Shown: one piece after another, positions 1 through 64,000 of the stretch
Layout: the number at the start of each line of letters is the position of its first letter
Position numbering within the stretch: position 1 is the stretch's first letter
DNA from: Anaerolineae bacterium
GTDB lineage: Bacteria > Chloroflexota > Anaerolineae > Aggregatilineales > Phototrophicaceae
Reading direction: 5' to 3'
DNA length: 64,000 nt
Assembly: GCA_022841825.1 (NCBI GenBank)
Contig: JALHQT010000008.1
Span: forward strand, 62,001 to 126,000
Position numbers and translations under genes: made by a program
The notes under the pieces: generated by a model
What the model saw: the letters and a program-made list of their open reading frames with translations, nothing else
Told to the model about the DNA's origin: nothing
Databases searched by the model: none

Positions 1-1
1 G

Positions 2-652
2 TTTGTCGCTCTGACAATGTTGTTCGTCTTCGCACTGGTGATCGTGCGAGACAATAGAGCGGGATGGGAGATGGCGCTGGGCATGGCATTCGGTGGCATT
101 GGCACAATAGTGTGCTTTGTGAGTGGACGAGCACTGCTGCGTGGGATGCGCGACATGCGCGCGCTGCGCGATGAAGTTGGCAACGATGCTCCCCAAATCC
201 TGATAGCACGTTACAACCTGTGGCTTGGCGTGTGTCTCCTGCCGCTCTTTGTCTTCATTTTTGTCCCAGAAGTCGTCATCAGAGCCTTTGGCAGCGACAC
301 AGCCATGCTTGTCGGAGTGATCGGGATCGCAGGGGCGATCTTCACTTTTGCGCGTGCGTTCCGGCTGTACCATCGCTACATCATGAAGCTGTCGCCCGGC
401 GCGCTGCGGGCAATCATGCGCGAAGATTTCCCGGAGAGCACATGGAGTCGCTTTAGCTGGGTCTGGGCGCTGCCGATGTTGATGAATCTGCTCTTTGACT
501 TTCCGCCGCAGTTTCCCCCGCTGGAACGTGGCGACTGGCTGGATTTGTCGCTGCCGGCGACGGGGGTAATCTTTTTAGCCGCAGGCTTCACTTACTGGCG
601 CTATCATCGCAACATCAGCCGCCGCATTGAGGCTGAAGGAGGTGCATCATGA
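2..652 (+). CDS. Multi-pass membrane protein, 5' end outside window
   Basis: The frame is open to the window edge before the first ATG at 17 and reads hydrophobic residues there, so the gene probably begins upstream. The visible ~215 residues hold about five hydrophobic segments (near the N-terminus, ~25-45, ~75-95, ~100-120 and ~185-205) separated by short charged loops, and end in a basic cytoplasmic tail. I recognise no catalytic motif or kinase domain. Its stop overlaps the ATG of the LuxR-type regulator by 4 bases (ATGA), so the two are translationally coupled. It may be a membrane sensor or accessory of that regulator, which is inference from position only. Confidence 0.6.
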   Translation, partial: FVALTMLFVFALVIVRDNRAGWEMALGMAFGGIGTIVCFVSGRALLRGMRDMRALRDEVGNDAPQILIARYNLWLGVCLLPLFVFIFVPEVVIRAFGSDTAMLVGVIGIAGAIFTFARAFRLYHRYIMKLSPGALRAIMREDFPESTWSRFSWVWALPMLMNLLFDFPPQFPPLERGDWLDLSLPATGVIFLAAGFTYWRYHRNISRRIEAEGGAS

Positions 653-1302
653 GCAAGATACGTGTCGCATTGGTCGATGATCATCGCGTTGTGCGACAGG
701 GGCTGCGCTCTTACTTCGAGGCGTTCGGCGACATCCAGATCATCGGCGAGGCAAGCAGCGGCGAAGAAGCGACGCGCGAATTAGAGCGCTGGCTGCCAGA
801 TGTCGTGGTGATGGATCTGCTGATGCCGGGCGGTATCGATGGGATCGAGACGACGCGGCGAATCCGCGTGCTTTCGCCGCACACGCAGGTGGTCGTCCTG
901 ACCGCATACGCGGATGACGCGCGCGTGGTGGCAGCGCTACGAGCGGGCGCCATTGGCTACATCCGCAAAGAAGCGGAGCCGGAAATCCTGCTCGGCGCGG
1001 TGCGGGCGGCGGCGCGGGGGCAAAGCGTGCTCGACCCGTCGATTGCGGGCAGTGTGCTGCAAGACCTAGTGCGTGGCAGGCTCCCGGGCAGCGAGCTGAC
1101 CGAGCGTGAGATGGATGTGCTGCGTCAGCTCGCCAACGGGCGCACCAACAAGCAGATCGCCGAGGCGCTGGTCGTCGGCGAGGAGACGGTCAAGACGCAC
1201 GTCGGCAACATCCTCGCCAAGCTCCAGCTTGCGCATCGCGGGCAGGCGATCATCTACGCGCTCAAGCAAGGTGTCATCACGTTGGAGGAGTTGGAATTGT
1301 AG
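649..1302 (+). CDS. NarL/FixJ-family response regulator (REC + LuxR HTH)
   Basis: This is a two-domain transcriptional regulator. The receiver domain (about 1-120) has the acidic pair D10/D11, phospho-acceptor D56 in VVMDLLMP, T85 and K107, all in the expected places. The C-terminal LuxR-type helix-turn-helix (about 150-212) shows LTEREMDVLRQLANGRTNKQ and the recognition-helix pattern VKTHVGNILAKL. The 217-residue length is normal for the family. The ATG overlaps the stop of the upstream membrane-protein gene, and a GGAGG-like site lies just before it. A cognate histidine kinase is not visible and probably lies left of the window. Confidence 0.95.
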   Translation: MSKIRVALVDDHRVVRQGLRSYFEAFGDIQIIGEASSGEEATRELERWLPDVVVMDLLMPGGIDGIETTRRIRVLSPHTQVVVLTAYADDARVVAALRAGAIGYIRKEAEPEILLGAVRAAARGQSVLDPSIAGSVLQDLVRGRLPGSELTEREMDVLRQLANGRTNKQIAEALVVGEETVKTHVGNILAKLQLAHRGQAIIYALKQGVITLEELEL

Positions 1303-1382
1303 GAGCGAGTTGAGCTTTACATGACAAGCCTGCCCTCGAGAAATGGGGTGTCTGGTAAAACGTGCGATGCACCTACGTATCA

Positions 1383-1826
1383 TTAATTCTCGCACGTGAT
1401 ATCGGGCAGCGCGTCGAGCTGCTCGCGCAGGCTGTCGTCGTCCTGCTCCGTCCAGAGCGCTTCGATCTTGCCGTCGCGCACACGAACGGTCGTCACGCCA
1501 TTCCAGCGCAGCTTGCGCCCAATCGAGATCAAGACGCCTTTCCTGCCGATCAAGCCACCTGGATGCGTCGCCTCCGCCGTCCATTCGACAGTGACGCGCG
1601 ATCCGTGTACCTCGACCGTCTCGGGTGTATACGTGAGGTCGGGATACTGGATGAACATGACCATCATCATTTGCTGAAAGCCTTTGATGGTGTTGGGGAT
1701 GCCTGCCATCTGTGGGTAAAAGATGAAGTCGGGGGCGACATAAGTCGCGATTGAGTGCAGATTGTGGGCGTTCAACGCCTCAAGAAAGAATGTTTCAAGC
1801 AGTCGTTGATTACTTTTGGCGAGCAT
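1383..1826 (-). CDS. SnoaL-like / NTF2-fold protein
   Basis: This 147-residue protein has the SnoaL-like NTF2-fold pattern: an N-terminal helix (RLLETFFLEALNAHN), then YVAPDFIFYP, an FQQMMMVMF helix, and beta strands ending in VRVRDGKIEALWTEQDD. Such proteins are small cyclases, hydrolases or ligand binders, and the substrate cannot be told. A GTG eight codons upstream also opens the frame, but the ATG at 1826 is preceded by GAAAGGA at good distance, so I use it. It is convergent with the response-regulator gene. The 220 bases on its right side show no convincing gene. Confidence 0.8.
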   Translation of the reverse strand: MLAKSNQRLLETFFLEALNAHNLHSIATYVAPDFIFYPQMAGIPNTIKGFQQMMMVMFIQYPDLTYTPETVEVHGSRVTVEWTAEATHPGGLIGRKGVLISIGRKLRWNGVTTVRVRDGKIEALWTEQDDDSLREQLDALPDITCEN

Positions 1827-2070
1827 CACGGGTCCTTTCAAAAGCGTCACAAAGGATTCTTGACAGCATAGAGCAGAGTTCTATTCAGGCTGAAGTTCAA
1901 AAGCTGCTCACTTCTGTGATGACATTATGCAGAAGCATAGAGAAACTTCGACAGAAGCACATCCTCCGATGGTCGCAGATTGGCACTGAGTCTTCAGTCG
2001 CCCCTGTGAATGACGCGGCAGGGGAGTAGAATGCAGGGGATGCGAATTCCCTAATGAGACGAGCACCCGC

Positions 2071-3585
2071 TTGACCGACTCCTCTGCCCCCATTACCCAT
2101 GCTGCTGCCCAGCGCGCCGCCCGCAACATGGGTGCGATGGCAGCAGCGCAGGTCATCAGTAAAGGGCTGCTGTTCGCCTGGCAGCTCGTCCTCATCCCGC
2201 TACTAGGACCAGCGGAATATGGGGTGTATGGCACGGTAAGCGCCTTGATGCTCATCGGGGTGACGATCACGGGCTTTGGAATGGGCGTCATCATCATCCG
2301 CGAGGTTGCGCGCGATCACAAGCGGGCGGGCGCGTATCTGAGCAGCGCATTGTTCCTGCAGACAATCCTGGGGCTGCTGGCATACGTCGGACTTCAGATC
2401 GCCGCCGCGCTGCTGGACTACGCGCCGGAAGTGCGCGGTTTTCTGGCGATCGCGTCCCTCAGCCTGCTCATCGACATGCTGGGAAATCTGTGCTTCGACC
2501 AGCTCCAGGCGCAGGAACGGATGGGCACAACGGCGGCGGTCGAGGTGGGGAATGTTGCGCTGCGCATCGCCCTGGTGGCGTTAGCATTGAGTGGTGGATA
2601 CGGCTTACTCGGCGTCTACGTCGTGACGCTGCTCTCCGGGCTGGTACGCGCGGGGGTGTTGTGGGCTGCTCTGGCGCGCACTGGCATACGCCCGCAGTTC
2701 CCCATCGATCGCTCAGTGGGGCGCGCGCTGATGCGCGATGGCGCGCCCGGCGCGGCATCGGCGCTGGTGACGACAGGCTACCAGAACGCGGATCGCCTTG
2801 TCACCGCCAGCCTGCTCGGTTCACAGGCGGTGGGGTATCTGTCGGCGTCGTTTGTCGTTGTGGTGGGCATGATCGAACTGCTCAGTACGACCGTGCTGAT
2901 CGCCGTCTATCCGCTCATGGCACGCATCAGCGGCACGGGCAGCGACCTGGCACGCTTTCGCCATGTCGTCGAAACGCTGGCACACTTCACACTGGTCATC
3001 ACGCTGCCGATCACGCTGGCAGTGTCCATCTATTCGGACGCGCTGGTCTCTGTGCTGGGCGAGCGCTACGCACCCACCGCCGACGTGCTGCGCGTGATGG
3101 TCTGGTACGCCTTCATTGTCATGATCAGCAACGTCTACACCCAAGCAATGCTGGTGCAGAACCGCCAGCGGGTGACGTTCCTGCTGCGCACCTTCGGGCT
3201 GCTGCTCAATCTCGCCCTGCTCTTTCTCCTGCTGCCACGCCTGGGTCTGGTCGGCGCGCCCATTGCATTGGTCACAGGCGAGGCGCTCGTCTTTCTCCTG
3301 CTGGTGCGGCTGTTTACTCAGGGCGGACGTGCGCCGCCAGACATCCGCAAGGCATTGCGCGTGCTGGTCGCAGGGGGCACAGCGAGCGCGTTCATGCTGC
3401 TGGCGCACAGCATCCAACCGCCGCTGCTCGCCGCGTTCATCGGCAGTGCCATAGGTTTTGCTGCCTATGGCACGCTGATACTGTTCCTGCGCGGACTTAA
3501 TGCGGGCGATTGGGGGCTGGTGCGCCAGCTTGTGGAGGCGATGCCAGGCGGCAAGAAGATTGCGCGCTGGCTGCCCACGGCTTAG
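2071..3585 (+). CDS. Polysaccharide flippase (MOP/Wzx-like membrane protein)
   Basis: A 504-residue integral membrane protein with about 12-14 hydrophobic segments and no soluble domain, matching the size and pattern of O-antigen/exopolysaccharide flippases (MOP superfamily). Typical elements are the N-terminal helix with AMAAAQVISKGLLF, the short LGPAEYGVYG loop after TM1, and IPLLGPAEYG-like repeats of this pattern in the second half. It likely flips lipid-linked oligosaccharides across the membrane. The start appears to be TTG at 2071; an internal ATG at 2128-2130 is an alternative. It is isolated on the plus strand and its stop overlaps the convergent neighbour's stop by 4 bases. No glycosyltransferases accompany it here. 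Confidence 0.85.
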   Translation: MTDSSAPITHAAAQRAARNMGAMAAAQVISKGLLFAWQLVLIPLLGPAEYGVYGTVSALMLIGVTITGFGMGVIIIREVARDHKRAGAYLSSALFLQTILGLLAYVGLQIAAALLDYAPEVRGFLAIASLSLLIDMLGNLCFDQLQAQERMGTTAAVEVGNVALRIALVALALSGGYGLLGVYVVTLLSGLVRAGVLWAALARTGIRPQFPIDRSVGRALMRDGAPGAASALVTTGYQNADRLVTASLLGSQAVGYLSASFVVVVGMIELLSTTVLIAVYPLMARISGTGSDLARFRHVVETLAHFTLVITLPITLAVSIYSDALVSVLGERYAPTADVLRVMVWYAFIVMISNVYTQAMLVQNRQRVTFLLRTFGLLLNLALLFLLLPRLGLVGAPIALVTGEALVFLLLVRLFTQGGRAPPDIRKALRVLVAGGTASAFMLLAHSIQPPLLAAFIGSAIGFAAYGTLILFLRGLNAGDWGLVRQLVEAMPGGKKIARWLPTA

Positions 3586-4811
3586 GGCAGCGCCGCAAAC
3601 GGCGGCAGCGTCTCGCCCGCTGCATCCATCGACGACGTGTTGGCGATATACCACGAGATGCCCATGTTGTCCGAGAGGATGCTCCAGATTTCGCGGTTCT
3701 CGGTCGCCGAGTGGTATTCCAGGTGCAGCGGCGGTGGGGTCGCCCCGCCCGTGTCTTCGCCCCACAGGACGACGTATCCACCCGGCGCGGCTGCCGTCTG
3801 AACGAACGAGCCGTAGGTGCCGAGTTCGCTCACAATGCCTGCGCGGTCAATCGTCACCACCCGCGTCCCCATCGACATCGCCGGGTTATCCGGGTCGCCG
3901 CTCTCCAGCATCGTGACCAGCAGGCGACGCCCACCGTCGATGAACTTCACATCATAGGGCAGCCATTCGCCGCTTTCGTAGACAATCGACTCGACACCAT
4001 TCGCATCGGTGATCTTGACGAGGTTGTAGATCGGCATGGGTCCAATTGGGGTGCCGCTGATCCGCGCGGGATCGAGGTCGAGCCATGCTAGCTCGCCCGT
4101 CGCCTCCAGGTAGTCGATGCCGAAGCCGCCCCAATTGGCGACAGGTTCGAGCGCTCCACTCTCCGCCGTCCAGCGGTAGGCAGGCGCACCAGGGTTGCCC
4201 TCAGAGCCGAACGGCTGAAGCGCGAAGATAAGCTCGCCATCGCCGAAGTATTGGAACATTGGCAGGATCGAGAAGCGCGCCTCGTCAGTCGAAGTGTCGA
4301 TGACGGGGCTAAGGCTGTTGGCGACTTCCTGGATCGTGCCGGCCGCCGTGTCGATCAACATGACTGACCAGATCGGCAGATTGGGGTCGAGCGCCGGGTC
4401 GCCGGGGTAGCCGCGCACGATGCCGACCGCGACCTGCGCGCCGTCCGTACTGAAGCCGCCAACATCGCAGCCAATGGCGCTGCCGAGTTCGACGCGCGCC
4501 GCGTCAACCGCTGCTGCAAGATCGCGCACGATCAGCGCGGTGGCGGGCGGCGCGCCATTCGGGTCATAGGTCGTAACGCAGTAGGCGATTTTCTGTCCAT
4601 CGGGACTGACGGGGAAATCGGACTGCATCGGGTAGACATCGGGTGCCAGACCGAGGTCATAGGCAGCCTGTGCGCCGTCGAGCGCGACAGAGACGAGTTC
4701 GCGCGTGGCGGTGTTGTAGAGATAGGCAGTCCAGGGCGCGGCATCCTGCGCGAAGGCGGGCGCGGCGCTGACAAGGACGAGGGTGATGAGCAAGAGGAGT
4801 TTACGGAACAT
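3582..4811 (-). CDS. Secreted beta-propeller-like protein of unknown function
   Basis: A 409-residue protein with a clear signal peptide (FRKLLLLITLVLVSAAPAFA, cleavage after AFAQ). The body is beta-rich with TolB/WD40-like phrases such as FPVSPDGQKIAYC and FSTDGAQVAVGI repeated at intervals, which suggests a propeller of the S9/TolB type. I see no Ser-His-Asp peptidase triad and no C-terminal hydrolase domain. A GGAGG lies 9 bases before the ATG. It stands downstream of the amino-acid transporter operon but with a 200-base gap containing a palindrome, so it is probably a separate unit. Confidence 0.6.
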   Translation of the reverse strand: MFRKLLLLITLVLVSAAPAFAQDAAPWTAYLYNTATRELVSVALDGAQAAYDLGLAPDVYPMQSDFPVSPDGQKIAYCVTTYDPNGAPPATALIVRDLAAAVDAARVELGSAIGCDVGGFSTDGAQVAVGIVRGYPGDPALDPNLPIWSVMLIDTAAGTIQEVANSLSPVIDTSTDEARFSILPMFQYFGDGELIFALQPFGSEGNPGAPAYRWTAESGALEPVANWGGFGIDYLEATGELAWLDLDPARISGTPIGPMPIYNLVKITDANGVESIVYESGEWLPYDVKFIDGGRRLLVTMLESGDPDNPAMSMGTRVVTIDRAGIVSELGTYGSFVQTAAAPGGYVVLWGEDTGGATPPPLHLEYHSATENREIWSILSDNMGISWYIANTSSMDAAGETLPPFAALP

Positions 4812-4943
4812 AGGGAGTCACCTCCAAGCGGCTAGTCTACAAATCAGTGTACTCACGTTCGCGTCCCTGTGCAGACGACCGACGGAGGAAAGTTGTTCCG
4901 ACTTTGGGAGGAGAGGAGGAAACACTAGACTGCGCAAGAAGGC

Positions 4944-4967
4944 ACGGAGAGGGCATGCCCTCTCCGT
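4944..4967. repeat. 24-bp perfect palindrome with T-rich flank
   Basis: Bases 4944-4967 form a perfect palindrome centred on GGGCATGCCC, followed on the plus strand by TCTCTCTTTTTC. As RNA it would fold into a GC-rich stem with a tiny loop, terminator-like on the plus strand. However, both flanking genes are on the minus strand, so the T-run points the wrong way to end the ABC operon. It may be a bidirectional stop or a relative of the CATG-centred palindromes seen in the 46-55 kb region. Confidence 0.5.
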
Positions 4968-5012
4968 TCTCTCTTTTTCTTCGCGCGCATTGCGTCTTCG
5001 CGGTTGATTAAC

Positions 5013-5765
<753 letters not shown>

Positions 5766-5783
5766 GATAAGTCCTCATCACTC

Positions 5784-7895
5784 TTAGATTTGCCGCTTGA
5801 GTGCAGAGCCTGCGCCGGTCGTCTCGATACGTCGGCTAACGGCTGCCATGCCCCAGCAGAAGACAAAATAGATGATCGAAATGAACATCAGCGTTTCGCG
5901 GCGCAGCCCGAGGAACTCGGTCTGGGCATTAATGTTATCCGCCATCCCCGTCAGGTCAAGCAAGCCGACGATAGTGACGAGCGACGTATCCTTGAAGAGC
6001 GCGACAAACGACCCCATGATCGCCGGGATGACGATGCGCAGCGCCTGCGGCAGCGTGATGTTGAGCGTGATCTGCCAGCTATTCAAACCGACCGCCTTCG
6101 CCGCTTCTTCCTGCCCAGGCGGGATCGCCTGCAAGCCGCCGCGTATCGTCTCGGCGAGATAGGCGGCGCTGAACAGCACGGTGGCAATGGTCGCGCGGAA
6201 TGCGCCGGGGAAGTCTGCCAGGCTCGGATTGATCAGCGGGAGCAAAAGCTGCGCCATGAATAACACGGTGATAAAGGGCACACCGCGCACGAGTTCGATG
6301 TAGGCACTGCACAGCAGACTGACGATGGGCAGCTTCGGCTGAAAACGAATCTCGCGTGCACCCCAACGAAACCGAATGAGCGGAGAGAGCGGGACACCTG
6401 CATTGCTCCGGCGTCCCAGGGCGAGCAGAATTCCGAGTGGCAGCGAGAGCACAATGCCCCAGGTTGTGAGCAGGATCGTCAGCAGCAAACCGCCCCAGGT
6501 ACGCGGGTCAGTCAGCGGCAGAATGTCGCCCAATCCATAGACCAGGAAGAACATCAGGAGAGGCAGCAGCGCGAGCGCCCAGGTCGCGACTCGCCCGGAG
6601 GCAGCACGCGGTCGGACAGGATTGGGGAATACGCGATCCAGCACCCGACCGATCAGGTAGCCGCCCACGACCGCCAGCGAGACCACCAACGCAGGAGTCG
6701 CCAGCATCGCCAGAAACGGATCGACGAACAGCCGCAGGTAGTCCGCAAAACTGTGATCACCGCGATACTGAAAGTCGGTAATGACGGCAAAGGGGATTTC
6801 TCGCCCGTCAAATTCCGGGCGGATTGCCTCACTGGTATACGTGTCGGTCATGCGTACAAACTGATCGACGCGCTCGACAGCACCGCTCTCGCCCCGGCGC
6901 GTAATGCCACGCTCAAGGATCGGGTACACACCGAAGCTCTCGATCAGGGCGATGCTGCCCTCTGCCTCGACCACTTTCTCGATCACATACCAGCCATCGG
7001 CGGGCAGTACCACACTGATAGGTCGGCTGTTGGCGTCGAGCACCCCTTCCACCAGCGGTTCGAGCGTCGCGCCATCCAGGATTCGCACGGTGACAGGCTG
7101 CTGATTGACCTGTGCTTCGTCCAGGATGTCTTCCGGAATGACGAGACGCCCCTGTTCGGCAGTCAGCAAGGCGCGCTGGCTCTCGGTGATGGCATTGCCC
7201 GCCAGCAGCGCTTCGATTTCGGCAGCGCGTGCCTGCGTCGTCATACGCAGATTGGCGGTATTGAGCAGACGCCCGGTGATGTCGTCGCCAAAGCTGTGCA
7301 GCGTGCGCAGCGCAGCGAGATCGCCGCTGTATTCGCCAGCCATCCGCAGGGATACCGTTTCGCCCGCGCGGGCGATGAAGGCAATGCGATCCTGGGGGCT
7401 TTCGGCGGTGGGTCCGCTGCCAAAGGTGATCTGCCCCGCCGTCAGATAGGTGGGCGGCAGCGGGATCAGGGCGTTGATTGCCTGTGGGATGAGATAGAGC
7501 AGGGCGATGATGACGGCAACGGCAACCGGAAACCAGCGCCGTATGCGCGTCCATGCCGCCAGCGCCAGCCCGACCGCGATGCAGGTCAGAACGAGAAGGA
7601 CGAGCAGTCGCCACTCAAACTCTGGTTGGAAGCGCCCGACCATCAAGCCGCGAAGGTTGAAGTTGATGGCGTACCAGTTCGCCTGACTCACGACCCAACT
7701 GAAGAATGATACCCCACCTGCGATGAGCAATGCGCCGAGAAGAAGCGTGAGCAGCGTGTCCGATGTCGAGCGAAACAGGTTCTGCCGGAGCCAGGCGATG
7801 GGTCCCACGACACTGGTGGGCGGCGCTTTGGCACCACCATCACCCGTGTGGACGCGCGTTCCGCTCTGGGGTCGGCGTTCGGAAAGACTGCTCAT
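5784..7895 (-). CDS. Amino-acid ABC permease (AapM-like) with large extra domain
   Basis: The C-terminal ~240 residues are a normal HisM/AapM-type permease with the ATPase-contacting EAA loop (GQEEAAKAVGLNSWQ) and typical VRGVPFITVLF and SFVALFKDTSLV phrases. In front lie about 450 residues: two or three membrane segments (~45-130), a roughly 280-residue soluble stretch beginning at PPTYLTAGQITFGSG that is beta-rich and probably extracytoplasmic, then more membrane segments. At 703 residues it is nearly twice the usual 380-400. The ATG at 7895 overlaps the upstream permease stop (ATGA). The frame stays open upstream to 8504 but that part is antisense-like shadow of the neighbour, so I exclude it. 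Confidence 0.9.
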   Translation of the reverse strand: MSSLSERRPQSGTRVHTGDGGAKAPPTSVVGPIAWLRQNLFRSTSDTLLTLLLGALLIAGGVSFFSWVVSQANWYAINFNLRGLMVGRFQPEFEWRLLVLLVLTCIAVGLALAAWTRIRRWFPVAVAVIIALLYLIPQAINALIPLPPTYLTAGQITFGSGPTAESPQDRIAFIARAGETVSLRMAGEYSGDLAALRTLHSFGDDITGRLLNTANLRMTTQARAAEIEALLAGNAITESQRALLTAEQGRLVIPEDILDEAQVNQQPVTVRILDGATLEPLVEGVLDANSRPISVVLPADGWYVIEKVVEAEGSIALIESFGVYPILERGITRRGESGAVERVDQFVRMTDTYTSEAIRPEFDGREIPFAVITDFQYRGDHSFADYLRLFVDPFLAMLATPALVVSLAVVGGYLIGRVLDRVFPNPVRPRAASGRVATWALALLPLLMFFLVYGLGDILPLTDPRTWGGLLLTILLTTWGIVLSLPLGILLALGRRSNAGVPLSPLIRFRWGAREIRFQPKLPIVSLLCSAYIELVRGVPFITVLFMAQLLLPLINPSLADFPGAFRATIATVLFSAAYLAETIRGGLQAIPPGQEEAAKAVGLNSWQITLNITLPQALRIVIPAIMGSFVALFKDTSLVTIVGLLDLTGMADNINAQTEFLGLRRETLMFISIIYFVFCWGMAAVSRRIETTGAGSALKRQI

Positions 7896-9322
7896 CGGCT
7901 GATGATTCTGAATTGATGATTGGCGATATTGGTCAGGAGTGACAGGACCAGACTGAGCGCGAGATACGTGACCATGATCATGGCGATGCCCGTCACCGAT
8001 TGCCCGGACTGATTCATGATCGTCGTCGTGACCGCGACAGTATCCGTGTAGGCGATAGCGATAGCAAGGGTCGAGTTCTTGGCAAGATTCAGATACTGAC
8101 TGCCAAGGGGCGGCAGGATGACCCGCATCGCCTGCGGCAGGATGACCATGCTGAACATCTGCCCCGGACGCAGACCAAGGGCGCGCGCAGCTTCGACCTG
8201 CCCACGGGGTACCGCTAGGATACCGGCACGGACGATCTCCGCAATAAATGCGGCAGTATAGACGACCAGACCCAGCAGCAGCGCAAGATACTCCGGCGAG
8301 ATCGGGACACCGCTCTCGTAGCCGGACACGACGCCAGAAGCATTGACACGCTGCACAGGCGGCACATAGATCAATGGCGCTGTCCCGCTGGCGCGCACGA
8401 TCAGCCAACCTAGGAGTGCAGCACCGATCACCGCGAGCAAAGCGTAGATGATACGTGGATACGGCTTCCCGGTGCGCTCGGTCACGCGCCCCAGCATGAT
8501 CCATTGCGCGACAGCGGCGGCGACGCCGATGCCGACGATCAACAGCCAGAGTCCGAAGCCTTCCATCGCGCGCAATTCCGGGAATGCCAGCCCGCGACGG
8601 CTGACGAATGCCGCCGGGAAGATTTCGATGCGACCGAGCGAGTTATCGAGAATACCCAGCGACCCTCCGATGAATTCAAGCACCAGGAGACCCGCCAGTG
8701 CCAGCAGAATCGGCGCGCTGCGGCGACCGGGGGACAGCCGCAGCATCCCCAAAGCGATGATGGCGAGGGCTGCGATAAAAAGTACAAGATGGCGCAGCGG
8801 GAAAAGATAGACGCCCTCTCCAGGAATCCCGAGCGGAGCGCGAAAATCCGGCAGTGAGAAGATTACGACCGCGTACCAGAAGATCAACTGCACAAGGATC
8901 GGCGTGTTGCGCAAGACTTCGACGGCGAAGGCAGTCACATTGCGGACGAGAAAGTTGGTACTGAGCAGCGCGATCCCACCAAAAACACCGAGGATAGTCG
9001 TCATGACCAGCCCAACGGACACGACGCGCAGCGTGTTGATAATGCCGACGACAAATGCCTGACCGTAGGTGCTATCCGAACTGTACCAGTCGGGGCGCTC
9101 GCCGATGTCAAAGCCAGCACGGTTGCTGAGGAACGCAAGATTGGGCGTCAGATTGTTGGCTTCCAGATTGAAAAGAATCGCGCTCCAAAGCTGGCTGACG
9201 GCGATCACCACCAGTGCCGCAATCACGATCTGGCTGATCGCTTGCAGGACGTTCGGATCGAGCAAGAAGCTTAGGAAGAGATTATTTCGTTGTGGCGGGG
9301 GTGTCGCTGCGGATGAAGCCAT
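7892..9322 (-). CDS. Amino-acid ABC permease (AapQ-like)
   Basis: The 476-residue membrane subunit pairs with the next permease. The N-terminal half has the AapQ pattern (an early TM, a loop with NNLTPNLAFLSNRAGF, then IINTLRVVSVGL), and the C-terminal half carries the EAA loop GQVEAARALGLRPGQ followed by QYLNLAKNSTLAIAIAYTD. Several additional hydrophobic segments between ~165 and 330 make it longer than the usual ~400 residues. It transports polar amino acids together with the periplasmic binding protein at 9416-10456. A hairpin lies in the 93-base gap separating it from that binding-protein gene. Confidence 0.94.
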   Translation of the reverse strand: MASSAATPPPQRNNLFLSFLLDPNVLQAISQIVIAALVVIAVSQLWSAILFNLEANNLTPNLAFLSNRAGFDIGERPDWYSSDSTYGQAFVVGIINTLRVVSVGLVMTTILGVFGGIALLSTNFLVRNVTAFAVEVLRNTPILVQLIFWYAVVIFSLPDFRAPLGIPGEGVYLFPLRHLVLFIAALAIIALGMLRLSPGRRSAPILLALAGLLVLEFIGGSLGILDNSLGRIEIFPAAFVSRRGLAFPELRAMEGFGLWLLIVGIGVAAAVAQWIMLGRVTERTGKPYPRIIYALLAVIGAALLGWLIVRASGTAPLIYVPPVQRVNASGVVSGYESGVPISPEYLALLLGLVVYTAAFIAEIVRAGILAVPRGQVEAARALGLRPGQMFSMVILPQAMRVILPPLGSQYLNLAKNSTLAIAIAYTDTVAVTTTIMNQSGQSVTGIAMIMVTYLALSLVLSLLTNIANHQFRIISR

Positions 9323-9363
9323 ACTGCTGCTACACGCCTCTCGTGAATAAACAACCTTGAAAG

Positions 9364-9394
9364 CTGGGTTGGGCAGGTCATGCTCCCAACCCAG
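9364..9394 (-). terminator. Intercistronic stem-loop after the binding-protein gene
   Basis: CTGGGTTGGG at 9364-9373 pairs perfectly with CCCAACCCAG at 9385-9394, giving a 10-bp stem with an 11-base loop just downstream of the binding-protein stop. There is only a short T-rich trail on the minus strand. Such hairpins in ABC operons commonly act as partial terminators or protect the upstream mRNA so that binding protein outnumbers permease; that role is inferred here. Confidence 0.6.
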
Positions 9395-9415
9395 GCATTC
9401 GTTACAGGTTTCTGT

Positions 9416-10456
9416 TTAACGGAAGGGCGGCGAGTACATCAGACCGCCGTCTGTCCACAGCGCGTTCAGACCGCGCGGCAGGTTGAACGGGGTATCAGGA
9501 CCGAGGTTGCGGTCGAAAATTTCCCCGTAGTTCCCGACCTGGGTAATCACGGTGATCATGAAGTCATTAGCGATGCCGTAGAGCGACCCGATGGCGTTTT
9601 CGCCCTGACCGAGGAAACGCTGAATTTCTGGCAGTTCGCTGCTCGTGAATTCGCCAACATTCGCGCTGGTGATCCCGAATTCTTCCGCCTGAATAGTGCC
9701 GTATACGACCCAGCGGACAATGTCGGCAAACTGCGGGTCAGACTGCGGGCTGAGGGGACCCAGGGGTTCCTTGCTCAATGTCTCTGCCAGGATGGCGTAG
9801 GCGGCGGGGTCTTCACTGCTGCCCTGATAGGCAACCAGACCACTCTTGTCGGTCGTGAAGGCGTCGCAACGACCCTGGACGAATGCCTCCCAGGTGGCGT
9901 CCGCTTCCGCGAAGACCTGCGGGGTGTAGCTGATACCATTCTGGCTCATGGCGTCGGCGAGGTTCAGCTCAGTGGTGGTGCCGCTCTGGACACAGATCGC
10001 CAGACCTTCCAGCCCTGCGATGTCTGCGATGCCGCTGTCAGCACGCACCATGATGCCCTGCCCGTCGTAGAAGGTGGTGGGTCCGAAGGAGGCACCCCAG
10101 ACGGCATCGCGGCTGAGCGTGAAAGTCGTGTTGCGCGACATCAGGTCGATTTCACCGCTCTGGATCGCAGCCTGTCGTTCACCAGCCTGGAGGGGGCGGA
10201 ACGAGACGGCAGTCGCATCGCCGAGGATGGCAGCAGCCACCGCGCGGCAGAAATCGACGTCAAAACCTTCCCATTCGCCGGCATCGTTCTGGAAGGCAAA
10301 ACCCGCCAGACCCGTGTTGACGCCGCAGATCAGTTCGCCGCGTTCGATGATGCGCTGTGTGATGGGACCGACCTGAACGGTATCCTGTGCGGAAGCAATG
10401 CCCACGACGCCAAACATGGCGACCAGGGCGACCAGCAGCAAGAAACGATTTCGCAT
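9416..10456 (-). CDS. Polar amino-acid ABC transporter, substrate-binding protein
   Basis: The 346-residue extracellular binding protein has a signal peptide (NRFLLLVALVAMFGVVGIASAQD). It belongs to the AapJ/BztA group: RGELICGVNTGLAGF, EGFDVDFCRAVAAAI and DLMSRNTTFTLSRD are family hallmarks (solute-binding family 3). The likely ligands are general L-amino acids, but specificity cannot be read from sequence. AAGGAG sits 8 bases before the ATG. It is the first gene of the transporter operon. There is no lipobox cysteine, so its anchoring is unclear for a single-membrane or atypical envelope. Confidence 0.95.
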   Translation of the reverse strand: MRNRFLLLVALVAMFGVVGIASAQDTVQVGPITQRIIERGELICGVNTGLAGFAFQNDAGEWEGFDVDFCRAVAAAILGDATAVSFRPLQAGERQAAIQSGEIDLMSRNTTFTLSRDAVWGASFGPTTFYDGQGIMVRADSGIADIAGLEGLAICVQSGTTTELNLADAMSQNGISYTPQVFAEADATWEAFVQGRCDAFTTDKSGLVAYQGSSEDPAAYAILAETLSKEPLGPLSPQSDPQFADIVRWVVYGTIQAEEFGITSANVGEFTSSELPEIQRFLGQGENAIGSLYGIANDFMITVITQVGNYGEIFDRNLGPDTPFNLPRGLNALWTDGGLMYSPPFR

Positions 10457-10645
10457 GTTTCGACTCCTTGTGATTCAAGAACTGTACATGGTCCGGGGCG
10501 ATGGACTGCAATGGTTATTGATATTCCCGACCAGAGTTGAAGCAGTCTACCGAGACTCTAACGCTCTTGTCAAAAACTGTTGTCCCCCAATACAGACAAA
10601 GATCGAGGGCGCTTTTCGTCAATTCTCTAGCGAAGTGAGCCAACT

Positions 10646-11626
10646 TCATGGCGTGAGAATGTCGGGCAGGTGGAAAGTGCGCAACAACTCCGGCACTCGG
10701 AAGGTGAGAACGTCGCGGATATTTGCACCCTCAAACTGCAACAATTGAATGCCGTAACCCGCGTACACGCCCGGTCGCTCACTAACCCGATACAGCGCGA
10801 ACGAGATTTGACGGTTAGCGCGGGTCGGCACGAGACGCCAACGCCCTTTTGCCTCGCCCGCGAAAACGGTTTTCGCCATGAGCCTGCGAATACTCTCTTT
10901 GCCTTGATACCACGACGGAATCGGCGGCATGCTGAAGGTTGCGTCTTCTGTCAACATGGCGACCAGCGTCGGAATGTCCGCGTCCTCCCACGCGCGCATG
11001 TACGTCTCGACTTCGTGGTGCTGCATTTCGTCGAGTGCGAGGTCATCATGGGTTTCCGGTGCCGCTGCAAGTGTGGTTCTGGCGCGATGCAGCGCGCTCT
11101 TTACGGCGAGGACGGTCGTGTCGAGCGCGTCGGCGATCTCATGCGCCCGCCAACCGACGACATCCTGAAGGATGACCACAGCGCGCTGGCGCGGCGGGAG
11201 CCGATGCAAAAGAGCAATGAACGCCATGCGGATCGTCTCGCGCGCCGCATGCTGTGTCTCTGGGTCGTCGCCGAGGTTAAGATAGGCGTCTGGGTACGGT
11301 TCGAGCCAAATGGGTTCATAGATCGAGGTGGGGATTGGGTCGTCCGCCGACGATGAGGCTTCGCGGGTGAAGGGGACGTAACGTCGCGGTTGGCGGCGCA
11401 GGTAATCCAGGCAGGTATTGGTCGCAATTTTGTAGAGCCAGGCGCGCAGCGTGGCGCGCTGTTCATAGGTTTCACGACGCAGCCATGCCTTGAGAAAGAC
11501 CTCCTGCACGGCGTCTTCGGCATCCTGCACGCCACCCAACATGCGATAGCAGTGCGTTTGCAGTTCGCGTCGATAAGGCTCGATCAGATCTCCAAAAGCG
11601 GTTTGATCCAGGTTTATCAGCTTCAT
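10646..11626 (-). CDS. ECF-type sigma factor with C-terminal SnoaL domain
   Basis: A 326-residue sigma-70 family protein. Region 2 (about 10-80) shows CYRMLGGVQDAEDAVQEVFL and the promoter-melting segment LRAWLYKIATNTCLDYLRR. Region 4 (about 135-185) contains the helix-turn-helix LPPRQRAVVILQDVVGWRAH. The last ~130 residues have the SnoaL/NTF2 pattern (VETYMRAWEDADIPTLVAML), as in the ECF groups whose SnoaL tail modulates activity in place of an anti-sigma factor. It is divergent from the SRPBCC gene at 11814, and the 187-base gap between them probably holds both promoters. Confidence 0.93.
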   Translation of the reverse strand: MKLINLDQTAFGDLIEPYRRELQTHCYRMLGGVQDAEDAVQEVFLKAWLRRETYEQRATLRAWLYKIATNTCLDYLRRQPRRYVPFTREASSSADDPIPTSIYEPIWLEPYPDAYLNLGDDPETQHAARETIRMAFIALLHRLPPRQRAVVILQDVVGWRAHEIADALDTTVLAVKSALHRARTTLAAAPETHDDLALDEMQHHEVETYMRAWEDADIPTLVAMLTEDATFSMPPIPSWYQGKESIRRLMAKTVFAGEAKGRWRLVPTRANRQISFALYRVSERPGVYAGYGIQLLQFEGANIRDVLTFRVPELLRTFHLPDILTP

Positions 11627-11813
11627 GTAGGCTGTCCGTCACCTTGGCTCTGTATAGGAACATCTGTGCGCATCATGAATTATACGAGTTTTCACTTGGA
11701 CCGCATCTTTTGGCGGCGACGAGTCGTCATAGTGCTTGGAAGCAGTGAGATAAGGAAGCAGCATCCATGAATGATCGATTTCAACCGTTCATTGTGACGT
11801 GGAGGATTCACGC

Positions 11814-12278
11814 ATGATAGCCAGCGACGGTAAAGCCACCAAGACAAGCAGCACATTTCGCATGGAAGTCGCCGTCAGCATCGCCATCAGCGCCAAGCCA
11901 GAGCGATTGTGGTCGATCCTCACCAACGCGAAGGACTTTGTGCGCTGGAACTCCACACTCCAGAGCGTCGAAGGAGCGATCGCTCCGGGTCAGACGGTCC
12001 AACTTCGGACGAAGGCGACCCCTGATCGCACGTTCAAGCTGAAAGTGACGACGTTCGAGCCGCCGTCGCGCATGGTCTGGCAGGATGGCGGCGCGCCAAT
12101 GTTTCAAGGGATACGTACATACACCTTGACCCCTCAGGGCGATAAAACGGTATTCTACATGTCCGAGGTGTTTTCGGGATTGATGCTTCCGATGATTAAG
12201 GGATCACTGACCGACTTTCGCCCGGTTTTCGAGCAATATGCCGCCGATTTGAAGCGCGAAGCCGAACGGCAGGCATAG
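11814..12278 (+). CDS. SRPBCC (START/Bet v1-like) domain protein
   Basis: The 154-residue protein has the SRPBCC pattern: EVAVSIAISAKPERLWSILT, the DFVRWNSTLQSVEG strand-turn, FKLKVTTFEPPSRMVW and a long C-terminal helix. These proteins bind hydrophobic ligands, and some act as cyclases or stress factors. GGAGG lies 8 bases before the ATG at 11814, which decides this start over a GTG at 11799. It is divergently transcribed from the ECF sigma gene, so it is a candidate target of that sigma factor. This is a guess from layout. Confidence 0.85.
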   Translation: MIASDGKATKTSSTFRMEVAVSIAISAKPERLWSILTNAKDFVRWNSTLQSVEGAIAPGQTVQLRTKATPDRTFKLKVTTFEPPSRMVWQDGGAPMFQGIRTYTLTPQGDKTVFYMSEVFSGLMLPMIKGSLTDFRPVFEQYAADLKREAERQA

Positions 12279-12316
12279 ACCGTCAGTGCTTATGTTTTGC
12301 AAGAAGGAGAGAGACC

Positions 12317-12736
12317 ATGCCTGAGAGTAAGTTTAGTGGCAGTGGGACGAAAGACGACCCATGGGTGCTGCAAACCCCGCCCCTGACGTCGGAGTATACG
12401 CTGCACAAGGACGAGAGCCAGGATCCGCCTGTGCTGGTCTGCACGGTCGGGAAGACGGTGCTGCTGTATGACCTGCGCTGCATCGAGGAATTGCACGCCA
12501 TGCTCAAGACACATGGCGACTGGATGGATCTCGGTTCGGCGGATGAGCAGAAGGACGCCAAACCAGGGACAGTGGAAGCGTGGGGACGCTCTCCTGATAA
12601 CCCGCGTGGCGGTTGGTATGGCTTGAAGAAGGGGCTGCGCGGACGCTTCGGCATGTACATCCCGCCGCTGCTTGAGGCGCTGGGGTTAGCGGAGCTTGAG
12701 CACAATTCCAAGAACAACCGGATGCGCGCAAAGTAG
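12317..12736 (+). CDS. Conserved hypothetical protein (139 aa)
   Basis: A small soluble protein with no signal peptide or membrane segment. Visible features are FSGSGTKDDPWVLQTPP near the N-terminus, a central helix RCIEELHAMLKTHGDW, and a Gly/Arg-rich end (SPDNPRGGWYGLKKGLRGRF). I recognise it only as the type of small uncharacterised protein found in scattered genomes and assign no function. A strong AAGGAGAGAG site precedes the ATG. It follows the SRPBCC gene by 38 bases on the same strand and is probably co-transcribed with it. Confidence 0.75.
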   Translation: MPESKFSGSGTKDDPWVLQTPPLTSEYTLHKDESQDPPVLVCTVGKTVLLYDLRCIEELHAMLKTHGDWMDLGSADEQKDAKPGTVEAWGRSPDNPRGGWYGLKKGLRGRFGMYIPPLLEALGLAELEHNSKNNRMRAK

Positions 12737-12786
12737 CGCTATCGCGCTAGCGGATGCGCGCGTGAGCATGTTTTGCCCATGCGCGA

Positions 12787-13515
12787 TCATGCCGCTTGTC
12801 CTGCGAACGCATCTTTTTCGGACAAGATGATCTCGATCGTGGCGCAAATCGCGGGGGATTCGCTTTGTGCACACTCGTGCTGCATCGCATCCCAGACGAT
12901 GCCGGACGGGCGCAGCTCGAAGACGCCTACTGCCCCAAACCACCAGTAGGCATCCGATACATCCGGGGGGAATACATGCACCGGGTCATAGTCTTCGTGC
13001 GCGGGGCAGCGGATGCCATCAACTGCGCCCAGAGCATGAGCGATCTCGTGTACCAGATACCCCAGAGTCAAATCTGGTTGTGACTGAACCTGTACGAGAC
13101 TGAGGGTCACCTGCTCGCCCACCTCTTCATCCCAAAAGGCGCACATGCGCTGCGTTTGGGATGATGACGTCTCACAGACCCAGTGCGCGGTGTCGGTCAA
13201 CCCCGCAAATCCTTCACATCCGACTGGAAAGGGCGTGTACTGCTCATCTGGCGGAACAAATCGAAAGACGACCGCCGTCGTCTGGGGAGGAGCAGGAGCA
13301 GTGCCATCGTTGCGCATCACATGTGACATGTAGGCGATCAACGACGCGATCTGCGCAGAGCTAATGTATTCGGGCACAGAGTCTGGATCGACCCAAACCT
13401 GTTCTGTGATGCGCGTGAGGTGCCATTCCGGCGGAGGCATTGGGGTTTGTGCAATGAAGCATGTTGCGAATGCCGTCTGAAGCACAAACAGGGTGAAGAT
13501 GAAGGTTTTGGTCAT
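12787..13515 (-). CDS. Secreted putative zinc metalloprotease (HEXXHXXGXXD)
   Basis: The 242-residue precursor has a signal peptide (TKTFIFTLFVLQTAFATCF). The key feature is HEIAHALGAVD at about 156-166, fitting HEXXHXXGXXD, the zinc-binding form in which the third ligand is Asp (as in snapalysin-type metzincins). Six or more cysteines in the mature part suggest disulfides. A Met-turn, expected in metzincins, is not certain; ...VWDAMQHECAQS is a possible one. GGAGGTG lies 5 bases before the ATG at 13515, which favours it over an upstream frame extension. There is no clear neighbour partner. Confidence 0.55.
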   Translation of the reverse strand: MTKTFIFTLFVLQTAFATCFIAQTPMPPPEWHLTRITEQVWVDPDSVPEYISSAQIASLIAYMSHVMRNDGTAPAPPQTTAVVFRFVPPDEQYTPFPVGCEGFAGLTDTAHWVCETSSSQTQRMCAFWDEEVGEQVTLSLVQVQSQPDLTLGYLVHEIAHALGAVDGIRCPAHEDYDPVHVFPPDVSDAYWWFGAVGVFELRPSGIVWDAMQHECAQSESPAICATIEIILSEKDAFAGQAA

Positions 13516-13720
13516 TATACACCTCCATGATTGCGCACAGGCACCTGGCTTGCCGCACGACATGGTGTTCCTTCATTGATCATTATATTCCAGGTTGTAC
13601 CGAGACTTCTGCAGTCCAATCCAAAGCACCCTACTCAAAAGACTAGGTTCACTCTTGCAAGATTCTGACGGACATGGGCGACACTGCATACCACGAGTGA
13701 AGTCTACATGAGGTGCGCGT

Positions 13721-14698
13721 ATGGACGTGTCGGGTTCTTTGCTGTCGGATGCATCCTCCACCACTGACGAAGCCCGGCTTGACGCGTATTCGCAGGCAGT
13801 CGTCGGCGTGGTTGAAAACGTCGGTCCTGCCGTCGTCAACATTGGCATCCGCAAGCGCGGGAACAATGGGCCGTCAGGGGAAGGCGCAGGCTCCGGCGTC
13901 ATCATCGCTCAGGACGGATATGTCCTGACCAACCACCATGTGATCGATGGAGCGACACAGATCACGGTCAGCCTCACCAATGGCAGCGAGTACAGCGCGC
14001 AGGTGGTGGGGAGTGATCCGGCGACTGACCTCGCGGTCGTACGCGCCCAGCAAAACGGTCTGCCAATGGCGACCTTGGGCGACAGCGACAAGCTGCGTGT
14101 AGGGCAGCTCGCCATCGCAATTGGGAATCCGCTTGGCTTCCAGAGTACCGTCTCGACCGGTGTCATCTCTGCATTAGGGCGCGCGCTGCGCAGCCCACAA
14201 GGACGGCTGATCGAAAACATCATCCAAACCGATGTCAGCCTGAATCCCGGTAACTCCGGCGGACCCCTGGTCAATAGTCATGGGCACGTCATCGGCATCA
14301 ATTCCGCGATGATCTATCGCGCTCAGGGTCTCAGCTTTGCGATTCCGGTCAACACCGCGCGCTGGGTCGCTGGCGAACTGATTGCGCGCGGACGGGTACG
14401 TAGGGCGTACCTGGGGCTGGCGGGGCAGGTACGCCCGATCAGCCGCCGTTCGCAGCGCTCGCTGGAGCTTCCCCAGGCGAGCGTGGTCGAAGTCATGAGC
14501 GTCGAGGCGTACGGACCAGCCGGGCATGCAGGGCTGCGCGCTGGCGACCTGATCAGCGCGCTTGACGGGCAGCCTACGCCGACGGTGGATTCGATCCACA
14601 CTCTGCTGCGCGGCTATGCCGCCATCACGCCCGTAACGCTGACGATTTTTCGCCAGCAGCGACGGATGGAGCTGCGCATCGTGCTGGGCGAGCAATAA
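13721..14698 (+). CDS. HtrA/DegP-like serine protease with PDZ domain
   Basis: A 325-residue trypsin-like protease with one PDZ domain. The triad is complete: H73 in LTNHHVIDG, D103 in SDPATDLAVV and S179 in LNPGNSGGP. The PDZ domain occupies about 225-320 (AYGPAGHAGLRAGDLISALD). GAGGTG stands 6 bases before the ATG. Unlike DegP/DegS it begins directly with a short acidic stretch and has no signal peptide or membrane anchor, so it may act in the cytoplasm, or its true start may be missed. The stop codon lies inside the left arm of a long hairpin. Confidence 0.92.
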   Translation: MDVSGSLLSDASSTTDEARLDAYSQAVVGVVENVGPAVVNIGIRKRGNNGPSGEGAGSGVIIAQDGYVLTNHHVIDGATQITVSLTNGSEYSAQVVGSDPATDLAVVRAQQNGLPMATLGDSDKLRVGQLAIAIGNPLGFQSTVSTGVISALGRALRSPQGRLIENIIQTDVSLNPGNSGGPLVNSHGHVIGINSAMIYRAQGLSFAIPVNTARWVAGELIARGRVRRAYLGLAGQVRPISRRSQRSLELPQASVVEVMSVEAYGPAGHAGLRAGDLISALDGQPTPTVDSIHTLLRGYAAITPVTLTIFRQQRRMELRIVLGEQ

Positions 14699-14742
14699 GG
14701 CTGCCGCAAAGCGACTGACCTGCAGCCTTATTGCTCGCCCAG
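14684..14742. terminator. 21-bp perfect inverted repeat between convergent genes
   Basis: Bases 14684-14704 and 14722-14742 are exact reverse complements separated by 17 bases, a 21-bp stem. The left arm includes the last codons and stop of the protease gene, so the end of the coding sequence is duplicated in inverted form. It sits between convergent genes and could stop or stabilise both transcripts. A U-run is absent. Confidence 0.7.
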
Positions 14743-14756
14743 AACAATCGCCTGTT

Positions 14757-17216
14757 CTACACCCCCACCCTATTCCGCCGCACGATCTCGCTCGTCGCCT
14801 GCTGCGTGCTGGCCGTATGCCCCGCCAGCGGCAGGATGCGTTCGTGGATCGTATCCACGATCCACTCGGAGGTTGGGAAAAAGAGGTCTTCCAGCTCGGC
14901 GGGCGGCGTGATCCAGTTGCGCGCGCCGACGACCGCAACGGGCGCGTCGAGATAGTCGAACGCGAGCTGGCTCAGGTTGCTCGCCAACGTGTGTAGGAAC
15001 GACCCACGCTCGCAGGCATCCGACGCCAGCACGACCTTGCCCGTCTTGCGGATCGAAGCGACCAGCGGTTCGTAATTCAGCGGGTTGAGGAAGCGCGCAT
15101 CGATCACCTCGACCGATAAGCCGTGCTTGTCCTGAAGCTGCTTCGCCGCCGCCATCGCGCGGTAGAGCGTCGCGCCAAGCGTGATGATCGTCAGGTCGCT
15201 GCCCTCGCGCCGCACGAGCGGCTCACCTTCCGGCACTTCGTAGTATTCGGTCGGTACACCGCCGGGGACGAGCGTCTCAGGCTCAGTGTACAGGCGCTGG
15301 CTCTCGAAGAAGACGACCGGGTCGGTGCCGCGCAGCGCCAGGTTGAGCATCCCCTTGGCGTCATACGGCGTCGCAGGGAAGAAGACCTTCAGCCCTGGGA
15401 TGTGCGCCGTGATGGACGACCAGTCCTGCGAGTGCTGTGCGCCGTACTTGCTGCCTACCGACACGCGCAGGACGAGCGGCATCTTGAGCACGTTGGCGCT
15501 CATCGACTGCCACTTCGCCATCTGGTTGAAGATTTCGTCGCCCGCGCGCCCCATGAAGTCGCAGTACATCAGCTCGGCGACGACGCGACCGCCGCTCAAG
15601 GCGTAGCCAACTGCCGTGCCGCAGATCGCCGCCTCGCTGATCGGCGAGTTGAACAGGCGGTGGTAGGGCAGCGCTTCGGTCAAGCCGCGATACGCGCCAA
15701 ACGCCCCGCCCCAATCGCGATTTTCTTCGCCATAGGCGACCATCGTCGGATCTTCGTAGAAGCGATAGATCATCGCCTCGAAGATCGCCTCGGCGTAGGT
15801 CAGAGTCTTCAGCTTGGGCAGCGGCTTGCCGTCACTGTCCAGCCCAAAGCGGAACTTCTCCTGAGTCTGCTTCAGGCGCGTCTCGTGCAGCGGCAGCAGC
15901 ACGTCCGGCGCGCCCTCGCCCAGGCGGTCGGTCGAGGTATCACTGAACATCATCGCCGCGATCTCTTCGCCGCTGGCAATGCGCGGCGACACGTTGTCGT
16001 CAATCGCGCTGTGCAGCACCGCCTTCAGCCGCTCGACAATATCGGCGCGCAGCCCATCCAGCGCATTCTGGTCAGTGTGTCCATTCGCGGTCAGGTATTC
16101 GCCAAAGCTGACCAGCGAATCCTGCTGCCGCCAGAGATCGACTTCGCTCTTTTCGCGGTACGACGACGCATCGGATGGCGAGTGCCCGGCGAAGCGATAG
16201 GTGATGGTATCGAGCATGACAGGACCTTCGCCGCCTTCCAGCAGCGGACGCTTACGCTCGATGGCATCGGCGACCGCCAGCGGGTTGTAACCATCGACGC
16301 GCTCCGCGTGCATCGCCTGCGGGTTGACGCCCAGCGCCACACGCGCCAGCATCCCAAAGCCCATCGTCTCGCCCTGCGGCTGACCACCCATGCCGTAGAA
16401 GTTGTTCATGAAGTTGAACAGCATCGGCGGATGCCCGCCAATCTCGGCGTCCCACAGCGTATGATACTGATCCATCGCCGCGAACATCATCGCTTCCCAG
16501 ACAGGACCGCAGCCCATTGAGGCGTCGCCGATGTTGGCGATGACGATGCCCGGCTTGCGATTGACACGCTTGAAGAGCGCCGACCCAACCGCGATGTCCG
16601 CCGATCCGCCGACCAGCGCGTTGTTCGGCATCACGCCAAACGGCGGGAAGAAAGCGTGCATCGAGCCGCCCATGCCCTTGTTAAAGCCATTGGCGCGCGC
16701 GAAAATCTCCGACAGCGTGCCGTAGAGCAGGTAATCCTGCGCCAGCAGGCGTGCTGTCTGCGCCTTACTAAAGCCCTGCACGACGCGCAGCGCAGCGCCG
16801 CCCATGTAGCTTTCCATGATGGTGACCAGCGCCGCGTCGCTCATCTTCTCGATGGCGCTCAAGCCTTTCGCCAGGATTTCGCCGTGCGAACGGTGCGAGC
16901 CGAAGATGAAGTCGTCCGGCGTCAGGTGGTACGCCTGCCCGACCGCCGCCGCTTCCTGCCCCATCGATAGGTGCGCGGGACCCTTGTGGTTGTATTCGAT
17001 GCCTTCGTAACTGCCCTCTTTCTTGATTCGGTCGAGCATATTCTCGAACTCGCGGATGTAGAGCATGTCGCGGTAGATTCGGCGCAGATTTTCGCTTCCG
17101 TACTTCGCCGCTTCTACCGCCGGGTCGGATACATAGGCATTCACCGGGATTTCCGGCGCTTCGATGACAGTGCGCTGGCGCGCTTGCACCGGGTCAATAA
17201 TGAGCGATTTTGTCAC
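14757..17216 (-). CDS. 2-oxoacid dehydrogenase E1, fused alpha and beta subunits
   Basis: An 819-residue TPP-dependent decarboxylase/dehydrogenase that loads acyl groups on E2 lipoyl arms. The alpha-like part (about 40-430) has [15 protein letters not shown] and a TPP motif IGDASMGCG...[11 protein letters not shown], while the beta-like part (from about 480) has [37 protein letters not shown] and the transketolase C-terminal domain. The motif begins GDA rather than GDG and has an extra ~12 residues before NN, typical of a separate fused subfamily rather than classic PDH/BCKDH. The start is GTG at 17216 with GGAGGAAA before it, directly abutting the toxin stop. Substrate unknown. Confidence 0.93.
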
Positions 17217-17669
17217 TTAAATTTCCTCCGAAGTGAGTGAAATGACCTTGATCTCTGATGAAAAACGCTTCATATCCTCGACATTTAGCGTCAGTAAGGT
17301 ATCAATCTGATGCACGAGCATCGTCGCAACGATGTTGGCGTCGTGGATCTGCTTCCCTCCGGAAGGATATTTCTTCAAGAGCGTAATCAGTTGCCGCGTC
17401 ACCTCAGCATCTTCATCCGCTACAGCGTAAACGGTCTCGAATTCTTCAACTCTGCGCGCAGCTTCTGCGATAGGCATAGGGATCATAAAGTTCTGAGGAC
17501 GTGTCACCTGCGCGAGAAACTCGCGCAAGACCTGACGGCTGATCCAGAGTTCAACACCCTTTTTCATCTGGGCTTGAACCAAAGCGAGTGATTGACTGTG
17601 TTCGGCATAAACGGGCAGAGTCGCCCTGAGTAGGATGTTGGTATCAAGAAACGCCCTAGCGACCATCAT
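17217..17669 (-). CDS. PIN-domain toxin (putative ribonuclease)
   Basis: A ~150-residue PIN-domain protein. The acidic metal-binding residues are visible: D in ARAFLDTNILLR near the N-terminus, E in VLREFLAQVTRP, and D in KQIHDANIVATM, with a further acidic residue in LTLNVEDMKRF. Such proteins are RNases of VapC type, neutralised by a co-encoded antitoxin. Its ATG (17669 or 17666) overlaps the 3' end of the small upstream gene. Its stop abuts the GTG of the E1 gene with no spacer, so it is translated within the dehydrogenase operon. The upstream frame extension is a shadow. Confidence 0.85.
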   Translation of the reverse strand: MMVARAFLDTNILLRATLPVYAEHSQSLALVQAQMKKGVELWISRQVLREFLAQVTRPQNFMIPMPIAEAARRVEEFETVYAVADEDAEVTRQLITLLKKYPSGGKQIHDANIVATMLVHQIDTLLTLNVEDMKRFSSEIKVISLTSEEI

Positions 17670-17877
17670 CGCCGTACCAGTCTTCGCGGCGATCAGAATA
17701 CGCTTCGAGAACTGCACCTGCATCAAACGTGAGCGACTCTAACCACTGCTTGAATTCGTCCGCCGTCATCTTGCGAAGTTTCGGTTTTTCCAGCACATGC
17801 CTGACAACCAACTGCTGCTCTTCCGGAGTCAGTTTATCGACCAGGCTGATGACTTCTTCATAAAACACAGATGTCAT
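17656..17877 (-). CDS. Putative antitoxin of the PIN toxin
   Basis: A 73-residue acidic/amphipathic protein (VISLVDKLTPEEQQLVVRHV, then TADEFKQWLESL) immediately upstream of and overlapping the PIN gene, the usual arrangement of an antitoxin. I see no ribbon-helix-helix, AbrB or Phd motif, so the antitoxin call rests on size and position. A GGGAGAG site lies before the ATG. It starts only 12 bases after the E2 stop, so the pair sits inside the E2-E1 operon. Confidence 0.7.
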   Translation of the reverse strand: MTSVFYEEVISLVDKLTPEEQQLVVRHVLEKPKLRKMTADEFKQWLESLTFDAGAVLEAYSDRREDWYGDDGR

Positions 17878-17889
17878 CGTCGTCTCTCC

Positions 17890-19290
17890 CTAGATCGCCA
17901 TGAGAACATCAACATCCGCCAGCGCGCGCGCGACTGCCTGCAAGAAGCGAGCGCCCGGCGCGCCGTCAACAGCACGATGATCGATAGTCAGCGAAAGCGC
18001 GATGTGTGGGATATGCTGGATGTCGTCACCCACTTCGATCGCCCGCAGCGCAATCCCGCCAACGCCGAGGATGCCGACCTGCGGCGGATTGAGCACAGGC
18101 GTGAAGGTGTCGATGCCTAGTCCGCCCAGGTTCGTCACGGTAAACGTCCCGCCGTCCAGGTCATCCGGCTTGATCGTGCCATCCTGTGCCGATTTCGCCA
18201 AGCGGACAGACTCGGCGCTCAGTGCGCGAAGCGAATGCGTGTGCGCGTTTTTGACGACGGGCACCATCAAGCCTTTCGGCGTATCAACTGCGAAGCCGAG
18301 GTTGACATACGGGAACTGGTGCAGCGCATCATCCTTGAGATGGGTGTTCATCTCCGGGAACGCGAGCAGGGTTCTAGCAACTGCGAATAGGATCAGGTCG
18401 TTGATCGTCACGCCGCGCAGCCCCAACCGCTCGTCGCTCGCTTTCAGGCGTGCGCGCAGCGTGCGCAGCGCCCGCGCATCGGCGTAGGCATTCAGCGTAA
18501 GTTGCGCGGTCGTTTGCAGCGATGCCAACATGCGCGTGGCGATCACTTTGCGCACGCCCTTGAGCGGAAACACCTGTATCTCGCCCTGCGTCTGCTGAGT
18601 CATGACCGTGCTGGCAGGTGCACTCGTCGCGGGCACATCTGCCGCTGCCGCCGGGACTAGGTCGCGGGTCGTAATCTTCTTGCCTGCCGCGCCTTCCGGC
18701 AGCGCGAACGCACCCTGCGCGACCATCCGCTCGGCGACCGGCGTCAGCTTCGGCTGCTGTGCCAGCGCCGCCACGATGTCGCGCTCGATGATGCGACCGC
18801 CGGGTCCCGTCCCGGCGATGCCCGCGACCGAGACCCCTTTGTCCTCCGCGAGATGGCGCGCGCGCGGAGAAATCGGCGCGGTATCGCCCGTAGGAGGCGA
18901 CCCATGTTCCGCCCCGGCAGGCAAGGAAGCAGGTTCGGAGGCGATCGACGCACTCGTCGTTCCTGTGGGTTCTTTCTTCGCGTCTGCTGCGTCTTTGCGG
19001 TTGATTTCCCCATCGGGCGCGCCGCCGGGCGCAATATCGGCGGTACTTTCGCCCGGCTGACCTATCGCCGCAATCGCCGTCATGACCGGCACGTCAGCAC
19101 CTGCATTGAAGTAGATCGCCAGCAAGGTTCCGCTGGCAGGGGCTTCGACATCGACTGTCGCCTTATCCGTTTCCACCTCTAGCAGGGTTTCACCAGCGGT
19201 GACCACATCGCCTGGGCGTTTCTTCCAGCCGACAATAATCGAACTCTCGACCGAATTTCCCAGTTTGGGCATCACAACCGGCGTCGCCAT
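17890..19290 (-). CDS. Dihydrolipoamide acyltransferase (E2) of 2-oxoacid dehydrogenase
   Basis: A 466-residue E2. The lipoyl domain has the lipoylated lysine K43 in VETDKATVDVEAP. A peripheral-subunit-binding domain follows a ~55-residue Ala/Pro/Gly-rich linker (SPRARHLAEDKGVSV...GRIIERDIVAAL, about 140-180), with a second similar but degenerate segment around 185-215. The catalytic core ends with DHRAVDG (H438, D442), the acyl-transfer residues. It transfers acyl groups to CoA. First gene of the operon E2 - antitoxin - toxin - E1. The linker contains a degenerate copy of the palindromic repeat described at 18890-18915. Confidence 0.95.
   Translation of the reverse strand: MATPVVMPKLGNSVESSIIVGWKKRPGDVVTAGETLLEVETDKATVDVEAPASGTLLAIYFNAGADVPVMTAIAAIGQPGESTADIAPGGAPDGEINRKDAADAKKEPTGTTSASIASEPASLPAGAEHGSPPTGDTAPISPRARHLAEDKGVSVAGIAGTGPGGRIIERDIVAALAQQPKLTPVAERMVAQGAFALPEGAAGKKITTRDLVPAAAADVPATSAPASTVMTQQTQGEIQVFPLKGVRKVIATRMLASLQTTAQLTLNAYADARALRTLRARLKASDERLGLRGVTINDLILFAVARTLLAFPEMNTHLKDDALHQFPYVNLGFAVDTPKGLMVPVVKNAHTHSLRALSAESVRLAKSAQDGTIKPDDLDGGTFTVTNLGGLGIDTFTPVLNPPQVGILGVGGIALRAIEVGDDIQHIPHIALSLTIDHRAVDGAPGARFLQAVARALADVDVLMAI
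18890..18915. repeat. Degenerate palindromic repeat copy inside E2 linker
   Basis: The plus-strand bases resemble GTAGGGGCGACCCATG..CGCCCC with mismatches, and on the minus strand they encode GAEHGSPPTG in the E2 linker. The match to the family in the other E2 gene is in the same reading frame. The stem is imperfect, so this is the weakest copy. Confidence 0.4.
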
Positions 19291-19416
19291 AGCGGTTCAC
19301 TTTCGACTTTCTGAAGCCAAATGTAAGGAAACGAAAGCAATTGACAATCATTATACCGCGAACTGCGTTTCGCAATCCAGCAATTTTCAGCAAATCTGGG
19401 CATCCTGCAAGGAAGT

Positions 19417-20373
19417 CTAAATCAGCGCTAAGACTGCGCGCGCAGTCGTCTCGTCGGTCGCAACGACGCTCACGGCGCGGGTACGCAGCGCCCCCAGCAG
19501 CGGGCGCACCTTATCCTCGCCCATGACCACCGCCATCGTCGTCGGAATCCGTCGCATTTCTTCCAGCGAAAGCGAAATCAACCGCTCGTTAAAGCCGCAA
19601 GGATGAAGCTCACCGGCGAGCGTAAAGAACTGCCCGGCAATATCGCCCACCGCCCCATCTTCGCCCAACTGGCGCAGTTCTTCCGCGCTCAGATAACCCG
19701 CCTGCACCAGTTTGGAGTTATCCGCGTCAAGCCCGCCCACGCCGAACAATGCAAGGTCCGCCACACGGGCAATTTCGAGCGTCCTTTGAATTTCGCTCTG
19801 GCGACGCAGCATGGCAGCCGCAGCCGCACTATCGACCGCCAGCGGCGCGAGGAGGTAGTGAACTTCGCCATCGATCTTCCGCGCCAGCAGGCGTGCCAGG
19901 GCATTGCTATCGAGATGGTCATCAGCAGTGAAGCCGCCCATCGCCTGGGCAACGCGAACCCCTGCCTGTAAATCCGGACGAATCGCGTTGATGACTTCGT
20001 AAGCGGCACGCCCCAGGCAGACCGCCAGCGTCATGCCGGACTGAAGGCAGTCTTCGAGGTAACGCGCGCCCATCTGGGCGACCCGTTGAAGCGTCCGGGC
20101 GGGATCGCCTCCGCCCCCACTCTTGAGGACGAGCGCGTCCTTAAGATTGAACGCCTGGCGAAGATGCGCTTCCACGCGCGTGTGACGTTTGATGGGGTAA
20201 TCGATCACAATGCGCACGACCTGCTCATCGCGCGCTTGTTTGAGCAACCGATAGACCTTGACGCGGGAAATCCCCAATGCTTCAGCGATATCCTGCTGAG
20301 TCATGTCCTGTTCGTAGTACATTGAGGCAATTTGAGCCAGGAGCTCATGCTGACGTTCGTCGAGGGCGTTCAT
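19417..20373 (-). CDS. SorC/DeoR-type sugar-binding transcriptional regulator
   Basis: A 318-residue regulator. An N-terminal helix-turn-helix (about 5-55) shows QQDIAEALGISRVKVYRLLK, followed by the SorC sugar-phosphate-binding domain (about 60-315) with GARYLEDCLQSGMTLAVCLG and VGGLDADNSKL. These proteins usually sense phosphorylated sugars. I take the ATG at 20373 (MNALDERQ) since the upstream hydrophobic extension from a GTG at 20433 is unlike the family. It sits between the dehydrogenase operon and an alpha-galactosidase, either of which could be its target; the PTS operon is another candidate elsewhere. Confidence 0.92.
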   Translation of the reverse strand: MNALDERQHELLAQIASMYYEQDMTQQDIAEALGISRVKVYRLLKQARDEQVVRIVIDYPIKRHTRVEAHLRQAFNLKDALVLKSGGGGDPARTLQRVAQMGARYLEDCLQSGMTLAVCLGRAAYEVINAIRPDLQAGVRVAQAMGGFTADDHLDSNALARLLARKIDGEVHYLLAPLAVDSAAAAAMLRRQSEIQRTLEIARVADLALFGVGGLDADNSKLVQAGYLSAEELRQLGEDGAVGDIAGQFFTLAGELHPCGFNERLISLSLEEMRRIPTTMAVVMGEDKVRPLLGALRTRAVSVVATDETTARAVLALI

Positions 20374-20452
20374 GGTTGCTGCCACACACAGGGCGAAGCG
20401 TGAGAAATACTTAGGGTAGAGTAACAAAAGCACAAAGCGAAGTCAAAAGGCA

Positions 20453-22585
20453 CTAACCCGGAACACGCGCGATCCTCCGTACAGCCGCCGTAAAGTCGCC
20501 AATGCGGTATTCCATCGTGCCGTGCGTCCAGACGATTTCACTCTTAAGAGGCACCTGCAGCCCGGCGCGCATCCACGCCGCGCCGCTGCGTGCGCCGTCC
20601 AGCCCCTCGATGGTGTAACGAGCATCATCCTTCATCCCACGCAGGTACAGCGTCGGGAACGTGGCGGGTTCCGCCAGATGCGTACGGAAGACGAACAAGA
20701 CTCCTTCCGACGCATCTTTTGCCATGTACTGCACTGCGCTGTATCCCTGCCCCTGTGCGGGCAGCAGGCGATACTGATCGCCCAACTGAACCACATCACG
20801 GATCTGCTTGTACAACGCAACCCATGCTTTCGCTTTGCGCCGCTCCTCGTCGCTCCATTTGAGCAGGTTGGCACCGATGCCGAGCGCGCCACACATGCTG
20901 ACGGCAAATCGAAAATCGAGCGACAGCGTTCCGGCGTCCGTCACCCACGCCTCCATGACGCTCGCCGGGAAGACCTGCGAAAAGCCCTCCTGAATACCGA
21001 GTCGTGCGGCAGGTTCGGTGTTGTCGCTCACCCAAATCTGATCCGCGTGGCGCAGGATGCCCAGGTCAGCACGCCCGCCGCCACCCGAACAGCTCTGGAA
21101 GACGACATGCGGGTGGCGGGCACGTATCGTCTCAAAGACGCGGTAGACACCCTGCGTGTAGCGCACCCACAGCTCACGTGCCTCCTCGCCGTACCAACCA
21201 CCTGGCTCGCTGACGTTGCGATTGGCATCCCACTTCACAAAGCTGATCTTGTGGTTGCCCAGCAGCGCATCCAGCCACTGGATTGTGTAGTCCTGCACCT
21301 CTTCGCGCGCCATGTTCAGCATCAACTGATTGCGCGCGGTGGTGCGTTCACGGTTGGGGAAATGGATCACCCAGTCGGGATGTGCGCGGTAGAGATCGCT
21401 GTCTGGGTTGACCATTTCCGGCTCCACCCAGATACCGAAGCCCATGCCAAGTGCGTTGACCCGGTCAATCAACGGTTTCAAGCCGTGGGGAAACTTGGCA
21501 GTATCCGGAGACCAATCGCCCAATCCTGCACGGTCGTGATGGCGTCCCTTAAACCAACCATCGTCCATCACGAACAACTCCACGCCGAGATCAGCGGCTA
21601 TTTCCGCCAGCGCTGTCTGACCCGGCTCGTCCACGTCAAAGAGTGTCGCCTCCCAGGAGTTGTAGAGGACATTGTGCGAGGTCACACCATGCGGCAGGAC
21701 ATCCTCGCGGATGTGATCATGCAGCGCCCGGCTTGCAGCACCAAAGCCGCCATCCGTCCAACCTGCAATCGTCGCGGGCGTGGTGAACGTGTCGCCAGGC
21801 GGAACCTGCCATGCGAAGTCCCAATCGTTGACACCGAGACTGACGCGCGTCATCTGCGACTCAAAATCGGTCACTTCCGCAGTGAGCGCCCAACTACCGC
21901 TCCACGCCAGCGCGCCAAACCACACCTCGCCAGTTTCTTCCCCCGCCCCCCCGTCATCCAGGGCAAACCACGAGCTGTGCTGATGCCCCGTCATGATGCG
22001 GCGGCTCTCCAGTCGCGTCGTCCCATGCGGCAGTCTATCGCGGCGGATATGCCACTCATCGAGCCAGCGCCCGGTGAGGTGAGAAAGGCGATAGCTGTGC
22101 CCTGCTGGCGGATGCCATTGTGCGGAGAACGCGCGCTCCAGGCGCACTGGCGTATCGCCGTCGTTATGAATGGTGACAGAACGCTCAATCAGATCATGGG
22201 TAGGATGCGCACGATAAAGCAGCGAAACTCGCAGCGGGTAATGGTTATCGCGAAGCTGGATGATGAGTTCGCGCTCACCGTTCACCTCCGCACCCACAAC
22301 CCGCAGATCCAGCGCGCGCACGCCATCTGCAAAGGTCGCTTTCAGGCAGGGTTCGACATAACTCAACCCACTGCCCCAGGCAGGGTATTCCTCTGGCAGA
22401 AGCTGACCAGGACCGTTGAACGACGCCCAACCCTCGCTGTCTGCCGCGTCCGGGATGCTCTCGGTAGGCAGGCGAGCGCCCCAATAACGATTGACCAGGA
22501 AGCCCGCCCGATTGACCCCAAGCGCATACGATGACCGGTGAAGGTGCAGCACCCAACCTGCATCCTGTTGTGAAACGATTTGCAT
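20453..22585 (-). CDS. Alpha-galactosidase, GH36 family
   Basis: The 710-residue glycoside hydrolase has the GH36 arrangement: an N-terminal beta-supersandwich, a central barrel and a C-terminal beta domain. The nucleophile is in VKWDANR (D453), the acid/base Asp in SCSGGGGRADLG (about 515), and VMDDGWFKGRH and WVEPEMVNPDSDLY are typical family phrases. It releases terminal alpha-galactose from raffinose-type oligosaccharides. No signal peptide is seen, so it is likely cytoplasmic. It lies just upstream (in transcription) of the SorC-type regulator gene with a 79-base gap. Confidence 0.94.
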   Translation of the reverse strand: MQIVSQQDAGWVLHLHRSSYALGVNRAGFLVNRYWGARLPTESIPDAADSEGWASFNGPGQLLPEEYPAWGSGLSYVEPCLKATFADGVRALDLRVVGAEVNGERELIIQLRDNHYPLRVSLLYRAHPTHDLIERSVTIHNDGDTPVRLERAFSAQWHPPAGHSYRLSHLTGRWLDEWHIRRDRLPHGTTRLESRRIMTGHQHSSWFALDDGGAGEETGEVWFGALAWSGSWALTAEVTDFESQMTRVSLGVNDWDFAWQVPPGDTFTTPATIAGWTDGGFGAASRALHDHIREDVLPHGVTSHNVLYNSWEATLFDVDEPGQTALAEIAADLGVELFVMDDGWFKGRHHDRAGLGDWSPDTAKFPHGLKPLIDRVNALGMGFGIWVEPEMVNPDSDLYRAHPDWVIHFPNRERTTARNQLMLNMAREEVQDYTIQWLDALLGNHKISFVKWDANRNVSEPGGWYGEEARELWVRYTQGVYRVFETIRARHPHVVFQSCSGGGGRADLGILRHADQIWVSDNTEPAARLGIQEGFSQVFPASVMEAWVTDAGTLSLDFRFAVSMCGALGIGANLLKWSDEERRKAKAWVALYKQIRDVVQLGDQYRLLPAQGQGYSAVQYMAKDASEGVLFVFRTHLAEPATFPTLYLRGMKDDARYTIEGLDGARSGAAWMRAGLQVPLKSEIVWTHGTMEYRIGDFTAAVRRIARVPG

Positions 22586-22616
22586 GATGTTCTGAGAAGA
22601 CTCTTTCTCGTCAGGT

Positions 22617-23144
22617 TCAGTCGGTCAGGCGTGCCATCCGCAGAAGCCCCACCACGCTCTTTGCGTCGCAGATTTCGCCGCTGTCCACCATCGCCATGAT
22701 GTCAGGCAGCGACAGGCGCTCCACCTCGATGAATTCGTCGTCATCCATTGGAAGCGGATCATGGATCAGCTTGCGGGCAACAAAAAGATGAATGAACTCG
22801 GTCGTGTAACCGGGCGCGGGGTACATGCCGCCCATACTGCGGATATCGCCGGGTCGATAGCCGGTCTCTTCCTGAAGCTCACGCGCCGCACACTCCAGCG
22901 GATCTTCGCCGGGCTTAAGAGTCCCAGCAGGGATTTCGAGCAGGATCTTGTCCGCGGCGATGCGATACTGCTTGACGAGCAGAATCCGATCCTGCTCATC
23001 CAACGCAACTATCGCAACCGCGCCGGGGTGCCTGATCAACTCACGCTTTCCCGGCTCGCCATTGGGCAGCGTGACGTCGAGCAGCGACAGCCCGACGACA
23101 CGCCCGCGATAAATGTTCTCTTCGTGAGTGATATGTTCTTTCAC
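22617..23144 (-). CDS. NUDIX hydrolase, ADP-ribose pyrophosphatase-like
   Basis: A 175-residue protein with a perfect Nudix box at about 74-96 (G-T-L-K-P-G-E ... RELQEETGY), fitting GX5EX7REUXEEXGU. Flanking features are LVKQYR before the box and the GGMYPAPGYTTE phrase after it, typical of ADP-sugar pyrophosphatases. It hydrolyses nucleoside diphosphate sugars such as ADP-ribose, needing Mg2+. The ATG lies 4 bases after the LysM lipoprotein stop, so the two are co-transcribed. Confidence 0.94.
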   Translation of the reverse strand: MKEHITHEENIYRGRVVGLSLLDVTLPNGEPGKRELIRHPGAVAIVALDEQDRILLVKQYRIAADKILLEIPAGTLKPGEDPLECAARELQEETGYRPGDIRSMGGMYPAPGYTTEFIHLFVARKLIHDPLPMDDDEFIEVERLSLPDIMAMVDSGEICDAKSVVGLLRMARLTD

Positions 23145-23148
23145 GAGC

Positions 23149-24117
23149 TTACGGTATCGTCAGTGACTGACCCAGGACGATACGGTTGATGTCGGCAATC
23201 CCGTTGGCTCCCGCAATCGTCGCCACCGGAACTCCATACGCCATCGAAATCTCAAACAGCGTCTCGCCCTGTTCGACGATGTGGACGCGCCCGCCGCCGA
23301 TGCTGCCCGTGCTGCCTGGGATAGGGGTGCCAGCGGCATTCGCCGGGATGCTCGTGGGCGGCGGGCGGTAGCCTGTCGTCCCGCATCCGGGGATCGTCAA
23401 CCGCTGCCCCACGAGGATGAGATTGATGTTGGTAACACCGGATGCCTGAGCGATCTGCGCGACCGTCACGCCATATGCCAACGAAATGCGATACAGATTG
23501 CGGTCGGTCGCCTGCACCTCGTGGACGCAGTCCACGCCGGGCTGCACGAACACGGTCGCGGTTGGCGTTCCAAAGCCGACGACAGGCTGCGTTGGGAAGA
23601 GCGGGTTTGGAGTCGCGGTCGCCGCGCCAAAGATCGCCTGTGCCGTTTGTGTAGCGGGCAGCCCTGCCTGAAGCGTCGCCTGCCCGACGATGAACGTCGC
23701 AGTGATCTCGAATGGGTTCAGCACTGGCACGCCAGGAAGCGTTGCGGTCACGAGCTGCGCCACCTCGATGCCAGACGGCGTCAGCAGCGCGTTGACCGCC
23801 GCGTTGTTGTCGATGGGCGGATTGGTTGGGAATACAAAGGGCGTTGGCTCAATCGTCGGCGATGGGAGCAGAGCAACCTGTACCGGGGTCGGCGTGTCAA
23901 AAACCAGCTCAAGCTCTGGCGGTGTTGGTGAAGGCTGCGGTGTATTCGATGGGATGATCACCACTTCGGTCGGTTGGACGGTGAACGTCGGCTGTGATCC
24001 CATGATAATGGGCTGCTCAAAGCCGCTCCCCAGGGGTTGGAAACACCCCGAAGTCGCTATCAGCGCCATAACTCCGAACAGGAGTAGGGAGGTTCGCGAG
24101 AGATGTTTACCCTGCAT
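23149..24117 (-). CDS. Lipoprotein with two LysM domains
   Basis: A 322-residue exported protein with a lipoprotein signal ending in IATSGC. A long Thr/Pro-rich low-complexity linker (PTPPELELVFDTPTPVQVAL and similar) occupies about 45-190. Two LysM repeats follow: one near 200-245 (YRISLAYGVTVAQIAQASGV...LTIPGC) and one at the very C-terminus (FEISMAYGVPVATIAGANGI...SLTIP). LysM binds peptidoglycan-type glycans, so it is probably a cell-wall or cell-surface attached factor. The first of a two-gene unit with the NUDIX gene. Confidence 0.88.
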   Translation of the reverse strand: MQGKHLSRTSLLLFGVMALIATSGCFQPLGSGFEQPIIMGSQPTFTVQPTEVVIIPSNTPQPSPTPPELELVFDTPTPVQVALLPSPTIEPTPFVFPTNPPIDNNAAVNALLTPSGIEVAQLVTATLPGVPVLNPFEITATFIVGQATLQAGLPATQTAQAIFGAATATPNPLFPTQPVVGFGTPTATVFVQPGVDCVHEVQATDRNLYRISLAYGVTVAQIAQASGVTNINLILVGQRLTIPGCGTTGYRPPPTSIPANAAGTPIPGSTGSIGGGRVHIVEQGETLFEISMAYGVPVATIAGANGIADINRIVLGQSLTIP

Positions 24118-24221
24118 GAAATCGACTCCTCAGCGACCGAGCGGTGAACCTGATCGCATTATAACCGAAGAACATAGCCCAGACAACGCAAGGCGCGGTC
24201 AATACCCGCCCTCAAAATGAA

Positions 24222-24244
24222 AAGCGCAGCCTAACGCCGCGCTT
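24222..24244 (-). terminator. Rho-independent terminator after REC-kinase gene
   Basis: On the minus strand a 9-bp stem (one G-U pair) with a 5-base loop is followed by TTCATTTTG. It lies 30 bases beyond the stop of the kinase gene at 24275, in the right orientation to end that transcript. Confidence 0.75.
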
Positions 24245-24274
24245 ATCCTTCATACTTCAGGTGCCCGTTTCAGT

Positions 24275-25390
24275 TCAGTCGGGCTTGATCGGAAGCTGGA
24301 TGACAACCTTGGTTCCGTGATTGAGTTCGCTGCTGACGCTAAAGCTGCCCTTGTGAAGTTCAACCAATCGCTTGGTCACGATCAAACCCAGTCCAGCCCC
24401 CTGCTGCTCACGAATGCGGCGGTCAAACTGCATGTAAGCGCCGATGCTGGCAATCTGCTCCTGAGTCATCCCGACCCCTAAATCGCTCACCGAAAGCACA
24501 TAGCGGTCGCCCTGTCTGCTTCCTTCGACGAGTACCTGGGTCCCAGGGCTGGAGAACTTGCAGGCATTATCGACCAGTTCCTCGACAATCTTCTTGAGAT
24601 ACTCGTCGGCAATCGCCAGCGCATTCACTGGCTCAAGCTCTACCCGAATATCCTGTGGGCGCGCTTCAGTAGGCGGATGCGGCTTGCCTGCCCAGTGGTG
24701 TGCCTGCTCACGAATGACACTCGAAGCATTGAGGCTAACCCCGTCATGCAGGAGCTTCATCTGGTCCGGGTTCGTTGCCGTCACTTCAACCTGCGCGTAA
24801 ATCAGGTAGTTTTCGATCAGGCGGTACAGGCGCATCGCGGCGGTGTTGATGTAAGTCGCCATGTCCACGATACGCGGCGGGTCAATCGTCTCGGCATCGA
24901 AAAGCAGCAGATCGGAGAAGCCAAGGATCACATTGAGCGGGGTACGCAGTTCGTGCGGCAGCGCCAGGACGATGTTGCCGCGCAGCGCAGTCAGCTTTTC
25001 CTCGACCTGGTCAATGAGCTGCACCCGTTTGTTCAGGCGTGTCTGGACGGTTCTGATGAGTTCTTGCGCCGTGAAGGGTTTCGTCAGATAGTCATCTGCC
25101 CCCAGCTCCATGCCCTGCCGCATATCAAGACGCTCAGTGCGCGCTGTGAGAAAGATGAAAGGGATCGTGGCTGTGGAAGGGTCGCCGCGCAAAGTCTCCA
25201 AAACGCCGTAGCCATCCATCCCCGGCATCATGATATCGCAGATGATCAGGTCAGGCTGATACTGACGTGCCCGTTCGACCCCAACTAATCCGTTCTCCGC
25301 GCCTTCGACATGAAAGCCTTCGTAGCCGAGCATCTCGACAATATCCCGCCGAAGTGCCTGGGCATCCTCTACGACAAGGATTTTCTTCAT
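24275..25390 (-). CDS. Hybrid response regulator-histidine kinase (REC-HisKA-HATPase)
   Basis: A 371-residue soluble protein. The N-terminal receiver (about 1-120) has D8/D10-type acidic residues (VVEDAQ), phospho-acceptor Asp in IICDIMMPGMDG and Lys in TKPFTAQE. A HisKA segment has the phospho-His in LPHELRTPLNVILG, and a HATPase domain shows VDNACKFSSPG, SDLGVGMT and GAGLGLIVTKRL. Domain order REC then kinase suggests it receives phosphate from another kinase and relays it. It is monocistronic, ended by the hairpin at 24222-24244. The signal is unknown. Confidence 0.93.
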   Translation of the reverse strand: MKKILVVEDAQALRRDIVEMLGYEGFHVEGAENGLVGVERARQYQPDLIICDIMMPGMDGYGVLETLRGDPSTATIPFIFLTARTERLDMRQGMELGADDYLTKPFTAQELIRTVQTRLNKRVQLIDQVEEKLTALRGNIVLALPHELRTPLNVILGFSDLLLFDAETIDPPRIVDMATYINTAAMRLYRLIENYLIYAQVEVTATNPDQMKLLHDGVSLNASSVIREQAHHWAGKPHPPTEARPQDIRVELEPVNALAIADEYLKKIVEELVDNACKFSSPGTQVLVEGSRQGDRYVLSVSDLGVGMTQEQIASIGAYMQFDRRIREQQGAGLGLIVTKRLVELHKGSFSVSSELNHGTKVVIQLPIKPD

Positions 25391-25587
25391 ATTTCTTCCC
25401 CGTTAATCGCCTTGTATGGTCCAGAAGCGCGTGAGCAGAGCAATACCCATGCTGCGGTTGGCATCAAATCGAATTATGCCCCCTCTGTTGATTGTAAGGG
25501 CAGATGATGATGAAGACTCTTAACGTCTCACAGCAATGCCTGGAATATGAGGGGTCAAACCAAGCCAACAAACACCAACCATCGAAT

Positions 25588-26400
25588 TTACGCCTGAATG
25601 ATGTTTGTCCACACCAGGACAAGGATGACGATCCCGGCGAAAATACGGTAGTAGCCGAACAGGACAAAGTTGTTGCGCGCTACGTAGCGCAGCAGCCAGC
25701 CAATCGCCACCAGCGAGACGGCGAAGCTCACCACCGTGCCCACGACCAGAAGGACAATATCATTCCCGGATATCTGATCCAGGCTGCGGAGCAGGCTGTA
25801 GACCGTCGCAGCGCCGAGCGTCGGGATCGTCAGGTAGAACGAGAACTTGGTCGCCGTCGGTCGGTCAAGTCCACTCAACAACCCGGTGATAATCGTCGCA
25901 CCAGAGCGCGACACCCCAGGGATCAGGGCAAGCGTCTGCCCCACACCGATCAGCAATGCCTGCCGCAGTGAAATCGCTTCGAGCTGGCGCGTCTCGCCGG
26001 TTTGCGCATTCGGGCGGCGCTCGACCACAATAAAGACGATTCCCCCCACGATCAGCGCGATGGCGACGACCACTGGGCTGAAGAGTACGCTGGTAATGAA
26101 ATCATCGAGCAGAAGACCGAGCGCAGCCGCCGGAATAAAGGCGACCAGGATACCCAGCCACAGCCGCTGTGTGGAAGTCTGCCCAAGCGATGTTGCCTGT
26201 CCCCACAACTCCCGCGCGTAGAAGACGATGACCGCAATCACTGCCCCTAACTGAATAAAGATCTCGAATGTGCCACCAAGCGCATTAAAATTGAGCAGCG
26301 AACCTGCGACGATCAGATGTCCCGTTGACGAGATCGGCAGAAACTCGGTGATACCTTCGACGACGCCCATGATCGCCGCATTGATGATGTCCGTAAGCAT
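25588..26400 (-). CDS. uppP: Undecaprenyl-diphosphatase
   Basis: A 270-residue membrane phosphatase that recycles undecaprenyl diphosphate to the monophosphate for peptidoglycan and glycan export. Family motifs are intact: EGITEFLPISSTGHLIV near residues 15-30 and PGVSRSGATI near 160. About eight hydrophobic segments are visible and the length is typical. It is a lone gene with 187 bases on its left with no coding evidence. UppP confers bacitracin tolerance when abundant, a known property of the family and not visible here. Confidence 0.96.
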   Translation of the reverse strand: MLTDIINAAIMGVVEGITEFLPISSTGHLIVAGSLLNFNALGGTFEIFIQLGAVIAVIVFYARELWGQATSLGQTSTQRLWLGILVAFIPAAALGLLLDDFITSVLFSPVVVAIALIVGGIVFIVVERRPNAQTGETRQLEAISLRQALLIGVGQTLALIPGVSRSGATIITGLLSGLDRPTATKFSFYLTIPTLGAATVYSLLRSLDQISGNDIVLLVVGTVVSFAVSLVAIGWLLRYVARNNFVLFGYYRIFAGIVILVLVWTNIIQA

Positions 26401-26551
26401 GCTACTCCCCGATAGACGAACGCAGGGCGACCTTACGCCGCCCCGCTCGTGTATTCCGGTAATGGTAAATGATGGTGATTATAAGCGCCCGCCCGCTTAT
26501 CCGCCTAGCCTCTTCCCAGCAGACTTGGCGGAACCATGCTTTGGGCGACTT

Positions 26552-29125
26552 TTATCCTCCCGGCAGCAGCACCAGCGTGGCGACACCCGCGCCATCGACC
26601 GCCTCGCGCGACCAATGCATGGGATGATGCCGAATCCCCAGCCAATCCTCAATCATATCGTCATAATGCGGGCTGAAGGGATGACCACTCTGCCCGGTCG
26701 TATTCGAGGTAAGACTGTTGTCGAAGGCACCCACGTCCACGATCATTCGCATCGACGGTGCCGAACGCACGACGAATTCGCGCGCGGCGAACGCCCAGCT
26801 CGTCGCGTTGGGCGCGACGCGCCCGCCGCTCGTTGCAAAGGGTCCGCGATTGACAAGCTGCTCGATGATGTCGATACCGCTGAGACCGAGCGGATTGCTC
26901 TCGAAGGTTGTCGTGTGAAGCGCGCCCCAGCGCCACGACTCGCGGTCAGCCCCCAGGCGGCTCTCTGCATCCGCCAGCGCCTCGACCAGCGCGCGCGCCA
27001 TCAACTGATCCGGCGTCTCGACCACATCCGGCGTCGTCACATCATCCCACCATGGGCTGTCAGGTACGCCGATGATCTGTTGCAGCGCAAGCAGCTCGAT
27101 CCCTGATCCCTGGTAGGCTTCGTCGAGCGCTGCAAGCTCATCGTCGAACATATCCTGCGTGAGATGCTTGAGAAACAGCATCCAATATGCCGCACGCGCA
27201 CTGTCCCGGTGGAGCTGGTAGTCCCACTCCAGCATCCAATCGCGCACACCCGCCTGCCCCGCATCCGATAACTCCAGCCCACGCAGTGACGGCGCGAGCT
27301 GCTCCGCGAGCATCAGCTTGTTATCGCCCTGGATCGCCGCGATGCTCTCAGGCGTGTGCGCAGTCGATGCCGCGACCAGCTCGTTGATGCGCGCTCCGCG
27401 ATAGCCCACATCCCAATCGTGCGAAATGATGTACTGTTCAGGCTCGCCACCCAACGCCTCTGCCAGCAGATCATAGTAGCCGGGCGGCACAAGCGCCTGA
27501 TTTGCCGTCACGATGTAACCGCGCTCCGGATTGTAGATCGTCGGCAGTGCATCGAACGGGATGTAACCCTGCCAGACACAGCTATCATCGGCGCAGTCCG
27601 ATGGCGTTCTGCCGTCCTCGCCCGGCGCGCGAACCGGCAGGTTGCCGGGAGTCTGATAACCAATATTGCCGTCCACGTCGGCATACACAAAGTTCTGTGA
27701 CGGGGAATCCCAGGAACGCAGCGCCTCGCGGAAAGACTCCCAATCCTGTGCGGTATTCAAGCCAAGAACGGCGCGCCATAGCGTCCCCGGTTCCAGGGAG
27801 GTCCAGCGCAGCGCCAGCGCAGTCTCGTTATCAAAGCCGAGGATTTCTCCGCTCGACTCATCGATCCCGTTGTCCGTGATTATGGGTCCCAGGTGCGTCT
27901 CGCGCACGCGGAAGGTCACCGGCTCGGCTCCATCGCCGAAACTGAGCGTCTCCTCGTAGACGACAAAATCGCGCCACTCATCGTTCCAACGATACTGCAA
28001 TTCGTTCTCCGGGTTGACCTGGATGCGATACAAGTCCTGCGTATCGGGACCCACGTTCGTCACACCCCAAGCGATGCGCCCATTGTGCCCGATAATCACC
28101 GCAGGGCTGGGTGCGAAGGCAAAACCGACGACATCGATGGGGCAGCTCTCGTTGACAGGCTGGCAGTGCAAGCCGATCTCATACCAAATCGACGGCATTC
28201 CGATGCCGAGGTGGGGATCATTCGCCAGCAGCGGGCGACCGCTCGCCGTCCTTTCGCCGCTAATCACCCAGTTGTTACTACCAATACCCGATCCGCCGCC
28301 GAAGATGAACGCGCTATCCAGGGGCATCCCACCCGCCGCCACGATACGCTCGCGCCGTGTCATGTCCACCGTCTCCGGCTCGTCGGAGCGCGTGGATGCG
28401 CCAACGTCCAGGGCTTGCGGCACATCTTCCGGCTGCACAATCGTCGGGAACTCATCATACGAGAACTGCGGCTGCCATGCCGCGAACATCTCCTCGCCCA
28501 GCTCGGCGATCATACGCTCGCGAAACTCCTCGCTACCAGAATTCCCTCCCAAGTCCCACTGCATGACCTTCGCCCAGACGACCGTATCGACGGGCGTCCA
28601 GGGTTCAACCGCGATGTTGACGCCCGTCAGCCCCAGGACGCTGTACTCCATCGCCAACTGCCCCGCTGCACGCCCGCCGATGTAGGCGTTGACACCATCA
28701 GCAAACGCCTGCAAATGGCTAACCGTCGCCTCGTCATAATTCGCCAGCTCGCGTTCGGCGGCGCGCAACCAGCCGACATGGCGGATGAAGACGTCTGTCC
28801 CCATCAGGCTGTCGCTTCGCCCGGTCAGCTCCTGGATGCTGCCTCTGCCGATGTGGCGGCTGAACTCCATCTGCCACCAACGATCCTGCGCCTGCACAAA
28901 GCCCTGGGTGAAAAAGAGGTCATGCAAAGTGGTCGCGTAGATGTGCGGAATGCCTTTTGCATCACGGATGACCTCCACCCGCGCACGCAAGCCCGGAATC
29001 GTGACCTCGCCCGAATGCTGCGGCAGTGGGGAGCGTGTGACGTTCCAGAAGGCGGCGGCACCGCCAACGATGAGCAGAAGCAATAACAAAAGGACGATCA
29101 ACAGAATGCGGCGAAGAATCTTCAT
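26552..29125 (-). CDS. Penicillin acylase family N-terminal-nucleophile hydrolase
   Basis: An 857-residue exported or membrane-anchored hydrolase. An N-terminal hydrophobic segment (LRRILLIVLLLLLLLIVGGA) is followed by the alpha chain, then the nucleophile Ser at about 283 in the SNNWVISGERT motif, where autoprocessing releases the beta chain. Downstream FAFAPSPAVIIGHNGRIAWG and YADVDGNIGYQTPGNLP are family hallmarks. Substrates are beta-lactam or N-acyl amides such as acyl-homoserine lactones. AAGGAG precedes the ATG at 29125, chosen over an upstream extension. Confidence 0.93.
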   Translation of the reverse strand: MKILRRILLIVLLLLLLLIVGGAAAFWNVTRSPLPQHSGEVTIPGLRARVEVIRDAKGIPHIYATTLHDLFFTQGFVQAQDRWWQMEFSRHIGRGSIQELTGRSDSLMGTDVFIRHVGWLRAAERELANYDEATVSHLQAFADGVNAYIGGRAAGQLAMEYSVLGLTGVNIAVEPWTPVDTVVWAKVMQWDLGGNSGSEEFRERMIAELGEEMFAAWQPQFSYDEFPTIVQPEDVPQALDVGASTRSDEPETVDMTRRERIVAAGGMPLDSAFIFGGGSGIGSNNWVISGERTASGRPLLANDPHLGIGMPSIWYEIGLHCQPVNESCPIDVVGFAFAPSPAVIIGHNGRIAWGVTNVGPDTQDLYRIQVNPENELQYRWNDEWRDFVVYEETLSFGDGAEPVTFRVRETHLGPIITDNGIDESSGEILGFDNETALALRWTSLEPGTLWRAVLGLNTAQDWESFREALRSWDSPSQNFVYADVDGNIGYQTPGNLPVRAPGEDGRTPSDCADDSCVWQGYIPFDALPTIYNPERGYIVTANQALVPPGYYDLLAEALGGEPEQYIISHDWDVGYRGARINELVAASTAHTPESIAAIQGDNKLMLAEQLAPSLRGLELSDAGQAGVRDWMLEWDYQLHRDSARAAYWMLFLKHLTQDMFDDELAALDEAYQGSGIELLALQQIIGVPDSPWWDDVTTPDVVETPDQLMARALVEALADAESRLGADRESWRWGALHTTTFESNPLGLSGIDIIEQLVNRGPFATSGGRVAPNATSWAFAAREFVVRSAPSMRMIVDVGAFDNSLTSNTTGQSGHPFSPHYDDMIEDWLGIRHHPMHWSREAVDGAGVATLVLLPGG

Positions 29126-29239
29126 AGTAAGCTCCTTGATAAAACGTTTTCTTCTGTACAAGAGGAAGGCACGAGCGAATTGTGCGTAAAACAGCGCGCG
29201 CTCCGATGAACGCCCGCCAAAGCATGAAAGTAGTTGTCA

Positions 29240-30220
29240 TCAACCGGCTTGTAACGCCGCGTCGAAAAACTCGACCAGCCGTCGTTCGTATTCTTCGGTC
29301 TCGATAAACATCGCCTGGACGTGGGTTGCGCCCTCGATGATCCATACCTGCGGTGTTCCACCGTCTGCCTGCACCGCATCCGCCAGATCGGAGGCATAAT
29401 CGACGCTCAGACGCGCATCCGCCGTGCCATGCGTGATGAAGATCGGGCGTCCATCAAGCTTCGCCATCGCCGCCAGTGGGCTGAATGCGGTAATGTCGTC
29501 GCCCGCGATGAAACGCCCGGCGAGAAGCCCACTTGAGGACAGAAACGTGGGAAATCCGCTGCGGGAAAGTTCAGCATCAACCGCAGCCTGAATCGACGAG
29601 AAGCCGCTGTCTTCCCACACGGCGGCGACACGCACTTCTTCGCCCGTTGCGATCATCACAGTCGCAGCGCCCAGCGATGCGCCAAACAACCCGATCCGTT
29701 CGGGGGCGATGCCACCCTCGTTGACCAGATAATCCCACGCCCCCAGTGCATCCCGCCACTCTTCACTGCCGGCAGCGAAGCGCCCATCCTCAACCTGTGA
29801 CTGCCCATGATCACGGAGATCGATGAGCATGGTATTGTAGCCCGCACGGTGCAGCATCCCCGCGGGCAGCAGCACCTCGTGCGACCCCTTGCAGGAGGTC
29901 AACCCATGCACAAGGATGACAGTGGGCGCGGTGTTCTCTGTACCATTCGGCGCGGGCACAAACCAGCCCGCAAGTTGAATTCCGTCACCGCGACTGACAA
30001 ACTCAACGTCGCTGTAGCCAGCCATCAGATACGGGGCGGTATCGACATTATCAATGGTGAAACTGGCTGGGGTATTTTCCCGGTCATCCGCGTTGCCACA
30101 GCCCGCGACTGTGCGTGAAAGCTGGTTATAGACGTAGACGCTGGCACCCACATAACCGACCAGCAGCAGTACAACGACGATAAGCAACAAAATGGTCAGA
30201 AAACGAGGAATTTTCATCAT
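29240..30220 (-). CDS. Alpha/beta hydrolase, membrane-anchored
   Basis: A 326-residue alpha/beta-fold hydrolase with an N-terminal hydrophobic anchor (FLTILLLIVVVLLLVGYVG). The nucleophile elbow is GLFGASLGAATV (G-x-S-x-G) at about 186, with a downstream Asp in ITHGTADARLSVDY and the catalytic His in EGATHVQAM. The oxyanion loop VILVHGLTSCKG is present. It looks like an esterase or peptidase-like hydrolase facing the outside of the cell; the substrate is unknown. It lies beside the penicillin acylase gene, suggesting a loose cluster of hydrolases, though spacing (114 bases) does not prove an operon. Confidence 0.9.
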   Translation of the reverse strand: MMKIPRFLTILLLIVVVLLLVGYVGASVYVYNQLSRTVAGCGNADDRENTPASFTIDNVDTAPYLMAGYSDVEFVSRGDGIQLAGWFVPAPNGTENTAPTVILVHGLTSCKGSHEVLLPAGMLHRAGYNTMLIDLRDHGQSQVEDGRFAAGSEEWRDALGAWDYLVNEGGIAPERIGLFGASLGAATVMIATGEEVRVAAVWEDSGFSSIQAAVDAELSRSGFPTFLSSSGLLAGRFIAGDDITAFSPLAAMAKLDGRPIFITHGTADARLSVDYASDLADAVQADGGTPQVWIIEGATHVQAMFIETEEYERRLVEFFDAALQAG

Positions 30221-30335
30221 TCAGCCCAGACGCAAGAAAAAACAGAGTCAAAGTTTTACCTCAAGACCTTAGAAGTCGCCAACTGCACCCGAACCCGTAT
30301 CACCACCCGCTTCAAACACCAGCGCTCTGCGCCGT

Positions 30336-30800
30336 TCAGCCGGACGTTGGCGGGCGCAAACTCTGGATGAAGCGTCGCGCCTCGTCGGCGTACTCTCCGT
30401 CCGGAGCCAGCCGCAGATAGCTCTCGAAGTCGCTGACTGCATTCGGTCGCACGCTGGCATCCGGCACACTGGAAAGAAGCACGCCGCGATGGAAGTATCC
30501 ATCTGCGTAAGTCGGATCGAGATCGAGCGCCCGGTCAAAATCTGCCCGTGCGCGATCCCATTCGTACAACAGCAGAATTCGCTGACCACGCGCGACGTAA
30601 AGCGCCGGATCGGACGGTTGCTGCACCAGTGCTGCGTCCAGCAGTGCAATCGCGCTGTCCACATCGCCAGCCTGAGCAAGCGCTTGCGACTGACGAAGCA
30701 CATCATCGCGTGTGGGCTGGCGAAGCGCCAGCAGCATCACCACCCCAGGAAGCGTCAGCAAGAGCAGAAGCGTCCAGACCCAACGCGGCAACTTTGACAT
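30336..30800 (-). CDS. Membrane-anchored TPR-repeat protein
   Basis: A 154-residue protein: a hydrophobic N-terminal segment (TLLLLLTLPGVVMLLAL), then three tetratricopeptide repeats (ALAQAGDVDSAIALLDAALV, QRILLLYEWDRARADFDRAL, and a C-terminal unit from DPTYADGYFHRG on). TPR stacks bind protein partners. GGAG lies 8 bases before the ATG at 30800, so the 10 codons upstream in the open frame are omitted. A strong terminator for the CBS operon stands between 30821 and 30843. Function unknown. Confidence 0.82.
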   Translation of the reverse strand: MSKLPRWVWTLLLLLTLPGVVMLLALRQPTRDDVLRQSQALAQAGDVDSAIALLDAALVQQPSDPALYVARGQRILLLYEWDRARADFDRALDLDPTYADGYFHRGVLLSSVPDASVRPNAVSDFESYLRLAPDGEYADEARRFIQSLRPPTSG

Positions 30801-30820
30801 CAACCGGTCTCCAAAACAAA

Positions 30821-30843
30821 GTGGGGGCATTCATTGCCCCCAC
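30821..30843 (-). terminator. Rho-independent terminator of the CBS gene pair
   Basis: GTGGGGGCA at 30821-30829 pairs with TGCCCCCAC at 30835-30843, a 9-bp GC-rich stem with a 5-base loop. On the minus strand it is followed by TTTGTTTTG. It lies 30 bases after the second CBS gene. Confidence 0.85.
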
Positions 30844-30872
30844 TGTAACAGATTCTCTCAATTAGCTTCACT

Positions 30873-31325
30873 TTAGCGTTGAGGGAGCGCGCCGCTTCCG
30901 ACAACTCCCCCATCCTCAAACTTGTGCAGCGTCTGCATGAAGGCGATGAGCAGATCCGACACGGTCAGAATGCCGACCAGAGACTCGTCGCGCATGACGG
31001 GCAAACAGCGTAGATGATGCATGGTCATCAGACGCGCCGCTTCCTGCACGGGCGTGCGTGGCTCCACGACCACTGGAGCCGGTCGCATATAGTCGCGCAC
31101 TTCCGCCACAGATACGTCTGAATCTGCCTGTGGACCACACCAGGGATCCAAGCCCATCGCCCGCTGGCAATCCCGTTGGTTGATGATGCCGATCAGATGA
31201 CCCTGCTCGCTCAGGACGGGCAGTTGGTGGAACTCCAACTCCGACATCAGGCGCAGTGCAGCCTCGACAGTAGAAGTTGGCTCAATTGTCACTGGCTCAC
31301 TTGTCATGATTTCTGCAACGAGCAT
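30873..31325 (-). CDS. CBS-pair protein (second of two)
   Basis: A 150-residue stand-alone CBS pair (Bateman module) with motifs VAEIMTSEPVTIEPTSTVEA and GHLIGIINQRDCQRA in the first CBS, and VRDYMRPAPVVVEPRTPVQE with HLRCLPVMRDESLVGILTVSDLL in the second. It would bind adenine nucleotides and act as an energy or ligand sensor. It follows the other CBS gene after a 25-base gap and is followed by the terminator at 30821-30843, so they form an operon. The two are diverged paralogues. Confidence 0.92.
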   Translation of the reverse strand: MLVAEIMTSEPVTIEPTSTVEAALRLMSELEFHQLPVLSEQGHLIGIINQRDCQRAMGLDPWCGPQADSDVSVAEVRDYMRPAPVVVEPRTPVQEAARLMTMHHLRCLPVMRDESLVGILTVSDLLIAFMQTLHKFEDGGVVGSGALPQR

Positions 31326-31350
31326 CACCCACCACCCTTCACGAGGAACC

Positions 31351-31788
31351 TCACGCGCGCAGTGCCTCGCGCTCTATCAAGGTGATGAGCTTGTTGAAAA
31401 TGTCCGTCTCCGTCAGAATACCCACCAACGCACCATGCCGCACGACCGGAACGCTGCTGAATTTGCGCGCCACCATCAGACGCAGCGCGTCCAGGAGAGG
31501 CTCGTCAGCTTCAACGGTGATCACATTCTCGGTCATGACATCTTTGACGTGGATGGTATCCCACAGATAATTGACTTCCCATACGCTCAGGGTCGTGGCA
31601 TCCGACGGCGCAGCCTCGCGAATGTCTCCACTGCTGATAATTCCGACCAGCCTGCCGTGCGAAACCACTGGCAGATGGCGAATGCCGAACTCCTTCATCA
31701 CGGATTTCGCCTCTGACACCTTCGCATCTGGGGTCACGCTGACCACATCCGGAGTCATCAGTTCGCTCACCTTCAGTTCAGCCAACAT
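31351..31788 (-). CDS. CBS-pair protein (first of two)
   Basis: A 145-residue Bateman module: VSELMTPDVVSVTPDAKVSE, HLPVVSHGRLVGIISSGDIR, then VKDVMTENVITVEADEPLLD and VPVVRHGALVGILTETDIF. No other domain is attached. Such modules often regulate channels or enzymes by adenosine ligands. First gene of the two-gene operon. GGGAG lies before the ATG. The 135 bases on its right (31789-31923) show nothing recognisable beyond presumed promoter sequence. Confidence 0.92.
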   Translation of the reverse strand: MLAELKVSELMTPDVVSVTPDAKVSEAKSVMKEFGIRHLPVVSHGRLVGIISSGDIREAAPSDATTLSVWEVNYLWDTIHVKDVMTENVITVEADEPLLDALRLMVARKFSSVPVVRHGALVGILTETDIFNKLITLIEREALRA

Positions 31789-31923
31789 TGGCGTTACTCC
31801 CGTCTGATTAGACCTCTTATGAACATCGACTCTGCCCTCAAGATACGCGATTTGAGCAGGGGCGGCTAATCACAAACGGCGTGATTTGCGGGTGAGGATC
31901 GTCACATGCAATGGGCGCGCGCG

Positions 31924-34900
31924 CTATTGGAGTTGGATATTGAAGGAAGCGAAGTTATTTCCCGTATTTGGGTCGGATTCTGCGGCGCTGATGGTCACCG
32001 TGAAGGTGATCATCTGCATTGAGCTACCACCGATTCGGCGAACGATAATGTCCTGGTTGAAGACTGCCCCAGGCGTTATTGAGAAACCCGGGTAGACCAA
32101 AGTACAGGAGGTTCCCCCCGCTTCGCACTCGATTTCTGGCGGCAGATTGAATGTGATGGTGACATTCGTGGCAGTCCCATAGGATGCTCCAGCACCAAAC
32201 TCATAGTTCAGTTGGAAAAGATCGCCAATGCCAGGCGAGGAACTGCCGCTTTCAAACTTACTGATGAATACATCCGCTTGAGCCGATGGGGTCGCCGTCG
32301 GCGTGTCGGTTGGCGTTGCCGTCGGCGGAATCGGTGTCGCCGTTGGCGTTGCCGTCGGCGTCGCGGTCGCAGACGGTGTCGCAGTCGCAGACGGTGTCGC
32401 AGTCGGCGCAGTCACCGTCATCGACGCGCTTGTGTTGTTATTCGACAGGTCAGGGTCGCCGAATTGAGAAGAGGTAGCTGTGATGATGACGACTGTGCCA
32501 TCCGGTGTACCGGGGACAATTGAGGCAGCGTCGAAACTGAGAGTCACGAACTGACCTGGCAGAAGCTGCCCGCTGATCCACCAATCGTAATCGCCATTAA
32601 AGCCATTGAGTGTATAGCCGCTGATGGAACCCCCATTGGTCACCTGAGAAGTGCCGGAATAAGTAAATCCGGACGGGATCGTGATGCTCACTCGCGGACC
32701 GAAGATCGATTGCGTCCCAATGTGCGTGACCGTAATCGAACAGCTCACACTCTCACCCGCAGCAGGGGTCGCTGGCGTACACGACGATGTGAGCGCGACA
32801 TCACGACCTGTGCCCGGTGCCGCCGTAGCAGTCGGCGTTGGCGTGGGAGTCACTGTCGGCGTACTCGTCGCCGTGGGTGTCTCGGTCGCAATCGGCGTGT
32901 TGGTGGCGAAAACGACCGGTGTCGGCGTTGGAGTGGTAGTCGCACAGGGCGCGTCGTTTTGCGGTAGATTTAGATACTCATAGTCAAAGTCAGACGCAAA
33001 GCCGAAAGTGACCATGCCGTCCAGTGCATCCGACGTGATTTCCAGCACAACGGTGGCGTTGGCAGGAATTACCACGACTGCAGTATCGTAGAACGGCGGA
33101 TCGGCAATATCGACGATCCATTCAACCGTGCGATCGAACGCATTGTAGTTCTTGATTTCCCATGCCCGGTTACCACCACCATCAGGATCGCACAGAGCGA
33201 CAATGTCAAACGGGATGAGTGTTGCCGTGGGGGTTGGCGTCGGCGTGTCCGTTGGCGTCGGCGTCGGAGTAAACGCGGACGGTCCGCCGCTCGCCCAGAC
33301 CTCGATCCCGCTGATATTCTGATACCCGGCGTTCGACTCGAAGACAATCGTGTTGTTGGTCACCGACACGGTGTACGGACCCATGCGACGCCACTCGCCA
33401 GCAGGGATCGTAAGCCCTGATTCGATCCGCACCCCTTGCAGGTAATGATCCACCGCCTGAGCAATATCATCTTCCCAGCGATAGAAGTAGACGTTGTAAC
33501 TCCCGTTGGGGAGATTGATCAACGTAATCGTCACCTCCACAAACGTACCCGAATCCGTGACCACGCAGCGCAGCATCGCCTCACGATTTGGGTCGGTGGC
33601 GGGTGTCAGTGTCCCGCCGGGACATTGTGGGACGTCTTCCGTGCCCAGGGTGTAACTCGGCGAGTCCTGCCCTTCCCAAAGGTTGCCGTCAATGACCAAC
33701 GCGGGACCGCCAAAGTTGATGGCGCGCACAAAGCCACTTAGGGGTGTGGGCGTCGCCGTTGGCGTATCGGTTGGCGTTGCGGTTGCCGTCGGCGGAACGG
33801 GTGTCGGCGTTGGCGTCGGCGTGGCGGTTGGCAGGGGTATCACCACCACCTGTTCAACGATGTCATTGCTGGTCGCCGAATCGGGATTGCTCATGCGACA
33901 CTCGACTCGCAGCGTCACAGCAGTCCCAGGCGCAAAGATCTGTGTGTTATAACCTGAGGTGAACATCTGCCCTACGGTGAGCAGCCCCCCAGCGGGACTC
34001 GCCGTCCCCGACTCGCCAAACCCAACCACTTCAATGTACAGAGAGAAACCGGATGCGGTCGCGGGTCCGTCGTTGGTGCAGACCCCCTGAAAGCTGATGT
34101 AGTTCTGCGCGGTGACCGTGACATTCTGAATTGCAACGCGTAGGTCGGTACTCGGCAGCGGCGTCGGAGTAGGGGTAGCAGTCGCTGTTGGCGTGCTGGT
34201 TGCAGTCGCTGTCGCGGTCGGCGTGTCCGTTGCCGTGCTCGTTGCGGTCGGCGTTGACGTCGGCGTCGCGGTCCGCGTCAATGTGGGTGTCAGTCTCGTG
34301 TCAATGACGGTGAACGTGAGTGTGACGACATTGCCTCCAACGCCTTCGCCATTATCTTCGCTATAGGGCTGAACCGTCATGGTATAGGTACCAACACCAA
34401 GCGGCGAGGGTCCTGGAAACAAATCGCCACCAATATCGCCAAATGCGGTATAAGGATCTTGACTCTCGATACCGATATCCACATCGAAGTTGCTGCTTAT
34501 AAAAGCGACACTTTGCGTCAAGACATTTGCAACTACGATGATAGTGAAGTCACTTGGCAAACCGGGTAGCAGCGCGTAGTCAAGCACCATACCATTCGCC
34601 AGGTCTGTGACATACGTGTCTGTGTCTGCATCGAACAACTGGAAGCCTGTAATTGCGGGAATAGTCGGTATTGGCGTCGCAGTCGGCGTTGCGGTCGCGG
34701 TTGGTGTGTCGGTCGGCGTACTCGTCGGTGGAGCGGGCGTATCGGTAGGCGTTGACGTCGCTGTCGGTGTGTCCGTAGCCGTTGCGGTCGCCGTCGGCGT
34801 GTCCGTTGGTGGGATCGGCGTATCGGTTGGCGTTGCCGTTGCCGTAGGTGTCGCTGTTGGCGTATCAGTTGGCGTCGCTGTCGCGATTGGTGTGTCGGTC

Positions 34901-36069
34901 GGCGTACTCGTCGGTGGAGCGGGCGTATCGGTAGGCGTTGACGTCGCCGTCGGTGTGTCCGTAGCCGTTGCGGTCGCCGTCGGCGTACTCGTCGGTGGAG
35001 CGGGCGTATCGGTAGGCGTTGACGTCGCTGTCGGTGTGTCCGTAGCCGTGCTTGTTGCGGTCGGCGTGTCCGTCGGCGTCGCTGTCGGTGGAACAGGCGT
35101 ATCGGTTGGCGTCGCTGTCGCGGTTGGTGTGTCGGTCGGCGTACTCGTCGGTGGAACGGGCGTATCCGTTGGCGTTGCGGTCGCCGTCGGCGTGTCGGTT
35201 GGCGTCGCCGTACTCGTTGCGGTCGCCGTGTCCGTCGGCGTCGCCGTCGGCGGAACGGGCGTATCCGTTGGCGTCGTCGTCGCGGTCGGCGTTGATGTCG
35301 CTGGCGGCACAGGCGGTGTATGGGTCGGCAGCGCGATCGTCACAGGAGTCGAGGTCGGTGTAGGAGTCGAAATCGCAACAGGTGTTGGCGTCGCCGTTGG
35401 CATTTGTGTCAGGCGTCGCGTAGGCGTCACACTCGGTGTAGCTGTTGAGATCGCTCCAGGTGTCAGCGTTGCCGTTGGCGTCTGTGTCGCTCGTCGAGTC
35501 GGGGTCGCGGTCAGACTGGGGGTCGCCGTAACTCGATGTGTCCCGTTGGGTGTCGGGCTTGCTGTGGATGTGCCCCTTGGCGTACCCGTCGCCGTCGGCG
35601 TAACGGTTGGTGTGCTCGTCGCGGTCGCCCTATCCGTCGGCGTGTCCGTTGGCGTTGCGGTTGCCGTCGGCGGAAGCGGCGTCGCGCTAGGAGTCATTGC
35701 AATGGGTGCCGTTGGACTGACTGCATCCGGCATGGCAGTCGCTTCCAGCGTATTCGACCAATCTGGCACCGAAGACTCGGTCACCTGCGTCACAGACTCG
35801 TTGGAGAGCGACGCCGCCGCAATTTCAACCGGGTTGCTGGTTCCCGCATCCAGCATGGCAGCGGCAGCGACTTGATCGTCAAGCGGGGCAAACTCCAGCG
35901 CCCCCCAGGGCGCATACTCGTCTGCAATCTCGGCATCGATCGTCGCCAGAATCACGCCCGGTCGCTGTATACCGCATTCCGCCAGCAGCAGAATGACCAG
36001 AATCAGAAGAATCCCCAGTCGCGCTGCCAGTCGATAGTTTCGCCCAGAGGCTGCTGGCGTAACCCGCAT
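31924..36069 (-). CDS. Giant Thr-Pro-rich surface protein with DUF11/CARDB-like domains
   Basis: A ~1380-residue exported protein. A short N-terminal hydrophobic segment ([16 protein letters not shown]) could be a signal anchor or a lipobox-like end (LLAECG). Then comes a very long (T/P/A/D)-rich linker, about residues 130-470, followed by beta-sandwich domains separated by further Thr-Pro linkers. One is of CARDB/DUF11 type ([20 protein letters not shown] and a C-terminal [13 protein letters not shown] domain). The linkers would be a stiff, possibly glycosylated stalk. The start may be TTG at 36075, overlapping the kinase stop, or the ATG at 36069. It is co-transcribed with the upstream sensor kinase. 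Confidence 0.85.
34674..35700. repeat. Short-period tandem repeat tract coding Thr-Pro linker
   Basis: About 1 kb made of imperfect repeats of GTCGGCGT/GTTGGCGT-type units (18-36 base periods on the plus strand), encoding TPT(A/D)TPT-type residues on the minus strand. Further short tracts lie near 32286-32410, 32820-32940, 33220-33270, 33740-33835 and 34160-34290. Such tracts are prone to slippage and to assembly collapse, so lengths may vary between strains. Confidence 0.85.
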
Positions 36070-36071
36070 GA

Positions 36072-38288
36072 TCAAGCCGCCTCGACCACCAATGCGGAGG
36101 CAACTGGCAGCCGCACAGTGACGCGGGTTCCTTCACCCTCACAGCTATCAACCGTGATGCTCCCCTGATGCAGTTCCACGATGTACTTCGTGAGATACAA
36201 CCCCAGTCCCATGCCCCGGCTGTCCGTAGGTCCGGCGTGCGCGGCACTTCCGCGATACATGCGCTCGAAAATCTGGTCGATTTCCGACTGTTTTATCCCG
36301 ACACCCGTGTCTGCGATCATCAGGAGCACTTCGCCAACGCTTGCCGTCACTTCCAGGCAAGCGCCGCCCGCCAACGTATAGCTGTGTGCATTTCGCAGCA
36401 AATGATCGATGACTTGTTCCAGGCGCTCCGCGTCACCAGAGATGCAGAGCGGTTCATCTGGCAGCACCAGTTCCAGCGTCAAATTCCGGTCGGCAAACAA
36501 GGGCAGCCAACGGCTCGCCTGCTTTTTCGCTAGGGCACTCAGGTCAAGGAGACGGTTATCGATGTAGAATCTGTTCGTCAAAATGCTGCTGACATCCACC
36601 ACCTGGTTGAGCAGGCGCTCCAACACCTCAAGGTGATCCGTCGAGCGCTGGAGGAAGCCGACCCCTTTTTCACTTAGATTTTTCTTTTCGATCAAGCGGA
36701 TCAGATCGACGTTTCCTCGCAGCGCTGCCAGCGGTGTGCGAAGTTCGTGAGACATCTGAAGGATCAGTTCATCCTTCAGGCGTTCCGAGCGGATCAGGGC
36801 GCTCAAGTCGGTAAATGTCGTAACATGCCCGATGATCACACCATCCGGCATGTTCACACGCGCCTTTCGCACCGAATAGAATCCGCCCGCCAGTTCCACG
36901 AGACTTGCCTCTTGAGTCGTCGGGTCGTCAGAGGTCACCAGTAACGTATCAAACTCCTCTTTTTCCCACGGCTTGCGCGATACTGCGTCGATAAGACGAA
37001 AAGCAGCAACATTCATCTGAATGATGCTGCCCGTCTCATCCTGCACAATGACCGCGTCGCTGATGTTGGCGAAGACAGCCTCGCGCTGCGCGGTCACATG
37101 GAGCTGCGCCTGATAAAGGTCGGCAATCTGAAGATTACGCTGCACCAGGTCATCCGTCATTGCATCGACAGAGTGCCCCAGTTCAGACAACTCGTCGTGT
37201 CCCTTCGGATGCACGCGCCTTTGGAGATCTCCACCCATGATGGCGCGGGTGGTATCCACCAGCATCGTAACCGGATGAATGATCGAACGGGCGACCCAGA
37301 TTCCGACAAGCGCGACAACCACGAACAACCCGCCGAAGAGCAGCGCAACCACATTGCGGCTCACCCCGCTCTGCTCAACAATGTAGCTGCTGGGCAGACC
37401 TACCACCAACAACCCATAGGCTTCTCCGCGAACTCGATAGGGGGCATAAAGAACCTGGTAGCCGGCGTCATCAAGCGTCATTTCGACAACCGGGCTGGAA
37501 TCGTCAACCTGCTCAAGGCGTTGGCGGGCAGCATCTCCAGGCAGCGCGAGAGGGCTGGTATCCTCCACGCGAAAGGTGCTGCCAAGCAGCCTGCCGTCCC
37601 GCGCGAGCATCGCCACTGACGACAACGCCTGTGCTGCGCTGCGCTGTACCAGTGTCGCAGTGTCATACCCTATCGCAATTCCGCCGATCACCTCCGACAT
37701 ACCGGGTTCCTGCATCTGCACCGGGGCGCTGATGAAGAGCATTGTGGAACCATCGCGCTCCACCAGGTCGGCAAACTTATCGCCTATTGCATCGCTTTCA
37801 CCTGCCATCACCCGCTGCGCACCACGCCAATCGCGCACCGCTAGCGGAAGTGTCTGCTCATAACGGATTCCAGTCTCGTCCCCCGCGCGCAGCAATCGAT
37901 AAACCCCGCTGCCATCTGCCGTGAACACGATGACTTCTTCCACCCCATCATTCGCCGCAATGGGATAAAGCAGTGCGTGCAGTGCTTCAGCATCGGCTGC
38001 GCGCAAAGCCTCCACGACGCCCACCGTAAAGACCATGCTGCGCAGGCTCTCCAGCATCTCCCGCTCAAGCTCATAAAGCGCGTTGCTCGCGGCATTTCCA
38101 CTTTCAAACAACTGGTTCTTGAAGCGCTCCTGGATACTGCCCGTGACAAGATTAGTCACCGTAAAGGCGCTGATTCCCGCGATGATAATGATCGCCAGCA
38201 GAAACGGAGTCACGACTCGCGTGCCCACGCGAGGATAGAGAGTGCCCAGAAGTTGTCGAATCGGCTTCAAGGGGAGCCTCACAGTCAT
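36072..38288 (-). CDS. Membrane sensor histidine kinase (extracellular sensor, HAMP, PAS, HisKA, HATPase)
   Basis: A 738-residue sensor kinase. TM1 (about 25-45) is followed by a ~260-residue extracytoplasmic sensor region that looks like a Cache-type double domain, TM2 near 320, a HAMP segment ([20 protein letters not shown]), a PAS-like domain (about 385-480), the phospho-His at about 514 in [13 protein letters not shown], and a HATPase domain with [17 protein letters not shown] and [13 protein letters not shown]. Its 3' end overlaps the next gene, the Thr-Pro giant, so they are co-expressed. A response regulator gene lies divergently at 38496. Confidence 0.93.
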
Positions 38289-38495
38289 GCAAGCTCAAAG
38301 AATGGCTCGTACGTAGCATATACAGACATTTCCTCACATTGCAAAAGGGATGTGTCAAAGAATGTAAATTGCCGGGAAATCGGCAGAAATTCACGAATTT
38401 TTCTGTTACTATCAATCCACTTGAAGTGAAAGTCATCTTAATGTTAGAACATGAAGTTGGCGTCACGAATCTGCTCAGGAGACATAATCACAATC

Positions 38496-38879
38496 ATGAG
38501 TGCTCCCCCCTACCTGATCCTGCATCTCGAAGACGACATCTCGCTCAAGGAAACCGTGGGCGAATTGCTATCAGCCGTCGAGCCAGACAGTGAAGTCCAT
38601 CAGTTCACCAACAGCGACGATGCCATCAGCTTTATCGACCAAAAAGGGGGTGACATTGATCTTTTTCTGCTCGATGTGCGCGTCCCAGGTGCAACCGACG
38701 GTATCGGCGTCGCCCGCCATGTCGTGGAGCAAGGCAGCAAAGGCACAATCGTCTTTATGTCCGCGTTTCAGAAACCTACTCCGCAGGAAATGGGCGACAT
38801 GAAGTATGAATGGGTCAACAAGCCCTGGGCGGTCGAAAAGCTGCTCGAGGTTCTGGAACGAGCAAAAGGACACCCCTAA
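38496..38879 (+). CDS. Single-domain response regulator
   Basis: A 127-residue receiver-only protein: LEDD acidic pair, phospho-acceptor Asp in FLLDVRVPGATDG, Ser/Thr in FMSAFQ and the conserved Lys in VNKPWAVEK. There is no output domain, so it likely works by protein contact or as a phosphate sink. It is divergent from the sensor kinase at 38288, and the shared 207-base gap probably contains both promoters. The start ATG at 38496 is preceded by AGGAGA about 13 bases upstream; an upstream in-frame ATG at 38451 is less likely. Confidence 0.88.
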   Translation: MSAPPYLILHLEDDISLKETVGELLSAVEPDSEVHQFTNSDDAISFIDQKGGDIDLFLLDVRVPGATDGIGVARHVVEQGSKGTIVFMSAFQKPTPQEMGDMKYEWVNKPWAVEKLLEVLERAKGHP

Positions 38880-38936
38880 TCACAGCGGGGGATCTGCGCA
38901 GGCGGCTGACTACCCAGGGGTATCCGGGCTTCCGGG

Positions 38937-39863
38937 TCAGTCACCAGCTTCGCCAAGCGCCAGCAGTCCCTGTGCCATCTGCTCAGCGGTCGTCCCGAAG
39001 CCGATGAGCGCGGTCAGCCTGCCTTGAGGGTCGATCACGTACACGGGTGTGGAATGTTCTACGGCATAGTTTCCGTCGGCGTCAGGAGCATCCGCCCGAT
39101 AGGACAGCGCGTAATCCGGCGTCATTTGCCCCAGTGTGAGCGGATCACCACTCATCCCTACAAATGAGGGGCTGAACCTCCCCACGTACGCCGCCAGTGC
39201 CTCAGGGGTATCGCGTACCCCATCAACACTGACAAACAACACATTCAACGCCAACTCGCCTCCCAGCATTTGCGCAAGGCGGCGCATCTCAAACATCGTC
39301 ATGGGGCAAATATCCGGACAGTGTGTGTACCCAAAGAAGAGCAGTGTATATTTTCCGGCAAAGTCGGACAACCGCATCGTACGCCCGGTCGACGCAGGCA
39401 GCGAAAAGTTCTGAACCGCGCGCGGCGTCTGAAGATAGGTGATACCGGGTACGGGAACCGGCGTCGCCACCGCCAGCGCAGTCGCATTCGTCGCGCTGCG
39501 TGCCAACAGCACCCCGCCCGCCAGCAAAACGACCACCAAACCCGCTGTCGCATAGGCAACCTGGGCACGGCTGCGCCGCCGAATGTAGTGCGTCATCCAG
39601 AGCAGACCTGTCACCAGAAAAGCGGCAATCGCCATCAGCACAAACAATGGCAGAAGACCTGCTTCCGCACCCGGCACTCCGCAGACAAATGCCCAGACCA
39701 TTTCCGGGACGTCGGACAGCAATCGCAAGTCCTGAAGATAGGCTGCGCTGATGAGCAGCATGGCTCCGCCAAAGCTGACCAGCAGCGCGGTCGCCAGCAC
39801 TAAAGGCAGTGATGCACTCGATCCCTGAACATTGTGCCCCTGTGAAGGCAGTGTCGTCGTCAT
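38937..39863 (-). CDS. SCO1/SenC-family copper protein with N-terminal membrane domain
   Basis: A 308-residue protein: about four N-terminal hydrophobic segments (to ~130), a short linker, then a thioredoxin-fold SCO domain with CPDIC (Cu-binding Cys pair) in GYTHCPDICPMTMFEM and the conserved His in AVEHSTPVYVI. SCO proteins deliver copper to the CuA site of cytochrome oxidase. It lies at the end of the oxidase operon behind subunit I (85 bases). The four-TM N-terminal part is longer than the single anchor of classical SCO proteins. Confidence 0.9.
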   Translation of the reverse strand: MTTTLPSQGHNVQGSSASLPLVLATALLVSFGGAMLLISAAYLQDLRLLSDVPEMVWAFVCGVPGAEAGLLPLFVLMAIAAFLVTGLLWMTHYIRRRSRAQVAYATAGLVVVLLAGGVLLARSATNATALAVATPVPVPGITYLQTPRAVQNFSLPASTGRTMRLSDFAGKYTLLFFGYTHCPDICPMTMFEMRRLAQMLGGELALNVLFVSVDGVRDTPEALAAYVGRFSPSFVGMSGDPLTLGQMTPDYALSYRADAPDADGNYAVEHSTPVYVIDPQGRLTALIGFGTTAEQMAQGLLALGEAGD

Positions 39864-39948
39864 CTGGAGACTCTCTGATGAACTGCGCCGAGGCGATCCC
39901 GAAAGATCACCCCGGCAGTGAACAACTTTGAGGCAGCGCGTTAAGCGC

Positions 39949-41628
39949 TCAACGCATCTGGAAGCCTGTTGACCAGAAGCCTGCCGAGAAGTTCAAGCCC
40001 TGGATCAGTACCGGACCCCACATCACGACGTTTAAGACCACGATGGCGATAAGCCACAGACCCCAACGCTCGAAAATCAACAGCGAATCGGAAGGCGCTG
40101 CCACATCAATCGGCGCGGGTTCGTTCGGTTCGCTCTTCGAGAACCACAGTGTGCCGACAAGATTGACGATCAGGAGGATCAGGCTGACCAATAGGATGAA
40201 CCCGCCGATTGCCGCCAGGTTGAGGTAGAGACCCCACGCCGGGCTGATATAGACACCCGCCGCGCCCAGGTCGGTACGGCGTGGTGCGCCTTCCAAGCCC
40301 GCGCGCGCCATCGACATGCCGAAAAGCGCGATGCCGATGAACCAGGTGTAGACCTGTGCCAGCGCGATCTCTTTGCTGAACAACTTCCGCCCACGCAGGA
40401 TCGGCATCAGCCAGTAGAGAATCCCCATATACGTCAGGAAGACACCGCCGCCCAGCGTCGTATGAAAGTGTCCGGGAATCCACGACGTGTTGTGAAGCGC
40501 GATGTTCAGGTTGAATGAAGCGTTCATGATGCCTGTGATGCCGCCGACCAGGAAGATCATCATGCCAGTCAACTGCGCCGCCATCACCGGGTTATCCCAC
40601 TGTTGTTTTGCGATCCAGCCAAGCCTGCCGCTGCTGCCGCGTTTCTTGCCGGCTTGTTCCAGCGTGGCGGCGAGATTGAAGATGGTCAGGAAGCTGGGGA
40701 TCGCCACCACAAACGTGAGCAGGCTGTGCATCACCTTCGCCAGTTCGCTGACGCCGGGGTCGGCGAACAGGTGATGGACGCCAATCGGAATGCTGAAAAG
40801 CATGATCATCAGGAAAGCGAGCCGTCCCAGATTGTCGCTGAAGATCTTCACGCCATTCTGCTTGGGCATCATGGCGTACCACGAGGTATACGCCGGGATA
40901 AGCCAGAAGTAGACCAGAGGATGCCCCATGAACCAGAATAAAATGCGCGTGACCTGTGGATCGGTGGTCGCAACCCAACCAAGCGAGAGCGGCAGGAGGA
41001 AGAACAGGATCTCGACCGCTACGCCGAGCGTGCAGGTGATCCACATGACGAAATTGCAGATGGTTGCGTAGACCGCCAGCGGCACCGCTTGCCCCACATG
41101 CTCGCGCTTCCACTGAATGTACGTCAGGAAGATGTTCAGCCCAGCCAGCCAGGAGCCGACCACGACCAGTGTCAGACCGAGGTAGAACAACGGATGGGCG
41201 ATCATCGGCGCATAGAAGGTGTAAAGGACGTTTGCCTCGCCTGCCAGCAGCGCCCAGCCCGCCATCAGCAAGCCGACGGTCATCATCCCGGTCGCAACCC
41301 AGGCGAGCGGAATGCTCGCCAATTTGCGCTGGAGCGAGCGCTGCGTCACGAAGTAGCTGAAACCCACGATAAAAAACGTCGTGAAGACCAGCCCATTCAG
41401 GACGCCGTGCAATGACAGCGCCTGGTAGTAGTACGAGAAAATCGGGATTTCCCAGGTAAGCGTCGGCGCACGCCGGAAGGTCTGGAACGGACCGAGCAGC
41501 CCGCCGACCACGACGGCGATCATCGCCAGAATGATGTGAATGCCGACCAACCAGCGCTCCGGTTTGATGGCGGACAGCGCCGGGAATTCAATCGTGAACT
41601 TGCCCTGTGAGGGTTGTACCGCTTGCAT
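39949..41628 (-). CDS. Cytochrome c oxidase subunit I, ba3-like B-type
   Basis: A 559-residue heme-copper oxidase subunit I. The CuB ligands and helix motifs are visible: FMGHPLVYFWLIPAY, VHHLFADPGV and WIPGHFHTTLGG, with about 13-14 membrane segments. The pattern (GHPLVYFWL and YTSWYAM) is of the B family (ba3-type), which usually uses a K-pathway only. It reduces O2 to water with proton pumping. Together with subunit II, the small subunit and the cytochrome c upstream it forms a complete operon in the order cytochrome c - IIa - II - I - SCO. Confidence 0.95.
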   Translation of the reverse strand: MQAVQPSQGKFTIEFPALSAIKPERWLVGIHIILAMIAVVVGGLLGPFQTFRRAPTLTWEIPIFSYYYQALSLHGVLNGLVFTTFFIVGFSYFVTQRSLQRKLASIPLAWVATGMMTVGLLMAGWALLAGEANVLYTFYAPMIAHPLFYLGLTLVVVGSWLAGLNIFLTYIQWKREHVGQAVPLAVYATICNFVMWITCTLGVAVEILFFLLPLSLGWVATTDPQVTRILFWFMGHPLVYFWLIPAYTSWYAMMPKQNGVKIFSDNLGRLAFLMIMLFSIPIGVHHLFADPGVSELAKVMHSLLTFVVAIPSFLTIFNLAATLEQAGKKRGSSGRLGWIAKQQWDNPVMAAQLTGMMIFLVGGITGIMNASFNLNIALHNTSWIPGHFHTTLGGGVFLTYMGILYWLMPILRGRKLFSKEIALAQVYTWFIGIALFGMSMARAGLEGAPRRTDLGAAGVYISPAWGLYLNLAAIGGFILLVSLILLIVNLVGTLWFSKSEPNEPAPIDVAAPSDSLLIFERWGLWLIAIVVLNVVMWGPVLIQGLNFSAGFWSTGFQMR

Positions 41629-41649
41629 CGTTATCCTTCTCCCTGACGC

Positions 41650-42174
41650 CTATGCGTTTCCGACGCGGATCATGAAGCCCATGTTGTGATGCCCGCGTCC
41701 GCAGTACTCATGGCAGACAACCCAGAAGGTTCCGGGGCGATCAAAGATGACGCTTTGCCGGGCAACATGCCCCGGCACGAGTTGCAGGTTAATGTTGTGA
41801 TACTGCACGAAAAGCCCATGATTGACATCGCGGCTGGCGACATGGAATGTCACCCGTGCGTTCAGTGGAATATCGAGCACCTGGTGACCTGCCTCAACCG
41901 GCACGCCGGGACCCAGATTAAACTGCCACATCTGGGCAATCGAGTACAGGTCATAGTTATTGTTGCCGCGATCAAACAGACCCAATTGCGTGAACTCGGT
42001 CTGACCCAGTGTCAGCGGATTGACGAACTCCGCCGCATCTGGTGGACGGACGTTGAAGGCGAATGCCCCCGCCAGGATCGCCGCGAAGAAGATGCCGACC
42101 ATTGCGACGGCAAGAATGAGATAGGTTCGCTCGTACTTATCGATTTCCAACTTCGGCTGTGGCTGTTGTGCCAT
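41650..42174 (-). CDS. Cytochrome c oxidase subunit II (CuA)
   Basis: A 174-residue subunit II with one N-terminal transmembrane helix (TYLILAVAMVGIFFAAILAG) and a cupredoxin domain. CuA ligands are present: His in RDVNHGLF, and VVCHEYCGRGHHNMGFM supplies the two Cys, the second His and Met. It takes electrons from cytochrome c and passes them to subunit I. The size and one-helix layout fit ba3-type subunit II. It is 21 bases from the subunit I gene and 3 bases after the small-subunit stop. Confidence 0.95.
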   Translation of the reverse strand: MAQQPQPKLEIDKYERTYLILAVAMVGIFFAAILAGAFAFNVRPPDAAEFVNPLTLGQTEFTQLGLFDRGNNNYDLYSIAQMWQFNLGPGVPVEAGHQVLDIPLNARVTFHVASRDVNHGLFVQYHNINLQLVPGHVARQSVIFDRPGTFWVVCHEYCGRGHHNMGFMIRVGNA

Positions 42175-42177
42175 GAT

Positions 42178-42342
42178 TTACGCTCCTCCTCGCTCGATGA
42201 AGACCTGATAGTAGACGAAGGCATAATAGAGGGCATAAGCCACCAAGACGATCAGGACGAACGTGAATGCGCCCTTCGGTTCGAAATGTTCCTTCTCTTC
42301 CGCAGACTCGCTGATCGGTGTCTGTTCAACTTCTGTATCCAT
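42178..42342 (-). CDS. Small single-helix oxidase subunit (IIa-like)
   Basis: A 54-residue open frame read from the sequence: acidic N-terminus (MDTEVEQTPISESAEEKE), then a single hydrophobic helix (AFTFVLIVLVAYALYYAFVY) and a short Gly-rich tail. It has an ATG with a GGGAG site 9 bases upstream and a TAA, and fits exactly between the cytochrome c and subunit II genes. Thermus-type ba3 oxidases have a similar single-helix subunit IIa encoded just upstream of subunit II. Order and topology support the same role. Confidence 0.78.
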   Translation of the reverse strand: MDTEVEQTPISESAEEKEHFEPKGAFTFVLIVLVAYALYYAFVYYQVFIERGGA

Positions 42343-42366
42343 GGATCCAGTCTCCCTTTATCCCGA

Positions 42367-42906
42367 TCACTCAAGCGACAACAAATAGGCGGCAAGATCG
42401 TTCAGATCCTGCTCGGACAGCAGATCCGCGTAATTCTGCGGCATCAGGTTCTCCGGATAGGGACCGCCCGCGTCCGCTGGTACGATGAAGTCGTTCGGGC
42501 GGGTGATGGAGTGGATGATGTACTGCACGGCGGTCTCGCCTTCGACGCGCGTCGAACCGGTTTCGGCAATCCCCGCCAGCCCGGGACCAATCAGACGATT
42601 CTCGCCAGTGGAGTGGCAGTTAGCACATATCCATTGCCCCGCCGATGTGTTGAAGGAGGCGTTGAAGAGGACTTCGCCATTGGTAGCATCGCCAACAACT
42701 TCGTTGGTCGCCGCGCTCGCTGTGGGCGCACTTTCCGTAGCGACTTCCGATGTCGGTTCAGGTGTCGCGGTCGGCAACGCGGCGCGTGTCGCAGCTCCGG
42801 CAGTCAGCACAGATTGGTTGACCTGTGCGACTTCTTCGGCACTGCGCCCACATGCGGCAAGGATGGCAACGAGTAAGAGTACGAAAAATACACCAGCTCG
42901 TTTCAC
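42367..42906 (-). CDS. Lipoprotein cytochrome c, single heme
   Basis: A 179-residue cytochrome: lipobox-like end of signal (VAILAACG), an Ala/Thr/Pro linker, then one class I heme site CANCHSTG with the distal Met in YPENLMPQNYADL. It is the first gene of the oxidase operon and is the likely electron donor to the CuA subunit II. The membrane anchor by lipid suits donation on the outer face. Only one heme motif is seen. Confidence 0.93.
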   Translation of the reverse strand: MKRAGVFFVLLLVAILAACGRSAEEVAQVNQSVLTAGAATRAALPTATPEPTSEVATESAPTASAATNEVVGDATNGEVLFNASFNTSAGQWICANCHSTGENRLIGPGLAGIAETGSTRVEGETAVQYIIHSITRPNDFIVPADAGGPYPENLMPQNYADLLSEQDLNDLAAYLLSLE

Positions 42907-43072
42907 GAATTAACCCCCAGTCCGAATCAAAAAAGATCGATGAGGTAATAGTAGATGGCGCAGAAGTATTACGTCATGTGACAGGTAGCGCAGATTGCCG
43001 GGACAAATGTCATTCGTTATCGGGAGACCGCAATGAGAATCAAAAGGAGGCGTTGCCGCCCCCTTCCTGTCG

Positions 43073-46018
43073 TTATTCGGTACGCAGTCCTCGACGCCTT
43101 AGGCGGGTGACTGAACCGATGCCGAGCGCGCCGATCCCGATGATCAACAGGATACGCCACCAGGGTTCTTCGCCCAGAGCCGGTAGGGCGCTGACGATCA
43201 CCACTGTCACGGACGCCTGTCCGCTCAGTCCGCCGCTTAGGTTTGCCAGATTGGACACCGCGCCACCACTCACGCCCCCGCGAACGCGCGTCAGGATCGT
43301 CACCGTCACGGATTCACCGGGGTTCAACGTGCCGATGTTCAGCGACACCTGCTGACCATTGATCGTCGGCGTCCCGCGCGATGACGTTGCAGAAATCACC
43401 TCAAATTCGCCTGGGATCGCATCCGAAAGGGTAACATTGTTCGCCGCCGTGCCATTCGGATTACTCACAAGGATCGTGAATGTAACGGCATCTCCAGGCG
43501 CTGCAAACGGGCGATCCACTGACTTGCTGACACTGGGCGATGAGAACCCGCCGCCCGCGACCTGTGTGCCGGAGCCTGCATCGCCACCGGACCCGCCTGT
43601 CGGCGTCGGCGTGAGCGGGGTCGGAGTCAGCGGAGTCGGCGTCAGCGTCAATGCCTGGGCGTCATAGTAGCCGAAGTCAATCGTGTGGTTGTTCTGACCA
43701 GGACCGCCAAGATTGAACGTCGCAACCGCGGTCTGCCCGCTCAGTCGCCCGTTATTGTCATTGCTGATCGAGCCAAATGTCACACCAAGCTCATTATCAG
43801 CAAACGTCAGTGTCAGATCCTGGAGAGGTGGCTGATTACCTTCAATGCGCACCTGAAACCCGGCAGTATTGAAGGTCAAGCCCGCGACATCGTAATCCGC
43901 GAACCGGGAATCCGTCCCAGCACCATTGGAAAAGTAGTATTCACCGCGATCATTGGTGAACACGCTGCTCAACAGCGTTCCCGTCGGAGAATAGAGATCG
44001 ACACGCACGTTGGCGATAGGCGTCTCGTCAGCATCCTGAATGCCATTCTGGTTGACATCCAGCCACACGCGATTGCCGATTTCGACCGGTGCGGGGAAAC
44101 AAAGCGCGGCGATGTCACCGAGACCATTCGCCTTACCCGTTGTGTTCGGGAAAGGACCATCGTTAAACAGGCGATACGCCTTGGTAAAATCGCCTTCCGA
44201 ATTATCAAGCCAGCGGATACCGCCATCAAATACCTGGAAGTTACCACCGCCGGGAACTGACGCAAACGGGTAGGGGTTGGTGGAAGCGACCACCAAATCG
44301 GGAAAACCAGGGATCTGCCCGACACTGCCCAAGCCCATATCGTCGTGGTTTACGAACTGACCGGGTATACCGTAACCGTCGTCGAAGTAATACTCAGCGC
44401 CTCCGGGACCGAGGTTCGTCCCCTGAGCGGCAGTACCCTGCCCGCCGCAGCGACCATTCGTCTCCAGTGTCCAGCCCACGCCTGGGCTGCCGCAGGCGCG
44501 CAGCAGATCGCCAATCCCAACACCCGCCAGCAAGTCTGTATCCAGTCCTGCCGGGTCGCTCGGTGTGAAAGCACCGACCTGATCGCCATTTCGGTCGCGG
44601 ATCGCAAGCACCATGTTCCCACGGTCGAAGGCGATGTCCGTGAGCATGGGCTGTGGATAAAACGAGCCGGGGTCGCCTGCTGGCACCGTAAGCGTCCGGT
44701 AGACCGGGCTCCAGGGCTGCCACGCACCGGGTATCGTGCCATTGGAATTGGCGAGACCACGCGGATAGGCGAACGGAAGTTGGAAGACAACACCGTTGTT
44801 GGCAAGCGTGCTTGGGTTCAGGGCGTAGACATAGCCATTGAGGTTAGCAACGCTTTGTGTGGATTCCGCGCTGCATGTGACACCAACATACAGCGTGCCA
44901 CGATAGTACGATACGGCGAAGGGGCGCACGTCGCCCGCAGAGCAGCCCGGCGCGCTCGTGAACGGTGCCGACGTACCCACGACTGCGCCGCTTGTGGTGT
45001 CGAGCGCATAAAGCGTCCGATCCTGGAGGTTCATCACGAAGAGGCGTGTCTCATCCTCTGACAGCGCGATGCCGCCCAGCGATGTCTTGCCGACCGAATC
45101 CCAGGCTGCATTGCCGTTATCGCGGAACCAGTTCGTCGAGTCGTGCGCGTTGATGGTTACATTCGGGACTGTGAATACGCCAGTCACCGCGTTGGTGTCC
45201 GGATCAATCAGATAAATCGCGCCCGGATCATCAGCCGAGTCCGCGACACCATCCGCCCCGGTACCAAAGCCAGAGTGCCGTTTGAAGAAGGATGAAGCGT
45301 AGATCGTCCCGGATAGGCGCGCCCAGGCGACGCCCCAGGTTGTGCCGACCTGACTCGCCGTGATGTCCACCGTGTGCCCGATAGGAGTGTCGTAACCATC
45401 CGAGAGCGCAGCACCATTGCTGCCCGCCGAATATGGGAACGACACCAGCGTCGAACGCCCACTGTTATCAATCGGGGGACCTAGTGGATTTGGGAATGGA
45501 CCAACCTGTGACCCAAAGACGTAGCATGGCGTGATCAGGTCAGGGTTGTCCTGGCAGTATTCGCCGGGCAGATTGATCCCCAGGTCAATTCCAGATGCGC
45601 CCGCCGCGTCGACAAACTGAACCGTCGAGGCATTCTGCGGACCAAATGCACCGGGTTGGTATCCGGGCGGGAAATTGCTGAATTCCACACGATACGGACC
45701 CGCCGCAGACGGCACCACGTTGTAGGTACCGTCTAACCCGGATGGCGCACTGCCTAGCGGTACCCCGGCTGCGCCAAAGACGGTAACTGTGACACCCGCA
45801 ATTGGGATGTCTTCCGCAACTGTATAAGCCCCTGCCCCGTTATTGGCGATGGTGCGCCCGGCATCGAATGAGCCGTTGTTGTTATAATCCTGAAAGACGC
45901 GCCCAGAAATGCTGACCTGCGCACGCGCCCACTCCGCTCCAGTGAAAACGACGATCAGCGCAGCAATCCACATCGTAAGAAAGACGCTTCGGGTGAGGAT
46001 TTTGAATGAGCGTCGCAT
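43073..46018 (-). CDS. SdrD-B / DUF11-domain surface protein with C-terminal anchor
   Basis: A 981-residue exported protein. A signal peptide (FLTMWIAALIVVFTGAEWARAQV) is followed by an SdrD B-like carbohydrate-binding-type domain (GRVFQDYNNNGSFDAG...), a long central segment possibly of propeller type, a second SdrD-like domain (NRVWLDVNQNGIQDADE) and a DUF11 domain (FAAPGDAVTFTILVSNPNG) after a Thr-Pro linker. The C-terminus has LPALGEEPWW, a hydrophobic helix and RLRRRG, an LPxTG-like sorting layout. It lies between the oxidase operon and the PTS operon; a lone gene with an AT-rich 5' region. Confidence 0.85.
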   Translation of the reverse strand: MRRSFKILTRSVFLTMWIAALIVVFTGAEWARAQVSISGRVFQDYNNNGSFDAGRTIANNGAGAYTVAEDIPIAGVTVTVFGAAGVPLGSAPSGLDGTYNVVPSAAGPYRVEFSNFPPGYQPGAFGPQNASTVQFVDAAGASGIDLGINLPGEYCQDNPDLITPCYVFGSQVGPFPNPLGPPIDNSGRSTLVSFPYSAGSNGAALSDGYDTPIGHTVDITASQVGTTWGVAWARLSGTIYASSFFKRHSGFGTGADGVADSADDPGAIYLIDPDTNAVTGVFTVPNVTINAHDSTNWFRDNGNAAWDSVGKTSLGGIALSEDETRLFVMNLQDRTLYALDTTSGAVVGTSAPFTSAPGCSAGDVRPFAVSYYRGTLYVGVTCSAESTQSVANLNGYVYALNPSTLANNGVVFQLPFAYPRGLANSNGTIPGAWQPWSPVYRTLTVPAGDPGSFYPQPMLTDIAFDRGNMVLAIRDRNGDQVGAFTPSDPAGLDTDLLAGVGIGDLLRACGSPGVGWTLETNGRCGGQGTAAQGTNLGPGGAEYYFDDGYGIPGQFVNHDDMGLGSVGQIPGFPDLVVASTNPYPFASVPGGGNFQVFDGGIRWLDNSEGDFTKAYRLFNDGPFPNTTGKANGLGDIAALCFPAPVEIGNRVWLDVNQNGIQDADETPIANVRVDLYSPTGTLLSSVFTNDRGEYYFSNGAGTDSRFADYDVAGLTFNTAGFQVRIEGNQPPLQDLTLTFADNELGVTFGSISNDNNGRLSGQTAVATFNLGGPGQNNHTIDFGYYDAQALTLTPTPLTPTPLTPTPTGGSGGDAGSGTQVAGGGFSSPSVSKSVDRPFAAPGDAVTFTILVSNPNGTAANNVTLSDAIPGEFEVISATSSRGTPTINGQQVSLNIGTLNPGESVTVTILTRVRGGVSGGAVSNLANLSGGLSGQASVTVVIVSALPALGEEPWWRILLIIGIGALGIGSVTRLRRRGLRTE

Positions 46019-46242
46019 AAATTATCACCTTTTGCGCTCTCTTGTGCTTCTGATAGTGAAAGCGCATCCTTATAGATTGCTACTGCCACTTTGCAGCAGC
46101 ATAACAACCCGCAAACACTTGATAGTTTTTACGAACTCTCCCAAATCGCAAGACCTGGTGCCAGTATAACAAAATTCGGACTTGCGTTTGTAAGTAAGTC
46201 GTCAGGATTCGATATGTAGTGTAAATACGAGAAGGGGCACGC

Positions 46243-46265
46243 GAGGCGACCTGTTGGGTCGCCTC
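46243..46265 (-). terminator. Stem-loop downstream of ptsI (also palindrome-family copy)
   Basis: GAGGCGACC at 46243-46251 pairs perfectly with GGTCGCCTC at 46257-46265, with a five-base loop, 31 bases after the ptsI stop. Only a weak T-trail follows. Its GGCGACC..GGTCGCC core matches the palindromic repeat family in this region, so it could be an incidental repeat recruited as terminator. Confidence 0.6.
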
Positions 46266-46296
46266 TGGGGTAATCCCGTGGGCAGGTGCTGTTCGG

Positions 46297-48021
46297 CTAA
46301 GTCAGGTCGCGCATCAGAGTCTGGCAGGCAGCTTTGATCTCCGCGCCGGTGGAAAGGCGTATCGCGCTCTCGACAAAACGCGCACATTCGGAACGGCTGA
46401 GTGAACGCAGCGCCGCTTTCACTTCGGGTATCGCCATCGCCGCCATGCTGAACTCGTCCAACCCCATGCCCAGCAGCAGCGGCGCGGCAAGCGGATTGCC
46501 CGCGAACTCTCCGCACAACCCGACCCACTTCCCTTTGGCGTGTGCCGCCTGGATCGTGCGTTCGATCAAGGCGAGCACCGCTGGGTGAAAGGTATCCGCC
46601 AGGGGCGCGACGCGCGGATTGGTACGGTCTACCGCCAGCGTGTACTGCGTCAGGTCATTGGTGCCGATGCTGAAGAAATCGACGATTTCAGCAATCCGGT
46701 CCGCGATCAGAGCGGCTGACGGGATTTCAACCATGATGCCGAACTGCACCCGTTCCGCATACGGGATGTGTTCGCCATGAAGCTCTTCACGCACGCGGTC
46801 TAGCAGCGTACGTGCCTGGCGCACTTCTTCGACGTTTGCGATCATCGGCACCATAATGCGCAGATCAGCGCCGACGCCCGCCCGCAGCAGCGCACGGAAC
46901 TGCGCCTCGAACACATCGGGATGCTCGCTGACCATACGGAAGGCTCGCCAGCCAAGAAAGGGGTTCTGTTCTTCCGCGAAGCCAAGATACGGTACCGCCT
47001 TATCACCGCCAATGTCGAGCGTGCGGACGACCAGTGGGCGTCCGCCCATCGCCTCGACCACCGCGCGATACGCCTCGTACTGTTCGTCTTCGCTCGGCAG
47101 CGTATCGCGGTCGAGGAAAAGGAACTCGGTGCGAAACAAGCCAACGCCTTCCGCGCCGAACTCAAGCGCCTGACGCGCATCGTCCACGCCGCCGATGTTG
47201 GCGACAACCTCGACATGAACCCCATCGCGCGTGATGGCAGGGTCGTGCGCGCGGGCACGATGTGTTTGTTCTCGCGCACGCCACGCTTCTCGTTTTGCCT
47301 GAGCGCTCGCCAGCTCGCTCGCCCCAGGGTTGAGAGTGACCGTGCCCGCCATCCCGTCGAGGATCATGGTCATTCCACTGGTCACCTTATCGATGCTCAT
47401 CGGCACGCTGACGACCGCCGGGATGCCGAGGCTGCGTGCGAGGATCGCCGTATGCGATGTAGGACCGCCGAGCGAGGTCACCAGCCCGAGGATCAAATCC
47501 TTGTCGAACTGGACGGTATCCGACGGTGTGAGGTCGTCCGCGACCAGAATCACAGGCGCGGTGGGCATCTCCGACATCTCGCGCACGCCGAGCAGCAGAC
47601 GCACGATCCGCCGCGAGACATCGCGCACATCCGCCGCGCGCGCGCGAAAGTACTCATCCTCGACCGCTTCGAACTGCGCCGCGTACTCCTCCGCCGAGTC
47701 GAAGACGGCGGCTTCAGCATTCAGGGCGTTGTCGCGGATGCGCGCCTCAATTGCAGCGGTTAGTTCCGGGTCCTGCGCAAACATCTGATGCGCGTCAAAG
47801 ATCGCGGCTTCGTCGTCGCCGATCTCGGTGCGCGCCTTCGCCTCCAGCGCCTGCAATTCTTCGACCGCGCGCACCACCGCGTTGTGAAAGCGCGTCAGTT
47901 CGACGCTGGTATCGCCCACAACACGCCTGTCGAATTGCAGATCGACATGATGATAGACCCACGCCACGCCGTAGGCGACGCCGGGAGACGCCGCCAAACC
48001 CGTGTAGTGCTGAGTACTCAT
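46297..48021 (-). CDS. ptsI: PTS Enzyme I (phosphoenolpyruvate-protein phosphotransferase)
   Basis: A 574-residue Enzyme I, which autophosphorylates from PEP and passes phosphate to HPr. The phospho-His lies at about 190 in GGPTSHTAILARSLGIP. The C-terminal PEP-binding domain has FRTEFLFLDRD, RTLDIGGDK, the FGIMVEIPSA strand, FFSIGTNDLTQYTLAVDRTN and VGLCGEFAG (the catalytic Cys region). All key motifs are intact. It is the last gene of the PTS operon, overlapping the E2 stop by ATGA, an unusual position since ptsI normally follows ptsH. Confidence 0.96.
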   Translation of the reverse strand: MSTQHYTGLAASPGVAYGVAWVYHHVDLQFDRRVVGDTSVELTRFHNAVVRAVEELQALEAKARTEIGDDEAAIFDAHQMFAQDPELTAAIEARIRDNALNAEAAVFDSAEEYAAQFEAVEDEYFRARAADVRDVSRRIVRLLLGVREMSEMPTAPVILVADDLTPSDTVQFDKDLILGLVTSLGGPTSHTAILARSLGIPAVVSVPMSIDKVTSGMTMILDGMAGTVTLNPGASELASAQAKREAWRAREQTHRARAHDPAITRDGVHVEVVANIGGVDDARQALEFGAEGVGLFRTEFLFLDRDTLPSEDEQYEAYRAVVEAMGGRPLVVRTLDIGGDKAVPYLGFAEEQNPFLGWRAFRMVSEHPDVFEAQFRALLRAGVGADLRIMVPMIANVEEVRQARTLLDRVREELHGEHIPYAERVQFGIMVEIPSAALIADRIAEIVDFFSIGTNDLTQYTLAVDRTNPRVAPLADTFHPAVLALIERTIQAAHAKGKWVGLCGEFAGNPLAAPLLLGMGLDEFSMAAMAIPEVKAALRSLSRSECARFVESAIRLSTGAEIKAACQTLMRDLT

Positions 48022-49487
48022 AGCAGAATCCGTTCGGGGTGCAGCAGCGCCTGAGACAAATCGCTGATGTAACGCGCGGCGACGGCACCATCGATGGCGC
48101 GATGATCGACCGAGAGTGTGATGGTCGTCATCGGGCGCAGCACAGGCTGGTCGTCATCGTCCGGCACAAACTGCTTACGTGCGCGCCCAATTGCCAGGAT
48201 ACCCACCTGCGGAGGATTGATGATCGCCGTGAAGCGATCCACGCCGTACATACCCAGGTTGGAGATGGTGAATGTTGCGCCCTGGATCTGGTCGAGCGTG
48301 AGCTTACCCGCCTGTGCCGCCTGCCCCAAGGCGCGAATCTCTGCGGCAAGGTCGTAAATGCCCTTGCGGTCGGCGTCGCGCACGACGGGTACGATCAAGC
48401 CATCTTCCAGAGCGACGGCGATGCCGATGTTGACCGATGACATGACCAGCACCTCTTCACCGTTGAGGTGGCTGTTCAGAAGCGGGTGGCGGCGCAGCGT
48501 CCAGGCGACCGCGCGCGTGAGGAGCGCCGTCAGCGTCACCTTCACGCCTTCCGGCGCGTTCGCATTGGCGTAGGCAACCAAGGCGTTCGCCTCGGACATA
48601 TCGACTTCGACCTGGAAGTAAATGTGCGGCGCTTCCTGGGCGCTCTTTTGCAGATTGCGCGCGATGATACGGCGCATGTTGTTGAACGGGATGCGCCGCG
48701 CGATACTTCCTTCTTGTGTGATGGGAACGGGCGCGGACGCCATGAATGGCGTCCCTACAACGCCCTCTGCCGCACGCGGGGCGGGTTCCGCTGCTGCGGT
48801 CGCCGCCTTCAGCGATGCGACATACGCCTCGACATCCGCCGTCTGGATGCGCCCGCTCGCGCCTGTGCCACGCACCATCTCCAGCGCCACGCCGAGCTGC
48901 TCCGCCACGCGCCGCGCGGCAGGCGATGCATTCGGCTTGCCACTCGGCGCTGATGCGCTTGGAGCGGACGCCCCATGGGGCGCCCCTACAGGATTCGCCT
49001 GCAGGTATGACTCGACATCGCGCTGCGTGACGCGCCCACGCGGACCCGTCCCGGCGATCTGCCGAATATCGACGCCCGCATCCTGCGCCATGCGCAGCGC
49101 CAGCGGCGACGCCCCGGCGTCGTTAACGATAGGGTCGGGTGTAGGGGACGACCCATGTGTCGTCCCGTCGGCTGGCGTGGATTGTGGGGGCGCAACATGT
49201 TGCGCCCCTCCCGACGACGGAACGGACATCCCAGAGGGCAGAGTCTCGCCCGGCGCGAGTATCCAACAGACAATCTCCGTCACCGGCACGACATCGCCCT
49301 GCTTGTAACGGTAACCCGCGAGGATGCCGCTGACGGGCGCTTCGACTTCCATCGACACCTTGTCGGTTGAAACTTCCATGATCGGGTCGCCCGCATCGAC
49401 ATGATCACCTTCGTTCTTCAGCCAGGCGAGGACTTCCGCCGTCTCCTGGGTGAAGCCGAACTTCGGCATAATGACTTCTTTAGCCAT
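48018..49487 (-). CDS. Dihydrolipoamide acyltransferase (E2) in PTS operon
   Basis: A 489-residue E2. The lipoyl domain has K43 in VSTDKVSMEVEAP. A first peripheral-subunit-binding motif (PLALRMAQDAGVDIRQIAGT) and a second (PAARRVAEQLGVALEMVRGT) are both visible, which gives two binding domains. The catalytic core ends in DHRAIDG (H462, D466). The linkers contain several palindromic repeats, translated as Gly/Ala/Pro-rich peptides. It acts with the E1 alpha and beta encoded just upstream and needs an E3 that is not in this window. Confidence 0.95.
   Translation of the reverse strand: MAKEVIMPKFGFTQETAEVLAWLKNEGDHVDAGDPIMEVSTDKVSMEVEAPVSGILAGYRYKQGDVVPVTEIVCWILAPGETLPSGMSVPSSGGAQHVAPPQSTPADGTTHGSSPTPDPIVNDAGASPLALRMAQDAGVDIRQIAGTGPRGRVTQRDVESYLQANPVGAPHGASAPSASAPSGKPNASPAARRVAEQLGVALEMVRGTGASGRIQTADVEAYVASLKAATAAAEPAPRAAEGVVGTPFMASAPVPITQEGSIARRIPFNNMRRIIARNLQKSAQEAPHIYFQVEVDMSEANALVAYANANAPEGVKVTLTALLTRAVAWTLRRHPLLNSHLNGEEVLVMSSVNIGIAVALEDGLIVPVVRDADRKGIYDLAAEIRALGQAAQAGKLTLDQIQGATFTISNLGMYGVDRFTAIINPPQVGILAIGRARKQFVPDDDDQPVLRPMTTITLSVDHRAIDGAVAARYISDLSQALLHPERILL
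48735..48758. repeat. Palindromic repeat copy in E2 linker
   Basis: GGACGCCAT and ATGGCGTCC flank a 2-base loop, followed by CTAC. It lies inside the E2 gene and is translated as VGTPFMASAP on the minus strand, in the same frame as the other copies. Confidence 0.7.
48966..48989. repeat. Palindromic repeat copy in E2 linker
   Basis: A perfect 14-bp core CGCCCCATGGGGCG with outer GG/CC pairing and flanking CTAC. On the minus strand it encodes VGAPHGASAPS between the two binding-domain motifs. Confidence 0.75.
49141..49167. repeat. Palindromic repeat copy in E2 linker
   Basis: GTAG flank, then GGGACGAC and GTCGTCCC around a 6-base loop. Encodes DGTTHGSSPT on the minus strand, in the Gly/Pro-rich linker after the lipoyl domain. 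It is 20 bases from the next copy. Confidence 0.75.
49187..49208. repeat. 22-bp perfect palindrome in E2 linker
   Basis: GGGGCGCAACATGTTGCGCCCC is fully self-complementary. On the minus strand it encodes GAQHVAPP. Its core resembles the intergenic copy at 54584-54611. Confidence 0.8.
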
Positions 49488-50506
49488 CAGTATTCGCCTT
49501 TGACCAGCTTGCGTGCCTCATCGACGATGTTCTGCACCTGCGGCACAGTGTTCATCTCCAGCGTACGATTGTAGGGGATCGGGATGTCCAGCCCCGCCAC
49601 ACGGCGGACGGGCGCTTCGAGATACCCGAACGCCTCGCTCTCCATGATGCGCGCCACGATTTCGCCACCGAAGCCACCCGTCTTGACTGCCTCATGCACG
49701 ACCATCGCTTTGCCGGTCTTGATGACGCTTTCGATGATCGGCGCGTCATCCAGCGGCATCAGCGTGCGCGGGTCGATGACTTCAAGCTCAATGCCTTCGC
49801 CCGCCAGGATGTCCGCCGCCTGCAACGCGCGCTGCACCATGACCGAGGTGGCGATGACCGTGAGGTGCTTGCCCTGGCGCGCAACATTGGTCTTGCTGAG
49901 GGGGATGGTATACATCTCCTCCGGAACGTGCGCCTTCGTCTTATAGAGCAGCTTATGCTCGACGAAGATCACCGGATTGTCGTCCTGGATTGCGCTCAGG
50001 AGCAAGCCTTTCGCATCGTAGGCGTTGCTCGGCATGACGACCTTCAAGCCAGGCACATGCACGAACCAATTCTCAAGGCTTTCCGAATGCTGCGCCGCCG
50101 CACCAGTGCCGCTGCCCGCCGGAGTGCGGAGCACCATCGGCACGGTCGCCTTACCGCCGAACATGAAGCGGATCTTCGCGGCTTGCAGGACGAGCTGTTC
50201 CATCGAGATCGTCACAAAGTCCATGAACTGAATTTCGCCGACCGGGCGCATCCCTGTCAGCGCCGCGCCGATGCACGCGCCTGCGATGCCCGCCTCGCTG
50301 ATCGGCGTGTCGATCACGCGGTCGGCACCATATGCCTGCACCAACCCCGCCGAAACGCCAAATGCCCCGCCGTAGACGCCGACATCTTCGCCAATGACGA
50401 AAACACGCTCGTCAATCGCCATGATCTGATTGAGTGCCTCTCGCAGCGCCTCCACGACCGTCAGTTCGCGGGCAGCGCCGTTTGGGTGTCCGTTCTGCTC
50501 AGGCAT
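49487..50506 (-). CDS. E1 beta subunit of TPP-dependent dehydrogenase
   Basis: A ~339-residue beta subunit (transketolase-like pyrimidine-binding plus C-terminal domain): [50 protein letters not shown] and the C-terminal [17 protein letters not shown] and [12 protein letters not shown]. It pairs with the alpha subunit of the next gene to decarboxylate or cleave a 2-oxo/acyloin substrate. The ATG at 50506 overlaps the E1 alpha stop (ATGCCTGA), which decides this start; the longer open frame is not needed. The exact substrate (pyruvate, acetoin or other) is not readable. Confidence 0.95.
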
Positions 50507-51485
50507 ACACGCCCTCCATAATGTCGGCAACGTCGGGTTCTGGGCTGTTTTCCGAAAAAACGACAGACTCTTCAATGCGCTGACGTGCCTGCGCATGGAG
50601 TGCTTCGCGCTCTTCGTCGCTCATCCCCAGGAAAGTGGCGAAGCGGCGGATCGGCTCTTTCTCCTGCCACTCTTTGACCTCTTCGCGGGTGCGGTACGCC
50701 TGTTTGTCGCTCTTGCTGTGCCCCTTCCAGCGATAGGTCCGCGATTCGATCAGCGTCGGACCTTCGCCGCGCCGAGCGCGCGCCACCGCCTCGACCGCCA
50801 CGTCATAGACCGCCAGCAGGTCGTTACCATCGACCGTCACACCGATGATGCCATATGCCGAGGCGCGGTCGCTGACATGCTCGATATTGAACGCACGCTT
50901 GAACGCCATCGACATCGCGTACTGGTTGTTTTCACAAAAGTAGATGATGGGTAGATCCCAGATGCTTGCCATATTGACAGATTCGTGGAACGCGCCTGTG
51001 TTCGCGCCACCATCGCCGAAAACCGCCGCCGCGACCTGATCCGTCTTGCGCAGCTTGATCGTCAAGCCGACGCCGACCGAGATCGGCAGCCCACCCCCGA
51101 CGATGCCGTTCGCGCCCAGGTTATTGGTATCGACATTGGCAATATGCATCGAGCCGCCACGTCCGCGACAATACCCGGTCTCCTTGCCCATGAATTCCGC
51201 CATCATCAGGTCGGGGCTGCTGCCGTACCACGCCAGGCAGTGCCCATGCCCGCGATGGGTGTTGAGCAGGTAATCGTTCCGAGCAAGCGCGGTCGATAAG
51301 CCAACCGCAGATGCCTCCTGCCCGATGCTGAGGTGCATCGTGCCATGCACGCGCCCCAATGCGAACAGCTCTTCCGCCTTCTCCTCGAAGGAACGAATGA
51401 GCATCATCTTCAACAGCATCTCGTGCGCCTGTTCGGCGCTGATGCCGCGTTTCTGGAGTTCTTCCAGCGCAACTGCTGCTACCAC
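50499..51485 (-). CDS. E1 alpha subunit of TPP-dependent dehydrogenase
   Basis: A 328-residue alpha subunit. The TPP motif is complete: [20 protein letters not shown] with the Asn pair in CENNQYAMS. The substrate region has [16 protein letters not shown] and [12 protein letters not shown], typical for the acetoin/pyruvate-type alpha. The start is GTG at 51485. It is the first of the E1alpha-E1beta-E2 triplet inserted between the PTS enzyme genes and Enzyme I. Both subunits look fully functional, unlike the neighbouring aldolase-like protein. Confidence 0.94.
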
Positions 51486-51508
51486 GGTTTCGCACTCTCC
51501 TTATTCTG

Positions 51509-52162
51509 TCACTTCATTGTAATCTGCGCCCAGCGTTCGGCGCTGTGTAGTTTCGCGATTGCCTCGTAACCGTCCGCGCCATAGCTGATAATGCCGCTCG
51601 CCGTGACCAGTACGCTCGCCTGCGCTGCCATTCCTGCAACCGCCGCCGCCGTCGCGTCCGATAAGGCCGCCAGCCCGCCACAATCCTCGGCGAAGCCGAA
51701 GAGATCGTCAGGACGCATGACCTGCGCGCTTTCGATGCCTTCGTCTGCATGTGCGCGTTTCGTCTGAAACGCCATTTTCATCAGCGCGGCAGGCTGCACG
51801 ACCAGCACCACACGCACATCCGGCAGCGTCGCGTAGATTGCACGGTGCCAGTCGATGTGGTGCGGCAAATCGGGCGTATCGAGTGTCCTGTTCGGCTGCA
51901 TCGCCGCCAGCAGCAAATCGCCATCACCCGCGCTGCCAAACCACGTCGCACGTCCTGTGATGAGCATCTTGTTGCCCGCTACGCGCAGGCTTGCCTCGCT
52001 CAACCGCCCCGCAGCCAACCCAGTATCGAGCGCCTGCGCGGCAACCGCCAGCAGATGCTCACGCTGGAAGCGCGGCACAGTCGCGGCAAGGCGGTTCTGC
52101 ACGCTGCGCCCGGCAGGTATCAACGTGAGCGGCGCGGTTGTGCGCTGCGGGCGGCGGAACAT
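51509..52162 (-). CDS. Class II aldolase-like protein lacking metal ligands
   Basis: A 217-residue protein with the class II aldolase/adducin fold pattern: ASLRVAGNKMLITGRATWFG, then WHRAIYATLPDVRVVLVVQP. In true fuculose-type aldolases this last stretch ends H-x-H (zinc ligands) and the preceding Glu is catalytic. Here the segment reads V-V-Q and the third His (normally NHG) is Ser in TASGIISYG. All zinc ligands appear to be lost, so it is probably not a metal-dependent aldolase. It overlaps the oxidoreductase gene by one base (TGATG), so they may act together. Confidence 0.7.
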   Translation of the reverse strand: MFRRPQRTTAPLTLIPAGRSVQNRLAATVPRFQREHLLAVAAQALDTGLAAGRLSEASLRVAGNKMLITGRATWFGSAGDGDLLLAAMQPNRTLDTPDLPHHIDWHRAIYATLPDVRVVLVVQPAALMKMAFQTKRAHADEGIESAQVMRPDDLFGFAEDCGGLAALSDATAAAVAGMAAQASVLVTASGIISYGADGYEAIAKLHSAERWAQITMK

Positions 52163-53472
52163 CAGGCGCTGACCGCTTTTACCAGGGCGTCCTGCTGGCG
52201 GCGCAGGCGCACAATTGCTTGCCGTTCGTCAATGTCGACATCCGAATAACGAATCGGATCGCCCATCTTGACAGGCTTGACGACCAGCGCGCCGACCGAC
52301 AAGCCGAGCGGCAGAATGTCCTCCGCGGCTGCCGTGCTCGCCTGATCGATCATTCCGTAGACCGTGTAGCCACCCAGCGAGTCGATCTTTTCGCCCGGCT
52401 GCAAATCGCGCTTGGCAACCGCGATGGTCTCCGCGACAGGCGGTGTCTTGGTCACCAACGTCGGGTTGCCATCCAGTGCGACATGCGCAATCGTGATCGG
52501 CGTCTCCAGGTTCGCCAGATGATACGGGCGATAGAGCGCGAAGTAATTGCCATGCCCATTGAGGCGCAGATACTTGAGGTCTTTGAGGATTTTCGGTTGG
52601 TCAGTCGTGATGATGATGAAGACACCCGGCGCGACATCGCCGACCGCGTAATCGACGCGGCGCTTCTCGTCAAAGATGCCCCCATCCGCCTTCGGCACGA
52701 ACACCTTCGCCAGGTCTCCAACCGTCGTGTGGGGACCGTATGCACCGCGAATCTCCGGCGCATAACCGACGCCATTTCCGATGCTTGTCATCTCGACCAT
52801 CGTCTTGGTCCCGTCCACGAACGAGCACAACATCTTGGCGCTCATCTCGTTCTTCGCCGCGCGGTCAGCCAGCGATGACGGGGTGGCGGTGCGGTCAAGC
52901 GGATTGTTCTTGCCCTTGCCAACGGTGACAATCTCGAAGCCAAGTGCATCCGCGAAGTCGTAGAGTTCCTTGATCGACCCCGGCTCATCGCCCGCCACCA
53001 ACGAATAGACGACGCCTTTTTCCTTCGCCATCTGATAGAGCTGGTAGCCGATGGTCGCGTCGGTCTCGACGTTCATGTTGACGATATGCCGCCCGGCGTT
53101 GATCGCCGCTTCGCAGATGCGCGCGCCCACCTCCGGCACACCCGTCGATTCGACGATCACATCCAGATGCGGAATGTTGACGAGAAAGTCGCTGTTATGG
53201 GTGGCGACGCGCTTGCCATTCGCAATCGCGGCACCTGCCATATCGAGATTATCCTCGATCAGCTCGACCTGATTCGCAGGGACATCGCTCTCGACAAACG
53301 CCGCCTGCGGGCGCCCCTGGATGACATCGGCAACGGCGACAACTTTGACGCCATCCATCTTCTCGACCTGGCTGATTAAGCCCGTGCCCATCTGCCCAGC
53401 GCCAACCAGCCCAACGCGAATCGTGCCCTTGTCACGCGCACGTTCCTGTAGACGCTCACGCAAAGACTGCAT
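52162..53472 (-). CDS. SAF-domain NAD(P)-dependent oxidoreductase
   Basis: A ~436-residue protein. The N-terminal Rossmann fold (RVGLVGAGQMGTGLI) resembles the homoserine-dehydrogenase NAD-binding domain, the middle contains NNPLDRTATPSSLADRAAKN and PEIRGAYGPHTTVGDL, and the C-terminus is a SAF domain (TIAVAKRDLQPGEKIDSLGG). Such fused enzymes occur beside polyol-type PTS and kinase systems. It probably oxidises the phosphorylated substrate. The start is taken at the second ATG (53472), which has AAGGAG at a proper distance; an ATG at 53478 lies too near that site. Confidence 0.88.
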   Translation of the reverse strand: MQSLRERLQERARDKGTIRVGLVGAGQMGTGLISQVEKMDGVKVVAVADVIQGRPQAAFVESDVPANQVELIEDNLDMAGAAIANGKRVATHNSDFLVNIPHLDVIVESTGVPEVGARICEAAINAGRHIVNMNVETDATIGYQLYQMAKEKGVVYSLVAGDEPGSIKELYDFADALGFEIVTVGKGKNNPLDRTATPSSLADRAAKNEMSAKMLCSFVDGTKTMVEMTSIGNGVGYAPEIRGAYGPHTTVGDLAKVFVPKADGGIFDEKRRVDYAVGDVAPGVFIIITTDQPKILKDLKYLRLNGHGNYFALYRPYHLANLETPITIAHVALDGNPTLVTKTPPVAETIAVAKRDLQPGEKIDSLGGYTVYGMIDQASTAAAEDILPLGLSVGALVVKPVKMGDPIRYSDVDIDERQAIVRLRRQQDALVKAVSA

Positions 53473-53620
53473 TGCCATGCTCCTTGTAACTTAAAATGGA
53501 TTTCAAAGAGGCGAAAGAACAAATGAAGACGGCTGTATGGGTACTAAGTCCACATATCACGCGGCAGGGACACAGCATCAGGGGCGGCGAAAGATTTCGT
53601 GCAATAGTTTCGGTCTTACT

Positions 53621-53983
53621 TCAGGCGCTCTCGATACGCAGTGTGCTGCCCACATGAATTTTCGGCAGTGATTTCAATTCCACGCACACATCGCCAGGCA
53701 TCTCCGGTTCCGTCATGCCGTTGCATTTCATCACCAGGTGACCCAGGTTGGATAGATTCGTATTGGCGACATCGCCAACGGCGAGGACGCGGAAACGCAT
53801 GTCATCAAACGACACCCAATCCCCCGCCGCAATCGGTGCGCGTAGGGAACCGCCATTATGCAGTATGGCGAACTCACGCAGTTCCTCCGGGGCGCTTTCG
53901 CCAAACAGCACCACCACCCCCTCATTGAGGAACTCATCAACCATCGGACCTACGGCGGAAACAGTTGCCTGGTACTTAAGCAT
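53621..53983 (-). CDS. PTS glucitol/sorbitol-family EIIA
   Basis: A 120-residue EIIA of the glucitol (Gut/Srl) family. Compared with SrlB it has the same layout, with EFAILHNGG (candidate phospho-His), GDWVSFDDMRFRVLAVG and VANTNLSNLGHLVMKCNG being family-conserved. It receives phosphate from HPr and passes it to EIIB. The ATG at 53983 has GAGAAG before it, so I drop the upstream frame, which runs into a palindromic repeat. It lies 102 bases after EIIB. Confidence 0.9.
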   Translation of the reverse strand: MLKYQATVSAVGPMVDEFLNEGVVVLFGESAPEELREFAILHNGGSLRAPIAAGDWVSFDDMRFRVLAVGDVANTNLSNLGHLVMKCNGMTEPEMPGDVCVELKSLPKIHVGSTLRIESA

Positions 53984-54049
53984 CGCTTCTTCTCTCATCA
54001 TACCCAGATACCTTATGGGAGCGTCCCAGACCTGACGAACGCGCCCGCG

Positions 54050-54072
54050 GGGACGCCCTAAAGGGGCGTCCG
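54050..54072. repeat. Palindromic repeat copy between EIIA and EIIB
   Basis: GGACGCCC at 54051-54058 pairs with GGGCGTCC at 54064-54071 across a 5-base loop. It lies in the short gap between the EIIB stop and the EIIA start and is not translated in the chosen reading. Confidence 0.75.
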
Positions 54073-54085
54073 CCACGCAGCCGAA

Positions 54086-54466
54086 TTACGGGACAACTTC
54101 AAGGTCAGCTTCACTGACGCCAGAGACAAACAACTCCGCTTTGATGAAGCGGAAAAGTGGACCCGACGGACGTGTCGCGTGAATGTCGACCGTCAAAACG
54201 CCCTTCATTGGATAAACACCAACACGCGCAGTACCGCCGCAGTCGATGACCGCAACCGCAATCTCGCTGAAATCCGCCTTGGAGCTGAAGCCATCAAACG
54301 CGGTGCCTCCGGTCAGTTCAGCGATCTTTGCCGCCAGCGGGTGAATACCACCACCGGTGACGCAGTAAATCAAATCTCTGCCGGGCTTCGGTTCGACAAT
54401 CAGCGGACCGCCCCATCCACGCTTGCCAGCGCTAATCTTTACTTTCTTATAGACTTTCTCAGACAT
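54086..54466 (-). CDS. PTS glucitol/sorbitol-family EIIB, stand-alone
   Basis: A 126-residue soluble protein matching the N-terminal B domain of SrlE: GKRGWGGPLIVEPKPGRDLI, GGGIHPLAAKIAELTGG, VAVIDCGGTARVGVYPMKG, SGPLFRFIKAELFVSGVSE. The Cys in IDCGGT is the likely phosphorylated residue (inferred from the family). In enteric SrlE this domain is fused to the membrane domain; here it is separate. AAGGAG stands 7 bases before the ATG at 54466. Confidence 0.9.
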   Translation of the reverse strand: MSEKVYKKVKISAGKRGWGGPLIVEPKPGRDLIYCVTGGGIHPLAAKIAELTGGTAFDGFSSKADFSEIAVAVIDCGGTARVGVYPMKGVLTVDIHATRPSGPLFRFIKAELFVSGVSEADLEVVP

Positions 54467-54583
54467 AATGGAGCTCCTTGTCTTGTCTTGTTTCGCCGTA
54501 AGTATTAACAATCACGGCTAAGTTGTGGATGAGAACCAGGATAACGTTGTGAGACCTGTCGTCAACACATCCAACGACGGTGC

Positions 54584-54611
54584 GTAGGGGCGCAATGCAT
54601 TGCGCCCTTAC
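54584..54611. repeat. 28-bp palindromic repeat between EIIB and EIIC genes
   Basis: A 20-bp perfect core (GGGCGCAATG and its mirror) flanked by GTA..TAC-type pairing with one G/T mismatch. The clearest intergenic copy. It separates the EIIBC membrane-domain gene from the EIIB gene. Confidence 0.85.
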
Positions 54612-54626
54612 ACACCCCCTTGATGC

Positions 54627-55181
54627 TTACGCTGCTGGCTGGTCGTAAAGACCGAAGCTGAACAGGTAGGCGATCACGACCGAGATCGGTCCGGTGATCA
54701 GACGCGAGAACAATACGGCAGGGACGCCAACTTCGACGGTCTCTGGTTCGGCTTCGCCGAGCGCCAGACCCACCGGGATGAAGTCGCAGCCCACCTGCGG
54801 ATTGATGGCGAAGAGCGCGGGCAGTGCCAGGCTCGGCGGGATCGTGCGCTGCGCGATTAACGTGCTGCCAAGCAGCGTACCGATAACCTGCGCGATGACC
54901 GCGCCCGGACCCAGTACAGGCGACAGGAACGGCAGCGCGATGATGATCGACAGGACGACCAGACCGACCACGTTGTTCGCCAGCGGTGCAAGGGCGTTCG
55001 CCAGGGCGCTGCCGATGCCGGTATACAGGATGATCCCGATCACCAGCGAGATGAACGCCATGAAGGGGATGATGTTGACAAGAACCTGATCGACGGCATC
55101 GCGCCCCGCCTGGTAGAGTGCGCCGACGACGCCGCCGACCGCTTTACCAATCGTGACCAAGAATGCGTTAAATCCACCCAT
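54627..55181 (-). CDS. PTS glucitol/sorbitol-family membrane domain (SrlE C-terminal part)
   Basis: A 184-residue membrane protein matching the C-terminal half of SrlE: ALYQAGRDAVDQVLVNIIPF, LPFLSPVLGPGAVIAQVIGT, PALFAINPQVGCDFIPVGLA and VGVPAVLFSRLITGP. It forms the sugar channel with the EIIC protein. It lacks the EIIB domain, which is a separate gene further downstream. In transcription order the membrane domain comes before the B domain, reversed from the fused enzyme, so this is not a simple frameshift split. Confidence 0.92.
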   Translation of the reverse strand: MGGFNAFLVTIGKAVGGVVGALYQAGRDAVDQVLVNIIPFMAFISLVIGIILYTGIGSALANALAPLANNVVGLVVLSIIIALPFLSPVLGPGAVIAQVIGTLLGSTLIAQRTIPPSLALPALFAINPQVGCDFIPVGLALGEAEPETVEVGVPAVLFSRLITGPISVVIAYLFSFGLYDQPAA

Positions 55182-55202
55182 GATAGTGACCTTCTTCCCC
55201 TC

Positions 55203-55937
55203 TTACTTGGCGTCGCGGCGCGACCACATGATGGCGGTGATGCGCTCGGTGACGATACCACGGATAAAGATGACGATGACGCCGACAATGAAATACCGAA
55301 TTGCCAGGTCGCCCAAACCCAAGCCGAGCGAGGTGATGCCTGCCGCAATACCGCCCCAGACGAAGAACTCGCCCGGATTGACGTGCGGGAACAAGCCGAG
55401 CGGCGGGTGTACGAACGACACTGCCGAGTCATAGAAGGCGGGCTTGTATTTTTCGGGCAAGAAGCGACCCATCGTGTATGCCATCGGATTCGTCAGGAAG
55501 AAGACGGCGAGGATAGGGAGTAGGATGTAACGAACGGGATAGTAGACCAACCCCGGACGCGCCGCCCATTCGCCAACACGGTCAATGCGATCCGCGCCGA
55601 TCAGGGCGATGAGGGCATTGACGAACGTCATCAGGACGACGAGCAGTGGGACGATACCGCCGATCAGACCGACGAGCACCTGACCACCGCACTGGAACAT
55701 GCCGATGAAGTCCTCGGCAAGGTGCGCCAACGCGCCTTCGTCCGAAGCACGCTGATCCCACGCGACATAGGCGCAGGCATCGCGCGAAGCACGGGCGGCA
55801 AACGCTGCGTCAACCGCAGCTTGAACCTCTGCCGGGATTTCGGGGGCAGCGGGGGCGTCCTGCGCGGACACCACCATCGGAAGCGCAACCAGCGCGACCA
55901 GCGCCAGCAGCACGAACAGGATGCGTAACTTGTTCAT
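55203..55937 (-). CDS. PTS glucitol/sorbitol-family EIIC with exported N-terminal extension
   Basis: A 244-residue protein whose C-terminal ~165 residues match SrlA (VNALIALIGADRIDRVGEWA, FFLTNPMAYTMGRFLPEKYK, FPHVNPGEFFVWGGIAAG). In front lie a signal-like segment (LRILFVLLALVALVALPMVV), then about 60 residues rich in Ala/Glu with two Cys (RDACAYVAWDQ, GMFQCGGQV), a region absent in SrlA. The C-terminal channel would start after this. AGGAG lies 11 bases before the ATG. The extra part may sit outside the membrane. Confidence 0.9.
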   Translation of the reverse strand: MNKLRILFVLLALVALVALPMVVSAQDAPAAPEIPAEVQAAVDAAFAARASRDACAYVAWDQRASDEGALAHLAEDFIGMFQCGGQVLVGLIGGIVPLLVVLMTFVNALIALIGADRIDRVGEWAARPGLVYYPVRYILLPILAVFFLTNPMAYTMGRFLPEKYKPAFYDSAVSFVHPPLGLFPHVNPGEFFVWGGIAAGITSLGLGLGDLAIRYFIVGVIVIFIRGIVTERITAIMWSRRDAK

Positions 55938-56104
55938 CGCAAAAATCACTCCTAAGAACCACTTTCCGCGCAAGCGTATCGACTCACTGCTGGATGCCCA
56001 CCCAATTCTCGCACCTCAGCACTGTGCAAACCGAAATAACGTCGCTGCAAGCTTCACTCCTTTCGAACACGCTTCCCCCGAGGCATGGCGGCGCGTAACG
56101 CTGA

Positions 56105-56569
56105 TTACGCGGACGTCCCTACTTCTTGACCGAGCGCTGCCGCCTCCTTAGAGACTTCGGCTTCGGTGTGAACGGGCTGGGGCTTCGCCAGCTCGTTGTG
56201 AATATCGCGAGCAGCATTGAGAAATGCGTCCGCGAGTTTCTGGCTCAATCCATGGGCTGTGCGCTCTGTCAACAGTGCATCGAGCGACTGTCCCTGAAGC
56301 TGTGGCACGGGTTGCAATCCCGCGAAGATCGTCGCACCCAGGAATTTCTCCGCATGGATGATCCTGCGCGTCTCGCGGTCAACGGTGAGGACGCCGTAAA
56401 CCCGCCCATTCAACCGATTCCCTGTCATGCCAATCGCCGTCAAACCGTCCCGCCGAAGCTGCTTCAGTCGCGTATAAAAGCGCGAAAGCTGCCGACTGGA
56501 AAGCCAGAACTGGAGAACCCAGGCGGCGACCAGGAGCACGATGATCAGCGTGGCGGTTTGAGTATCCAT
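56105..56569 (-). CDS. GutM/SrlM-like protein (glucitol operon activator family)
   Basis: A 154-residue protein with an N-terminal hydrophobic helix (ATLIIVLLVAAWVLQFWL), a basic segment and a GutM-like beta region (GRVYGVLTVDRETRRIIHAEKFLGATIFAG). In enteric bacteria GutM accompanies the srl operon as an activator. It lies 6 bases after the HPr gene. Its membrane helix makes a DNA-binding role doubtful here, so 'activator' is only by family. Confidence 0.82.
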   Translation of the reverse strand: MDTQTATLIIVLLVAAWVLQFWLSSRQLSRFYTRLKQLRRDGLTAIGMTGNRLNGRVYGVLTVDRETRRIIHAEKFLGATIFAGLQPVPQLQGQSLDALLTERTAHGLSQKLADAFLNAARDIHNELAKPQPVHTEAEVSKEAAALGQEVGTSA

Positions 56570-56575
56570 CCTGCC

Positions 56576-56848
56576 CTACTCGCCAAAATTGCTTTCGATC
56601 AGCGAGCGCAATGCGGAAAGCGCAGGTTCCGACTGTTCGCCGTGCGCTTCGATCCGGATCTGATCGCCTTTCTTGACCGTGAGCAGCATGAGTTTGAGTG
56701 GGCTATCGCCCTTTGCGGGACCCTTGTTCGAGGTCATGTTCCACACATTAATTTCGGCGTCAAACTGCTTGACGACCTTGACGAATTGCGCAAGCGGTCG
56801 CGCATGGAGTCCCGCGTCATGTTCAATGGTGAGCAGCAATTGGGACAT
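56576..56848 (-). CDS. PTS phosphocarrier HPr
   Basis: A 90-residue HPr-family carrier with the phospho-His H15 in HDAGLHARPLAQFVK and the regulatory-site-like Ser in GDSPLKLMLL, where the segment before it carries about 3 extra residues relative to enteric HPr. It takes phosphate from Enzyme I and gives it to EIIA. First gene of the 12-gene operon and preceded by an AT-rich region with an inverted repeat. It seems dedicated to this system rather than a general HPr. Confidence 0.93.
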   Translation of the reverse strand: MSQLLLTIEHDAGLHARPLAQFVKVVKQFDAEINVWNMTSNKGPAKGDSPLKLMLLTVKKGDQIRIEAHGEQSEPALSALRSLIESNFGE

Positions 56849-57007
56849 GGCGATTCATCCCTGTGGGAAGTCCTACCAATGGCTTCTATGTGGAGCGGCT
56901 TGTGCGCAAATGCACAAGCATTGAGCAAATCCACACTTACGAATTAGAACACATTGGATTTCATTTCGTAACGAATCGACAAATTTCGCAAACAAACTCT
57001 CATCATA

Positions 57008-57022
57008 CGCTCATAATGAGCG
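57008..57022. promoter_or_regulatory. Candidate operator: 7-1-7 inverted repeat upstream of HPr
   Basis: CGCTCAT-A-ATGAGCG lies in the AT-rich 247-base gap between the HPr start and the next gene's stop, an obvious promoter region for the 12-gene operon. A second 11-base IR (TTCGTAACGAA, 56965-56975) lies nearer to the gene. Binding protein unknown; a SorC/DeoR or LacI type is possible. Confidence 0.4.
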
Positions 57023-57095
57023 CAACTAATACAATAATTCATCTGACAAATAGATACAAATGAGTATAACGCGCCCATCTGCCGATGCAAACAAT

Positions 57096-58121
57096 CTATA
57101 CCAGGCGATGCAGGGGTGGCTCTCCACGCAAATGACGCTGAATGTTCGCGTACTCGCGTGAGCGGTTCTGATCGTCAACGCGCGCGCCTCCCCCACCCGC
57201 TGCGGTATGCGGAGTCAGCAGCACATTCAAGCCCGCACGCGCTAACGGCAGCAGCGGAGAGTGCGCCTCGCTGATCGGCTCCCAATCGTGGCTGTCGATG
57301 GCGACACCACCCAACTTGCCTGCGGTCAGCGCCATCGCAAGCGCTGCCTCGTCGAGCGTGCCGCCGCTGCCGCAGCTCACCACGAATGCGCCTGGCTTCA
57401 TACGGGCGATGCGCGTCTGGTTGACGAAATAGATCGTGTCTGGAAGATAGGGCAGCAGGCAGACGACGACATCGCTGGCAGCCAGCAGTGCCTCTTCATT
57501 CGCATAGGTGACGCGGAGTTCTGTCTCGACTCGATCAGGCAAGCGACGACGCTTGTTGTAGAGCACCGTGCAATCCCACCCGACCAGTCGTCGCGCAACC
57601 TCAGCGCCGATCTCCCCCATGCCCAGGATGCCCACCGTCGCGCCGTTCAGCGTGCCGATACCTTCTCGCCCCGACCAGTTGTAGGCGAATGTGTCTTCAT
57701 CCACCTTCCGGCTTTCGCCCCATACGGACTGCGCCTCCAACGCAACCCGCTCGACATCGCGCAGGTTCTTGATCAAGACCAGGGTCTGCATCATGATATG
57801 TTCCGCCACGGCAATGGTCCCGGGATCGGGATAGCGGCAGACGATCACCCCCGCCGCCCGCGCTGCGTCGAGGTCAATATCATGGGTGAGCGACCCGAGA
57901 CGCAGGATCAGCTTGAGCTGCGGCGCGCTGGCGATGATGTCCGCATCGATGACGCCCACGCGCTCCGAGATCAGGTATTCGGCATCTGCCAGTGCAGCTT
58001 TGAGCACCTCGCGTTCCGGCTGACGCAGCATGGTCACTGCGAGTTCAGACGGTGCGCCGCTCAGTGCCCGTTGCTGATGAAATGCGCCCCGCTCCGTGGT
58101 GTAGACTGCTTTGTGAGACAT
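57096..58121 (-). CDS. D-2-hydroxyacid dehydrogenase-like protein
   Basis: A 341-residue NAD-binding protein of the D-isomer-specific 2-hydroxyacid dehydrogenase family. The Rossmann GMGEIGAEVARRL and the catalytic His region LTPHTAAGG are present, and the acidic residue in SHDWEP is retained. The usual substrate-binding Arg of the NTARGG motif is replaced: the stretch reads VVSCGSGGTLDE. It may have changed chemistry or substrate. It lies 9 bases after the GH31 gene and is probably co-transcribed with it. Confidence 0.86.
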   Translation of the reverse strand: MSHKAVYTTERGAFHQQRALSGAPSELAVTMLRQPEREVLKAALADAEYLISERVGVIDADIIASAPQLKLILRLGSLTHDIDLDAARAAGVIVCRYPDPGTIAVAEHIMMQTLVLIKNLRDVERVALEAQSVWGESRKVDEDTFAYNWSGREGIGTLNGATVGILGMGEIGAEVARRLVGWDCTVLYNKRRRLPDRVETELRVTYANEEALLAASDVVVCLLPYLPDTIYFVNQTRIARMKPGAFVVSCGSGGTLDEAALAMALTAGKLGGVAIDSHDWEPISEAHSPLLPLARAGLNVLLTPHTAAGGGGARVDDQNRSREYANIQRHLRGEPPLHRLV

Positions 58122-58130
58122 GGCTATTCC

Positions 58131-60590
58131 TTAACTCGCTTCGATGACCACTTCGCCATTGCCACTCATGCGCGCGCGCGATTTCTTGCCATCGTAACCG
58201 AAGACAATGATCTCAAGCTCGCCGGGTGCACCATCGACCTGGATGTGCAGTTGAATACCCACACGTCGCCATTGTACGCGAATACCAGGGCGGTCCTCAT
58301 CGTGCACCCAATACTCCCCAGCGTCCGTCCAGCCGTAGAATTCGAGCGTCAGGAGATCGAGGCTCATGGCTGCCGTGCTTTGCGCCAGCGGCGCATAGGC
58401 GATGACAGACCCGGCACGCACGTACATGGGCATCAACTCCAGCGGTGCTTCGACATCAATCCAGCGCGAGCCTTCAATGACCTTTTCACCCCAGTAATCA
58501 AACCAGATGTCCTGCGGCAGGTAGAGCCGCCGGCGGTTGCTCTCATCCAGGACCGGGGCAATCATCAATGAGCGCCCGAACATAAACTGATCTTCGATGG
58601 TATAGACGGTCGGATCGCTCTCATACTCGAGCAGCAGTGGGCGTGACATCGGCAGACTCGCGCGCACGCTCTCGACTGCCTCGGTGTAGATATAGGGCAT
58701 CATCCGGTAGCGCAGTTCGGCATACTGGCGAAAGATACGTTCCGCCTCCCTGCCAAACTCCCAGGGTTCACGCGGCGGCGTGCCGTGCGCCCGCGCGTGT
58801 GAGCTGAACAGCCCCAACTGTGCCCACCGGACGTACAACGCACTATCCGGCAGACCACTGAAGCCGCCGATGTCATGGCTGTAAAATGGAAAACCGCTCA
58901 TGCCAAAACTGAGCATGGCACGCAGCACGTTCGCCAGATCTTCAAATCGCGCGATGCCATCGCCTGACCAATGGATCGGATAACGCTGCGACCCCGCCCA
59001 GGCAGACCGCGCCCAGATGACTCCTTTGCCTTCGCCCTGCGTTTCTTCGGTCACGTCGAATATCGCGCCACCATAGAGCAGCGGATAGAGATTGTGCATC
59101 GCGGCGCTTTGCCCGTTGTGGTAAACAGCATCCGGTGGCGCACCTTCGCCAAAATCGACTTTGATCGCTGAGACGCCTAGCGCGAACAGCTTGCGAAACT
59201 TCGCCTTGATCCACTCGACCGCCGCCGGATTGGAATAGTCGATGAAACCCGCATCCGGCTGGAAACCAGAAAACAGATAGGGCTGCCCGTTGGCGCGTTT
59301 GGCGAGGTAGCCGCCTGCGTGCGCCTCCGCGAACATCGTGGAGGTGATCACCATATTGGGCCACTGCCAGAGCGATACGCGGAACCCCTGAGCGCGCAGC
59401 CTCCGCATCATGGCAGTCGGATCGGGGAACTTATCGGGGCAGAATTCGAGGTCGCATTCCCAATCGCGTTTGTACCAGTCCGTATCGATATGGATGACAT
59501 CGCAGGGAATGCGATGCTCGCGCAGCTTTTTCGCCAAATCTTCGACCTGCGCCTGACTGTTGTAGCTGATGCGCCCCATCCATAGACCAAATGTCCACTT
59601 CGGCGGCAGCACGGGAGCACCAGTGATCGCTGTGTAGCGCGGCAGAATATCCTTGAACGTAGGCCCATAAATGAAGTACAGATCGAGGGATGTCGTGTCA
59701 TTCACAATCGTCGAAAGCGCAGTATGATCCAGGTCGCCTACTCGGCAGCGGATAGCGTTGGCGCTGTGGATGAAGAGTCCATAGCCGCGCGTGCTCATGT
59801 AGAACGGAATACGCTTGTACGAGGCTGGCGAACTGTTGCCGAACCCTTCCTGATTCCAGAGCGTCTGCATCGTCTCACGTTTGTCCATCCGCCCAAAGCC
59901 CTCGCCAAAGCCATAGATATGCTCGTCATGGCGCAGGTCAAGCGAAATGAAGGCGCGCTGACGGTCACCATAATCCAGGCTCCCCAGCGGGTAAGCATAG
60001 CGATGGTAAAAGATCCAGCGCTGCTCGTTCGGATTCCACTGGACTTCCGGTCGGCGCAGTCCCTCGATATCGACCGCGCGCGTCTCCCAGACTTTACGTC
60101 CGCTGTGGTCGAAAATCTGAATCTGAAACGGTTCCCGGACGACTTCGACCCGGATGCTGCTGGTCTGAATCGTGATGCCCTTTTCATGCTCACGAATGTG
60201 CGGCATCGGCTTGCCGCCGAAAGTCCCCACCACCATCGGTGATGCGCTGTCCTTCAGCAGTGTTTGCAGGGACGGCATCGTCGATGTCCTGCGCGGGCGC
60301 TTATCGGCGCGCGGCGGCAGCGGAGCGACACCCCGCACATAGCGGATGCGAACAATCTCATTCGTGCAGAAGTCAAGTAGCACCGTCGAAATGCCGCCCG
60401 CTGTGGGTTTCTCCAGCACCGTCTCGCACATCGTCCCGTAGTAATCCTGCATCACAGGCTTATAAACGAGGGTCTTGCAGCGCAGCACCACACTGGCACC
60501 GTCCAGCTCGTAGCGGTCAAGTTCGCTGACCAGTTCAACAGGGGCGGAAGGTTCGCCGAGGAAGGTCGGTAATTCGTAAGTGTTGGGCAT
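58131..60590 (-). CDS. GH31 family alpha-glycosidase (alpha-glucosidase/alpha-xylosidase-like)
   Basis: An ~819-residue GH31 hydrolase. The nucleophile Asp is at about 479 in IKVDFGEGAP and the acid/base Asp in HWSGDG. The barrel region has KWTFGLWMGRISYN and FGMSGFPFYSHDIGG, and KRANGQPYLFSGFQPDAGFI precedes the nucleophile. The FGMSGFPF and WMGRISYN pattern is closer to YicI-like alpha-xylosidases than maltases. No signal peptide. The ATG at 60590 is chosen; the N-terminal extension in the longer frame is not conserved-looking. Confidence 0.93.
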   Translation of the reverse strand: MPNTYELPTFLGEPSAPVELVSELDRYELDGASVVLRCKTLVYKPVMQDYYGTMCETVLEKPTAGGISTVLLDFCTNEIVRIRYVRGVAPLPPRADKRPRRTSTMPSLQTLLKDSASPMVVGTFGGKPMPHIREHEKGITIQTSSIRVEVVREPFQIQIFDHSGRKVWETRAVDIEGLRRPEVQWNPNEQRWIFYHRYAYPLGSLDYGDRQRAFISLDLRHDEHIYGFGEGFGRMDKRETMQTLWNQEGFGNSSPASYKRIPFYMSTRGYGLFIHSANAIRCRVGDLDHTALSTIVNDTTSLDLYFIYGPTFKDILPRYTAITGAPVLPPKWTFGLWMGRISYNSQAQVEDLAKKLREHRIPCDVIHIDTDWYKRDWECDLEFCPDKFPDPTAMMRRLRAQGFRVSLWQWPNMVITSTMFAEAHAGGYLAKRANGQPYLFSGFQPDAGFIDYSNPAAVEWIKAKFRKLFALGVSAIKVDFGEGAPPDAVYHNGQSAAMHNLYPLLYGGAIFDVTEETQGEGKGVIWARSAWAGSQRYPIHWSGDGIARFEDLANVLRAMLSFGMSGFPFYSHDIGGFSGLPDSALYVRWAQLGLFSSHARAHGTPPREPWEFGREAERIFRQYAELRYRMMPYIYTEAVESVRASLPMSRPLLLEYESDPTVYTIEDQFMFGRSLMIAPVLDESNRRRLYLPQDIWFDYWGEKVIEGSRWIDVEAPLELMPMYVRAGSVIAYAPLAQSTAAMSLDLLTLEFYGWTDAGEYWVHDEDRPGIRVQWRRVGIQLHIQVDGAPGELEIIVFGYDGKKSRARMSGNGEVVIEAS

Positions 60591-60669
60591 GAAAGATCCG
60601 TCTGTAGGGAGAGGCGCAGATAGGGTCAGAGAATCGTATTCATTTTCCGGCAGATATGCAAAATGGCGG

Positions 60670-61032
60670 TCAGAACCCGGCGGTATCGAAGTACTCGCGC
60701 CAGTACGTGATCTTGTCATCGTGCAGCTCGAAGATCACCCCGTCGTCGGCGGTGTGGCGTGTGCCGCTCGCGATGCGGGTTTCGCTCCACGTCCACTCCG
60801 CCGCGCCCTGCTCGCCCATCACCAACACGCGCGTAATGACGACCTTCACATCGCGCGCCCCGCGAAAGAACCCCGCCGCCGCCTCGCGGATGGCAGCGGG
60901 ACCCTGCCAGCGACCGCCAGGAGAGATGAACCAGCCATCCTCCGCGAAATCGGCACAAATCGCATCGAGATCAGCATCTTCCCAGGCGCGGGCGGTCGCA
61001 TGAACGAGTGCGATGGCTTCGTCGAGAGTCAT
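60670..61032 (-). CDS. SnoaL-like / NTF2-fold protein
   Basis: A 120-residue SnoaL-type protein: VHATARAWEDADLDAICADF, FAEDGWFISPGGRWQGPAAI and a terminal TYWREYFDTAGF. The pattern of limonene-epoxide/SnoaL-like small proteins is clear; reaction unknown. It starts 3 bases after the stop of the dioxygenase-like gene, so they share a transcript. A third SnoaL-type domain in this window (others at 1383 and in the sigma factor). Confidence 0.85.
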   Translation of the reverse strand: MTLDEAIALVHATARAWEDADLDAICADFAEDGWFISPGGRWQGPAAIREAAAGFFRGARDVKVVITRVLVMGEQGAAEWTWSETRIASGTRHTADDGVIFELHDDKITYWREYFDTAGF

Positions 61033-61035
61033 GGA

Positions 61036-61923
61036 TTAATCATCGTCCGAGCCGACGAGCGCCTTGTTGATCTCCTCGTACTTGCAGCCGCCATGCTTGT
61101 CCGGGCGAATGTGCGGCATCATCAGGTCTTCAAAGCCCTTGTAGGCATACGGGTCTTTGCCCGCGACCATCACGATATCGCGGTGATCGAGTGTCGAAAC
61201 CCACTCGCCTTCTTTCGGTCTGCGCCAGGGCAGCAGCGACTCCGCGCTCATGTAGTGATACACCAGCGCGCGGCGATAGCCAGCCTTCGCCACGTTGGGC
61301 AGCGACTGATGCAGCGTGTAGCCGTTGAAGAAGACGACCGTCCCCGCCTTGACCTCGACAGCGATGGCATCCTCATTCGTGTAGGGGAAGCCGGTCGAAA
61401 CATCCGAACAGTCAAACGCCGGGTCGTCCTGATGCTTCAGCTCCCAGAGGACGCCGGGCTTGTGTGAGCCGGGAATGATCCACAGGCAGCCGTTTTCGAC
61501 CGTCGCGTCGTCGAGCGCGATCCACGCGCCAGCAAGCGAGCGGTCACGGGTCGGGATGAAGTCCTCGTCCTGATGCCACGCCTGCCCTGGCTTCCCCGAT
61601 GACTTGACGAACAGCATCGACTGCATACTTTTCACGTTGGGTCCGATGACCTGCGTCAGCGTATCGACAATGGCGGGATGCTTCATCGTCTCCAGCATCA
61701 GCGGCGAAATCTTGTGCGGAAAGTGGATGCACAGTACGCGGCGCATCACGTCGTCGTCGCTATCGCCAGGGAGTATCTCCGGCATCCCCTGGACGGGTCC
61801 GCACTCGCCGCGGCACATGCTCAACGTCTCGCGGCGCAATGCGGCGACCTCTTCTGTGCTGAAAGCATTCTCAAGGATGAAGTAACCATTCTCCCGATAA
61901 AACGCTGCCGTATCGCGTGACAT
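61036..61923 (-). CDS. Phytanoyl-CoA dioxygenase (PhyH) family protein
   Basis: A 295-residue Fe(II)/2-oxoglutarate-dependent oxygenase of the PhyH fold. The HxD facial part is in QAWHQDEDFIPTRD, the distal His in GYTLHQSLPN and the 2OG-binding Arg in YRRALVYHYM. It would hydroxylate an unknown small substrate. It heads a short unit with the SnoaL-like gene; the sugar ABC permeases lie 109 bases beyond. Confidence 0.92.
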   Translation of the reverse strand: MSRDTAAFYRENGYFILENAFSTEEVAALRRETLSMCRGECGPVQGMPEILPGDSDDDVMRRVLCIHFPHKISPLMLETMKHPAIVDTLTQVIGPNVKSMQSMLFVKSSGKPGQAWHQDEDFIPTRDRSLAGAWIALDDATVENGCLWIIPGSHKPGVLWELKHQDDPAFDCSDVSTGFPYTNEDAIAVEVKAGTVVFFNGYTLHQSLPNVAKAGYRRALVYHYMSAESLLPWRRPKEGEWVSTLDHRDIVMVAGKDPYAYKGFEDLMMPHIRPDKHGGCKYEEINKALVGSDDD

Positions 61924-62032
61924 TCTATTCCCTCAGATGACGACGAGGTATCTCGTCCTATGAAACATCGCTCTGCATATCATAACGAAAATTACGTCCC
62001 GTGACTCATTCTCCTGAGCACTCAGCCCTGCC

Positions 62033-62968
62033 CTACCCCTTTACCGCGCCCTCGACAAAGCCTCGGAAGAAGGCGTTGCGCGCCAGCAGGAAGATTACGA
62101 TGCCGGGGATCATGATCAGGATGCTCGCGGCGTTCAGCAGCTCGCTGTTGTTACCTGTGAGCTGATTCTGGAAGTCGAGGAGCGCGACGGTCGCCGTCTT
62201 CAGCTCATCGCTGCGGATCAGCATCGATGCCGTCAAAAAGTCGTTCCAGTTAAAGACGAAATTAGTCAGGAAAACTGCGACCAATCCCGGAAGCGAGATC
62301 GGAATGATGACGGTGAGCAGTGCTATCCAGGGTGTCGCGCCATCGACCGCCGCCGCCTCTTCCAGCTCTCGCGGGATCGAGTCATAGAAGCTTTTCATCA
62401 CCCAGACGCCAAACGGGATGCCAAACGCGCCATACACCCCGATCACCAGCAGGTAGTTGACGAACTGGCGCGCGCTCGTATCGCCGAACAAAGTCACCCC
62501 ATTGGGCACGCTCCCCAGGAGATCGCTGGAAAGCCGATAGAGTGGGATGAGATTCACGATGCCCGGCAGCATGATCATGCCCAGCAGCAGCAGGAGCAGC
62601 CCGCGCCGACCGCCGAACTTGATGCGGGAAAAAGCATAGCCCGCCAGCGCGCAGGTCACAGTCGTCAACAGCGCGCCACCGACGCTCGTAATCCCGCTGT
62701 TAAGGATATTGCGCATGAAGCGCGGCGTGGAGAGGAGCTGCTCATAGTGCCCCCAGTAGATGCCTTCACGAAAGAGCTGCACCGAGTTGCCAAAGCCGCG
62801 CGGCTGGAGTGAGGTGATGAAGGTGTAGAAGATCGGGAACAGGAGCACGAGGCACAATCCGACCATCAGAACAACTGCGCCGTTGCGCGACCACCATGAG
62901 CGGCTGCGCGAGGTGGTTTCGACCCCATGCCCGACCAGAGACTCGGTCTGCGAGACATTCGTCGCCAT
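62033..62968 (-). CDS. Carbohydrate ABC permease (MalG type)
   Basis: A 311-residue inner-membrane permease with six hydrophobic segments, the cytoplasmic contact loop PRELEEAAAVDGATPW (EAA motif) and the C-terminal NWNDFLTASML. N-terminal basic tail. It belongs to the MalG/CUT1-type permeases and works with the adjacent permease, 14 bases away. No ATPase or binding protein is within the window. Confidence 0.95.
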   Translation of the reverse strand: MATNVSQTESLVGHGVETTSRSRSWWSRNGAVVLMVGLCLVLLFPIFYTFITSLQPRGFGNSVQLFREGIYWGHYEQLLSTPRFMRNILNSGITSVGGALLTTVTCALAGYAFSRIKFGGRRGLLLLLLGMIMLPGIVNLIPLYRLSSDLLGSVPNGVTLFGDTSARQFVNYLLVIGVYGAFGIPFGVWVMKSFYDSIPRELEEAAAVDGATPWIALLTVIIPISLPGLVAVFLTNFVFNWNDFLTASMLIRSDELKTATVALLDFQNQLTGNNSELLNAASILIMIPGIVIFLLARNAFFRGFVEGAVKG

Positions 62969-62982
62969 TGCCGACGCCTCCC

Positions 62983-63855
62983 TTAATCCAGCGCGTTCTG
63001 CGCGCGCATCCCGTTGATATAGACGAGCGCCAATCCAGCATTCAGAAAGAACATCAGCACCGAAACCGCCGATGCAAAGCCAAAGTTATTGAATTGCAGC
63101 GCCTGCTTGTACATTTGCAGACTGACCACCTCGGTCGTCCGCCCAGGTCCGCCGTCGGTGATTGACAGGAACATGCCGACGGCGTTGACCGCCTGAATCG
63201 TCAGGAAGACAATCGTCACCTGGGTGGTCGGCAGCATCAGGGGCCAGGTAATCTTCCAGAAGCGCTGCCAGCGATTCGCGCCGTCAATCGACGCCGCCTC
63301 ACCCAAATCGCCCGGAACGGTCTGCAACCCCGCCAACAGCAGCAGCAGCGAAAAGGCGATGCCGCGCCAGACCGTTCCCGCGATCACGACCGACATCGCC
63401 CCCGCCCCTTCGCCGAGGAACGAGTAATCGCCGAGCAGAGGACCGAACAGGTTCTGCAACACGCCGCGTTCCGGCAGAAACATCCAGCGCCACATCACCC
63501 CGGCGACAATTTCGGACAGCATCCAGGGGATGAAGACAATCGTCAGGAAGACACCGCCGAACTTGATACCACGATGAAACAGCAGCGCCAGCAGGAAGCC
63601 GAACACCATCACCAAGCCGATGTAAAACACGCCGTAGATGGCAGTGCGCCCCAAGCCATCCCAGAAATTCTGATTGGCAAGAATACGCTGGAAGTTTTCC
63701 AGTCCGACATAAATCAGGTCGCGGCGGCGGTTTTCGTGCAAACTGAGCCAGAAACTGAAAAGCGTAGGATAGAGGATGACCAAAAAGACGATCAAAAGGG
63801 CAGGTGCAATCAAGAAATATGGAAAAAAGCGGCTTACGCCGCGCTGTCCCTGCAT
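62983..63855 (-). CDS. Carbohydrate ABC permease (MalF type)
   Basis: A 290-residue permease. Features include six hydrophobic segments, the EAA-type loop PGDLGEAASIDGANRW and a C-terminal MRAQNALD. A GGGGGG stretch before the ATG at 63855 decides that start over an upstream frame extension. The binding-protein gene would be expected to the right, off the window. The pair likely imports an oligosaccharide or glycoside. Confidence 0.94.
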   Translation of the reverse strand: MQGQRGVSRFFPYFLIAPALLIVFLVILYPTLFSFWLSLHENRRRDLIYVGLENFQRILANQNFWDGLGRTAIYGVFYIGLVMVFGFLLALLFHRGIKFGGVFLTIVFIPWMLSEIVAGVMWRWMFLPERGVLQNLFGPLLGDYSFLGEGAGAMSVVIAGTVWRGIAFSLLLLLAGLQTVPGDLGEAASIDGANRWQRFWKITWPLMLPTTQVTIVFLTIQAVNAVGMFLSITDGGPGRTTEVVSLQMYKQALQFNNFGFASAVSVLMFFLNAGLALVYINGMRAQNALD

Positions 63856-63918
63856 AAATCCCCCCTTGTGCCCAGGGAGTTGGGGCAGGCACAATGCCCA
63901 CCCCAGCGAACAATTGAC

Positions 63919-63982
63919 CTCACCCCCTGCTCCCTGCGTTCATGTCCCCCTCCGTGTATGGAGAAGAGGATTGGGGGGTGAG
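63919..63982 (-). terminator. Possible long stem-loop before the sugar permease gene
   Basis: CTCACCCCC at 63919-63927 pairs with GGGGGTGAG at 63974-63982, with an inner CTCC/GGAG pairing. It stands between the presumed binding-protein gene (off window) and the first permease, as does the hairpin at 9364-9394 in the amino-acid operon. Confidence 0.4.
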
Positions 63983-64000
63983 ATTCCCGACTACCAGTAG

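Follow-up and report, generated by a model that had tools for sequence, protein, structure and literature searches.

What can be the role of a protein that has the fold of a class II aldolase and lacks the zinc ligands, the catalytic glutamate and the phosphate site of these enzymes? This question is raised by one gene of the window, the 64,000-nucleotide stretch of DNA analysed here, in which such a pseudo-aldolase is encoded between an oxidoreductase and a thiamine-diphosphate dehydrogenase.

Organization of the operon

The pseudo-aldolase gene belongs to a group of twelve genes (Table 1) that follow each other in the order HPr, GutM, IIC, split IIB, IIA, oxidoreductase, pseudo-aldolase, E1 alpha, E1 beta, E2 and enzyme I. 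The genome G431 shares this set of twelve genes, with their order unchanged. The family matches of E1 beta were obtained on a longer ORF extending to 50596, and the GLHARP motif is presumably that of an HPr. In the segment 46297-56848, the PTS of a catabolic operon comes with an HPr and an enzyme I of its own, and its IIB is divided between two genes.

Table 1. Genes of the operon in the window, with the family models and structures they match.
Feature	Position	Strand	Evidence
PTS enzyme I	46297..48021	-	PF02896, PF05524, PF00391
E2 lipoyl acyltransferase, one lipoyl and two E3-binding domains	48018..49487	-	PF00198, PF02817 (two stretches), PF00364
E1 beta	49487..50506 (internal ATG chosen)	-	PF02779, PF02780; NF006667 367 bits (cut-off 321)
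E1 alpha, thiamine-diphosphate dehydrogenase	50499..51485	-	PF00676 E 1.1e-82; TIGR03182 354 bits (below the cut-off of 393.85)
Pseudo class II aldolase, 217 aa	51509..52162	-	PF00596; ligand columns lost
Predicted DXR-II-type (DRL) NAD(P) oxidoreductase with SAF domain	52162..53478	-	PF21135 E 1.5e-59; SAF PF08666; PDB 3upl/3upy E 5e-102 to 7e-102
PTS glucitol-type IIA	53621..54076	-	PF03829 E 2.4e-33; NCBIfam matches below cut-offs
PTS glucitol-type IIB, N-terminal part as own gene	54086..54511	-	PF03612 E 8.6e-46
PTS glucitol-type IIBC, C-terminal part as own gene	54627..55181	-	PF07663 E 1.7e-45
PTS glucitol-type IIC (SrlA)	55203..55973	-	PF03608 E 3.5e-72; NF049923 above cut-off
GutM-like regulator	56105..56569	-	NF007592 E 1e-12 (below cut-off)
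HPr-like protein	56576..56848	-	GLHARP motif read from the sequence; similar ORFs in related operons

The GC content is of 0.61-0.64 over about 46-53 kb and of 0.56-0.60 around, and no tRNA was detected at 40-64 kb of the window. PHROGs gave one weak match, of unknown function. Neither a sorbitol-6-phosphate dehydrogenase nor an intact class II aldolase is present among the eleven operon proteins scanned. In a tree of E1 alpha with the seven paralogs of the same genome, these paralogs are placed on long branches, which suggests a specialisation of the operon E1.

Loss of the active site in the pseudo-aldolase family

The columns of the active site were numbered according to the fuculose-1-phosphate aldolase FucA, where we take His92, His94 and His155 to be the zinc histidines, Glu73 the catalytic residue, and Asn29 and Ser71 residues of the phosphate site (the numbers E73, N29 and S71 occur in titles of PDB mutants). 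The multi-alignment with control aldolases reveals that, in the window protein, H92 is replaced by V121, H94 by Q123, H155 by S189, E73 by H102, N29 by E56 and S71 by P100, so that a histidine is found at neither the H94 nor the H155 column. The sequence-only reading had noticed V-V-Q after PDV and a serine in place of the third histidine; both the profile alignment and the alignment of 56 rows bear this out (V121-V122-Q123 and S189), and the losses of E73, N29 and S71 are to be added to its list. A shift in sequence of otherwise intact ligands is excluded by the FucA profile alignment, by the 56-row alignment with controls and by the structure.

Conservation was compared between 27 family members (the window protein included, the frameshifted copy of locus L040 left out) and 29 control class II aldolases. 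The controls had themselves been retrieved through their resemblance to the window protein; they correspond to the Chloroflexota HMM matches below 1e-20 in the 30 loci L002-L032 without L010 (L023, having no such match, was dropped) and include eight tandem proteins, represented in the alignment by their first domain. Glu73 and His92 are kept in all the controls and in no family member, and His155 in 29/29 controls versus 2/27 members. The corresponding values are 24/29 versus 10/27 for His94 and 29/29 versus 1/27 for Ser71. Asn29 is conserved in 28 controls and in none of the family, where the position is occupied by a glutamate (E56) in 23 of the 27 sequences, a residue found there in none of the 29 controls. 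Two of the three zinc histidines are never present together in any of the 27 members, and no new conserved set of ligands was detected in their alignment.

A reduced alignment of 22 members (A4) was obtained by removing L010, found by a separate genome search, and four Acidimicrobiia-type rows. In it E56, S58, H106 and G190 are invariant. However, S58, H106 and G190 are each conserved in 29/29 control aldolases and Y110 in 26/29; with this conservation in ordinary class II aldolases, these four residues are probably structural. The six other columns of the former site (55, 100, 102, 121, 123 and 189) rank from 28 to 185 of 209 by conservation, and E56 becomes an alanine in the four Acidimicrobiia-type members. 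These last proteins (L069, L075, L078 and L079) are reduced further: the stretch containing H106 and Y110 is gone, in addition to the loss of E56.

Members of A4 are matched by the NCBIfam models for various class II families, among them OtnC (3-oxo-tetronate-4-phosphate decarboxylase) in 13 of the 22. In the loci L142 and L143, a distant oxidoreductase of the family (identity of about 27%) has as neighbours OtnK (3-oxo-tetronate kinase) and a gene annotated "aldolase", which is class II by Pfam in L142, and OtnC was for this reason considered as a candidate parent of the pseudo-aldolase. The scores do not single it out: with the family profile, the two OtnK-adjacent aldolases reach 76 bits, a value inside the range of 59-117 bits given by other single class II domains, themselves retrieved through their resemblance to the window protein.

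Fold of the pseudo-aldolase

The only Pfam match of the ORF is PF00596, with 48 bits (cut-off 22.2) and an E-value of 1.7e-12, and the same domain is matched at E <=0.1 in 25/25 members of a 25-member alignment (A3). The single window sequence found no confident match in the PDB (best aldolase-fold match at E 1.4), whereas a profile of 25 family members retrieved the class II aldolases 2irp (E 9.6e-19) and 1fua (E 7.7e-13). The AlphaFold model, built from 22 sequences with that of the window first, has a mean pLDDT of 85.5 and a pTM of 0.82. Foldseek relates it to the fuculose-1-phosphate aldolase 2opi (E 8.9e-12), and VIA-align superposes it on 2opi with a Z-score of 22.4 (rmsd of 2.0 over 174 residues) and on the E. 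coli FucA (1fua) with a Z-score of 20.3. The remainder of the fold, said to be well matched on sequence grounds, is therefore confirmed by the structural comparison with fuculose aldolase that had been asked for, and the window protein combines the fold of class II aldolases with the loss of their zinc ligands, catalytic glutamate and phosphate site.

The likeness to FucA extends over the residues 28-217 of the model. As the last of these residues aligns with position 183 of the 215-residue chain of FucA, the C-terminal tail, of about thirty residues, is missing. The head of adducin (8iah) also has this fold (Z 17.8 at an rmsd of 4.5) and is not known to have aldolase activity; it belongs to a eukaryotic membrane-skeleton protein, and its profile match (E 3.1e-7) is weaker than those of the bacterial aldolases. 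Another comparison is offered by eight tandem class II proteins of the same phylum (L002, L003, L004, L005, L006, L008, L009 and L021; open frames of 435-498 residues). Their first domain is intact, and in all eight the second domain has lost E73, H92, H94 and H155, with constant Thr, Gln and Asp at the histidine columns. The pseudo-aldolase resembles these second domains by the replacement of the same four residues, H94 being likewise replaced by Gln; unlike it, the dead domain of the tandem proteins is fused to an intact one and keeps the constant Thr/Gln/Asp pattern.

Selection on the pseudo-aldolase gene

The dN/dS ratios (Nei-Gojobori) of the pseudo-aldolase are of 0.17-0.18 for Chloroflexota (four pairs, three of which come from a single trio) and of 0.19-0.31 for Acidimicrobiia (three pairs); dS exceeds 1 in four of these seven measurable pairs, and one further pair was saturated. 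The oxidoreductase displays ratios of 0.02-0.07 in five pairs. The comparison indicates a working gene, kept by purifying selection under looser constraint, with a rate of evolution several times that of the oxidoreductase gene. Its open frames are of similar length in distant lineages. In the locus L040 (11310-11943) the pseudo-aldolase is spread over two frames, by a sequencing error or in a broken gene.

A neighbour of the DXR-II type

The one-base overlap reported between the pseudo-aldolase and oxidoreductase genes is real: in the sequence TGATG, the stop codon and the ATG share the base 52162. The neighbour had been called a SAF oxidoreductase; the SAF domain is present, and this identity was incomplete, the protein being, as judged from its sequence, an enzyme of the DXR-II (DRL) type. 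It matches the Brucella enzyme 3upl over nearly its full length (E 5e-102). Residues important for DXR-II are named from the Brucella enzyme in the pertinent sections of PMC3847144, and the published key residues are kept: E174, F178, K191, K193, T229, R320 and Y322 correspond to E171, F175, K188, K190, T226, R317 and Y319 of the window protein (numbered by hand on the Brucella alignment). G121 and V351 of Brucella are also kept, as G118 and V348, whereas one DXR-II mark, H250, is changed into Y247. With the neighbour assigned to this type, the operon takes on another meaning. The same genome also contains, at G000:C5:174389-175651, a distant second member of this family of oxidoreductases (35%).

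Host isoprenoid route

The host of the window differs from Brucella in that it shows no MEP route. DXR-I and IspH were found in none of 16 genomes, that of the window included, and HMG-CoA reductase in all of them. The genome of the window (assembly rated 95.67% complete) contains no IspG and no DXS above the cut-off, the best match reaching 171 bits over the C-terminal half for a cut-off of 466. The absence of DXR-I, IspG, IspH and a full DXS, together with the presence of HMG-CoA reductase, indicates that isoprenoids are made here from mevalonate and that the DXR-II-type enzyme does not serve the MEP route; it must do something else in this host.

Such a situation has precedents in the relevant parts of PMC3847144, where DXR-II is present in hosts that use only mevalonate or show neither route. 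The enzyme of Chloroflexus aurantiacus, a mevalonate-only host, has DXR-II activity by complementation of an E. coli dxr mutant, and the enzyme of Finegoldia, where both isoprenoid routes were missed, was likewise confirmed to be active (PMC3847144). The activity recorded in these parts is toward MEP, by complementation (PMC3847144). In the corresponding section of a 2026 review, the occurrence of DXR-II among bacteria is described as scattered and as lacking any defining pattern, apart from an overrepresentation in certain pathogens (PMC13001223).

Distribution and linkage across genomes

A contig scan with the oxidoreductase gave 396 relatives, of which the best 80 loci were retained, 78 of them with at least 650 nt downstream; taxon labels were assigned from record titles. 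Among these best 80 of 396, 26 of the 78 loci have the pseudo-aldolase gene immediately after that of the oxidoreductase, L040 being counted as present. This placement, with the purifying selection described above, upholds the earlier statement that the gene is conserved in an operon. Chloroflexota outside the Ktedonobacterales contribute 22 of these loci (of 33), Acidimicrobiia 3 (of 6) and unnamed bacteria 1 (of 6); within the same best 80, the gene was found behind the oxidoreductase in 0/4 Ktedonobacterales, 0/5 Spirochaetes, 0/22 Firmicutes and 0/2 others. The gene that follows the pseudo-aldolase varies (E1 alpha, HPr or another), so the linkage is to the oxidoreductase. When 400 sampled genomes of the phylum were searched with the profile at E 1e-40 (at most 7 candidates scored per genome), only the genome of the window and G431 gave a match, in both cases behind DXR-II and nowhere else. 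At the usual place of the pseudo-aldolase, two loci (L033:11322-12116 and L035:11323-12108) contain an HPr with about 170 extra N-terminal residues.

In the oxidoreductase tree, from which a partial sequence (L063) was dropped and where L041 and L103 were left unlabelled for having too little downstream DNA, the presence of the pseudo-aldolase needs at least 7 changes, 3 of them forced by the starred branches, compared with 23 for shuffled labels. As read from this tree, the distribution may result from few origins and several losses, or from a few transfers. Among 61 genomes (that of the window and 60 relatives), no close copy of the oxidoreductase was detected besides its own, and four others have 34-45% identity at E 1e-40; within this set of genomes, the operon thus stands isolated in this lineage.

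DXR-II operons in other bacteria

Among the best 80 of 396 relatives, at least two glucitol-PTS parts are located upstream of the oxidoreductase in 57/70 loci. In the 44 loci of this set with 7 kb on both sides, PTS genes are found in 34, E1 in 28 and both in 27; E1 has the same orientation in 19 of these 27 and the opposite one in 8, and 16 of the 44 lack it. In three loci (L061:14068-16149, L062:11901-14096 and L082:14409-16499), E1 alpha and E1 beta are matched by a single long frame, the subunits being apparently fused.

Five alphaproteobacterial plasmids with at least 40% identity were inspected, and E1 alpha, E1 beta and E2 follow DXR-II directly in four of them (L124, L136, L126 and L138), the exception being Phyllobacterium. 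On rhizobial plasmids, DXR-II is followed by E1 alpha, E1 beta, E2 and E3, and an ABC transporter, in one case with a sugar kinase, replaces the PTS. For transport, S. meliloti Rm41 has an ABC transporter and a sugar kinase, R. sophoriradicis an ABC transporter and Terrarubrum a glucitol PTS; the plasmid of Rm41, pRM41A, also carries lpdA and lipA (lipoyl synthase) with DXR-II and E1 alpha-E1 beta-E2. In two related plasmid operons, E2 is annotated as of the acetoin dehydrogenase type. In Priestia, an FGGY kinase, E2 and lpdA are near by. The Listeria innocua cluster has a PTS and no E1 within 6 kb; that of L. salivarius has a PTS, a fructose-6-phosphate aldolase and a transketolase, with no E1/E2 in the stretch seen. 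A DXR-II relative (43%) in locus L129 (G047, 1-2748) lies directly after two genes that resemble, by eye, the halves of a transketolase. Finally, four distant relatives (27-34% identity) have other contexts and no E1 within 5 kb. As inferred from these contexts, the common denominator would be the conversion of a phosphorylated polyol by DXR-II into a ketose phosphate, for whose cleavage a thiamine enzyme would often be at hand.

Proposed function and alternatives

We propose that the operon degrades 2-C-methyl-D-erythritol and that the pseudo-aldolase is a non-catalytic partner of DXR-II, a joint explanation to which we give a probability of roughly one half. The substrate would be taken up and phosphorylated as MEP, by the PTS or elsewhere by an ABC transporter and a kinase. 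DXR-II, run backwards, would then convert MEP into DXP; the equilibrium of DXR, which favours MEP, speaks against this direction. Finally, E1/E2 would cleave DXP in the way that acetoin dehydrogenase acts on acetoin, yielding acetyl-CoA and glyceraldehyde 3-phosphate. The operon shares the E1 alpha-E1 beta-E2 architecture of acetoin dehydrogenase; unlike in that system, the E1 models point to PDH, and DXP is a predicted substrate. DXP handling by a PDH-type E1 is plausible, since aceE (PDH E1) mutants have raised DXP and since purified PDH, given pyruvate and D-glyceraldehyde, forms deoxyxylulose, according to the pertinent part of PMC3424233; this same part describes the DXP made in vivo by the wild-type E. 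coli PDH as insufficient. The E1 models matched being those of pyruvate dehydrogenase, an ordinary PDH is also possible. Further points against the route are the loci in which E1 is missing or oppositely oriented, the recorded activity of DXR-II toward MEP, the tyrosine at the place of H250 and the DXS-like C-terminal half encoded in the genome. Among the matches listed, in a scope mostly outside subscription journals, no report of methylerythritol catabolism or of a DXR-II/PTS/E1 operon was recognised.

The route formed by PTS, DXR-II and E1/E2 has no aldolase step, and relatives without the pseudo-aldolase gene keep the rest, so that the simplest role for the protein is that of a non-catalytic partner, which would carry out no step and might act as a stabiliser, regulator or docking piece of DXR-II. 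The regulatory or scaffold subunit imagined in the sequence-only reading is accordingly the best supported, by the lack of a conserved new ligand set, by purifying selection and by the tracking of DXR-II, and it is still something that we infer. In 19 rows (the window and 18 loci having all six genes), the pseudo-aldolase distances correlate weakly with those of the oxidoreductase (partial r of 0.30, 5/2000 permutations as high); the values for IIBC, IIBN, IIA and IIC are 0.24 (43/2000), 0.23, -0.15 and -0.23. Against a partner role, the protein is dispensable, being absent behind 11 of the 33 non-Ktedonobacterial Chloroflexota oxidoreductases in the best 80 of 396 relatives. More tentatively still, and with the odds slightly against it, DXR-II could be, in many bacteria, no isoprenoid enzyme and instead the second step of an unrecognised catabolism of methylerythritol, with DXP cleaved by an acetoin-dehydrogenase-like complex, the pseudo-aldolase being a dedicated subunit in Chloroflexota and some Acidimicrobiia.

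Other roles can be imagined for the pseudo-aldolase itself. A pocket rebuilt with Glu56 (in place of Asn29), His106 and Tyr110 could catalyse a reaction without zinc, for example an isomerisation or a mutarotation, and the four residues invariant in A4, of which E56 is new to the family, would fit such an enzyme. We find it improbable, as S58, H106 and G190 are kept just as well in the controls and Y110 in 26/29 of them, E56 is an alanine in the Acidimicrobiia-type members, the six other former site columns rank from 28 to 185 of 209 and the proposed route requires no additional enzyme. The tandem proteins, all eight of which pair an intact first domain with a dead second one, and the four other places of the genome that match PF00596, would agree with an inactive subunit completing a mixed tetramer with an ordinary class II aldolase encoded elsewhere; yet no intact aldolase is present among the eleven operon proteins scanned and the gene tracks that of the oxidoreductase across genomes, which makes this idea quite improbable as well. 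As for a decaying relic of an aldolase formerly used in the operon, it would account for the fast evolution, the patchy presence (at least 7 changes, 3 of them forced) and the frameshifted L040 copy, but the purifying selection in 7/7 measurable pairs, the similar length of the open frames in distant lineages and the confident predicted fold leave it very little probability.

A last alternative concerns the operon and is compatible with the partner role: it would serve an ordinary sorbitol or other polyol, with a generic pyruvate dehydrogenase and a DXR-II-like enzyme acting on a different substrate. The PTS parts are indeed of the glucitol/sorbitol family, the E1 models are those of PDH, and the L. 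salivarius and Listeria innocua clusters described above show a PTS and no E1 in the stretches covered. We nevertheless consider it somewhat unlikely, given that a sorbitol-6-phosphate dehydrogenase is missing among the eleven operon proteins scanned, that the DXR-II key residues are kept, that the E1/E2 genes trail the oxidoreductase in differing transporter contexts, and that the DXR-II of the mevalonate-only Chloroflexus complements an E. coli dxr mutant, as stated in the section concerned of PMC3847144.

Significance

The pseudo-aldolase is one more dead catalytic fold kept for another job, and its operon setting matters more than the pseudoenzyme itself. Methylerythritol is a plant metabolite, and 2-methyltetrols are products of isoprene in air; a natural substrate would therefore exist for the methylerythritol pathway, if it is true. 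A catabolic role, if true, would explain the presence of DXR-II in hosts that use only mevalonate or show neither isoprenoid route.
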